Part shown: piece by piece, positions 1 through 33,625 of the stretch
Numbering within the stretch: position 1 is the first letter of the stretch
How the letters are laid out: the number at the start of each line of letters is the position of its first letter
Origin: Candidatus Tanganyikabacteria bacterium
GTDB taxonomy: Bacteria > Cyanobacteriota > Sericytochromatia > S15B-MN24 > VGJW01
DNA length: 33,625 bases
Assembly (NCBI GenBank): GCA_016867235.1
Contig: VGJY01000030.1
Coordinates: 1-33,625, forward strand
Direction: 5' to 3'
Program-made: the position numbers and the translations under genes
The notes under the pieces: model-generated
What the model saw: the letters and a program-made list of their open reading frames with translations, nothing else
What the model was told of the DNA's origin: nothing
Database searches by the model: none

Positions 1-1204
1 CGCGACCCGGCAGGTCCGGACCGGGCCCGGCCGGCCGGCCGAGCAGGGCGGCGAGCGTGGCGTCCCAGGTGACCTGCGCCACCCGTTCGCGGGCGTTCGA
101 GCCCATCCGCGCTGCCTCGCCGGGGTTGTCGGCGAAGTAGCGGATCCGCTCGGCGAGTGGCCCTGGCTGCGGCGCCACCGAGTACCCCGTCTCGCCGTCC
201 ACCACGAACTCGTTGGGCCCGCCGGCGTCGGACGTGGTGAGCACGGGCTTGCCCGCCCGCATCGCCTCGATCGTGATGAGGCCGTAATCCTCCTGGTAGG
301 GCACGAATGCGACGGCCAGGGCGCCCGCGTACAGGTCGGCCAGCCGCAGGTCGGGCGTGTAACCGAGGAAGCGGATGCGGGAATCTCCTGCGGCCAGGCG
401 CCGCAACTCGGGTTCTTGCGGGCCGGTCCCGGCGACCACCAGATCGATGTCGCGATCGACCTCCCGCATGGCTTCGACCAGCAAACCCACTCGCTTGGGG
501 CCGTCGAGGCGGCTCACCGACAGGATGTACGGCTCGCCGCCGACCGCGGGAGCGCCACCGCCCGGCGTCAGAAACGACGGGTGGTGGGCCACCGTCACGC
601 TGGCTCCGGCCGGGAAGTACTCCTTGCGCTGGGCCACGGTGCGCGAGATCGCCAGGAAGCGCTTGACCCCGCCGTCGTTCATCGCCCGATCGTCGAGGAA
701 CATCAGGATCTTGCGGATGAACGGTCCGGGAAACCTGAACACGTCGGCGGGCACCGAGGCGGCTTCCGCCCGCAGGCCGGCCAGGGCTGCGAATGCCCGC
801 TCTATCCCGTCTTTGCCGCGCAACCGCGCGTCCTCGACGACGTCCAGCACCCGCCTGACCGCGGGAAGGTCGCTCGAAAACGCCGTCGGCTCCCCGCAAA
901 ACGAGTACGTGTCGTAGAGGCCGCGCAGGCGATGCTGCACGTAGCAGACATGGTTCGGGTGCCGCACCATCCACGCCGGGTACTTGGTGGTGATCACCAG
1001 GTCGAAGTGCGACACGTCCAGCCGGAAGAACTGCTCGTAGGAAGCCAGCAGCGACCAGAAGTCGTGCTCCCGGCTCGGGAGCTTGAGCAGTTCGCAATGG
1101 GTATCGGGCAGGCGGGCGATGTGGTGCTGCAGGCCGGCCAGCAGGTTCTCGACCCCGCCCACGACGTACGGGACGGGGCTTGGACCCACCAGACAGACGT
1201 TCAC
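1..1204 (-). CDS. Glycosyltransferase family 4 (3' end outside the window)
   Basis: A retaining GT-B fold glycosyltransferase that probably adds a sugar to the exported polysaccharide in the cytoplasm. The visible part is about 401 residues, so only the C-terminal tail is missing. The start is a GTG at 1204 that overlaps the TGA of the upstream gene as GTGA. The N-terminus shows VGGVENLLAGL, the usual glycine-rich donor-domain entry. The C-terminal half has YILSVSRLDGPKR, then the EDYGLITIEAM motif that holds the E-x7-E nucleotide-sugar contacts, and SDAGGPNEFV. It is the last visible gene of a six-gene minus-strand operon behind the wzm/wzt exporter. Donor sugar and linkage cannot be told from sequence. 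The family assignment is firm; the role in this glycan is inferred from context. Confidence 0.88.
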   Translation of the reverse strand, partial: MNVCLVGPSPVPYVVGGVENLLAGLQHHIARLPDTHCELLKLPSREHDFWSLLASYEQFFRLDVSHFDLVITTKYPAWMVRHPNHVCYVQHRLRGLYDTYSFCGEPTAFSSDLPAVRRVLDVVEDARLRGKDGIERAFAALAGLRAEAASVPADVFRFPGPFIRKILMFLDDRAMNDGGVKRFLAISRTVAQRKEYFPAGASVTVAHHPSFLTPGGGAPAVGGEPYILSVSRLDGPKRVGLLVEAMREVDRDIDLVVAGTGPQEPELRRLAAGDSRIRFLGYTPDLRLADLYAGALAVAFVPYQEDYGLITIEAMRAGKPVLTTSDAGGPNEFVVDGETGYSVAPQPGPLAERIRYFADNPGEAARMGSNARERVAQVTWDATLAALLGRPAGPGPDLPGR

Positions 1205-2412
1205 GCGCAGACCTCGGCCAGCTTGCTCGAAAGCTGCGACACGGCCCGATCCCAGGTAAACGTCCGGGCCTTCTCTCGGCCCCGCAGGCCCATCTCGCGG
1301 GCGAGGCCGCGGTCGGCAAACCGCGAGACGGCCTCGGCGATGGCCTTGCCGGTCGGTTCGACCAGGAAGCCGTCGACGCCGTCGGCGATGAGTTCGGCGT
1401 AGCCGCCGCCGTCCACGCAAGCCACGACGGGCTTGCCGAAGGCGAATGCCTCGATGCAGGTCAGCCCGAAATCCTCTTCGTAGGCCGGGCACACCACGCA
1501 CGCGGCGTTCGCGAACTCGCGAACAAGGGCGGCGCGGCCCAGGCGGCCGGTAAACGCGATGTTGCTGTCGAGCCCGCGCGCCGCGAGAGCGCGCTCTAGC
1601 CCGGTCACATCCAGGTCATCGGCCTCGAAGCAGAGCCGTTGCCAGAGATCGGCGTCGTCGGGTTCGGGCCCGCCGGAGGCGTGATCGTGGGTCAGCAGCA
1701 CGTCGATGCGCCGCAATGCCTCGGAGCGTCCGCCGGCGCCCACCACCCGGCCCCGCAGGCCCGAAACGTGCTTCATCGCGTGCACGAAGAGTTCGGGGCG
1801 CTTGGGAAACTCGTGCCGCCCCACGCACAGCGCATCCTCGTAGGCAATCGGCCCTGAGTACCCGAGGTAGTCGTCGTCGAGGCCGGCATAGAGCACCGCG
1901 ACGTTGGCTTCGAGGCCGTTGAACTGGCGCAGGCGCCAGCGCGTGCGCTCGGAGTTGGCGAGAATCTGCAGGTCGGGCGTCAGGTACGCGCGGTCTATCT
2001 CGCGCACTATTTCGGCTCCGAGGCGCAAGAGGTCGGGCGGGTACTGGCCGCACCGCGCCGCGACACCCTCCAGGTCGTAGCAGACCTTCAGGTGGTGAAA
2101 GAAAAGGTTGAGGTGCCTGGGGTGGCGCACCGCATACGACGGCGGCTGGGTGCTGAGGACGGCGTCGAAGCTCGACAGATCCAGATCCTCGAACGCCAGG
2201 GCCAGGCCGGCGTGATTGAAGAATTCGGGGAACTGGCGCCAGATGGGCTCGGGGACGGCAACCGGCAGCCGCGCGGCGGGATCGCCGGTGGCGTCCACGT
2301 GGACGTAGGCGACGTCGTGCCCGGCTCCGCGCAGGCCGTCGGCCAGCCGATCCAGCACGCCCTCGCAACCGCCTGCAATGCGGTAGTCCGGCTTGGCGAT
2401 CGCCAGGTTCAT
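1201..2412 (-). CDS. Glycosyltransferase family 4
   Basis: A 403-residue GT-B glycosyltransferase. The start is ATG at 2412, giving the N-terminus MNLAIAKPDYRIAGGCEGVL; the reading frame stays open upstream to 2577, but that part is the coding shadow of the small gene 2409-2792. The ATG overlaps the TGA of that gene as ATGA, and its own stop overlaps the next gene as GTGA, so translation is coupled on both sides. The C-terminal domain has ALCVGRHEFPKRPELF, CPAYEEDFGLTCIEAFAFGKP (E-x7-E) and CVDGGGYAEL. A charged insert around residues 238-275, including a THDHASGGPEPDD stretch, sits between the two donor-site blocks and is unusual. Substrate is unknown. Confidence 0.9.
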   Translation of the reverse strand: MNLAIAKPDYRIAGGCEGVLDRLADGLRGAGHDVAYVHVDATGDPAARLPVAVPEPIWRQFPEFFNHAGLALAFEDLDLSSFDAVLSTQPPSYAVRHPRHLNLFFHHLKVCYDLEGVAARCGQYPPDLLRLGAEIVREIDRAYLTPDLQILANSERTRWRLRQFNGLEANVAVLYAGLDDDYLGYSGPIAYEDALCVGRHEFPKRPELFVHAMKHVSGLRGRVVGAGGRSEALRRIDVLLTHDHASGGPEPDDADLWQRLCFEADDLDVTGLERALAARGLDSNIAFTGRLGRAALVREFANAACVVCPAYEEDFGLTCIEAFAFGKPVVACVDGGGYAELIADGVDGFLVEPTGKAIAEAVSRFADRGLAREMGLRGREKARTFTWDRAVSQLSSKLAEVCA

Positions 2413-2792
2413 GAATCGGGCCGCGCCGCCTTCGCCTCGAGGGCCGCGAGACGCCGCTCCAGGTCGCGATTCTCGGCGGCCAGGGCGTCCCGGTCGGCCA
2501 GCAGGCCCGCAAGCAGGGCGGCAGAGGCGGCGTTGACGTCGCTCTGCTGCCGCACGATGGGCCCCATGAGCTTCCACAGGGCGCGCCGCACGAGCATCAC
2601 GACCCGCCCCACGCGCTTGCGGTGCGAGACCGGGATCGCCACGTCGGTCAGGCGGCCCAGGTGCTGGATCTGCTTGAGGTGCACGCCGTCCATGGCGAAA
2701 TCGGCCGGCGTCCGGGTGGCGGGTGGCAGGTCGCCCCGCCGGCGCCGGAACTCCTCGCGAATGCGCTCCATCACGACGGAAGCGTCGGTCAC
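2409..2792 (-). CDS. Small coiled-coil protein of the glycan operon
   Basis: A 127-residue protein of unknown function. The start is GTG at 2792, overlapping the methyltransferase stop as GTGA; the stop overlaps the next ATG as ATGA. The N-terminal half is basic and contains VMERIREEFRRRRGDLPPAT and a conserved-looking core, SHRKRVGRVVMLVRRALWKL, that reads as an amphipathic or membrane-skimming helix. The last 45 residues (ALLAGLLADRDALAAENRDL and on to LAALEAK) form a heptad-like coiled coil. There is no signal peptide and no enzyme motif. Its fixed position between a coiled-coil methyltransferase and a glycosyltransferase suggests a scaffold or chain-length partner, but this is inference from context only. 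Confidence 0.75.
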   Translation of the reverse strand: MTDASVVMERIREEFRRRRGDLPPATRTPADFAMDGVHLKQIQHLGRLTDVAIPVSHRKRVGRVVMLVRRALWKLMGPIVRQQSDVNAASAALLAGLLADRDALAAENRDLERRLAALEAKAARPDS

Positions 2793-4021
2793 AAGGTCCC
2801 TCCGGCAGGTATGCGCCCGATCAGCGCGTAGTCCATGTAGCGATCGGTGCCTTCGGCCTGGGCGACGCGCGTGACCAGCGGATCCGGGCGGTCGCCCAGG
2901 GGCGAGGTGTATCGAAACTCGACGTCCCCAAACCCGGCCTCCTCGGCCATGAAGCGGAACAACTCGGGGTGGACGGGCCGCACGTGCGTCGGGTCGATGT
3001 AGAAGTTGGCCAGGGCCACCGGGCAGACGGGGTTGGGCGTCTCGGCCACGACCGCCCCGCCGGGGCGGATCTTCGCGGCGCAGAGCTCCAGCAGGCCCTG
3101 CAACGCGGCCGGGCTCATGTGCTCGACGACCTGGCCGAGGAAGACCCCGCCCAGCGAATCGTCGGCCAGGCCAGCCAGGTAGTCGTGGGCCATGCCGTGC
3201 ACCACATCCAGGCCCAGGTCGCGACAGTGCGCGACCATGTCGGATTCGGAGTCCACGCCTCGGTGGGCGATACCGGCGTCCCGCAAGGCTTCGAGGAACT
3301 CGCCGCGCCCGAATCCGACATCGAGGACCGGCCCCCCGGCCGCAAAGTAGGCCACGTAAGGCTCGTGCCGCCGGCGGATCTCGTCGCGCGGCCCCCGGAA
3401 GCGGGCCTCGAACTTGAAATAGTCGAAGGCCGGAATCATCCCGGCTGGTTCCGCGGCAGCGGCAGGAGCCAGCGCCGGCTGAGCCTGCGGGCGCTCTCGG
3501 CGTTCCAGGCGTTCGAGCCGCAACAGCAGGCCGGCCGCGTCGAGGGCGGCCAATCGCTCGAACTGGCGGCCTTCCGCCGCGGCGCGCGCCTCGGCTTTGG
3601 CGAGGACGTCGCGCAAGAGCGTGACCTCGGCGGTCAACCGGGCGATATCGTCCCGGAACTCCTGGTGGTCCTGGTGCTTGCGGTCTCGCTCGGTCTGGAA
3701 ATCCTGCCACCGCCGCTCCAGATCGTGCCGCAACCCCTCCAGGCGCACGGCCTGCGCGTCCAGTTCCGCCCGATCGCCCTTGCCGTCCGCGAGGGCGCGA
3801 AGGCCTTCCTCGACGGCCGACAGCGCCGCGACCAGGCTCCAGTTGAGGTCGGCCTGCATGTCCAGGGGCGGCCCGAGGCCCTTGCGGAACGCCCAGCGCA
3901 AGCTGCCCTTGAGCAACCCGGCCGGCCCCGCCGGCCCGGCCTGGATGGCGCGGATGTCCCAGGTCCGCTGGAGGTGCTGGATCCGGGAACCCAGGTCGGG
4001 AAACGGTTGCGAATCAGCCAT
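2789..4021 (-). CDS. SAM-dependent methyltransferase with N-terminal coiled coil
   Basis: A class I methyltransferase of about 410 residues. Residues about 65-180 are charged and helical, a predicted coiled coil (for example LRHDLERRWQDFQTERDRK). The Rossmann domain starts near residue 230 with the SAM-binding motif I PVLDVGFGRGEFLEAL, then an acidic residue after beta 2 (HRGVDSESD) and FLGQVVEHM, typical of glycan and ubiquinone-type methyltransferases. ATG 4021 is chosen; GTG 4030 is an alternative only nine bases upstream. The gene overlaps the wzt stop by 8 bp and the next gene by GTGA. In O-antigen ABC pathways a coiled-coil methyltransferase (WbdD-like) can cap the chain and set its length. 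Here no kinase domain is visible, so only methyl capping or decoration can be inferred. Confidence 0.88.
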   Translation of the reverse strand: MADSQPFPDLGSRIQHLQRTWDIRAIQAGPAGPAGLLKGSLRWAFRKGLGPPLDMQADLNWSLVAALSAVEEGLRALADGKGDRAELDAQAVRLEGLRHDLERRWQDFQTERDRKHQDHQEFRDDIARLTAEVTLLRDVLAKAEARAAAEGRQFERLAALDAAGLLLRLERLERRERPQAQPALAPAAAAEPAGMIPAFDYFKFEARFRGPRDEIRRRHEPYVAYFAAGGPVLDVGFGRGEFLEALRDAGIAHRGVDSESDMVAHCRDLGLDVVHGMAHDYLAGLADDSLGGVFLGQVVEHMSPAALQGLLELCAAKIRPGGAVVAETPNPVCPVALANFYIDPTHVRPVHPELFRFMAEEAGFGDVEFRYTSPLGDRPDPLVTRVAQAEGTDRYMDYALIGRIPAGGTL

Positions 4022-5240
4022 GTGCTTCACGGAGGGAGCGCACGTCGAGGGCGGCGTGCAGGTTGACCAGGCCCTCGAACGTCGAATCGCCCAAAACCTT
4101 AAAGAAAACCGCGTCGTCGATCCAGTCGCAGCTCAGGCCGTCGGCGCTGTGGATCGCAGCCGTGATCGCGTAGTCGGCCGGCCCGAGGTGGCAGCGCGCC
4201 CGGAAGATCGCCTCGAATTCGTCGCCGGGCTCGCAAGCCGGCAGGCTGTGGCCGAGCAGTTCGGTGTTGGTCCCGTAGAAGTCCAATCCCAGGCGGTTGC
4301 GAAGCATGAAGCCAATCACCGGACGCGCGAGCGGCCGGACGGCGCGTGCCCGGACGCGCACCGCGAGATCGCCCCCGGTCGGGACCATCTCGGCCCGGTG
4401 CCCGTCGGCGTCCAGCACCGCCACTTCGAGCAAGGTCGCGTCGCCGTTGCCGTGGCGGAAGGATCCGCGGTCGGGAGCGGCGTGCCCCGCGCCATCCTGG
4501 CGTTCCTCCTCGGCCATGACCAGCGCCTGGTACTGGTTGATCACGCCATACGGTTCGCCCTCGGCCACCAGGCGCCCGCGTTCGAGCAGCATGACGCGGT
4601 CGCACAGGGACTTGACCGCCGACAGGTCGTGGGACACGAATAGGATCGTGACGCCTTGTGCCTGCAACTCCTTGATCCGGCGGATGCAGCGGTACTGGAA
4701 GACCGCGTCGCCGACGGCCAGGGCCTCGTCGATCAGCAGGATGTCGGGATCCACGTTGATCGCGGTCGCGAAGGCCAGCCTGACGTACATTCCGCTCGAG
4801 TAGGTCTTGACCGGCTGATCGATGAAGTCGCCGATCTCGGCGAAGGCGGCGATCCGATCGAAGCGCTGCGTCATGGCTTCGCGGCCGATGCCCATGATGG
4901 CGCCGTTGAGGAACACGTTTTCTCGGCCGGTGAACTCGGGATTGAAGCCCGCGCCCAGTTCCAGCAGGGCTGATACGCGGCCGCCGATGGCGACCGTTCC
5001 CCCGGTCGGGTTCAGCGTGCCGGCCAGGATCTGCAGCAGCGTGCTCTTGCCCGACCCGTTGCGGCCGATCACCCCCACCGTGCGCCCGCGGGGAATCTCG
5101 AAGCTGACGCCGTCGAGGGCCCGGAAGTCGCGGTAGAAGGTCCGGCGCCCGCGAAAGGCCATCTGCAGCAGCCGATCGACGGGCCGGTCATACAGCTCGT
5201 AGCGCTTGGCGAGGTCGGCGACGGCGATCGCGGCATCCAT
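4014..5240 (-). CDS. wzt: Polysaccharide ABC exporter, ATP-binding subunit (Wzt-like)
   Basis: A 408-residue ATPase that powers export of lipid-linked polysaccharide with the permease next to it. Walker A is GRNGSGKST (about residues 59-67), the signature is YSSGM (147-151), Walker B is DILLIDE (166-172) and the H-loop is FVSHD. The family hallmark LELGAGFNPEFTGREN is present at about 92-107. Residues about 270-408 form a separate beta-rich domain (RNRLGLDFYGTNTELLG, then AITAAIHS), matching the Wzt C-terminal carbohydrate-binding domain that recognises the capped chain end. The ATG at 5240 overlaps the permease stop as TAATG. An open frame extends upstream to 6182, but only as a shadow of the permease. 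Confidence 0.95.
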   Translation of the reverse strand: MDAAIAVADLAKRYELYDRPVDRLLQMAFRGRRTFYRDFRALDGVSFEIPRGRTVGVIGRNGSGKSTLLQILAGTLNPTGGTVAIGGRVSALLELGAGFNPEFTGRENVFLNGAIMGIGREAMTQRFDRIAAFAEIGDFIDQPVKTYSSGMYVRLAFATAINVDPDILLIDEALAVGDAVFQYRCIRRIKELQAQGVTILFVSHDLSAVKSLCDRVMLLERGRLVAEGEPYGVINQYQALVMAEEERQDGAGHAAPDRGSFRHGNGDATLLEVAVLDADGHRAEMVPTGGDLAVRVRARAVRPLARPVIGFMLRNRLGLDFYGTNTELLGHSLPACEPGDEFEAIFRARCHLGPADYAITAAIHSADGLSCDWIDDAVFFKVLGDSTFEGLVNLHAALDVRSLREAHG

Positions 5241-6058
5241 TAGATTACGTCCGCGAAACCCTTCTTGGTCTTTGCGAACCAGGCGAAGCCGAGCAGGAAG
5301 ACGAATGCCCCGGCGGCGGTCTGGCCGAGCAGCGGCCAGATGGCCGGCAGACGGCCGTCGAGCAGGAGGTCGCGGTGCGCGCCGATCAGGACGGCCATGG
5401 GGTTCAGCAGGCCAAGCCAGCGGTACTCGGCGGGAATCATGGACTCGGGGTAGTAGATCGGGGTGAGGAACATCCAGGCCATGAGCACCAGACCGATGGC
5501 CTGGCCCACGTCGCGGACGTAGACTCCGAGGCTGGATACCCACCAGCCCAGGCCCACGGTCCACAGCAGTTGCGGCAGGATCAGCAGGGGCACCAGCAGC
5601 CAGAGCCACGTCGGCGTGATACCCCGGAGCATGATCGCCGGGAGCAGGATGGCCATGCCCACGGCCTGGGTGACGACCGCCGCAAGCGCCAGGTTGAGCG
5701 GCAGGATCTCGAGTGGGAAGATCACCTTCTTGACCAGGTTGACATTCTCGACGACGACGCCGGCGCTCCGGTTCAGGCCCTCGCTGAACGCCAGCCAGGG
5801 GAGCATCCCGCAAAACAGGTAGAGCGCGAAGCTCGCCGTGCTGGCGTCGGCGCCGAACTTGACCTTGAGGACCACCGAGAAGACGTAGGTGTAGAGCAGC
5901 AGCGTCAGGAGCGGGTGCAGCAGCGACCACAGCAGGCCCATCAAGGTCGCGCGGTAGCGCTGCGCCAGGTCGCGCCGGACCATCATGCCGATCAGTTCGC
6001 GATGGCGCCCGATCGCGGGGAGGGTGAGGGCGCTGCGCGCCAGGTGCCCGATAGCCAT
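5240..6058 (-). CDS. wzm: Polysaccharide ABC exporter, permease subunit (Wzm-like)
   Basis: An ABC-2 type integral membrane protein of 272 residues with about six hydrophobic segments, for example TLMGLLWSLLHPLLTLLLYT and GLVLMAWMFLTPIYYP. The segment ELIGMMVRRDLAQRYRATLMG is the usual amphipathic interface helix of O-antigen and teichoic acid exporters, and NLVKKVIFPLEILPL is the coupling-loop motif. It forms the channel with Wzt. It is the first gene of the minus-strand operon. Two starts are possible: ATG 6070 (four residues longer) and ATG 6058. The shorter one is preferred because a minus-strand TACCAT -10-like hexamer at 6069-6074 would include the 6070 codon and place transcription a few bases before 6058. 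Confidence 0.92.
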   Translation of the reverse strand: MAIGHLARSALTLPAIGRHRELIGMMVRRDLAQRYRATLMGLLWSLLHPLLTLLLYTYVFSVVLKVKFGADASTASFALYLFCGMLPWLAFSEGLNRSAGVVVENVNLVKKVIFPLEILPLNLALAAVVTQAVGMAILLPAIMLRGITPTWLWLLVPLLILPQLLWTVGLGWWVSSLGVYVRDVGQAIGLVLMAWMFLTPIYYPESMIPAEYRWLGLLNPMAVLIGAHRDLLLDGRLPAIWPLLGQTAAGAFVFLLGFAWFAKTKKGFADVI

Positions 6059-6068
6059 TGTCGATCCC

Positions 6069-6074
6069 ATGGTA
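6069..6074 (-). promoter_or_regulatory. Candidate -10 element for the exporter operon
   Basis: On the minus strand the hexamer reads TACCAT, ten bases before ATG 6058. No good -35 is seen. It faces a plus-strand TACCAT at 6120-6125, so the 74-base gap could be a divergent promoter pair. Weak evidence on its own. Confidence 0.35.
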
Positions 6075-6119
6075 CGGGATCGCGTGGCACCGGGCGGCCG
6101 ATCCCCGCGCGGACTCTGC

Positions 6120-6125
6120 TACCAT
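6120..6125 (+). promoter_or_regulatory. Candidate -10 element close to the GT2 start
   Basis: The hexamer TACCAT ends seven bases before ATG 6133, where no separate leader would fit. It matches the spacing seen before five other genes in the window and supports a leaderless transcript and the 6133 start rather than ATG 6124. Confidence 0.4.
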
Positions 6126-6132
6126 GAGGGCC

Positions 6133-7104
6133 ATGGACCCGGTCCTGTCGGTCGTCGTGCCGATCTTCAACGAAGAAGCCATCGTCCCCGAGCTTCACAG
6201 CCGCCTGACCTCGGCGCTGGGCGCCATCGGCGAGACCTACGAAGTTCTGCTCATCAACGACGGTTCGCGCGATCGATCTCTCGATCTGATGCGGGCGGCC
6301 GCGGCGGCGGATTCGCGGGTGCGGGTGGTGGATCTTAGCCGCAACTTCGGCCACCAGATCGCCATCACCGCCGGGATGGACTACGCCCGGGGAAAGGCCG
6401 TCGTCGTCATCGACGCCGACTTGCAGGATCCGCCGGAAGTCATCGCCAAGCTCGTCGCGCGCTGGCGCGAGGGCTATCAGGTCGTCTATGCCGTGCGCGA
6501 GCACCGGGTGGGCGAGACGGCGTTCAAGAAGGTGACCGCGGCGGCGTTCTATCGCCTGATCCGTCGCATCACCAACGTGGACATTCCGGTCGACACCGGC
6601 GATTTCCGCCTGATGGATCGCAGCGTGGTGGACGCGCTCAAGCGAATACGGGAGAAGCACCGCTTCGTGCGCGGCCTCGTGAGCTGGGTGGGCTTCCGCC
6701 AGACCGGCGTGACGTACGTCCGCCAGGAGCGCTTCGCCGGCGAGACGAAGTACCCGCTGCGCAAGATGCTCAAGTTCGCCTTCGACGGCATCACGAGCTT
6801 CTCGTTCGTGCCCCTGCAGATGGCGACCTACCTGGGATTCGCGGTATCCGGCCTGTCGTTCCTGGCGATTTGCTGGGTCCTGGTCGAGACGCTGGTATTC
6901 CACGAGACCGTGCAGGGCTGGTCGAGCCTGATGGTGGCGGTCCTGTTCCTGGGCGGCATCCAGCTCATGACCATCGGCCTGATCGGCGAGTACGTCGGCC
7001 GCATCTACGACGAGGTCAAGGGGCGGCCGCTCTACCTGGTGCGCGAGGAAGCGGGATCCGAGGCGCCGCGGTCGCACGAGCAAGCGTCCGCGAGTCTTTC
7101 GTAG
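6133..7104 (+). CDS. GT2 polyprenyl-phosphate glycosyltransferase (GtrB/DPM-like)
   Basis: A 323-residue membrane-anchored enzyme expected to move a sugar from a nucleotide donor to polyprenyl phosphate on the inner face of the membrane. The GT-A domain shows LSVVVPIFNEE at the N-terminus, LLINDGSRDRSL, the DADLQDPPE metal-binding motif and DTGDFRLMDR, all typical of the DPM1/GtrB/ArnC group. Two transmembrane helices follow near residues 235-260 and 270-295 (FAVSGLSFLAICWVL and LMVAVLFLGGIQLMTIGLIG), then the usual EYVGRIYDEVKGRPLY tail. Start choice: ATG 6133 follows a -10-like hexamer by seven bases; ATG 6124 would add three residues. It lies 15 bases before the flippase-like gene, consistent with one pathway. 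Confidence 0.92.
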   Translation: MDPVLSVVVPIFNEEAIVPELHSRLTSALGAIGETYEVLLINDGSRDRSLDLMRAAAAADSRVRVVDLSRNFGHQIAITAGMDYARGKAVVVIDADLQDPPEVIAKLVARWREGYQVVYAVREHRVGETAFKKVTAAAFYRLIRRITNVDIPVDTGDFRLMDRSVVDALKRIREKHRFVRGLVSWVGFRQTGVTYVRQERFAGETKYPLRKMLKFAFDGITSFSFVPLQMATYLGFAVSGLSFLAICWVLVETLVFHETVQGWSSLMVAVLFLGGIQLMTIGLIGEYVGRIYDEVKGRPLYLVREEAGSEAPRSHEQASASLS

Positions 7105-7119
7105 CCGGCGCGCCTGGCC

Positions 7120-8913
7120 ATGAAGGGCTTTCTCAAGACGCTCCTGGGGCTGGGGATCTCCGCCCTGTGCATCTGGCTGGTCGGGAGAAACGTCGACCTC
7201 GGGCGCGTCTGGGCGGTCATGCGGATGGCCGATCCACCGTGGCTGGCAGTGGCCATCGGCGTGTACCTGGCGTCATTCCTCTTCCGGGCCCGGCGCTGGG
7301 CGCTCCTGCTTGCGCCGTCCGGGCCATTCGGCGTGCGCAGGGTGCTGCCCTACCTCTTCGTGGGCTATGCCGGCAACAACCTGCTTCCGGCGCGCATGGG
7401 CGAACTGGTGCGCACGGTGGCGCTGTCGCGCAAGACCGGGGTTCGCAAGACGGCCATTCTCACGACCGTGGTGATGGAGCGGCTTTTCGACGGTCTCACG
7501 CTGTTGTTGCTGCTCGGCGGCCTCGCGGCGTTCTATCCCCTGGTGCCGTGGATGCGCGGCGTGGGCCTCCTGGCGTCCGCCATCTTCGGGGGCGCGCTCA
7601 TCTTCTTCGTCGCCAACCTGCTGTGGCCGCAGGCCGGAGCCGCGGCCATCGCCGCCCTGGAGCGCGCGTTGCCTCCCGCCATGGCGGCGCGCCTGGCCCG
7701 CATGTACGCGTCCTTCCTGGACGGCATCGCGACCCTGCGTCGCGCCGACCGGGTGCTCGCGGTCGTCGCGCTGTCGCTGCTGACCTGGGCGGCCGAGGCG
7801 GCCTACTACTTCGCCACGATGCGGGCCGTCGGCCTCGGCGTGCCGCCCCACGCGGCCGTCGTCACGCTCATCATCGTGGCCCTGGCGACGATCGCCCCGT
7901 CGGCGCCGGGTTTCGTGGGCACCTTCCAGCTCTCATGCGTGACCGCCCTGGCCGCCTTCGGCGTCGGGCGCGAGCTGGGACTGGGTTATGCAGTACTCTT
8001 ACATGCAGCGCAGATCGTGCCGGTCACGGCGATCGGCGTTGCCATCGCGGCCTTCGGCCGCATCCCGCTACTGACTGCCGGCGAGGAAGTGCAGGACGCC
8101 GCCGCCGGCCATCTCGCAACATCCCGGATTCGGAGGGGCCCCATGCGCCTATCGGTCATCATCCCGGTCTTCAACGAGGTCAGGACCATAGAGACGATTC
8201 TGGCCAAGGTGCGGGCCGTGCCGATCGACAAGGAACTCATCCTGGTCGACGACGGATCGAGCGACGGCACGCGGCCGATTCTGGAGCGCCAGGCCCTGGA
8301 ACCCGACACGACGGTGATCTTCCACGCCCACAACCAGGGGAAGGGCGCAGCCATCCGCACCGGGATCGCTCGCACCATGGGCGACTGCGTCGTGGTGCAG
8401 GACGCCGACCTGGAGTACGACCCAAACGAGTACGTCAAGCTCCTCGAGCCGCTGGCCGCCGGCAGCGCCGACGTGGTGTACGGGTCGCGGTTCCTCGGCA
8501 ATCCGGAGAAGATGTCGTTTCTCCACTGGTTCGGCAACAAGCTGCTCACGGTCACGACCAACGTCCTGTACGGGGCCAAGCTGACCGACATGGAGACCTG
8601 CTACAAGGTCATCCGGGGCGACATCGCGCGGGCCATTCGCATCGAGTCCGATCGCTTCGACTTCGAGCCGGAGATCACGGCCAAGCTGCTGCGTCTGGGG
8701 CATCGCATCGTGGAAGTGCCGATTTCCTACCACGGCCGGCAGTTCCACGAGGGCAAGAAGATCACCTGGAAGGACGGTTTTGCGGCCCTGCGCGCCCTGT
8801 TCAAGTACCGTTTCGGCGGCATGTCCCGGGTGCTCCTGTCTGCCGCCGAGGCCAGGGTCCCGGCGGCAGAGGCGCCGCCGGTCGAGGACGAGACCGCGGC
8901 CTCCAAGCCCTAG
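7120..8913 (+). CDS. Fusion of a flippase-like membrane domain and a GT2 glycosyltransferase
   Basis: One open frame of 597 codons with two halves. Residues 1 to about 325 form a multi-helix membrane domain of the lysylphosphatidylglycerol synthase TM/UPF0104 (AglD-like) family, with LFVGYAGNNLLPARMGELVR and the conserved APSAPGFVGTFQL. Residues 342-597 form a complete cytoplasmic GT2 enzyme: LSVIIPVFNEVRTIE, LILVDDGSSDGTRP, VQDADLEYDP and GSRFLG. Residue 342 is a methionine (ATG 8143) preceded by GGAGGGG at 8132-8138, so the second half could also be translated alone. The two domains usually occur as neighbours, and the linker has no stop in this frame. Whether it is a true fusion, or two genes joined by loss of a stop, cannot be settled here. 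Confidence 0.85.
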   Translation: MKGFLKTLLGLGISALCIWLVGRNVDLGRVWAVMRMADPPWLAVAIGVYLASFLFRARRWALLLAPSGPFGVRRVLPYLFVGYAGNNLLPARMGELVRTVALSRKTGVRKTAILTTVVMERLFDGLTLLLLLGGLAAFYPLVPWMRGVGLLASAIFGGALIFFVANLLWPQAGAAAIAALERALPPAMAARLARMYASFLDGIATLRRADRVLAVVALSLLTWAAEAAYYFATMRAVGLGVPPHAAVVTLIIVALATIAPSAPGFVGTFQLSCVTALAAFGVGRELGLGYAVLLHAAQIVPVTAIGVAIAAFGRIPLLTAGEEVQDAAAGHLATSRIRRGPMRLSVIIPVFNEVRTIETILAKVRAVPIDKELILVDDGSSDGTRPILERQALEPDTTVIFHAHNQGKGAAIRTGIARTMGDCVVVQDADLEYDPNEYVKLLEPLAAGSADVVYGSRFLGNPEKMSFLHWFGNKLLTVTTNVLYGAKLTDMETCYKVIRGDIARAIRIESDRFDFEPEITAKLLRLGHRIVEVPISYHGRQFHEGKKITWKDGFAALRALFKYRFGGMSRVLLSAAEARVPAAEAPPVEDETAASKP

Positions 8914-8934
8914 GTCGATTTCAGCGGACCGGAA

Positions 8935-9999
8935 GTGCGCGTCGCGATCGACGTCCAGCCCCTCCAGGCGATCGGAGGAATCGCGACCTATACACTCGCC
9001 CTGCTGGATCACCTGCCTCCTGGCGAGGCATTGCCATACTTCGCGGCATTGCGCGGCCGCGACCGGGTCGACCTGGCCGACCTGCGGGTCGCGCCCTGGC
9101 CCGCCCGGGTCGCCGAGCGCCTGTGGCGCCGGACGGGAGTGAGGTTGCCGCTGGCTCCGGCAATACCCGCCGACCTGCTGCACGGCACGAACTTCCTGCC
9201 ACCACTGTCGCGCCTGCCCACCGTGATCACCGTGCATGATCTGTCGGCCCTGCGGCACCCGGCCTGGCATCCGCCCGAGATGTTGCGGCAGGCGAGGCTG
9301 TGGGCCGACGCGGCCCGACGGGCGCGCCGGGTGGTCGCGGTGTCGGAGGTGGTGGCCCGCGACGTCGTCGGACTGCTGGGCATCCCCCCGGATCGCGTGC
9401 GGACGGTGCCCCTGGCGCCCACGCCGCTCCCGGCGCCGGATCTCTCTGTCCTGGCGAGGCTGGGCCTGGCAGGACAGCCATTCATCCTGGCCGTCGGCGC
9501 CCTCGAGCCTCGCAAGAACCTGCCGCGCCTGGTCGAGGCCTTTCGCGCCTGCCGGGCCGCTTCCGGGCATCGGTTGGTGCTCGCCGGTCCCCATGGCGAC
9601 GGGGCGCGCGCGGTCGCGAGCGCGGCCCGCGGCGAGGATCGCGTATTGCTGGCGGGCAGGGTGACCGGCGCCGAACTGGCGGCCCTGCACGGCACCGCGG
9701 CCGTCCTGGCCTATCCGTCGCTTTACGAGGGTTTCGGCCTGCCGCCGCTCGACGCGATGCTTGCAGGCGTTCCGGTCGTCGCCAGCACGGCCGGCAGCCT
9801 TCCCGAAGTGCTGGGCGACGCCGCCCTCCTTGTCGAGCCGACCGATACAAGGGCGCTGGCCTCGGCGCTGGACCGCGTCCTGGGCGATCCCGCGCTGGCG
9901 GCCGACCTGGCGGCACGGGGGCGCGAGCGCGCCGCCGCATACTCCTGGGCCCGGACGGCCGATCTCACGCGTGCCGTGTACCGCGAGGCGCTCCGGTGA
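8935..9999 (+). CDS. Glycosyltransferase family 4
   Basis: A 354-residue GT-B enzyme starting at GTG 8935 with VRVAIDVQPLQAIGGIATYT. The central ITVHDLSALRHPAWH is typical of mannosyl/glucosyl GT4 enzymes of O-antigen clusters. The C-terminal domain shows FILAVGALEPRKNLPRLVEA and LAYPSLYEGFGLPPLDAM; the second acidic contact is Asp instead of the usual Glu. It resembles the next gene and the one at 15817 and looks like a paralogue of both. Its TGA overlaps a GTG at 9996 that opens the repeat-derived extension of the next gene. Donor sugar is unknown. Confidence 0.9.
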   Translation: MRVAIDVQPLQAIGGIATYTLALLDHLPPGEALPYFAALRGRDRVDLADLRVAPWPARVAERLWRRTGVRLPLAPAIPADLLHGTNFLPPLSRLPTVITVHDLSALRHPAWHPPEMLRQARLWADAARRARRVVAVSEVVARDVVGLLGIPPDRVRTVPLAPTPLPAPDLSVLARLGLAGQPFILAVGALEPRKNLPRLVEAFRACRAASGHRLVLAGPHGDGARAVASAARGEDRVLLAGRVTGAELAALHGTAAVLAYPSLYEGFGLPPLDAMLAGVPVVASTAGSLPEVLGDAALLVEPTDTRALASALDRVLGDPALAADLAARGRERAAAYSWARTADLTRAVYREALR

Positions 10000-10008
10000 G
10001 TAGCTCAG

Positions 10009-10127
10009 CGGCTGCCCCGACACCGGTGCACGAGCCCCACGCCGGGCAAGGATGCCCGGCGAGCCGCCACGGATGGCACAGCGGGGGGGGCTCGGGGGGG
10101 GGCGGCACCCCCACCGAGCAGGCTCGA
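10009..10127 (+). repeat. Start-codon-associated repeat, copy A (degenerate)
   Basis: First of three related copies in the window. It begins CGGCTGC, carries a perfect 8-bp palindrome GCCGGGCA/TGCCCGGC (10041-10048 and 10053-10060, loop AGGA), then a G8 run, a G9 run and a C-rich return arm ending at 10118, directly before ATG 10128. Compared with copies B and C, the Shine-Dalgarno has decayed (GAGCAGG for GAGGAGG), TAATG has become GAATG, and the G-runs are longer. As a result the frame that opens at GTG 9996 runs straight into the downstream glycosyltransferase. Confidence 0.8.
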
Positions 10128-11159
10128 ATGAGAGTCGCGCTGGATGTGCGATCGGTGCGCGCCGGGCGCGCCGGGATCGGGCATTACACGCGCGAGCTTG
10201 CAGCGGCGCTGGCGTCGCTCGACGCCCGGCCGGACCTCACCTTGCTTGGCGACGCCGGCACGGCCTGGCGCGATCTGCCGGACATCCACCGCGAGATCGG
10301 GCCGGGCGGAATGGGGTGGCACCTCTGGGCGGCGCGCCGCTCGCGGGCATTCGCGGTGTTCCACAGCCCGGGCAGCCTGTTCGTGCCCCTCCTGGCAGGC
10401 GCCCGGACCGTTCTGACCGTGCACGACCTCGTGCCGTTCCGGCTACCTGCCGCGGCCGATCCCTGGTCCACCCTCACGCACCGGGCATTCCGCGCAGCCG
10501 TGCGCAGGGCGGGCGCGATCATCACGCCCTCCCGCCACGCCGCCGCGGACCTGGCGGCTCTCATCCCGGCGGCGGCGGCCAGGACCACGCCGATCCCGCT
10601 CGCCAGCCGCTTCGCTCGCGAGCCGCGGCCATCCGAAGGCTTCATCCTGGCAGTGGGAAGCTTCGAGCCACGCAAGAACCTGGAGTGCCTGCTGGCGGCG
10701 CACGCACGGCTCGATCGGCCGCCGCGGCTGATTCTCGCCGGGCGGCAGGGCTGGCGCAGCGGCTCGCTCGACGCGGCTCTCGCGGCGCATCCGCATCCGG
10801 TCGAGATCCTGGCGGACGCCGACGACGCCCGGCTGGCCGAGTTGTATGCGAGCTGCGGCGTCTTTGTCTTTCCGTCGCGGTACGAGGGTTTCGGCCTGCC
10901 GGTGATCGAGGCGATGGCCTGCGGTGCGCCCGTGGTCGCGTCCGGTGCGACGGCCGTCCCCGAGGCCGCCGGAGGAGCGGCGCTGCTGGTGGACCCTGAC
11001 GATCCGGCCGGCCTGGCCGCCGCCATCGGCAGCGTCCTGCAGGATCCGGCCCTGCGTGCCGATCTGGTGAGCAGGGGAAGGGAGCGAGCCATGCGCAGGA
11101 CCTGGGCCGACGTCGCCCACGAGACATACAGTGTTTACGTTAGAATGGGGCACCCATGA
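10128..11159 (+). CDS. Glycosyltransferase family 4
   Basis: A 343-residue GT-B enzyme starting MRVALDVRSVRAGRAGIGHY, a paralogue of the preceding gene. Motifs include TVLTVHDLVPFRLP, FILAVGSFEPRKNLECLLAA and VFPSRYEGFGLPVIEAMACG (E-x7-E). ATG 10128 matches the family N-terminus. The same frame is open upstream to GTG 9996, which overlaps the previous stop as GTGA and would add 44 repeat-encoded residues rich in Gly, Ser and His. That extension has no family counterpart and comes from repeat copy A, but it could be translated. The stop overlaps the rmlA start as ATGA. Sugar specificity is unknown. Confidence 0.9.
   Translation: MRVALDVRSVRAGRAGIGHYTRELAAALASLDARPDLTLLGDAGTAWRDLPDIHREIGPGGMGWHLWAARRSRAFAVFHSPGSLFVPLLAGARTVLTVHDLVPFRLPAAADPWSTLTHRAFRAAVRRAGAIITPSRHAAADLAALIPAAAARTTPIPLASRFAREPRPSEGFILAVGSFEPRKNLECLLAAHARLDRPPRLILAGRQGWRSGSLDAALAAHPHPVEILADADDARLAELYASCGVFVFPSRYEGFGLPVIEAMACGAPVVASGATAVPEAAGGAALLVDPDDPAGLAAAIGSVLQDPALRADLVSRGRERAMRRTWADVAHETYSVYVRMGHP
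11141..11146 (+). promoter_or_regulatory. Candidate -10 element before rmlA
   Basis: TAGAAT, four to five matches to the TATAAT consensus, ends nine bases before ATG 11156. It lies inside the end of the preceding coding sequence in a locally AT-richer patch. No clear -35 box. It would allow rmlA to be transcribed separately with almost no leader. Confidence 0.45.
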
Positions 11160-12226
11160 AAGGGCTGATTCTAAGTGGCGGGAAGGGCACCCGGTTGCGG
11201 CCCATCACGCACACCGCCGCCAAGCAACTGGTGCCGGTGGCCAATAAACCCATCCTCTACTACGCGATCGAGGCCCTGCGCGACGCCGGCATCCGCGACA
11301 TCGGCATCATCGTCGGCGAAACCCGCGAAGAGGTCCGCGCGGCGGTAGGCGACGGCTCGCGGTGGGGCGCCCGCATCTCCTACATCCAGCAGGAGGCGCC
11401 GCTGGGGCTGGCGCATGCGGTCAAGATCTCCGAGGAGTTCATGGCCGGCGAGAGCTTCGTGATGTACCTGGGCGACAATCTCATCCGGGGCGGCATCGGC
11501 GACTTCGTCAGGCAGTTCGACGCGTCGCGCCCCGACGCCATGGTCCTGCTCGCCAAGGTCCCGGATCCCAGCCAGTTCGGGGTGGCCGAACTCAACGGCG
11601 ACGGGCACATCACCCGGCTCCAGGAGAAGCCCAGGGAGCCCAAGAGCGACCTGGCGCTGGTAGGCGTCTACCTTTTCACGCGGGCCATCTTCCCGGCCGT
11701 CCACGCCATCAAGCCGTCGCGCCGCGGCGAACTGGAGATCACCGACGCGATCCAGTACCTGGTCGACGACGCCAAGCGGGTTCTGCCCCACGTCATCACC
11801 GGCTGGTGGAAGGACACCGGCAAGCTGGCCGACATGCTCGAGGCCAACCGCATCATGCTCGACGACATCAAGGATGCCGACGTGCAGGGCCGTCTCGAAG
11901 GCGGCACCCAGATCCAGGGCCGGGTCGTCGTCGCGCCGGGCTCCCACCTCGTCGACTGCACCGTCCGGGGGCCGGTGGTGATCGGTGAGAATTGTCGCCT
12001 GGAGCGCACGTTTGTCGGCCCCTACACGTCCATCGGGCCCGACGTCACGATCACGGGCACCGAGATAGAGCACTCGATCGTGCTTTCCGGCAGCCGGATT
12101 CAAGACCCGGGCGCGCGCATCGTCGACAGCCTCCTGGGCAAGAACGTCGAGGTCGGCCGCTCGAGCGACCTGCCGCGGGCCTTTCGCCTGATGCTGGGCG
12201 ACAGCAGCCAGGTGACGATTCCGTAG
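11156..12226 (+). CDS. rmlA: Glucose-1-phosphate thymidylyltransferase, long form
   Basis: Makes dTDP-glucose from glucose 1-phosphate and dTTP, the first step of dTDP-deoxysugar synthesis in the cytoplasm. The N-terminus MKGLILSGGKGTRLRPITHT is the nucleotide-binding signature; PVANKPILYYAIEAL, MYLGDNLI and GWWKDTGK follow in order. At 356 residues it is the long type: residues after about 245 form a left-handed beta-helix with hexapeptide-like turns (VVIGENCRLERTFVGPYTSI), unlike the roughly 290-residue enterobacterial RmlA. The start ATG overlaps the preceding TGA. It is followed by rmlB after repeat copy B. No rmlC or rmlD is in the window. Confidence 0.93.
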   Translation: MKGLILSGGKGTRLRPITHTAAKQLVPVANKPILYYAIEALRDAGIRDIGIIVGETREEVRAAVGDGSRWGARISYIQQEAPLGLAHAVKISEEFMAGESFVMYLGDNLIRGGIGDFVRQFDASRPDAMVLLAKVPDPSQFGVAELNGDGHITRLQEKPREPKSDLALVGVYLFTRAIFPAVHAIKPSRRGELEITDAIQYLVDDAKRVLPHVITGWWKDTGKLADMLEANRIMLDDIKDADVQGRLEGGTQIQGRVVVAPGSHLVDCTVRGPVVIGENCRLERTFVGPYTSIGPDVTITGTEIEHSIVLSGSRIQDPGARIVDSLLGKNVEVGRSSDLPRAFRLMLGDSSQVTIP

Positions 12227-12246
12227 GGGTGCTATGAGTCATCCTC

Positions 12247-12361
12247 CGGCTGCCCAGAAAGCCGTCAATGAGCCCCACGCCGGGCAGGGATGCACGGCGA
12301 GTCGTCACGGACGGCACTGCGGGGGGGCTCGGGGGGGCGGCACCCCCCCGAGGAGGCACTA
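12247..12361 (+). repeat. Start-codon-associated repeat, copy B
   Basis: It fills the rmlA-rmlB gap. Parts: CGGCTGC opening; imperfect palindrome GCCGGGCA/TGCACGGC (12279-12286 and 12291-12298); G7; then a perfect 10-bp hairpin CTCGGGGGGG/CCCCCCCGAG (12328-12337 and 12343-12352, loop CGGCA) that runs into GAGGAGG (12350-12356), a strong Shine-Dalgarno five bases before ATG 12362. A short frame of 42 codons from ATG 12234 crosses the whole element and ends in TAA overlapping the rmlB ATG. Whether the peptide or only the RNA shape matters is unknown. Confidence 0.85.
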
Positions 12362-13393
12362 ATGAAGATCCTCGTCACCGGCGGCGCCGGCTTCATCGGC
12401 TCGAACCTGGTCCGATTCCTGGCCGACACCTATCCCCTGGATTACATCGTCAACCTCGACGCGCTGACTTATGCCGGCAACCGCGAGAGCGTACGAGATC
12501 TCGACACGAAGCCCAACTACCAGTTCGTCCATGGCGACGTCACGGACGCCGACCTGATCGACGGGTTGATGGCGGGAGTGGACGCGGTGATGCACCTGGC
12601 CGCGGAGAGCCACGTCGACCGCTCCATCTCGGATCCCGGGGCCTTCGTGCGCACCAACGTGGTCGGTTCGCAGGTCTTGCTGGAAGCGGCACGCCGGCAC
12701 AAGGTCGGCCGTTTCCTCTACGTGAGCACCGACGAGGTGATGGGCAGCCTCGGTCCGGCCGGCCTGTTCGACGAGGAGACGCCCCTGGCGCCCAATTCGC
12801 CGTACTCGGCTTCCAAGGCGGGCGGCGAACTGCTCGCCCGGGCGTTCTTCCACACGTACGGCCTGGAGACCCTCATCACGCGCTGCTCCAACAACTACGG
12901 GCCCTATCAGTTCCCGGAGAAGCTGATCCCGTTCTTCCTGCTGGAACTGCTGGACGGCGGCACGGTGCCCCTCTACGGCGACGGCCTCAACGTCCGGGAC
13001 TGGCTCTACGTCGAGGATCATTGCCGGGCGCTGGATGTGGTCCTGCGCCGCGGGACGCCGGGACAGGTCTACTGCGTCGGCGGCAACTGCGAGCGCACGA
13101 ATGCCGAGATCACGCACTTCCTGCTGGCGGCCACCGGCCGCGGCAAGGACGCCATTCGCTACGTCCAGGACCGCCCCGGGCATGACCGCCGCTACGCGAT
13201 CGACGCCGGCAAGATCAAGCGGGAGCTTGGCTGGGAGCCGGCCCATGACTTCCAATCCGGCATGACTGCTACAATTGCGTGGTACAATGCCAACGCTTGG
13301 TGGTGGCGTCCGCTGCGTGAGCGGGCCCTCGATCCCGCCCGGGCCGCGGCCAATCAACAGCCGGCGCAGCCCGGAGTCGCCGCCGCGCCATAG
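12362..13393 (+). CDS. rmlB: dTDP-glucose 4,6-dehydratase
   Basis: A 343-residue extended short-chain dehydrogenase that converts dTDP-glucose to dTDP-4-keto-6-deoxyglucose with bound NAD+. It has [13 protein letters not shown] at the N-terminus, HLAAESHVDRSI, the catalytic STDEV (Thr-Asp-Glu) and YSASK (YxxxK), and TRCSNNYGPYQFPEKLIP, all diagnostic of RmlB. One position differs from the usual STDEVYG: here it is STDEVMG. The C-terminus has about 25 extra Ala/Pro-rich residues. The ATG overlaps a TAA as TAATG and is served by the GAGGAGG supplied by repeat copy B. It uses the product of rmlA just upstream. Confidence 0.95.
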   Translation: MKILVTGGAGFIGSNLVRFLADTYPLDYIVNLDALTYAGNRESVRDLDTKPNYQFVHGDVTDADLIDGLMAGVDAVMHLAAESHVDRSISDPGAFVRTNVVGSQVLLEAARRHKVGRFLYVSTDEVMGSLGPAGLFDEETPLAPNSPYSASKAGGELLARAFFHTYGLETLITRCSNNYGPYQFPEKLIPFFLLELLDGGTVPLYGDGLNVRDWLYVEDHCRALDVVLRRGTPGQVYCVGGNCERTNAEITHFLLAATGRGKDAIRYVQDRPGHDRRYAIDAGKIKRELGWEPAHDFQSGMTATIAWYNANAWWWRPLRERALDPARAAANQQPAQPGVAAAP

Positions 13394-13404
13394 AGGAAGA
13401 GCGC

Positions 13405-14814
13405 TTGAAAGTCTGTGTTGTGGGTGTCGGGTACGTCGGCCTGGTCACGGGCACGTGCCTGGCCTACCTGGGCCACGACGTCGTGGCGGTCGATTCCAAC
13501 AGCGAGAAAATCGAGACGCTCCGCGCCGGCGGCTGCCCGATCTACGAGCCGGGACTGCCCGAACTGCTTGCGATGGTGCGGGAGCGCGGCGCCATCCGCT
13601 TCGAGACCGATCTGACCGCGTCCGTGCGCCAGGCCGACATCGTCTTCATCGCCGTCGGAACGCCGCCGACGCCCTCGGGCGATCCCGATCTCTCCTTCGT
13701 CGCGAACGTGGCGCGCTCCATCGGCGCCGCGCTGGACCGGGCCAAGCTGCGCGTCATCGTCAACAAGTCAACCGTTCCCATCGGCTCGGGCGACTGGGTG
13801 GCGATGCTCGTGGAGGAAGGCGTGAACGCCACGCTGCCGGTCGGCGCCCCTCGGGGATCGGGATCCCTGGCGCCGGCGGACGCGAAGCCGGATTTCCTGG
13901 TCGCGTCCAACCCGGAATTCTTGCGCGAGGGAACGGCCATTCATGACACGCTGTACCCCGACCGCATCGTGCTGGGGTCGCTGGATGCGCGTGCCCAGTC
14001 GGTCTTGCGGGAGCTGTACGCTCCCATCCTCGAGCAGACCTTCGTGGCGCCCGGTTGCGCTCCGAGGCCTGACGGCTCCGGCGCTGTGCCCCTGGTGACG
14101 ACCGACCTGGCGTCGGCGGAGCTCATCAAGTACGCGGCCAACGCCTTCCTCGCCACCAAGATCAGCTTCATCAACGAGATGGCCAACCTCTGCGAGAAGG
14201 TGGGCGCCGACGTCGGGGAAGTGGCCAAGGGCATCGGCCTGGATTCCCGGATCGGCCACCGCTTCCTCAACGCCGGCCTGGGCTGGGGCGGCTCTTGCTT
14301 CCGGAAGGACATCTCGGCGCTCATTGCCACGGCCCAGGACTACGGGTACGAAACGCGGCTCCTCCGGGCGGCGATCGAGGTCAACGAGGCGCAACGCCAC
14401 GTCGTCATCGTCAAGCTCCAGGAGGCGCTCAAGATCCTCAAGGGCAAGGTCGTGGGCCTGCTCGGCCTGGCATTCAAGCCGGATACGGACGATCTGCGGG
14501 ACGCGCCGAGCCTGGATATCGCCCGGCAGCTCACCCGTATGGGGGCGCGCGTCCGGGCCTACGATCCTGTCGCGATGCCGAATTGTCAGGCGCAGTACCC
14601 CGACCTCGAGCTGATCTATGCGGAGGATCCCGTGGATCTGGCCTGGGGCTGCGATGCGCTCGTGCTGGTGACCGAGTGGTCTGAATTCACGACGATCGAG
14701 CTTTCCCGCCTCAAGGCCGGAATGCGCGGCAACGTCCTGGTCGACGGTCGCAACCTGTACGGGCACGCTGCGGCGCAGGCGGCGGGATTCCAGTACCTGG
14801 GCGTGGGGAGGTAG
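13405..14814 (+). CDS. ugd: UDP-glucose 6-dehydrogenase
   Basis: A 469-residue enzyme that oxidises UDP-glucose to UDP-glucuronate with two NAD+. The start is TTG 13405, supported by GAGGAAGAG just upstream and by the family N-terminus KVCVVGVGYVGLVTGTCLAY. Other family marks: FIAVGTPP, NKSTVPIGSGD, SNPEFLREGTAI, the dimer-helix EMANLCEKVGAD, the catalytic cysteine in GWGGSCFRKD and GLAFKPDTDDLRDAPSLD. Two short extra loops (around APRGSGSLAP and CAPRPDGSGA) make it slightly longer than the usual 430-450 residues. Its product is the substrate of the next gene, three bases downstream. Confidence 0.95.
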   Translation: MKVCVVGVGYVGLVTGTCLAYLGHDVVAVDSNSEKIETLRAGGCPIYEPGLPELLAMVRERGAIRFETDLTASVRQADIVFIAVGTPPTPSGDPDLSFVANVARSIGAALDRAKLRVIVNKSTVPIGSGDWVAMLVEEGVNATLPVGAPRGSGSLAPADAKPDFLVASNPEFLREGTAIHDTLYPDRIVLGSLDARAQSVLRELYAPILEQTFVAPGCAPRPDGSGAVPLVTTDLASAELIKYAANAFLATKISFINEMANLCEKVGADVGEVAKGIGLDSRIGHRFLNAGLGWGGSCFRKDISALIATAQDYGYETRLLRAAIEVNEAQRHVVIVKLQEALKILKGKVVGLLGLAFKPDTDDLRDAPSLDIARQLTRMGARVRAYDPVAMPNCQAQYPDLELIYAEDPVDLAWGCDALVLVTEWSEFTTIELSRLKAGMRGNVLVDGRNLYGHAAAQAAGFQYLGVGR

Positions 14815-14817
14815 CGC

Positions 14818-15774
<957 letters not shown>

Positions 15775-15816
15775 TCGACCACTTCCATGTTGACCCTGAA
15801 AGCGGTCTAGGGGCGA

Positions 15817-16926
15817 ATGCACGTCGGCCTCGACGTCCGGATGTGGCACCACACCGGCATCGGGCGGTACATCCGCGCGCTCGTGCGGCACCTTCCAGGC
15901 CACGGCGTGTCGCTCACGGTCTGGGGACCGCCGGCGATCCTGGCGGAACCGGCACTGGACGGCTGCGCCCGCCGCGAGTGCGACCTGCCGGTCCATTCCC
16001 TTGCCGAGCAGGCGACATTGCCGCGGGACATCGCACGCAGCGGCGTCGAACTCTTCCACTCTCCCCACCTGAACTTGCCGCTGCTGGGCGATTTCCAGCG
16101 CGTCGTGACCATCCACGACCTGATCCCCCTGCACCATCCGGAGACGCTTTCCTGGGCCGGCCGGCAATACTTCAGGGCGATGGCGACGGTCCTCGCGCCA
16201 CGCAAGGCCAATCGCGTCCTCACCGTGTCCGAGTGGACTCGCGCCGACCTGATCGCTCATGGCGTCAGTCCCGAACACGTCGTGGCGGTGCCCCTCGGGG
16301 TGGAGCCGGCTTTCGCCGCGCCACTGCCGGATGCGACGCTCTGGCGCCACCTTGACACCCTTGGCGTCCGGCCCCCCTTCATCCTGTACGCCGGGCAGCA
16401 GAAGGCCTACAAGAACCTCGCCATCCTGGTCGATGCCTTCGCCGACCTCCTCGCCAGGCACGACGGAACCCGGCCACGGCCGTCGCTCGTCCTGCTCGGT
16501 AGGCCCGATGCCAGGTCGGGCCTCACCGAGTGGATAGAGGGGAAAGGGCTTGGAGACGCCATCGTTTGCCCGGGATACCTCGCCGACGAGGAGGCGGTCG
16601 TCGCACTCTTCCAGGCAGCCCGTTGCTTCGCCTTCCCCTCGCTGTGCGAAGGATTCGGCCTGCCACCGCTCGAGGCCATGGCCGCCGGCACCCCCGTGGT
16701 CTGCAGCGACAGGACCCCACTGGCGGAGACCGCCGGAAGGGCCGCATTCCTGGTCGATCCCCACGATGTGCTAGAATGGTCGCGAGCGCTCGAACAGGCC
16801 TTGTGGCAGGAAGAGCGCCGATCGCAGGCGATCCGGGCTGGCCGGCTGCGAGCGGCGCAATTCAGCTGGGATCGGACGATCTCCGCCACGATCGACGTCT
16901 ACCGCGAGGCCCTGGTCCGGGTGTAG
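15817..16926 (+). CDS. Glycosyltransferase family 4
   Basis: A 369-residue GT-B enzyme starting MHVGLDVRMWHHTGIGRYIR at ATG 15817, with AGGGG a few bases upstream. Motifs: VVTIHDLIPLHHPETLSW, FILYAGQQKAYKNLAILVDA, and FAFPSLCEGFGLPPLEAMAA containing E-x7-E. It belongs to the same subgroup as the enzymes at 8935 and 10128, giving three related transferases in the cluster, probably for successive similar linkages. It lies 42 bases after the UDP-xylose synthase, so a xylosyl donor is possible but not shown. Confidence 0.9.
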   Translation: MHVGLDVRMWHHTGIGRYIRALVRHLPGHGVSLTVWGPPAILAEPALDGCARRECDLPVHSLAEQATLPRDIARSGVELFHSPHLNLPLLGDFQRVVTIHDLIPLHHPETLSWAGRQYFRAMATVLAPRKANRVLTVSEWTRADLIAHGVSPEHVVAVPLGVEPAFAAPLPDATLWRHLDTLGVRPPFILYAGQQKAYKNLAILVDAFADLLARHDGTRPRPSLVLLGRPDARSGLTEWIEGKGLGDAIVCPGYLADEEAVVALFQAARCFAFPSLCEGFGLPPLEAMAAGTPVVCSDRTPLAETAGRAAFLVDPHDVLEWSRALEQALWQEERRSQAIRAGRLRAAQFSWDRTISATIDVYREALVRV

Positions 16927-16975
16927 CTCCTACCAAAGTCAAACCCATTTCGGAACTTTTTTCAGGTCTTTCGCA

Positions 16976-18223
16976 GTGAAGGTCGCGCTCGTCCACGAGT
17001 GGCTGACGAACCTGGCCGGTTCGGAGCGGGTGCTGCTTGCCCTGACGAAGCTCTTCCCCCGGGCGCCCGTCTTCACCGCGACTTTCCGGCCCGGGCGCCT
17101 GCCTGCCGAGTTCCGGCAACTCGACGTACGCACGACCTTCCTCGATCGCCTGCCCCTGCCGCACCAGGCGCTCTTGCCGCTCATGCCCATGGCGTTCGAG
17201 AGCCTGGATCTGCGGGACTACGACCTGGTGATCACCAGCAGTCACGCCTGCGCCAAGGGAGTGCTCACGCGGGCCGACGCCCTCCATGTCGCCTACTGCC
17301 ACACGCCCATTCGCTACGCCTGGGACCTCTACCACGATTACCAGGCCACGTTGCCGAAGGTGGCCCGGCCCGCTTCGGCGTGGCTGCTGCACCGCCTGCG
17401 CCTCTGGGATCTGGCCGCGTCCGCCCGCGTCGATCGCTTCGTGGCGAATTCCCGCACGGTCGCGCGGCGCATAGCAAAGTGGTATCGCCGGCCGGCGACG
17501 GTGATTCATCCTCCCATCCAGGTGTCGCGGTTCGCGCCCGGCCACCCCGGGGACCGCTTCGTGCTGGTCAGCCGCCTGGTGCCGTACAAGCAGGTCGATC
17601 TGGCGATCGCCGCGTTCGGGCGGCTTGGCCTGCCCCTGGATATCGTGGGCCAGGGACCCGAGTACCGCCGGTTGGCGCGCCAGGCCGGAAAGAACGTCCG
17701 CTTCCTGGGGTACCTTTCGGACGAGGAGGTCGCGGCCACGCTCGGGCGGGCCCGGGCGCTGGTCTTCACCGCCGAGGAAGATTTCGGCCTGGTGCCCCTG
17801 GAGGCCATGGCGTGCGGGCGGCCGGTCGTGGCCTTCCGCCGCGGCGGGGCCATGGAGACCGTGGTAGAGGGCCTGACCGGTACCTTCTTCGATGAGCCGA
17901 CGCCCGAGGCGGTAGCGGCGGCCGTCACGCGCGCCCTTCATGTCGACTGGGATCCGGCCTTCATCCGCCAGCATGCCGCGCGCTACGACGAAGCGGTCTT
18001 CCTGGCGTGGATGCGGGCCTACCTCGACCGCGCGCTGGCAGCGCGGGAGGCCGACTTCACCGATGCGCTGCTCGGAGTCCCGGCGGCCGACGAGCACCCG
18101 ACGACGCCGGCTTCCGGCCTGCCAGCCGACGGGCGCCCGGGAGCGCCGGCTTCCAGCCGGCCCCACGAGGCCGTGCCTGACTCCATCGAGGCGATCGTGC
18201 CCGATGCGGGAGGCCGCCGCTGA
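16976..18223 (+). CDS. Glycosyltransferase family 4 (WbaZ-like)
   Basis: A 415-residue GT-B enzyme starting at GTG 16976 with VKVALVHEWLTNLAGSERVL. CHTPIRYAWDLYHDY and FVANSRTVARRI are typical of the WbaZ/mannosyltransferase-like subgroup that acts early in O-antigen assembly; the donor site is RLVPYKQVDLAIAAF and TAEEDFGLVPLEAMACG. The upstream 50 bases are notably AT-rich. The last 45 residues (from about 370) are Pro/Ala-rich and are encoded by repeat-like inverted sequence (18106-18161), so the tail is probably not part of the enzyme fold. Its TGA overlaps the next ATG as TGATG. Confidence 0.9.
   Translation: MKVALVHEWLTNLAGSERVLLALTKLFPRAPVFTATFRPGRLPAEFRQLDVRTTFLDRLPLPHQALLPLMPMAFESLDLRDYDLVITSSHACAKGVLTRADALHVAYCHTPIRYAWDLYHDYQATLPKVARPASAWLLHRLRLWDLAASARVDRFVANSRTVARRIAKWYRRPATVIHPPIQVSRFAPGHPGDRFVLVSRLVPYKQVDLAIAAFGRLGLPLDIVGQGPEYRRLARQAGKNVRFLGYLSDEEVAATLGRARALVFTAEEDFGLVPLEAMACGRPVVAFRRGGAMETVVEGLTGTFFDEPTPEAVAAAVTRALHVDWDPAFIRQHAARYDEAVFLAWMRAYLDRALAAREADFTDALLGVPAADEHPTTPASGLPADGRPGAPASSRPHEAVPDSIEAIVPDAGGRR
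18106..18161 (+). repeat. REP-like palindromic sequence inside a coding tail
   Basis: Contains two GCCGG-centred hairpins, the second perfect: GCCGGCT (18145-18151), loop TCC, AGCCGGC (18155-18161). The first is GCCGG (18106-18110) with CCGGC (18114-18118). The sequence encodes a low-complexity Pro/Ala tail beyond the glycosyltransferase domain, as if an intergenic palindrome had been absorbed into the gene. Confidence 0.5.
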
Positions 18224-19749
18224 TGGCAAACCAGTGGCTGGCCAGCGCGGCTCCGGCGCCGGTGCCCGTCCGCCGGGAGGGCCTGCGCGACCTGGCCCGC
18301 CGCCACGTGTTCCTGCTCGCGGTGCCCGCGGCGATCCTGGCGGACGCCCTCGTCATCCACCTGATGTTCCGCCTGACGTACGCGCTGCGCTACGAGTGGA
18401 AGTTGCTCGCGCCCTGGCCGCACGCCGCCCCGCCCTGGGAGCCGTACTTCTGGGGCTCGTGGTTCGTGGCCGTGCTCTGGGTGGGCGTGATGGCCGCCCT
18501 GGGAATGTACCGCGATCGCCGCGGGCACGGGCATTTCGACGATGCGGTGCTCCTGACGTTCGCGCTGGCGCTCGGGACGGTGCTCGCACTGGCGGCATCC
18601 TTCTTCTATCGCGAGTTCAGCTTCTCGCGGCTCGTGCTGGTCTTCGGCGCGGGTTTCACGTGGTTCGCACTGACCGCCTGGCACTACGTACTGCGCCAGA
18701 CCCAGCGGGCGCTCCTCCGGAGAGGGTGGGGAGCCCTCAACACCCTGATCGTGGGCTGCAACAGCCTTTCCGAGACGGTGGGCACGCGATTGTATCGCCA
18801 CCCCGAAATAGGCCACCGCCTGGTCGGCTTCGTACCGGCCAACGACGAGAACGTCGGCGGCGATCGCTGGATCTTCCCGGCCTGGTCGCGCGAGCACAAC
18901 GAGCTGGCGGGCTGGGGGCCGGTCCTGGGCACTCTCGCCGATCTCGAACGCATCGTGGCCGTGCATCGCATCGACGAGGTGGTGCTGGCCGTGCCGGGCG
19001 CGGCCTTCCATCAGCTGTTCGAGCTGATGAACCGCTGCGCGCAGGCCGGGCGGCCCGTACGCTTCCGCATCGTCCCCGACCTGACCGAACTGGTGACCGC
19101 CAAGCTCGCCATCGACGAACTCGACGGCGTGCCCACGCTCGCCATCCGGGACGTGCCGCTGCGCAAGCCCGTCAACCGCTTCCTCAAGCGCACGCTGGAC
19201 ATCGCCTTCGCGGCCGGCGGCCTCCTCGCGCTGGCGCCGCTGCTGGGCGCGATCGCCCTGGCCGTGCGCGCCGACGGCGGCCCGGCGCTGTTCCGGCAGG
19301 AGCGCATGGGGCGGGACGGGCGCCTCTTCCAGCTCATCAAGTTCCGGACGATGGTGCTCGATGCCGAGGCGGCGAGCGGGCCGGTCTGGACCAGCAAGGT
19401 AGACTCCCGGGTTACCCGGCTCGGGGCGTTCCTGCGCCGGTGGAGCCTGGACGAGCTGCCGCAGATCTGGAACGTGCTGGTCGGCGACATGAGCCTGGTG
19501 GGCCCGCGGCCGGAGCGGCCGTACTTCGTGGACCAGTTCCGCATCTTCGTGCCCAAGTACATGGACCGGCACCTGGTGCGCTGCGGCCTCACGGGCTGGG
19601 CGCAGATCAACGGCCTGCGCGGCGAAGAGGGCTCCATCGAGGAGCGCACGCGCTACGACATCTACTACATCGAAAACTGGTCCCTGCTGTTCGACCTCAA
19701 GATCCTGCTGCGGACTCTCTACGAGGTCGTGGTCCACAAGGCGTACTAG
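18223..19749 (+). CDS. Polyprenyl glycosylphosphotransferase (initiating sugar-phosphate transferase)
   Basis: A 508-residue membrane enzyme that transfers a sugar 1-phosphate from a nucleotide sugar to undecaprenyl phosphate, starting the glycan repeat. The N-terminal part has about four to five hydrophobic helices between residues 25 and 160 (FLLAVPAAILADALVIHLMF and others), then a nucleotide-binding-like domain (LNTLIVGCNSLSETVGTRLY). From about residue 320 the catalytic bacterial sugar transferase domain follows: KRTLDIAFAAGG, FRQERMGRDGRLFQLIKFRT, FLRRWSLDELPQIWNVL and GDMSLVGPRPERP. The length and order match WcaJ/WbaP-type enzymes. Whether glucose, galactose or another sugar is used is not evident; galE and glmM nearby leave several options. 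Confidence 0.94.
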   Translation: MANQWLASAAPAPVPVRREGLRDLARRHVFLLAVPAAILADALVIHLMFRLTYALRYEWKLLAPWPHAAPPWEPYFWGSWFVAVLWVGVMAALGMYRDRRGHGHFDDAVLLTFALALGTVLALAASFFYREFSFSRLVLVFGAGFTWFALTAWHYVLRQTQRALLRRGWGALNTLIVGCNSLSETVGTRLYRHPEIGHRLVGFVPANDENVGGDRWIFPAWSREHNELAGWGPVLGTLADLERIVAVHRIDEVVLAVPGAAFHQLFELMNRCAQAGRPVRFRIVPDLTELVTAKLAIDELDGVPTLAIRDVPLRKPVNRFLKRTLDIAFAAGGLLALAPLLGAIALAVRADGGPALFRQERMGRDGRLFQLIKFRTMVLDAEAASGPVWTSKVDSRVTRLGAFLRRWSLDELPQIWNVLVGDMSLVGPRPERPYFVDQFRIFVPKYMDRHLVRCGLTGWAQINGLRGEEGSIEERTRYDIYYIENWSLLFDLKILLRTLYEVVVHKAY

Positions 19750-19791
19750 GCCCGCCTCCGAGCCGTCGGCTGGCCAGGGCGTCGCGGCTGG

Positions 19792-19800
19792 CGATAACAT
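19792..19800 (+). promoter_or_regulatory. Candidate -10 element before the small transporter gene
   Basis: GATAAC (19792-19797), overlapping TAACAT (19795-19800), lies five to eight bases before GTG 19806. No clear -35 or Shine-Dalgarno. Same spacing as the other leaderless-looking starts in this window. Confidence 0.35.
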
Positions 19801-19805
19801 GAGCC

Positions 19806-20252
19806 GTGCTCAAATCGCTCGCGCTCATCCTGGCCGCCATCCTCATCGCCGTGGGAGGGCAATTCTCGCTCAAGTACGGCGTCGGGCAGATCGGGCGCAT
19901 CGACGGCGCGGCCATGGCCAGCCCGGTGCACCTGGTGCTCAAAGTCCTGCTCAACAAGTACGTCATCCTCGGGCTAGGCCTCTACGGCCTCGGAGCGGCG
20001 GTCTGGATCGTCGTGCTCTCGCGCGTGCCGCTCAGCTTCGCGTATCCCATGCTGGGCCTCTCGTACGTCGCCGTCGTGCTGGTCTCGGCGCTCTTCCTGC
20101 ACGAGCACGTGACGATCGTGCGCTGGGTCGGCGTCTTCCTCATCGTGGCGGGCGTCGCCCTGGTGGGCCAGACGCACGACGACAAGGCCAAGGTCGGCGG
20201 ACCGGGTGCGCCGCGGCTCGCGGGCGCGACCGCGACGGGAGAGACCCCATGA
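19806..20252 (+). CDS. Small EamA/SMR-type membrane transporter (ArnE/ArnF-like)
   Basis: A 148-residue protein with four hydrophobic helices (LKSLALILAAILIAVGGQFS, YVILGLGLYGLGAAVWIVVL, FAYPMLGLSYVAVVLVSALF, VGVFLIVAGVALVG), the layout of small multidrug-resistance and ArnE/ArnF undecaprenyl-linked sugar flippase subunits. The ALSRVPLSFAYP-like segment before helix 3 is typical of EamA proteins. GTG 19806 is the start. The cytoplasmic tail is 25 residues, Gly/Ala-rich. The stop overlaps the galE start as ATGA. In a glycan cluster a role in flipping or moving a lipid-linked sugar is plausible; simple drug export is the alternative. Confidence 0.85.
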   Translation: MLKSLALILAAILIAVGGQFSLKYGVGQIGRIDGAAMASPVHLVLKVLLNKYVILGLGLYGLGAAVWIVVLSRVPLSFAYPMLGLSYVAVVLVSALFLHEHVTIVRWVGVFLIVAGVALVGQTHDDKAKVGGPGAPRLAGATATGETP

Positions 20253-21241
20253 CCGAGAAGATCCTGGTGGTGGGAGGCGCCGGCTACATCGGCAGCCATT
20301 GCGTCAAGGAGCTTGCGCGACGCGGCTACGACGTCGTCACCCTGGACAACCTCTCGCGGGGCCACCGCCATGCCGTGAAATGGGGGGCGTTCGAGCACGG
20401 CGACATGGCCGATCCCCCCTTCCTGCGGCAACTCTTCGGCAGGCACGACATCGCCGCGGTCATGCATTTCGCGGCGTTGACGTACGTCGGCGAATCGGTC
20501 ACCGATCCGCACACCTACTACAAAAACAACGTCTGCAACACGCTCAACCTGCTGGGTGCCATGCGCGAAGCCGGCGTGCGCCGCTTCATCTTCTCTTCTA
20601 CGTGCGCCACGTACGGCGAGCCGCAGGAAGTACCCATCACCGAGTCGCATCCGCAAAGCCCCATCAATCCTTATGGCCAGTCCAAGCTGATGGTCGAGCG
20701 CATCCTGGCGGACTACGCGCGGGCGTACGAGTTCCAGTGCACCAGTTTCCGCTACTTCAACGCCGCGGGCGCCGATCCCGACGGCGAAATCGGCGAGGAG
20801 CACGATCCCGAGTCTCACCTGATCCCCCTGGTGCTGCGAGCCGCCCAGGGCGGGCCGCCGTTGCAGCTCTTCGGCACCGACTATCCGACGCCGGATGGCA
20901 CCTGCGTGCGCGACTACATCCACGTCACCGATCTGGCGGCGGCGCACATCCTGGGCCTGGAGCGGCTGCTGGCCGGCCATTCGGGTGCGGTCTACAACCT
21001 GGGCAACGGCAATGGCTACTCCAACCTGGCGGTGATCCGCGCGGCAGAGGCGACTACCGGCCGGAAGGTCGCCTACGATGCGGCGCCGCGCCGCCCCGGC
21101 GATCCCGCCACCCTGGTGGGCAGCGCCCGGAAGGCCGTGGAAGAGCTGGGTTGGAAGCCGCGGTACGCCACCATCGAGCAGATCATGCAGACCGCCTGGG
21201 GCTGGCACAGCCGCCACCCCGCGGGCGCCATCACGGTCTAG
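20249..21241 (+). CDS. galE: UDP-glucose 4-epimerase
   Basis: A 330-residue extended SDR that interconverts UDP-glucose and UDP-galactose (or the N-acetyl forms). The start ATG 20249 overlaps the previous TGA as ATGA; the longer upstream frame is a shadow. Motifs: VVGGAGYIGSHCVKEL, FAALTYVGESVTDP, FSSTCATYGEP, NPYGQSK (YxxxK), FRYFNAAGADPDG and IPLVLRAAQG, followed by DGTCVRDYIHV, a GalE signature. It supplies galactose-type donors and is followed closely by glmM. Confidence 0.95.
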   Translation: MTEKILVVGGAGYIGSHCVKELARRGYDVVTLDNLSRGHRHAVKWGAFEHGDMADPPFLRQLFGRHDIAAVMHFAALTYVGESVTDPHTYYKNNVCNTLNLLGAMREAGVRRFIFSSTCATYGEPQEVPITESHPQSPINPYGQSKLMVERILADYARAYEFQCTSFRYFNAAGADPDGEIGEEHDPESHLIPLVLRAAQGGPPLQLFGTDYPTPDGTCVRDYIHVTDLAAAHILGLERLLAGHSGAVYNLGNGNGYSNLAVIRAAEATTGRKVAYDAAPRRPGDPATLVGSARKAVEELGWKPRYATIEQIMQTAWGWHSRHPAGAITV

Positions 21242-21252
21242 GGGAGCAGAGA

Positions 21253-22629
21253 TTGGGAAAATACTTCGGAACCGACGGCGTCCGAGGGGTCGCCAACCAG
21301 GACCTGACGCCGGATTTCGCTTTCCGGCTCGGGCGTTGCGTCGGGGCGCGTCTGGCGGCCGGGAGCAGCGCGCTGGCGCGGCCGTTCGTCGTCATAGGCC
21401 GGGACACGCGGCGAAGCGGGCCGATGCTCGAGGCGGCACTCACGGCCGGCCTCTGCTCCGTGGGCGTGGACGTCTGGTTGCTGGGCGTGCTGCCGACGCC
21501 CGCCGTGGCCTGGATCGCCCGCCGGGAGCGGGCGAGTGCCGGCATCATGATCTCGGCGTCCCACAATCCCGCGCCCGACAACGGCATCAAGATCTTCTCG
21601 AGCGCGGGCTTCAAGCTCCCCGACGACGAGGAGGATGCCATCGAGGCCCTGATCGATGCCCCGGAGGATCGCCTGCCGCGGCCCACCGGCACGCTCCTGG
21701 GCCAGGCCGAATTGCGGCCCGATCTGGTCGACGCCTACGAGGAAGCGGTATGCGCGCTCATCCCCGAGGGCCTCGGGGGAATGCGGGTTGCGCTCGACTG
21801 CGCCCACGGCGCGGCCTACGCCGTCGCGCCGCGCGTGCTGCGGGCACTGGGCGCGCAGATCTCGGTCCTGGGCGCCGAGCCTGATGGCGACAACATCAAC
21901 GCGGGGGTCGGCAGCACCCACATGGGGGCGCTCATCGAGGAGGTCGGCCAGTCCGGATCGGAGCTGGGCATCGCCTTCGACGGCGACGCCGATCGCTGCC
22001 TGGCCGTCGATGGCCGCGGCAACGCGGTGGACGGCGACAAGATCATGTGGCTCTGCCTGCGCCACCTGCGCGCCGCCGGTCGCCTCGCGTCGGCGGACGT
22101 GGTCTCGACGGTGATGAGCAACATGGGCTTCGAGGAAGCCATCGCCCAGGAGGGCGGGCAGGTCTTCCGGACGCGCGTGGGCGATCGCTACGTGCTCGAG
22201 GAGATGCGGCGCCGCGATATCCGGATCGGCGGCGAGCAGAGCGGCCACGTGATCTTCCTGGATGACAACACTACCGGCGACGGCCTCATCACCGCGTTGC
22301 GACTCCTGGCGGCAGTGCGCAAGGCCGGCAAGCCCCTGCACGACCTGGCTGCCGGGATGCCCGTGTATCCCCAGTTGCTGCGCAACGTCCGCGTCCAGTC
22401 GGTGGCGGGTTGGCAGGACGATGCCGAGATCGCGAGCGCCATCCGGACCGCCGAGGAGCGCCTCAAGGGCGTCGGCCGCCTGGTGGTGCGGGCCAGCGGC
22501 ACCGAGCCGCTGATCCGGGTGATGGCCGAGGCCAAGGATGCCGCCATGGTCGAGGAGGTGGTGAGCGGACTGATCGCCACCATCACGCGCGCCCTGACCG
22601 GCGCCGACAAAGCCGCGGCCGCGCACTGA
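21253..22629 (+). CDS. glmM: Phosphoglucosamine mutase
   Basis: A 458-residue alpha-D-phosphohexomutase that turns glucosamine 6-phosphate into glucosamine 1-phosphate, on the way to UDP-GlcNAc for peptidoglycan and glycans. The start is TTG 21253 after GGGGAGCAGA, giving the family N-terminus GKYFGTDGVRGVAN. The phosphoserine loop is GIMISASHNPAPDNGIKIF, the metal site is FDGDADRC, the sugar loop is GGEQSGHVI and the phosphate site is VRASGTEPLIRVM. All key residues are present. The frame is open upstream through galE but only as a shadow. Confidence 0.95.
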   Translation: MGKYFGTDGVRGVANQDLTPDFAFRLGRCVGARLAAGSSALARPFVVIGRDTRRSGPMLEAALTAGLCSVGVDVWLLGVLPTPAVAWIARRERASAGIMISASHNPAPDNGIKIFSSAGFKLPDDEEDAIEALIDAPEDRLPRPTGTLLGQAELRPDLVDAYEEAVCALIPEGLGGMRVALDCAHGAAYAVAPRVLRALGAQISVLGAEPDGDNINAGVGSTHMGALIEEVGQSGSELGIAFDGDADRCLAVDGRGNAVDGDKIMWLCLRHLRAAGRLASADVVSTVMSNMGFEEAIAQEGGQVFRTRVGDRYVLEEMRRRDIRIGGEQSGHVIFLDDNTTGDGLITALRLLAAVRKAGKPLHDLAAGMPVYPQLLRNVRVQSVAGWQDDAEIASAIRTAEERLKGVGRLVVRASGTEPLIRVMAEAKDAAMVEEVVSGLIATITRALTGADKAAAAH

Positions 22630-22705
22630 TTCTGCCTTTTGGCCGAAGTTGACCGTTCGTGCGGCCGTGGCGCGCGCGGGGCGAGAATGCGACGGTGGTT
22701 AAACC

Positions 22706-22835
22706 GGACCCCGTGCCGACCGAGTGGGGCCGGCTTCCGTGCCGGTCGAGTGGGGCCGGCTTCCGTGCCGACCGAGTGGGGCCGGACCCCGTGCCGACCG
22801 AGTGGGGCCGGCCTCCGTGCCGGCCTGGAGGGCCC
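22706..22835 (+). repeat. 26-bp tandem repeat, five units
   Basis: Units begin at 22706, 22732, 22758, 22784 and 22810. The consensus is GGMYYCCGTGCCGACCGAGTGGGGCC in two parts (GGMYYCCGTGCCGAC, then CGAGTGGGGCC); the first four units differ at only a few bases and the fifth has drifted. The fifth unit contributes the GGAGGG (22827-22832) that serves ATG 22836. There are no unique spacers, so this is not a CRISPR array. Confidence 0.85.
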
Positions 22836-23435
22836 ATGGTCCACGTGTTCGCCGAGTTCCGCTGGGAAGCGACCCTGGACGCCGCCGTCGCGCGGTCCTG
22901 CGAGGAGGACAAGCCGCTGCTGCTCGACCTGTTCGCGCCTGGCTGAGGCGGCTGCGCCGCGATGGATACCGTGACGTATCCTGACGATCAGGTGGTGGCG
23001 CGACTGGGCGAGCGCTTCGTGGCGCTACGGCTGCAAATCGACAAGCACGAGCCCGTCGCCAGGCAGTTCAACGCCGTGTGGACGCCGACCCTGCTGGTGC
23101 TCGACGGCGACATGCACGTCTGGGTACGGACCTTCGGCTGGTACCCGCCGCGCGAGTTCGTGCCCTGGCTGGCGCTCGCCGAGGGCAAGTACCGGCTAGG
23201 ACGCGGCCAGACCGGCGCAGCCGCCGACCTCTTCGACGAGTGCGCGGCGCAATGGCGGGACTCCCACAGCGCTGCCGAAGCCCTCTACTGGAAGGGCGTG
23301 GCGCTGTACAAGCAGGGCGACAAGGACGGGTTCGGCAAGGCCTGGTACCGCCTGCGGCGCGAGCATCCCGAGAGCATCTGGACGCAGAAGGCCTCCTTCC
23401 TCTGGCTGGGGAAACGGCCGACGCCCAAGGGGTAG
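22836..23435 (+). CDS. Thioredoxin-fold protein with in-frame TGA: candidate selenoprotein (UxxC)
   Basis: Read through the TGA at 22944-22946, this is a 199-residue protein. Before the TGA: DKPLLLDLFAPG, the beta strand leading to the redox site of thioredoxin-like proteins. After it, in the same frame: GGCAAMDTVTYPDDQVVARL, the classic second cysteine (residue 40) and following helix. So codon 37 sits exactly where the first cysteine of CGGC belongs, giving U-G-G-C if selenocysteine is inserted. The cis-proline motif VWTPTLLVL (W82-T83-P84) follows. Residues from about 125 look like TPR helices (AEALYWKGVALYKQGDKDGF). A hairpin at 22964-22981 fits a bacterial SECIS. Alternatives are a nonsense mutation or sequencing error turning TGC into TGA. 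If read conventionally it would be a 36-codon stub plus an orphan frame from 22962. Confidence 0.8.
22964..22981 (+). promoter_or_regulatory. Candidate bacterial SECIS hairpin
   Basis: Perfect 6-bp stem GGATAC (22964-22969) and GTATCC (22976-22981) with six-base loop CGTGAC. The loop starts 24 bases after the TGA, and its second base is G followed by T. Known bacterial SECIS elements have a short stem, a loop with G in the first two positions, and a loop some 16-37 bases after TGA, so the geometry fits. The region also encodes a conserved protein motif, so chance pairing is not excluded. Confidence 0.6.
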
Positions 23436-23454
23436 CACGCGACCGGCCCTGCGG

Positions 23455-23460
23455 TAGGAT
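23455..23460 (+). promoter_or_regulatory. Candidate -10 element before the kelch lipoprotein gene
   Basis: TAGGAT ends six bases before ATG 23467; there is no Shine-Dalgarno between them. No clear -35. Confidence 0.4.
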
Positions 23461-23466
23461 AGGGCC

Positions 23467-24582
23467 ATGGTGCGCGCGTGGCTGGTCTGTGCGGCGGCCC
23501 TGCTGCTGACCGCCTGCAACCCCGCGGGCATGTTGCTGAGTATGCTGATGGGCGGCTATGGCGACCGCCCCGGGCCGCCGCCGCCCGAGTGGAGGAAGCT
23601 GTCCGACGGGGACGGGCCGGCGGGACGCGGTTACCCGACCATGGTGGGTGCGCTCGAGGACGCCACCCACAACCCCCGGCTCATCGTCTTCGGCGGCAAG
23701 GGAGCCGGCGGCGCGCTGGGCGACACCTGGCTGTTCGATCTGGTCACCCGCACATGGCGTCGCGGGGCCGACGGGCCGCCGAGGTGGGGCCATGGCGCCG
23801 TGTATGACGGCTTCAAGAAGGTCATGTGGGTCTTCGGCGGGCAGCAACCCAAATTCTTGAGCGACACCTGGCAATACGACCCGGCCGCCGACAAGTGGAC
23901 CGAGGTCAAGCCCTCGGGCGCGATCCCGCCGGCGCGCTACGGCCACAGCACGGCCTACTACTCGCCGGGCACGTACAACCTGAAGCCCGGCATGATCGTC
24001 TCGCATGGCTTCGCCGAGGATGGTCGCCACGACGATACGTGGCTGCTGGATCTCGATTCGGTCGCGTGGCGGGAGCTGACCTCGGCTGGCCCCCGTCCCG
24101 TCAAGCGCTGCCTGCATTCGGCCGACATGGACTCGGCGCGGGGCCTGATGTACCTGTTCGGCGGCTGCGCCTCGGGCTTTGGCGGCTGTCCGCTCAACGA
24201 CCTGTGGGTCTTCGACACCCGCTCGGGGAAGTGGACCGAGATGGTGGGCGGTGGCGACGTGCCGAAGGCGCGGTCGAGCGGGATCCTGGTGGCCGACTAC
24301 TACGACCTTTACGTCCACGGCGGGGCGGGCGGCGGGGAAGAACTCCTGCGCTTCGACACCGGCCGGCGCACCTGGCAGACCCTGGCGACCGGCGGCCCTG
24401 GGCAACGCTCCGAGCACGCCGCGACGGGCGACTTCGTGTCTTCGGGCACCCTGGAGACCGACGGCGACCTGTACGTTTTCGGCGGGACGCGGGGCGGCGA
24501 GCTGCTCGCGGACCTGTGGGTGGCGCGCAACCTCGCGACGCTGCCTTACCAGCGCAAGACCGAAGGGGTAGAAAGCCTTTAG
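23467..24582 (+). CDS. Kelch-repeat lipoprotein
   Basis: A 371-residue protein with a lipoprotein signal: MVRAWLVCAAALLLTAC, cleavage expected before Cys17 (lipobox LTAC). The rest is a beta-propeller of about five to six kelch repeats, each with a VFGG-type strand and a D-T-W turn: LIVFGGKGAGGALGDTWLFD, MWVFGGQQPKFLSDTWQYD, YLFGGCASGFGGCPLNDLW and YVFGGTRGGELLADLW. Kelch propellers bind partners or glycans and may also form oxidase scaffolds, but no galactose-oxidase copper ligands are evident. It is probably exported and anchored in a membrane. The next gene begins one base after its stop, suggesting an operon. Confidence 0.9.
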   Translation: MVRAWLVCAAALLLTACNPAGMLLSMLMGGYGDRPGPPPPEWRKLSDGDGPAGRGYPTMVGALEDATHNPRLIVFGGKGAGGALGDTWLFDLVTRTWRRGADGPPRWGHGAVYDGFKKVMWVFGGQQPKFLSDTWQYDPAADKWTEVKPSGAIPPARYGHSTAYYSPGTYNLKPGMIVSHGFAEDGRHDDTWLLDLDSVAWRELTSAGPRPVKRCLHSADMDSARGLMYLFGGCASGFGGCPLNDLWVFDTRSGKWTEMVGGGDVPKARSSGILVADYYDLYVHGGAGGGEELLRFDTGRRTWQTLATGGPGQRSEHAATGDFVSSGTLETDGDLYVFGGTRGGELLADLWVARNLATLPYQRKTEGVESL

Positions 24583-24583
24583 G

Positions 24584-25447
24584 ATGCCGGGCCAGATCCC
24601 CGAGGATCCCGGAGGGCTGTCGCTGCCCTTCCGGGCGCTGCATCCCGAAAACCTCAAGCCGGTGGCGCCGCCCAAGGCGCCGCCCCAGGGTCGCAAGCGC
24701 CGGGGCGGGCGGGGTCAGAGCTGGATGGCCGAGTTGCTGTTCGAGAACGCGGTCGTGGCCGGCCCCGACCTCTCCGAGGATCCGCGGGCGGTGGCGGCAG
24801 GCCCGGGCGGGGGCTTCACCCGCGGGCAACTGGCCGACGGCTACGTCGGGCAGGCGCCGCCCACCACGTTTCACGCCTACAAAGCGCTGCTGTCGGAGCT
24901 CTTCGACAACAAGCGCGCCCGGCTGGTGCAGTTGCTGCAGAAAGAGCCGGTATTCGCCTCGGCCCTCGCGGAGTGGCATCCCAGGCGGAGCGGCACGAAC
25001 GCCAACATCGCCCGCGAAGTGACGCCGTATGTCATCAAGGGCATGGAAGCGGCCTACGATTTCGGCACGGCGCCGGTCGAGTTCGTGCCGGCCAGCGGGT
25101 TCCTCGGCACCTACGACCTCAAGTACCACAAGATCCAGCTCACGCCGGCGCTGTTCTCCCAGCCCCTCAAGGAGTTCCTCGACACCCTGGTGCACGAGGA
25201 GATGCACGCCCTGCAGACCGAGATGATGCTGATGCTCAACGTGCAGAAGAAGGGGCGGGCGCTCACCCCGCCCGAGCGCGCGGTGGCCCAGTACTGGCGC
25301 AACGAGGAGCCCAAGTACCGGTCGGCCATGGCCGCCGGCAGCCAGATGAGCCCCGAGACCAAGCGCCGCTACCGGCTGATCGGCCAGGAGTTCCACGCCT
25401 GGACCACCGGCCATTTCGTGGCCTCGAAGCTTACAGGCGGCGCCTGA
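24584..25447 (+). CDS. Unrecognised protein with HExxH motif
   Basis: A 287-residue protein I cannot name. The first 50 residues are Pro/Arg/Gly-rich and probably disordered, with no signal peptide. The core has LLSELFDNKRARLVQLLQK and a zincin-like helix FLDTLVHEEMHALQTEMMLM with HEEMH at residues 204-208. The pattern LxHExxHxxQ matches zinc-dependent metallopeptidases, but no sure third ligand is visible; candidates are a Glu or His in EFHAWTTGHF near the C-terminus. The gene starts one base after the kelch gene stop. A role as a cytoplasmic metallopeptidase or an effector-like protein is inference. Confidence 0.8.
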   Translation: MPGQIPEDPGGLSLPFRALHPENLKPVAPPKAPPQGRKRRGGRGQSWMAELLFENAVVAGPDLSEDPRAVAAGPGGGFTRGQLADGYVGQAPPTTFHAYKALLSELFDNKRARLVQLLQKEPVFASALAEWHPRRSGTNANIAREVTPYVIKGMEAAYDFGTAPVEFVPASGFLGTYDLKYHKIQLTPALFSQPLKEFLDTLVHEEMHALQTEMMLMLNVQKKGRALTPPERAVAQYWRNEEPKYRSAMAAGSQMSPETKRRYRLIGQEFHAWTTGHFVASKLTGGA

Positions 25448-25488
25448 TCCTCGGCAGGTTCCCGGCGTGCCGCCGGCCCCAGGTGCGC

Positions 25489-25494
25489 TATCCT
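25489..25494 (+). promoter_or_regulatory. Candidate -10 element before the DUF885 gene
   Basis: TATCCT ends five bases before ATG 25500. It supports that start over the upstream in-frame ATG 25467, because transcription would begin too late to include 25467. No clear -35. Confidence 0.42.
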
Positions 25495-25499
25495 GGGCT

Positions 25500-27281
25500 A
25501 TGCGCCCGATAGCCCGATTCTCCCTGCTGGCCGCCGCGATCGCCCTGGGCACGTTGCTGGTGCAACCCGCCCGCGCCCAGGCGAGCCCGTCGCAGGACCT
25601 GCACGCCCTGTTCAGGGCCGAATGGGACTACGCGATGGAGCAGTTTCCCACCTGGGCCAGCACGCTGGGCGACCGCCGCTGGAACTCGCGCTGGGAGGAT
25701 CTGCGCCTCCCGGCCATCGCCGCCCGCTACCGCCGCGCGGCGGCCCTGCTGGACCGCCTGGCGAAGTTCCCGCGCGATCGCCTGCCGGCGGCCGACCAGG
25801 TTAACTTCGACCTTTTCGTGCGCATGGTGCGCCAGAACGTGCGCGAGGAGCGTTTCGAGCCCTACCTGCTCCCGGTGAGCCAGATGTTCGGCATCCAGAC
25901 CGCCAGCGAACTGGCGTCGCAACTGCGGTTCGAGACGGCCCAGGACTACCGCGACTGGGTCGTGCGCCTGCAGACCTTCCCCGGGCAGGTGGACGCCACC
26001 ATCGCCCTGATGCGCGAGGGCATCGCCCGCAAGCGGGTACACCCCAAGATCCTGATGCAACGCGTGCCGGCGCAGATAGACAAGCAGATCGTAGCCAGGG
26101 CCGAGGACAGCCCGTTCTTCGAGCCGTTCGAACTCATGCCCGACGAGATCCCGGCGGGCGTGCGCGAGGCGGTCGCGCGGGACGCGGCCACCGCGATCAT
26201 GACCGGCATCGTGCCCGCTTTCGAGCGCTTCAAGCGCTTTTTCGTCGCAGAGTACCTGCCGGCCTGCTTCGACGAGGTGGGCATCTGGCAACGGCCCGAC
26301 GGCGCCGAGTACTACGCCTTCCAGGTCTGGCGGGAGACCACCACCGACCTGACGCCCGAGCAGATCCACCAGATCGGCCTGTCCGAGGTGGCGCGCATCC
26401 GTGGCGAGATGGAGGTCGTCAAGGCGAAGACCGGCTTCAAGGGCAGCCTGGGCGAGTTCTTCACCTACCTGCGCACCGACCCGCGCTTCTACTTCAAGTC
26501 GCCCGAGGAACTGCTCGCGGCGTACCGCGCCCTGTGCAAGCGCATCGATCCGCGCCTCACCAGGGTCTTCCGGGTCATGCCGCGCATGCCCTACGGCGTC
26601 GAGCCCGTTCCCGAGATCGCGGCCCCCGACTCGCCGATGGCCTACTACTACGAGCCTGCCGGTGACGGTACGCGTCCGGGTTACTTCCGGGTCAACACCT
26701 ACAAGCCGGAGAGCCGGCCGCGCTTCGACATGGTCGCCCTGGCGCTGCACGAGGCCGTGCCCGGGCACCACTTCCAGATCGCGCTGGCGATGGAGCAGGG
26801 CGATCTGCCGAACTTCCGGAAGTATGGCGGCTACACAGCCTACACCGAGGGCTGGGGGCTCTATGCCGAGTCCCTCGGCGAGGACATGGGGCTCTACGAC
26901 GATCCGTACGACAAGTTCGGGCAGTTGACTTTCGAGATGTGGCGGGCGGTCCGCCTGGTCGTGGACACCGGCATCCACCACAAGCGCTGGCCCCGCGAGC
27001 AGGCCATCCAGTACTTCCGGGACAACACGCCCAAGTCCGAACTCGACATCGCCAACGAAGTCGACCGCTACATCGCCTGGCCTGGCCAGGCCCTGGCCTA
27101 CAAGATCGGCGAGCTGAAGATCAAGGAGTTGCGCCGCCGCGCGACCGATCGCCTGGGCGATCGCTTCGACCTGCGGGCGTTCCACGACGTGGTGCTGCGC
27201 AATGGCTCGGTGACGCTCGACGTGCTGGAACGCGGCGTGGACGCCTGGATCGCCGGGCAGCGCCAGTCTCCCGATCCATGA
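25500..27281 (+). CDS. Secreted DUF885-family metallopeptidase-like protein
   Basis: A 593-residue protein. The start ATG 25500 gives a clear Sec signal peptide (MRPIARFSLLAAAIALGTLL, ending at ARA-QA near residue 25). The body matches DUF885: TLGDRRWNSRWEDL near the N-terminus, YYEPAGDGTRPGYFRVNTY, then HEAVPGHHFQ at about residues 417-426 and YTEGWGLYAESLG about 30 residues later. The HExxH-like arrangement with a downstream Glu is that of gluzincin metallopeptidases, and the family is widely thought to be a periplasmic or outer-membrane peptidase, though substrates are mostly unknown. No anchor is visible after the signal peptide, so a soluble periplasmic form is expected. Confidence 0.92.
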   Translation: MRPIARFSLLAAAIALGTLLVQPARAQASPSQDLHALFRAEWDYAMEQFPTWASTLGDRRWNSRWEDLRLPAIAARYRRAAALLDRLAKFPRDRLPAADQVNFDLFVRMVRQNVREERFEPYLLPVSQMFGIQTASELASQLRFETAQDYRDWVVRLQTFPGQVDATIALMREGIARKRVHPKILMQRVPAQIDKQIVARAEDSPFFEPFELMPDEIPAGVREAVARDAATAIMTGIVPAFERFKRFFVAEYLPACFDEVGIWQRPDGAEYYAFQVWRETTTDLTPEQIHQIGLSEVARIRGEMEVVKAKTGFKGSLGEFFTYLRTDPRFYFKSPEELLAAYRALCKRIDPRLTRVFRVMPRMPYGVEPVPEIAAPDSPMAYYYEPAGDGTRPGYFRVNTYKPESRPRFDMVALALHEAVPGHHFQIALAMEQGDLPNFRKYGGYTAYTEGWGLYAESLGEDMGLYDDPYDKFGQLTFEMWRAVRLVVDTGIHHKRWPREQAIQYFRDNTPKSELDIANEVDRYIAWPGQALAYKIGELKIKELRRRATDRLGDRFDLRAFHDVVLRNGSVTLDVLERGVDAWIAGQRQSPDP

Positions 27282-27313
27282 TTGCCTTGTGGCTTCCCGG
27301 TTTGCCTGGAAAA

Positions 27314-27398
27314 CCTGGGAGCGCGGGCGTCTCGCCCGCTGCCACCTGGTAGCGCCGGCGTGGCCCCGTGAGGCGGGCAGGATGCCCGCGCTCCCAGG
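27314..27398 (+). repeat. REP/BIME-like palindromic element
   Basis: An 85-bp intergenic element with perfect 15-bp terminal inverted repeats (27314-27328 and 27384-27398; left arm CCTGGGAGCGCGGGC). Each end also forms its own hairpin: GCGGGCG-TCT-CGCCCGC on the left and GCGGGCA-GGA-TGCCCGC on the right. It lies between the convergent DUF885 and radC genes, a usual place for REP pairs, and could also end transcription from both sides. The right core GGGCAGGATGCCC resembles the palindrome in copies A-C. Confidence 0.8.
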
Positions 27399-27443
27399 GC
27401 TTGCGCCCGAAGTCGAAGACAACAACCTTTCACTGGATCGGGA

Positions 27444-28127
27444 CTAGCGCCCGGTTTCGGCGGCCGGCCGGCCGGCCCACAGGCGCGTGGCTTCGCGAAG
27501 GCTAGTGAAGCCGCCAGGCGCCACGATCAGGTGGTCGATCACGGGGATGCCCACTACTTCGCTCGCCTCCAGCAACTTCCGGGTCGTCTCGATGTCGGCG
27601 GGGCTCGGCCGGAGGTCCCCGGTCGGATGGTTGTGGGCGAGCAGCAGGCCGGCCGCGTCTCGCCTGACGGCTTCGCGAAAGACCTGCCGGGCCTCGAAGC
27701 CGAGGGCCGCCAGGCCCCCCACGGCGATGGTCGGGGTCGCGATCAAGCCGCCGCGGGCGTCCAGGAGCAGGACCACGGCCTGCTCCTCGGCGAGGTTACC
27801 GAGCGCCGGCCCGACGATCGCGTAGGCATCCGCCGCGCCGCGGATGACGGGCCGGTCGCCCGGCGGCCGGAGGGAGCGGCGGCCGAGTTCGAGGGCGGCA
27901 AGCAGCCGGGAGGCCTTGGCTGTGCCGATCCCGGGAAGCCGGCACAGCTCCTCGAGGCTGACCCGCAAAAGGGCCGGGGGCGGAAAGCGGCCGGCGACGT
28001 CGGCCGCCAGGCTCAGCACCGAGGCGCCCGGCCTGCCGGTGGCAAGGAGGATGGCCAGCAGTTCGCGATCCGACAGGGCTTCCGCGCCCAGCCGGCTCAG
28101 GCGCTCGCGCGGCCACTGGTATGACAT
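27444..28127 (-). CDS. radC: RadC-family JAMM/MPN+ protein
   Basis: A 227-residue RadC (DUF2466) protein. Helix-hairpin-helix GIGTAKASRL is near residues 66-75. The JAMM metal site is HNHPTGDLRPSPAD with H165, H167 and D178, plus an upstream Glu in ALGFEARQVFREAV. Despite the name, a DNA-repair role for RadC is not established; the fold is a metal-dependent hydrolase. ATG 28127 has GGAG seven bases upstream. A textbook promoter lies at 28172-28200. Length is the usual 220-230 residues. The sequence ends in a 10-residue loose tail. Confidence 0.94.
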   Translation of the reverse strand: MSYQWPRERLSRLGAEALSDRELLAILLATGRPGASVLSLAADVAGRFPPPALLRVSLEELCRLPGIGTAKASRLLAALELGRRSLRPPGDRPVIRGAADAYAIVGPALGNLAEEQAVVLLLDARGGLIATPTIAVGGLAALGFEARQVFREAVRRDAAGLLLAHNHPTGDLRPSPADIETTRKLLEASEVVGIPVIDHLIVAPGGFTSLREATRLWAGRPAAETGR

Positions 28128-28171
28128 GGGTGTACTCCGAAGCGGCAGCGTGGGGCGCCGCTTCCCGCGGA

Positions 28172-28200
28172 AGTCTAGCGGATCGCCGGCAGCATGTCAA
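28172..28200 (-). promoter_or_regulatory. Sigma-70 type promoter for radC
   Basis: Minus strand: TTGACA (28200-28195, perfect -35), 17-base spacer, TAGACT (28177-28172, -10). Transcription would start near 28165, leaving a leader of about 35-40 bases before ATG 28127. The -35 overlaps the TGA of the small zinc-ribbon gene upstream. Confidence 0.8.
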
Positions 28201-28382
28201 ACGTTTGTTCGGTGCGGTGGGCCGGTACTCTTGGCCTGCGAGCGGGCCAGGATGGCCGCGAGGTCGGCGGCCCCGACCGTACTGACGCAGGACAGGCAGA
28301 TCTTGGCCCCGTCGACGGCCGGCCGGCCGCAGGCCAGGCACTTTTGAGTAGTCAGCAGGTCGAGCACGGTCGCCGCATGCAT
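28197..28382 (-). CDS. Small zinc-ribbon protein
   Basis: A 61-residue protein with two CxxC knuckles: KCLACGRPAVDGAKICLSC, eleven residues between the pairs, a typical zinc ribbon. The rest is a short helix (GAADLAAILARSQ). ATG 28382 is preceded by GAGGG with seven bases spacing, and a minus-strand TATACT lies at 28429-28434 upstream. The gene sits in front of radC on the same strand, 69 bases away. The motif and ribosome site make it more than a random frame, but function is unknown. Confidence 0.65.
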   Translation of the reverse strand: MHAATVLDLLTTQKCLACGRPAVDGAKICLSCVSTVGAADLAAILARSQAKSTGPPHRTNV

Positions 28383-28428
28383 CTTTGCGCCCTCGAAACA
28401 ATTGCCCGGATCCGGGACACCCGTTTCC

Positions 28429-28434
28429 AGTATA
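28429..28434 (-). promoter_or_regulatory. Candidate -10 element for the zinc-ribbon gene
   Basis: Minus strand TATACT, five of six matches to TATAAT, 46 bases before ATG 28382. No convincing -35 box at the right distance. Confidence 0.4.
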
Positions 28435-28545
28435 CCCGGCCTGGCAACTTCCGCGTGCCAGTCGGAACCGTTGATTGCCCAATAGGATGATCGTCTCGAC
28501 CATCCGGAGGGAGCAAGTACGGAACAGACGGCGCTAGGCGCGAAG

Positions 28546-28926
28546 TTGCGCGAGCTGCGAATCCGAAAGGGGCTCGGCTTGCGCCAGGCGGCCCGGGTGC
28601 TGGGGGTCAGTCACACGCGCCTGGCCGCATTCGAGGCCGGGAGTACGAAGGCTTCCGGCAAGGCCGCCATCCCCAGGCGCGATCTGCTGGCCAGGATGGC
28701 GGAAGTCTATGACTTTCCCGCCGGAACGCTCATGGCACTGGCGGGGTACTCGCCCGAGGAACCCGGTACGGCCGAGCCTCCCGGCGAGGTCGCGATGCAG
28801 GCCGAGGAACTCGCGCACATCCTGTACCGGCTGTCGGATCAGGAGCGGCGCTTCCTGCTCGGGACCGCCAGGCTCCTCTTGGCCGAACACCTGGACGTGC
28901 CGCCCTACGGTGCGGATGACGGCTAG
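28546..28926 (+). CDS. XRE-family helix-turn-helix regulator
   Basis: A DNA-binding protein of about 126 residues. The helix-turn-helix is GLGLRQAARVLGVSHTRLAA with FEAGSTKASG after it. A second part, EELAHILYRLSDQERRFLLG, may be a dimer or ligand region. The start shown is TTG 28546, which cuts into the first helix and has no good ribosome site. The same frame continues upstream without a stop; an ACG codon at 28519 lies seven bases after a strong GGAGGG (28506-28511) and would give a normal N-terminus TEQTALGAKLRELRIRKG. So the true start may be ACG, or an ATG with a base change. Likely a local regulator; target unknown. Confidence 0.8.
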   Translation: MRELRIRKGLGLRQAARVLGVSHTRLAAFEAGSTKASGKAAIPRRDLLARMAEVYDFPAGTLMALAGYSPEEPGTAEPPGEVAMQAEELAHILYRLSDQERRFLLGTARLLLAEHLDVPPYGADDG

Positions 28927-28947
28927 GGTCCCGAATGTCCACTTCTT

Positions 28948-28999
28948 GAAGGGCTGACGAAATCCCACCGGCAGCCGGGAGTTGCTGGCCGGTCCCTTC
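28948..28999 (+). other. Structured intergenic region before imuA
   Basis: Outer stem GAAGGG (28948-28953) with CCCTTC (28994-28999); inner stem ACCGGC-AGC (28967-28975) with GCTGGCCGGT (28984-28993), one bulged base. There is no T-run after it, so it is not a standard terminator. It lies between the XRE gene stop and the imuA start region. Confidence 0.35.
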
Positions 29000-29004
29000 A
29001 GGGG

Positions 29005-29023
29005 TATATCGATTATATGTTCG
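29005..29023 (+). promoter_or_regulatory. imuA start region: -10-like TATATC and LexA-like palindrome
   Basis: TATATC (29005-29010) ends six bases before ATG 29017. The sequence CGATTATATGTTCG (29010-29023), overlapping the start codon, differs at two positions from CGAACATATGTTCG, which fits the Gram-positive type LexA box CGAAC-N4-GTTCG. imuA-imuB are commonly SOS-controlled, so a LexA site here is plausible but imperfect. Confidence 0.35.
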
Positions 29024-29817
29024 ACATGCCCTTGTCGGCGCGCAAGCCCTTGCCGCCCGAACTCCGGCTGATCGCGGGGCTCAAGCGGGGTAGCACCCTC
29101 GCGCACGGCACGCCGGCGGTGCCGACCGGCTGGGAGGGGCTGGATCGGGCGCTCGGCGGCGGATTGCCGGGCGGGCGCCTGACCGAGATAGTCGCGCCGC
29201 GCGGGGGGAAGGCCTCGCTGCTGTTTTCCCTCGCGGCCGTGGCCACGGCCGCCGGGCGAAACGTGGGCTGGCTGGATCCGGCTTCCGCCCTGGACGTGCG
29301 CGGGGCCGAGGCGGCCGGCGTCCTGCTCGAGCGCGTGCTATGGGTGCGGCCGGCCAGCGTGGCGCAGGCGTTCCGGGCGGCCGACCTGGTGCTGGGCTCC
29401 GAGGGCTTCGCCGTGGCCGTGCTCGATCTGGTGGGCGCGGGCCGCAGCCGTCGCGGCGGGCGCTGGCGCCATGGATCGGGGCGCGGTCGGCCGCCGGGAG
29501 CGAGCTTTCCGGAGCGGCCGGCGAACGATCCGGCCGGCCGGGCGGCCCAGGGGGTGCTGCTGGATGCGTCCATGTGGAACCGCCTGGCCCGGCGGGCCGA
29601 GAGTTGCGGGGTGGCCCTGGTGGTCTGCACCGATCGGCCGCTGGCCGGCGCGGCAGCGGCGCTGGGCCTGGATGTCCGGCTGGCCGCCCCCGACTGGGAA
29701 TGCGACGGGGCGCGCTCGCCGCTGACGCTCGGCGGCGCCGCGGTCGAGGTCGCGGTGCGCCACCGCAAGGGCAGCACGGCGGGATTCGTGGGCGTCTTCG
29801 GGTGCCGGAGCGTCTGA
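29017..29817 (+). CDS. imuA: ImuA, RecA-like mutasome protein
   Basis: A 266-residue RecA-fold protein of the ImuA/SulA-like group that works with ImuB in SOS mutagenesis and translesion synthesis. It shows PTGWEGLDRALGGGLPGGRL followed by a degenerate P-loop, APRGGKAS (60-67), lacking the full GxxxxGKT. Later strands VGWLDPASALDVRGAEAAGV and ADLVLGSEGFAVAVLDLVG follow the RecA core order. It lies directly before imuB; before repeat copy C entered, the stop and the imuB start would have overlapped as TGATG. No dnaE2 is visible in the window. Confidence 0.88.
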   Translation: MFDMPLSARKPLPPELRLIAGLKRGSTLAHGTPAVPTGWEGLDRALGGGLPGGRLTEIVAPRGGKASLLFSLAAVATAAGRNVGWLDPASALDVRGAEAAGVLLERVLWVRPASVAQAFRAADLVLGSEGFAVAVLDLVGAGRSRRGGRWRHGSGRGRPPGASFPERPANDPAGRAAQGVLLDASMWNRLARRAESCGVALVVCTDRPLAGAAAALGLDVRLAAPDWECDGARSPLTLGGAAVEVAVRHRKGSTAGFVGVFGCRSV

Positions 29818-29831
29818 TGAGCCGCATCGCC
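29817..29831 (+). repeat. 15-bp direct repeat, left copy (flank of repeat C)
   Basis: ATGAGCCGCATCGCC, identical to the first 15 bases of imuB at 30026-30040. It opens a 69-codon frame that crosses repeat C and stops at TAA 30024-30026. It looks like a target-site duplication made when the element inserted at the imuB start codon. Confidence 0.75.
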
Positions 29832-29847
29832 GGCCGGAGCTATCAAC

Positions 29848-30025
29848 CGGCTGCGCCAGTGCACTTGCACGAGCATCACGCCGGGCAGGGATGCCCGGCG
29901 AACCGCCACGGATGGCACTGCGGGGGGCCGGCAGAGGAGCGGTCGCGAAGCGAGCGCCCGGCCAGCCGGCGCCTCGAACGCAGTGAGAGGGCTCGGGGGG
30001 GCGGCACCCCCCCGAGGAGGCTCTA
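29848..30025 (+). repeat. Start-codon-associated repeat, copy C (with 63-base internal insert)
   Basis: Same order as copy B: CGGCTGC, perfect palindrome GCCGGGCA/TGCCCGGC (29880-29887 and 29892-29899), G6, then the perfect 10-bp hairpin CTCGGGGGGG/CCCCCCCGAG (29992-30001 and 30007-30016, loop CGGCA) running into AGGAGG (30015-30020), five bases before ATG 30026. Between the G-run and the hairpin copy C has 63 extra bases (about 29929-29991) with small palindromes such as TCGC-GAA-GCGA. The insert keeps the reading frame of the short ORF that ends in TAATG. Confidence 0.85.
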
Positions 30026-30040
30026 ATGAGCCGCATCGCC
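30026..30040 (+). repeat. 15-bp direct repeat, right copy (start of imuB)
   Basis: ATGAGCCGCATCGCC, the first five codons of imuB, identical to 29817-29831 on the other side of repeat copy C. Confidence 0.75.
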
Positions 30041-31435
30041 TGCGTCGAGGTGCAGGATTTCGCCCTGGCCGCGCTGCTGCGGGCCATGCCCGAGCTCTCC
30101 GGGCTGCCGGTGGGCATCGTGCAGGGGGCCGGCACGCACGCCACCATCCGCCATGCGTCGCCCGAGGCGCAGGCCGGGGGCGTGCTGCCGGGGCTGGGCG
30201 TGGCGCGGGCGCGCCAGCGCCTGCCCGAGCTCAAGGCCCTGCCGCCCTCCGAGGATGCCGAGCGCAGCGCCCGGGCGACCCTGCTGGAGGTCGCCTTCGC
30301 GTTCTCGCCCCAGGTGGCCGACGGGGGCCCCGGGTCGCTCTACCTGGACATCTCCGGGATGCAGGGGCTTTTCAATTCGGATGCCGCCATCGCCACCTCG
30401 CTCGACGCCGCCCTGGCGCGGGTGGGCCTGCCATGCCGCATCGGCGTGGGCGCCAACAAGACCGTGGCACGCGTGGCGGCCAGGGCGTCCGAGGGGGTGG
30501 TCGTCGTGCCGCCGGGCGACGAGGCCCGGTTCCTCGACCCGCTCCCCATCGCCGTCCTGGCGCCCTCGGCCGACCTGCACGAGCGGCTTGAGGCCTGGGG
30601 CGTGCACCGCGTGGGGCAACTGGCGCGGCTCTCGGAGCGCAGCGTCACGCGCCGCCTGGGAGCCGAGGGCGTGGCGCTGCGGCGCCTGGCGCTGGGCGCC
30701 GACGAGTTGCCCTTCGTCACCCTCGTGCCGCCCCGGCAGTTCGAGGAGACCGTCTCGTTCGACGACTGGGTCGTCGACAACCTGGAGCCGCTGCTCCAGG
30801 TGCTCGGCGAGCTGGTGGATCGCCTGCTGGAACGCCTGCGGACACGCGGTCTTGCCGCGCAATCGCTGGTGGCCACGCTCGCCCTCGACCCGCGTGGCCA
30901 CGACGTGCGCCACGTGGAGTTCGCGGCCCCGCTGACCGACCGGCGCGCCGTCCTGGATCTGCTGCGCCACGATCTGGCCGCCCGGCCGCCCCGAGCCGCC
31001 GTGGCGGGGGCGCGGGCCGTGGCGCTGCCGGCCGCCCCGCAGGCCGTGCAGGGGCACCTGTTCGCGCCCGCCGATCCGACGCCCGAGCGCCTGGCGGTGA
31101 CCCTCGCGCGGCTCTGCGCCCTGGTCGGCGCGGGCCGCGTGGGCGCGCCCGCCCGGCCGGCCGGAGCTCCCGCCACGCTGGCGATCGCCCTCCTGCGCCC
31201 GCCCGCCCCGATCTCGGTCGAGTGCGTGCGCGGCCGGCCGGCCGTGGTGGTCCTCGACGGCGAGAGCCAGCCGGTCCGCAGGGCAGCCGGGCCCTGGCAC
31301 CTGCGCGAGGGCTGGTGGACGGCCGACCCGACCTGCCGCGACGATTTCGACGTCGAACTCGCAGACGGCCGCCTCATCCGCATCTACCGCGATCTGCGCA
31401 CCGACGCGTGGCTCTGGGACGGAGTGTACGGGTAG
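30026..31435 (+). CDS. imuB: ImuB, Y-family DNA polymerase-like protein
   Basis: A 469-residue protein with the Y-family polymerase fold. The N-terminus RIACVEVQDFALAALL replaces the usual metal-binding D-x-D-x-F-F-A, and LYLDISGMQGLF replaces the SIDEAYLD motif, so catalytic acids are largely missing. That is the known state of ImuB, which acts as a hub between ImuA, the beta clamp and an error-prone polymerase. Other Y-family marks: PCRIGVGANKTVARVAA and WGVHRVGQLARLSERSV (helix-hairpin-helix). The start ATG 30026 overlaps TAA as TAATG and uses the AGGAGG of repeat copy C. The C-terminal DDFDVELADGRLIRIYRDL is typical. Confidence 0.93.
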   Translation: MSRIACVEVQDFALAALLRAMPELSGLPVGIVQGAGTHATIRHASPEAQAGGVLPGLGVARARQRLPELKALPPSEDAERSARATLLEVAFAFSPQVADGGPGSLYLDISGMQGLFNSDAAIATSLDAALARVGLPCRIGVGANKTVARVAARASEGVVVVPPGDEARFLDPLPIAVLAPSADLHERLEAWGVHRVGQLARLSERSVTRRLGAEGVALRRLALGADELPFVTLVPPRQFEETVSFDDWVVDNLEPLLQVLGELVDRLLERLRTRGLAAQSLVATLALDPRGHDVRHVEFAAPLTDRRAVLDLLRHDLAARPPRAAVAGARAVALPAAPQAVQGHLFAPADPTPERLAVTLARLCALVGAGRVGAPARPAGAPATLAIALLRPPAPISVECVRGRPAVVVLDGESQPVRRAAGPWHLREGWWTADPTCRDDFDVELADGRLIRIYRDLRTDAWLWDGVYG

Positions 31436-31500
31436 GCCTTAACCGCCGATTAGCAAGATTTTGACCCGTTCTCCGACAATTCAGCAGGAGGAGTGGAGAC

Positions 31501-31932
31501 ATGGGTCCAAATGCTGTCGGGCAAAAACCGGCCGTCACCATCAGCGCCGCGTCGCCCGTGCTCAAGGCCGCGCCCGCGCTGTCGCTGGGCCAGGACACCT
31601 TCGTCTCCTCGACCGACCGCGACCCGCTGCAGCTGGGCACCAGGGGCCCCAGGCCCGGCGGCGGCATGGGCAAGATGATCCTCGGGGGCCTGCTGGGTTC
31701 GGTGGGCGCCGCGGGCGTGGGCGCCTGGCTCCTCGACATCGTCGGGGGCGGCGGCCTGCTGGCTTCGCTCGCTTCGGCCGTCGGCATGCTGAGCTTGCCC
31801 GCCTGGCTGCCGATCGTCTCGATCGCCCTGCTGGCCGGCGGCGCGGCCCTGGCCTACTGGGGCCACAAGGACCGCGTGGACGAGGAATCCGTCCGCCTGG
31901 CGCTTCCCGGCCAGCCCCGGACGTCCTGGTAG
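31501..31932 (+). CDS. Small membrane protein, unknown function
   Basis: A 143-residue protein starting at ATG 31501 behind a strong GGAGGAG. The first 50 residues are Pro/Ala/Ser-rich and lack a signal peptide (LKAAPALSLGQDTFVSSTDR). Two hydrophobic segments follow: a Gly-rich one at about 60-80 (MILGGLLGSVGAAGVGAWLL) and one at about 98-120 (LPIVSIALLAGGAALAYWG). I do not recognise a family. It lies four bases before the next gene, so the two are probably one operon and may act together. Confidence 0.75.
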   Translation: MGPNAVGQKPAVTISAASPVLKAAPALSLGQDTFVSSTDRDPLQLGTRGPRPGGGMGKMILGGLLGSVGAAGVGAWLLDIVGGGGLLASLASAVGMLSLPAWLPIVSIALLAGGAALAYWGHKDRVDEESVRLALPGQPRTSW

Positions 31933-31936
31933 ACCC

Positions 31937-33010
31937 ATGTCGGTGGCGCGGATCGCCGCCCTGGCAGGCATGGCATCCGAGCGCGTCGGCCATTTGCCGC
32001 CCGCCCCGCCACTCCGGCCGCCCCTGCCGGGGATCGCGGTCGCCAGGGACCGGCTGGCGCCAGCCGCGCCGCTCCGGATAGTCTTTTCCGACGGCAAGAC
32101 CGACACGCCGCTCACCGCCGACACCGCCTCACGCCTCCTGGCCGGCCTGCCGCACCTGCGCAAGGCCTGGGACGCCCTCCAGGACCCGGCGTACCGGGCC
32201 GCCCTGGACAAGGGCCGCCGCCACGCCCGGCCTGTGACGGTGCGCCTGGTCGACGATCGGGCGGCCGCCGGGAAGGTCTGGCCGCATGCCGCCGGCGATG
32301 CGATCAGCATCGGCGAGGCTTACTTCTCCGGCCTCGTGGGCCGTCTCAAGGGCCGCGAGGCCGGGATCCGCAACCTCCTGGCCCACGAGTACGCCCACAC
32401 CCAGGACGATGCGGCCGGCGTCAAAGACGGGTACGGGCGCGACGGCGAGCACAAGACCCACGAGATCATCGCCCCTGCGGCCGCCATGGCCGAAGGCTGG
32501 GCCAACTACCAGGGCCTGCGGTTCGATCCGCTGCGGCGCCACCTCCTGGTCCCCCTGGAAGCCTCGGGCCTGCTGCGCGTCAAGGAGGACGCCGGGCAGG
32601 CGGGCAAGTACCGCTGGCATCCCCTCAACTCCCTCGACGACGATCTGGCCAACGAGATGTGGGTGGCGCGGACCCTGGCCCGTCTCGAAGGCGAGATCCC
32701 CGGCGGGCCCGGCAAGCTTTCGCGGGCGTTCGGCGCGACCGGGGATGCCACGACGCCGCGGACCTTCGCGGCCCTGCTCTCGCGCCTGGCCGCCGACAAC
32801 CCGGCCGACGCCGGGCGCGTCATGCTGGTGGTGGACAGCGCCTCCGGCTTCAAGGCCTCCGAGGCGCGGTTGCGCGAAATCTTCGGCGCCGCGCCGGCGG
32901 ACGCGTACCTGGCCGGGCCGCGCAAGTGGGGCCGCAAGGTGGCCCGCGTGCCGGTCGTGGGCTGGCTCGCAAACCTGGGCGTCAAGGCCTGGTTGAAGGT
33001 AAGCGACTGA
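31937..33010 (+). CDS. Unrecognised HExxH protein, possible zinc metallopeptidase
   Basis: A 357-residue protein. Residues 1-45 are Pro/Ala-rich. The core helix IRNLLAHEYAHTQDDAAG carries HEYAH at 150-154, and MAEGWANYQGLR gives a Glu at 186, about 35 residues further, a spacing used by gluzincin-type metallopeptidases (HExxH plus E). The C-terminal third, with LANEMWVARTLARLEGEIPG and FAALLSRLAADNPADAG, is helical, ending in a basic VARVPVVGWLANLG segment. No signal peptide. The partner gene four bases upstream is a small membrane protein. Peptidase function is inferred only from motifs; the family is not one I can name. Confidence 0.82.
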   Translation: MSVARIAALAGMASERVGHLPPAPPLRPPLPGIAVARDRLAPAAPLRIVFSDGKTDTPLTADTASRLLAGLPHLRKAWDALQDPAYRAALDKGRRHARPVTVRLVDDRAAAGKVWPHAAGDAISIGEAYFSGLVGRLKGREAGIRNLLAHEYAHTQDDAAGVKDGYGRDGEHKTHEIIAPAAAMAEGWANYQGLRFDPLRRHLLVPLEASGLLRVKEDAGQAGKYRWHPLNSLDDDLANEMWVARTLARLEGEIPGGPGKLSRAFGATGDATTPRTFAALLSRLAADNPADAGRVMLVVDSASGFKASEARLREIFGAAPADAYLAGPRKWGRKVARVPVVGWLANLGVKAWLKVSD

Positions 33011-33018
33011 AAAGACAC

Positions 33019-33034
33019 CGGGCCACCCGGCCCG
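33019..33034 (-). terminator. Hairpin between convergent genes, terminator-like on the minus strand
   Basis: Stem CGGGCC (33019-33024) and GGCCCG (33029-33034), loop of four. On the minus strand it is followed by GTGTCTTTTC, a partial T-tract, so it may end the lectin-domain transcript. On the plus strand no T-run follows. Confidence 0.4.
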
Positions 33035-33157
33035 AAATCCCGCAAGGGTGGTTTGCTGGGCCTCGGATCTGGGTTGATCTGACCGAGCGATCATTCTATC
33101 TAAAACCGGCCAGTGTTCGCGACAGTTCGATGACCGCAGAACAGGGGAGCGCGTGGC

Positions 33158-33625
33158 TCAATCGGGAATGGCCGGGATCGCACCCGCAGGAAGGGCGCAT
33201 GCGGACACCGCCCCGATGGTCAGGTCGCGAAGCACGCCGTAAACCTCGCCCTTGCTCACCCACAACCGCTCGTCGCTGGACCAATTGGTGACGGTCGCGG
33301 TGGCCAGGTTCCCGGACGAGTACTTCGCCACGCCATCCACGTATAGGTAGAGGTGCATGTACTGCGTGCCGCCCAGCGTGTAGTTCCGCCACTCGACCTT
33401 GAAGGTGTGGAGAGCGCCGTCCCAGACGTTGCCCACATCGACCGAGTCGCCTTGAATGCCACCATCCGCTCTCCTGGCGACTCTGAGCATGTTGGGCCCG
33501 GTAACGGTCACGTTGTCGTCGTAGGTCCCGTTCGCCCCGCCATTCGGGGGGCCAGCGCTGTCGGCCACCGTGATCGTCCCGGCCGTAGCGTTGGTGATCG
33601 ATCCGCCATACCCGCCGAAGAAGCC
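33158..33625 (-). CDS. Concanavalin-like lectin/glucanase domain protein (C-terminal part)
   Basis: Only the last 155 residues are in the window; the frame is open to the right edge, so the N-terminus lies outside. The visible part is a beta-sandwich of the concanavalin A-like/LamG type: LRVARRADGGIQGDSVDVGN, WDGALHTFKVEWRNYT, YMHLYLYVDGVAKYSSGNLA and LWVSKGEVYGVLRDLTIG. The alternation of short strands with Asn/Thr/Gly-rich loops, and GGYGGSITNATAGTITVADS at the edge, are typical of large extracellular or surface proteins. It ends in a short loose tail. Ligand unknown; carbohydrate binding is inferred from the fold. Confidence 0.75.
   Translation of the reverse strand, partial: GFFGGYGGSITNATAGTITVADSAGPPNGGANGTYDDNVTVTGPNMLRVARRADGGIQGDSVDVGNVWDGALHTFKVEWRNYTLGGTQYMHLYLYVDGVAKYSSGNLATATVTNWSSDERLWVSKGEVYGVLRDLTIGAVSACALPAGAIPAIPD

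Follow-up and report, generated by a model that had tools for sequence, protein, structure and literature searches.

REP elements, 20–40 nt long and extragenic, are not bound to start codons. A closer precedent for the cassette described here is found in mycobacteria, whose MIRUs (mycobacterial interspersed repetitive units) are short, scattered and apparently mobile repeats that insert at start codons and carry an internal ORF that couples to the gene with a −4 nt spacing and minimal impact (Supply et al. 1997, as cited in PMC12548453). The parA gene is leaderless in M. marinum; in M. bovis its 77-nt 5' UTR consists entirely of one MIRU (PMC4128351), and senX3-regX3 holds tandem 77-bp MIRU units (PMC4213456). 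Rickettsia palindromic elements (RPE) are mobile palindromic repeats of ~150 bp with a translation-compatible ORF (PMC10969869). Termination-reinitiation coupling at ATGA and TGATG overlaps is likewise known (PMC6728339); there, however, the overlap joins two functional genes, whereas in the cassette analyzed here the repeat provides both overlaps.

The window, i.e., the whole stretch of 33,625 nt that was analyzed, is contig 30 of the Candidatus Tanganyikabacteria assembly G000 (6.12 Mb, 514 contigs), one of several fragmented assemblies of its family. The first-pass annotation had described a repeat family with three copies, each opening a short frame at the upstream stop or start region (GTG 9996, ATG 12234 and ATG 29817), and all three were present as described, with a 23-nt core matching the window three times against 0.01 expected. 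The true unit is longer than had been drawn: it runs from the mini-ORF start codon to the base before the ATG of the next gene (10128, 12362 and 30026 for copies A, B and C), and copy C contains an insert of ~60 nt. The features are as follows.

8935–9999, + strand: glycosyltransferase gene upstream of copy A, its stop TGA lying within GTGA (GTG at 9996)
9996–10127, + strand: cassette copy A (covariance-model E 2.3e-23)
10128–11159, + strand: family 4 glycosyltransferase gene downstream of copy A (Glycos_transf_1 E 1.8e-28)
11156–12226, + strand: nucleotidyltransferase gene, rmlA type, upstream of copy B
12234–12361, + strand: cassette copy B in full, from the start of its mini-ORF up to the following ATG (covariance-model E 1.2e-29)
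12234–12362, + strand: 42-codon mini-ORF of copy B, MSHPPAAQKAVNEPHAGQGCTASRHGRHCGGARGGGTPPRRH and stop, the TAA overlapping the next ATG (TAATG)
12278–12299, + strand: hairpin 1 of copy B, 9 bp with a tetraloop, modest covariation among copies
12302–12314, + strand: hairpin 2 of copy B, 4 bp, weak
12328–12352, + strand: hairpin 3 of copy B, CTCG7/C7GAG, about −20 kcal/mol as a mean over copies
12350–12356, + strand: Shine-Dalgarno (SD) sequence GAGGAGG of copy B for the next gene
12362–13393, + strand: rmlB-type dTDP-glucose 4,6-dehydratase gene, beginning at the end of copy B, with orthologues in relatives
29017–29817, + strand: RecA-like (ImuA-like) gene upstream of copy C, stop/start TGATG
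29817–30025, + strand: cassette copy C, opening with 18 nt that repeat the first 18 of the downstream gene (17/18)
29928–29987, + strand: ~60-nt insert in copy C, frame-preserving and preceding the second G-run
30026–31435, + strand: gene for an ImuB-like Y-family polymerase homologue downstream of copy C (IMS E 4.5e-22)

The three copies differ in detail. In copy B the mini-ORF start is itself preceded by an SD-like stretch (TAGGGGTGCT-ATG), and the mini-ORF closes with the stop/start overlap that had been predicted. This closing overlap is missing from copy A, where the mini-ORF runs in frame into the gene at 10128 because the G/C tracts total 4 bases above usual. The insert of copy C resembles segments of other damaged cassettes in the same genome (L129; L130), which suggests a nested insertion or a subfamily. 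Elsewhere in the window, positions 22704–22835 hold four head-to-tail copies of a ~26-nt GC-rich repeat (CCGG..CCGTGCCGACCGAGTGGGG).

In the whole G000 assembly, a BLAST search with copy B returned 42 places, and a covariance model, for which 27 gap-free copies served as the basis, found 46 matches (E<1e-3), part of them incomplete; 39 copies were inspected in their genomic context. The standard unit has 126 nt and reads ATGAGTnnnnCACCGGCTGCnCCGACACCnGTGCACGAGCCCCAC-GCCGGGCAGGGATGCCCGGC-...-GGGGGGGCTCGGGGGGGCGGCACCCCCCCGAGGAGGCTC, followed by TAATG, TGATG or NNNTGA. Pairwise identity among copies averages 78% with a range of 68–89%, and the family therefore does not stem from one single recent burst. 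Tandem copies are known in the family (C277, L086, L101, L123), and G000 has further subfamilies (L122, L123, the latter in tandem, and L125) as well as a 46-nt form that lacks the hairpins (L126). At L056 (G000:C10:10680-10910), the 5' half of the cassette is replaced by tandem repeats of a GCCGGGCAAGGATGCCCGGC palindrome unit.

The placement of these copies is strikingly uniform. All of the ~40 copies in G000 are oriented like their downstream gene, and the downstream start codon stands at the exact base in 32 of the 39 inspected copies, always on the same strand (ORF start 2 nt past the model end in 30, one-base overlap in two). Four further copies lie at 3–7 nt, which brings those within 7 nt to 36/39, and one lies at 11 nt; at the right ends of the remaining two, C9 and C15, no long ORF with a usual start codon was found. 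The single orientation and start-codon placement claimed from three copies were thus borne out by the genome-wide search that had been proposed to check them. The ORF criterion of at least 60 aa is lenient in a GC-rich genome; most ORFs are nevertheless supported by Pfam, with domains in the predicted frame in 31 of 36 downstream proteins. By their Pfam domains, the downstream functions have no common theme and include NuoF, a proton-antiporter subunit, G6PD, arginase, an MgsA-type AAA ATPase, shikimate dehydrogenase, LysR, a histidine kinase, an RmlB-type protein, a glycosyltransferase and an ImuB-like protein.

At the left end, ATGA or GTGA is found in 34/39 copies, and in 24/39 an upstream ORF terminates at its TGA; all but one of these ORFs (23) have at least 80 aa. 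Several promoter-borne copies show a −10-like box 6–8 nt ahead of the mini-ORF start (TATAATCGAGAC-ATG in C76, TATAATGCGAGGCA-GTG in C2 and TACCTTGAGGGTC-ATG in C163). It hence seems that the former start codon became that of the mini-ORF, regardless of how initiation took place there.

Comparison with sister genomes gave empty sites. The G000 nuoE-nuoF junction carries the cassette (...GAG-ATGA-GT...TA-ATGA-AGGTG), and the same junction has none in G002 (...GGC-ATGA-CC) and G004 (...CG-GTGA-CC). Likewise, the junction between a DUF58 gene and its neighbor, which we take to be moxR from the usual pairing with DUF58, is occupied in G000 (...GTCCC-GTGA-GT...ACA-ATGA-GCC) and bare in G002 (...GTGCC-ATGA-AGCC). 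The rmlA-rmlB junction shows just a short spacer behind the stop in G002, and a longer spacer in G001. Among the G002 stretches searched, these three were the only clean orthologous junctions. The view of a small mobile cassette that keeps translational coupling in operons thus found its counterpart in junctions empty in sister genomes and in an anatomy suited to retained coupling; transposition would be the route, termination-reinitiation the mode of coupling, and the effect on expression may be near neutral.

A constant target duplication of 2–4 nt (TG or NTGA) would fit many copies; we rejected it, as it is contradicted by right ends reading TAATGG or TAATGC and by left and right start codons that are uncorrelated, with right ends other than NTGA in 11/37. 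No constant duplication was found among the copies, and a long one occurs in one or two only: copy C is flanked on either end by the opening 18 nt of the ImuB-like gene (17/18 identical), which suggests that its left start region was copied from the start of the downstream gene itself, and C145 shows a weaker case (15/18).

Cassettes occur in four of five genomes (G000–G004) of one bacterial family. First DNA and pattern searches of the relatives missed the family in G004, and the covariance model alone detected this distant relative, there and in G001. The G004/G001 form matches in its 5' 28 nt (ATGAGTnnCCCACCGKCTGCGCCGACA), its bodies and hairpins differ (for example TTGCGGGGGGCAAGGCCCCCTGCAA or GAGAGGGGCGAAGGGCCCCTCTC), and its 3' end again shows an SD-like stretch (GGGGAG, GAGGGAG) and then an NTGAG start overlapping the mini-ORF stop. 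The 5'-end pattern is present at 132 places in G004 (3.0 Mb, 86% complete), at two in G003 and at one in G001, and was found neither in G002 nor in another 13 genomes from the same class. G003 harbors 54-nt mini-copies, fused in frame to the following reading frame. Of roughly 25 complete G004 copies, 13 lie ahead of a long ORF and about 10 (~40%) have none at their right end; some G004 copies sit behind stop codons. The search of relatives thus confirmed high copy number, whereas start-codon placement in the wider family is strong, not universal. Across the family, the architecture persists while the middle sequence does not, which would describe a modular family with a conserved 5' start segment, exchangeable hairpin bodies and a conserved SD/start end. 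Beyond the family, viral contigs, plasmids and 84,980 species genomes, the latter probed by a DNA pattern of the 3' hairpin and SD and by a peptide profile, gave no relative with the probes used, in collections that may omit the records nearest the window's genome. The element looked novel at first; by sequence it has no relative found outside the family, although the same behavior is described for MIRUs (PMC12548453).

The mini-ORF of ~42 codons has the consensus MSCPPAAPTPVHEPHAGQGCPADRHGRHCGGARGGGTPPRRL, and its end meets the next start at an offset of +2 or −1 in 27 of 37 copies. In the 31 aligned copies, which had been chosen for an open frame, internal stops number 0 against 6.3–6.9 when the same substitutions were redistributed at random (P<=0.0003). 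The visible defects of excluded copies are G/C-tract frameshifts (window copy A, C277, C342) and a 5'-side rearrangement (C10, C47). Changes that keep the frame comprise +9 (C120, C136), −18 (C75) and ~+60 (window copy C). This preserved frame and shared consensus could indicate a functional family of small proteins, ~42 aa long and rich in C, H, R and G, acting in operons together with partners. Amino-acid constraint is weak, however: the in-frame pN/pS of 0.79 (0.78 even in the N-terminal part) compares with off-frame values of 1.09 and 1.16. Moreover, invariant residues fall mostly where bases of the hairpin or SD are fixed, Cys positions vary to Ser, Arg and Gly, a Pfam search of 29 mini-peptides gave no match, and the G004 body is unrelated. 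A small-protein family is hence extremely unlikely to explain the cassette. In our reading, selection acts to keep the frame open and its end in the right place, and not to preserve one specific peptide; the mini-peptide itself is probably without function. G/C-tract length shifts the frame in four copies (window copy A at 9996–10128, C171, C277 and C342), and slippage in these tracts could lead to phase-variation-like changes of coupling.

The folded structure could alternatively make the cassette a regulatory leader, similar to an attenuator or riboswitch, in which the hairpins respond to some signal or to translation of the mini-ORF, gate the downstream SD and thereby form a regulon. With a mean of −20 kcal/mol, the terminal hairpin 3 is very stable, and it is nearly invariant, for which reason covariation is little informative about it; the SD is conserved, and an SD-adjacent hairpin recurs in G004, where the bodies are unrelated. 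Covariation in hairpin 1 is modest (GC, AU, GU and CG at column pair 51-60), and for the structure as a whole five cells show two-sided change, as compared with 0 of 500 shuffles. For hairpin 2, two registers were compared, neither clearly better. The first-pass annotation had likewise suggested that the hairpin could control ribosome access. Its 3' arm, however, occupies just the first GAG of GAGGAGG, and the computed SD openness over 36 copies is ~0.46 with the terminal hairpin and ~0.34 without its 5' arm. Since openness with the hairpin is not below that without, an SD gate is not supported; hairpin 3 may instead hold the C-run off the SD. An Rfam scan of the window at the gathering threshold gave no match, hairpin sequences are wholly different between genera, and copies with no following gene exist. 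Given also the lack of a theme among downstream functions, we consider a regulatory leader improbable.

As to the agent of mobility, a gene with a Y1 (IS200/RAYT-like) transposase domain (L224-L227) is present in each of the four cassette-bearing genomes of the family and missing from the cassette-free G002. Its neighbors are scpA/scpB-like genes (G000, G003) and an epimerase gene (G000, G001, G004), and no cassette was found flanking it. As the co-occurrence rests on five genomes, we treat it as a lead only. A second REP-like palindromic repeat (CGGACGCAGGCACGGAGGCCTGCGCCACC...) lies at L225 (G000:C417), L069, L129 and L130, at one place directly after the Y1 gene. With REP elements and their RAYT, the cassette shares a palindromic nature, genome-specific amplification and this co-occurring resident Y1-domain gene. 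It might thus be an ordinary intergenic repeat of REP or MITE type whose start-codon placement merely reflects purifying selection against other sites, a reading that the palindromic core, the Y1 distribution and the G004 copies behind stop codons would fit. Yet selection alone would permit many intergenic positions and both orientations, whereas the observed placement is base-exact and one-way, and the cassette itself bears start, SD and overlap. Terminal inverted repeats of MITE type are absent as well, the ends AGT..CCACCGGC and ..GAGGAGGCTCTA not being inverted repeats. We therefore regard an ordinary REP/MITE repeat as very unlikely.

Taken together, we think it likely that the element is a mobile, non-autonomous, translated cassette inserting at start codons, mostly at ATGA/GTGA overlaps and in a minority at starts that look leaderless or are led by an SD. 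Insertion would turn the old start codon into that of a mini-ORF of ~42 codons. The upstream gene would have its TGA completed by the A in the cassette's AGT, and the cassette end would bring a strong SD together with another start codon, which overlaps the mini-ORF stop. A ribosome at the old start might then make the mini-peptide, terminate and reinitiate on the real gene; by this handover, insertion would be nearly silent.

How far, then, does the cassette resemble the described systems? RPEs often lie inside genes and are fused in frame, whereas the cassette is located at the start codon and closes its own ORF, the fused window copy A and G003 mini-copies being exceptions. With MIRUs it shares the short dispersed repeat in tens of copies, oriented like the flanking genes, the position at start codons and NTGA overlaps, empty sites that are bare overlaps (nuoE-nuoF and moxR-DUF58; rmlA-rmlB has a short spacer instead), internal ORF ends overlapping the flanking ORFs and tandem repetition at some loci. 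Every positional feature tested matches, and the cassette may therefore be said to work like a MIRU. In contrast, its unit measures 126–150 bp as compared with 77/53 bp in MIRUs, it carries strong hairpins together with an explicit GAGGAGG SD, the end is mostly TAATG (+2 from the stop) where MIRUs use only the −4 overlap, and it occurs in another lineage, namely in the family described above. We hence do not assign it to the MIRU family of mycobacteria, the likeness being one of position and description rather than of sequence alignment. A bolder reading, which we put forward only tentatively and hold to be rather doubtful, is an independent invention of the MIRU type far from mycobacteria, with a modular, amplified family, maybe mobilized by Y1 and maybe altering expression via G/C-tract slippage. 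Start-codon insertion with ORF handover has so far been known from mycobacterial MIRUs, a type of element that is little known and largely accounts for the findings; to this, the present family would add an apparent second origin, a modular body, empty sites and high copy number.

If this holds true, mobile DNA would have come to use the stop/start overlap as a safe haven more than once in evolution, and operons would survive the insertion, as the cassette brings its own start, stop, SD and overlap. The family would also provide a second system for studying how MIRU-like elements locate start codons. With many copies and empty sites in sister genera, termination-reinitiation becomes testable at dozens of natural junctions. 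For annotation, caution is advised, as mini-ORFs of this kind would be neither ordinary genes nor ordinary 5' UTRs.

Follow-up and report, generated by a model that had tools for sequence, protein, structure and literature searches.

Does the in-frame TGA codon of a thioredoxin-like gene from a Cyanobacteriota genome mark a broken reading frame, or is it decoded as selenocysteine (Sec)? The gene is located on a stretch of 33,625 nucleotides from Candidatus Tanganyikabacteria bacterium (contig VGJY01000030.1, class Sericytochromatia), in the following referred to as the window. An initial annotation, made from the letters of the sequence alone, had read the gene as a selenoprotein gene. The comparisons described here strongly support this reading, all sequence-based tests that the annotation had proposed being favourable, and the TGA-interrupted gene very likely encodes a working Sec-carrying redox protein.

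Reading frame and domain layout

Inspection of open reading frames (ORFs) reveals a frame at 22836-23435 (+) with a single internal stop, the TGA at 22944-22946. The codon is preceded by LLLDLFAPG and followed by GGCAAMD, and 163 codons remain open downstream, with the TAG stop counted. The initial annotation had described a TGA at the first position of a CxxC motif in an otherwise open frame, and its account of the flanks, the 163 codons and the WTP motif is confirmed. The read-through product consists of 199 residues and combines the motif APG-U-GGC-AAMD with a WTP cis-proline and a helical tail (Table 1).

Table 1. Features of the putative selenoprotein gene and its surroundings (positions in the window).
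Feature	Position	Strand	Evidence and remarks
Candidate ribosome-binding site GGAGGG	22827..22832	+	3 nt ahead of the ATG; suggested by sequence
Putative selenoprotein gene, Thioredoxin_7 domain and TPR tail, 199 residues	22836..23435	+	ATG start, TAG stop; homologues with the same TGA
Thioredoxin-fold domain, residues 9-112	22860..23171	+	Pfam, AlphaFold2 model, structural match, profile matches of members
TGA codon, predicted Sec37, attacking position of UxxC	22944..22946	+	Same column in 47/47 members
Small hairpin GCGGC-UGC-GCCGC between UGA and SECIS	22948..22960	+	Fold; L072 has GGTGGTTGCAAAAAA there and does not form it
TGC codon, predicted resolving Cys40 of UGGC	22953..22955	+	Cys at +3 from the Sec column in 48/48 members
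bSECIS-type hairpin GGAUAC-CGUGAC-GUAUCC	22964..22981	+	6 bp, 6-nt loop, G at loop position 2; fold, pairs, codon conservation
cis-Proline codon, Pro84 of WTP (WTP at 23079-23087)	23085..23087	+	Sequence, alignment
Helical TPR tail, residues 114-183, conserved A-x-EALYW motif	23175..23384	+	Pfam, alignment, AlphaFold2 model

The remainder of a thioredoxin fold and a TPR-like tail, both expected after the TGA by the initial annotation, are recovered by Pfam profiles. Thioredoxin_7 (PF13899) matches residues 9-90 (1.4e-11, 44.8 bits, curated cut-off 27), and its profile is likewise matched by 8 of 8 family members tested at E 0.001. TPR_16 covers residues 114-173 with 32.3 bits, marginally below its cut-off of 32.7. 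The read-through protein also scores 38.2 bits with Thioredoxin_2 and barely exceeds the cut-off of PF00085 (23.7 vs 23.5 bits). An AlphaFold2 model with eight family members as input (mean pLDDT 85.9, pTM 0.83) resembles thioredoxin folds, the top structural match being the Trx-TPR protein YbbN. As read from the sequence, no hydrophobic stretch resembling a signal is present in the N-terminus MVHVFAEFRWEATLDAAV, and the protein is therefore likely to be cytosolic.

Immediately upstream of the gene, a 26-nt unit, CCGGCCTCCGTGCCGACCGAGTGGGG, is repeated in tandem 4.6 times (22704-22822); the array separates the gene from a phosphoglucosamine-mutase-like gene. The 5' two thirds of the window (1201-22629) have, judged from ORF reading alone, the look of a polysaccharide cluster, with apparent genes for glycosyltransferases, an ABC exporter, nucleotide-sugar enzymes, a sugar transferase and the phosphoglucosamine mutase. 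The window further contains a dispersed repeat of about 100-180 nt, whose copies are roughly 69-80% alike (10009-10111, 12247-12349 and 29848-29950; 10054-10127, 12292-12365 and 29956-30029). The repeat carries a GCTCGGGGGGGCGGCACCCCCCCGAG inverted repeat, ending just ahead of possible start codons.

A family with TGA at the UxxC site

In two relatives from other genera (46 and 51% protein identity), this codon is likewise TGA. Among 85,000 species genomes scanned, the same two and five more were recovered, all with TGA; the record titles of the five read Thermomicrobiales, Blastocatellia, Pyrinomonadaceae, Acidobacteria and Terriglobia. Further full-length members came from profile searches in the phyla of the relatives L077 and L074 (396 and 400 genomes, respectively). 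In total, 46 further homologues with TGA at this codon, a kind of relative that the initial annotation had proposed to look for, were found in Cyanobacteriota, Acidobacteriota and a third phylum, that of a Thermomicrobiales record. The family is thus placed in at least three bacterial phyla, and identity to the window protein ranges from 32 to 51% for the seven homologues aligned. A scan of genome contigs with the window protein alone as query gave no match, because such a query reaches close relatives only; an alignment as query did recover the family. No relative was found among the IMG/VR viral contigs searched.

All 47 full-length TGA-bearing members contain exactly one stop, always TGA and always in the same alignment column, which is far from chance. 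A second in-frame stop, of the kind that the initial annotation had named as evidence against its reading, occurs in none of the full-length TGA homologues. The resolving Cys at +3 is retained in 48 of 48 members, including the single Cys form, and the motif across the family is U-x-[GA]-C.

A homologue with Cys at position 37 had also been suggested as a check. The sole Cys form found (L108, genome G386, motif HCKGC) stands against 47 Sec forms. Its Cys aligns with the UGA codon of the other members, which also falls at the CxxC of the thioredoxin profile. In the tree L108 branches among the Sec forms, with a long branch and a support of 94/90, and a search of its genome detected no tRNA-Sec. 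The tree position and the lack of a detected tRNA-Sec fit a Sec-to-Cys replacement, which is possible and would be rare, although the long branch leaves the placement unsure. CxxC thioredoxins without the TPR part lie on the opposite side of a 100/97 branch from the family; CxxC matches in the window's own class were rejected as members, being generic thioredoxins with no TPR tail that branch outside the family. The ratio of 47 Sec forms to one Cys form suggests strong selection for Sec at the UxxC site. The ORFs around seven homologues show differing neighbours and no recurring partner, and genomic context therefore names no substrate.

The downstream hairpin and the Sec machinery

According to the bSECIS model (PMC13188914, Fig. 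2), a bacterial SECIS element has an apical loop of 3-9 nt, a stem of 4-16 bp, a G in the first two loop positions, a distance of 16-37 nt between UGA and loop, and a minimum free energy (MFE) of at most -7.5 kcal/mol. The fitting hairpin that the initial annotation had placed just downstream of the TGA is indeed present, comprising nucleotides 21-38 when the UGA is counted from nucleotide 1, and is conserved with compensatory changes. It agrees with the model in loop size and stem length (6 nt and 6 bp) as well as in G position and spacing (CGUGAC, with 23 nt separating it from the UGA). The isolated hairpin of 18-20 nt has an MFE of -6.0 to -7.2 kcal/mol, slightly short of the model's value, the hairpins of relatives have -7.6 to -9.8 kcal/mol, and the whole segment of the window gene folds at -15.9 kcal/mol. 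The 47-nt segment by itself is not unusually stable (z = -1.08), and the evidence for the hairpin is therefore comparative and does not derive from folding energy. The Rfam search of the window at gathering thresholds returned no RNA family.

L072 (46% protein identity) is more A+T-rich in this region and shares 20 nt, ATGGATACCGTGACGTATCC, identical to the hairpin region of the window; L073 has the stem GGGUAC...GUACCC, corresponding to a compensatory change from A-U to G-C. For both, folding the 48-nt segment without constraints gives a minimum-energy structure other than the hairpin. Two hairpin types are found among the 47 members, type B in 24 and type A in 23, with one member counted in both and L091 in neither. 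Type A consists of the stem CUCGGCU-GGA-AGCCGAG with loop GGA, and L091 has a shifted hairpin of 8 bp with the 6-nt loop GAACAA. Within type B (n=24), pairs 1 to 3 are 22 G-C and 2 G-U, 24 G-C, and 21 A-U and 3 G-C, respectively; pairs 4 to 6 are 24 U-A, then 14 G-U, 7 A-U and 3 G-C, and finally 24 C-G. All six pairs are present in 24 of 24 type B members (about 1.1 expected from random choice among the gene's own synonymous codons) and at least six pairs in 21 of 23 type A members (about 2.0 expected), a contrast that is somewhat inflated since the types are assigned by the very pairs counted and the expected numbers are rough. Where sequences share the amino acid, codon identity reaches 0.75-1.0 at type B codons 6-11 and 0.8-1.0 at type A codons 5-9, compared to about 0.3-0.5 immediately outside and mostly 0.3-0.6 away from the hairpin; a few further columns have high values as well, for example type A codons -6 (0.99) and 24 (0.91). 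The small hairpin between the UGA and this element was rejected as SECIS, as it is not formed in L072 and L073, and is probably incidental.

The genome of the window (6.12 Mb in 514 contigs, rated 100% complete, metagenome-like) harbors selA, selB, selC and selD, the four genes whose presence had been proposed as a check. The tRNA-Sec scores 67.5 bits (cut-off 47), and ARAGORN identifies this gene too, with anticodon TCA; selB scores 334.8 bits (cut-off 242). The selA gene (485.9 bits) lies partly on contig C221; its tail is at the start of C429, the contig that carries selB. The selD gene (392.3 bits) itself contains one in-frame TGA in the context AG-U-ASKVGP, i.e. AG-U-ASKVGPADLAQVL; at this locus (L136, G000 C198:3769-4695, minus strand) the TGA is located near the N-terminus at the usual Sec/Cys position. 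SelD is a known selenoprotein family (PMC13188914), and the genome hence holds at least two selenoprotein genes.

Both tRNA-Sec and selB also exceed their cut-offs in genomes of the same family (G001, G002, G004), the same order (G007, G008) and the same class (G010). Across the phyla, a tRNA-Sec was detected in 35 of the 38 genomes that carry the TGA form vs 25 of 40 genomes sampled from the same phyla that lack the gene (Fisher p = 0.0026, only a guide, the genomes being related); for the genomes of the named family loci the count is 6 of 7. Three TGA-form genomes have no tRNA-Sec under a strict filter and may be incomplete assemblies. An Acidobacteria genome (G064) apparently has four tRNA-Sec genes (66-69 bits) on contigs C15, C6 and C11, two of them 2.1 kb apart on C6.

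Explanations other than Sec decoding have to account for the same observations. TGC and TGA differ by a single base and the assembly is fragmented, as would suit a nonsense mutation or a miscalled TGC. The same codon is, however, TGA in 47 members whose genomes were assembled independently and represent at least three phyla; none of these genes has another internal stop, and synonymous sites right after the TGA are conserved. The recurrence at one column refutes a pseudogene or sequencing error, and we regard its probability as negligible. Hardly any chance is left, either, for TGA having been reassigned to Trp, Gly or Cys throughout the genome instead of being recoded locally as Sec. Such a reassignment would explain that the frame stays open when TGA is read as a residue, yet 11 of 25 ORFs examined in the window (some of them overlapping) end in TGA, which is thus an ordinary stop elsewhere in the window, the family gene terminates with TAG, and the TGA of the family is confined to the CxxC position, with a tRNA-Sec of anticodon TCA and selA, selB and selD present. 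Finally, the locus might give two products without read-through, a short peptide up to the TGA and a re-initiated protein of 157 residues, given that an ATG at 22962, 15 nt past the TGA, opens an ORF of this length. Such a protein would lose the first beta-alpha unit and the entire UxxC of the thioredoxin fold. Re-initiation is rejected as very improbable because the upstream part (P27, D31) is conserved among homologues and the ATG is a non-Met codon in many relatives (CTG in L074-L078).

Proposed function and relation to known systems

Sec decoding at this locus is therefore our preferred reading, and we hold with high confidence that an intact selenoprotein gene with hairpin-directed Sec decoding encodes a cytosolic thioredoxin-fold oxidoreductase with a partner-docking TPR part. 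From the position and conservation of the TGA, the machinery, the conserved hairpin, the fold, the UxxC motif and the cis-proline, we infer that the UGA at 22944 would be translated as Sec by SelB and tRNA-Sec, directed by the hairpin. In Sec thioredoxins, UxxC and cis-proline within a thioredoxin fold serve thiol-disulfide exchange with Sec as the attacking residue, and the same chemistry is most likely here. Sec37 would attack a disulfide or another oxidised sulfur or selenium substrate, and Cys40 would resolve the mixed selenenylsulfide. The C-terminal TPR-like repeats are most likely a docking site for a protein partner or client, an arrangement similar in outline to that of the Trx-TPR protein CnoX/YbbN. 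We regard a Sec-dependent thiol-disulfide oxidoreductase of the cytosol, binding a partner through its TPR half, as the most likely role.

The family may nevertheless be a thioredoxin-like selenoprotein family already described under another name. A catalogue of 119 selenoprotein families, given in a 2026 review, does contain thioredoxin-like entries with UxxC, and the window protein weakly matches the NCBIfam models for TsoB, for the Trx7/PDZ (seleno)protein and for the VPGUxxT selenoprotein. These scores are far below the curated cut-offs (28.3 vs 805, 19.0 vs 300 and 17.3 vs 275 bits, respectively), no NCBIfam model (June 2026) scores above its cut-off, and the table of the review lists no UxxC family combining Thioredoxin_7 and TPR. 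We therefore consider a known family unlikely. Among openly accessible papers, none was found that treats selenocysteine together with Sericytochromatia or Cyanobacteriota, and a prior mention elsewhere is possible.

The sequences instead point to an additional, nearly Sec-only thioredoxin-fold selenoprotein family, absent from the catalogues checked. We lean, with moderate confidence, towards a broader reading: an undescribed, almost Sec-only Thioredoxin_7 and TPR family with the motif U-x-[GA]-C in Cyanobacteriota, Acidobacteriota and the Thermomicrobiales phylum, with two conserved SECIS forms and, in a Cyanobacteriota lineage, a complete Sec system including a UGA-containing selD, its members acting as chaperone-linked, selenium-based thiol repair factors. 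The family-wide extent, the near absence of Cys forms and the Cyanobacteriota lineage go beyond what the initial annotation could know.

Selenoproteins are mostly discovered via SECIS models or via pairing with abundant Cys homologues (PMC13188914). A family of 47 Sec forms and one Cys form is of the kind that Sec/Cys pairing would miss, and standard gene calling would cut its genes at the TGA. According to a 2022 review (PMC9312934), Sec use seems to be missing from Cyanobacteria; a full Sec system with two selenoprotein genes in a Cyanobacteriota lineage would revise this statement. The two SECIS forms within one family would constitute a natural experiment in SECIS turnover.

Among known selenoproteins, TsoB (NF045694), a rhodanese/DsbD fusion, likewise has a DsbD-like domain, and the nearest solved sequences to the Trx half are C-terminal domains of DsbD (3.8e-13). 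The window protein differs by having neither a membrane nor a rhodanese part; the TsoB motif is UxxxxU, with two Sec (PMC13188914). The Trx7/PDZ (seleno)protein (NF041199) shares the Thioredoxin_7 domain but carries a PDZ domain, and its Sec occupies the second position, CxxU (PMC13188914). E. coli CnoX/YbbN (PDB 3qou) has the same succession of an N-terminal thioredoxin fold and TPR helices, whereas the window protein is shorter (199 vs 282 residues in the PDB chain) and Sec-bearing. The structural match to YbbN is partial (E 1.4e-6, TM 0.40 of query, 13% identity), and no CnoX-type model is among the Pfam and NCBIfam matches of the window protein. Hence a CnoX-like protection or repair of oxidised clients is put forward by analogy, as a hypothesis and not as membership. 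With the Sec-containing thioredoxin (PF00085, UxxC), classed as experimentally verified (PMC13188914, Table 1), the window protein has in common the thioredoxin fold, the attacking Sec, the resolving Cys and the cis-proline; unlike it, the window protein scores best in Thioredoxin_7, has a UGGC or UxGC motif and carries an extra TPR tail.
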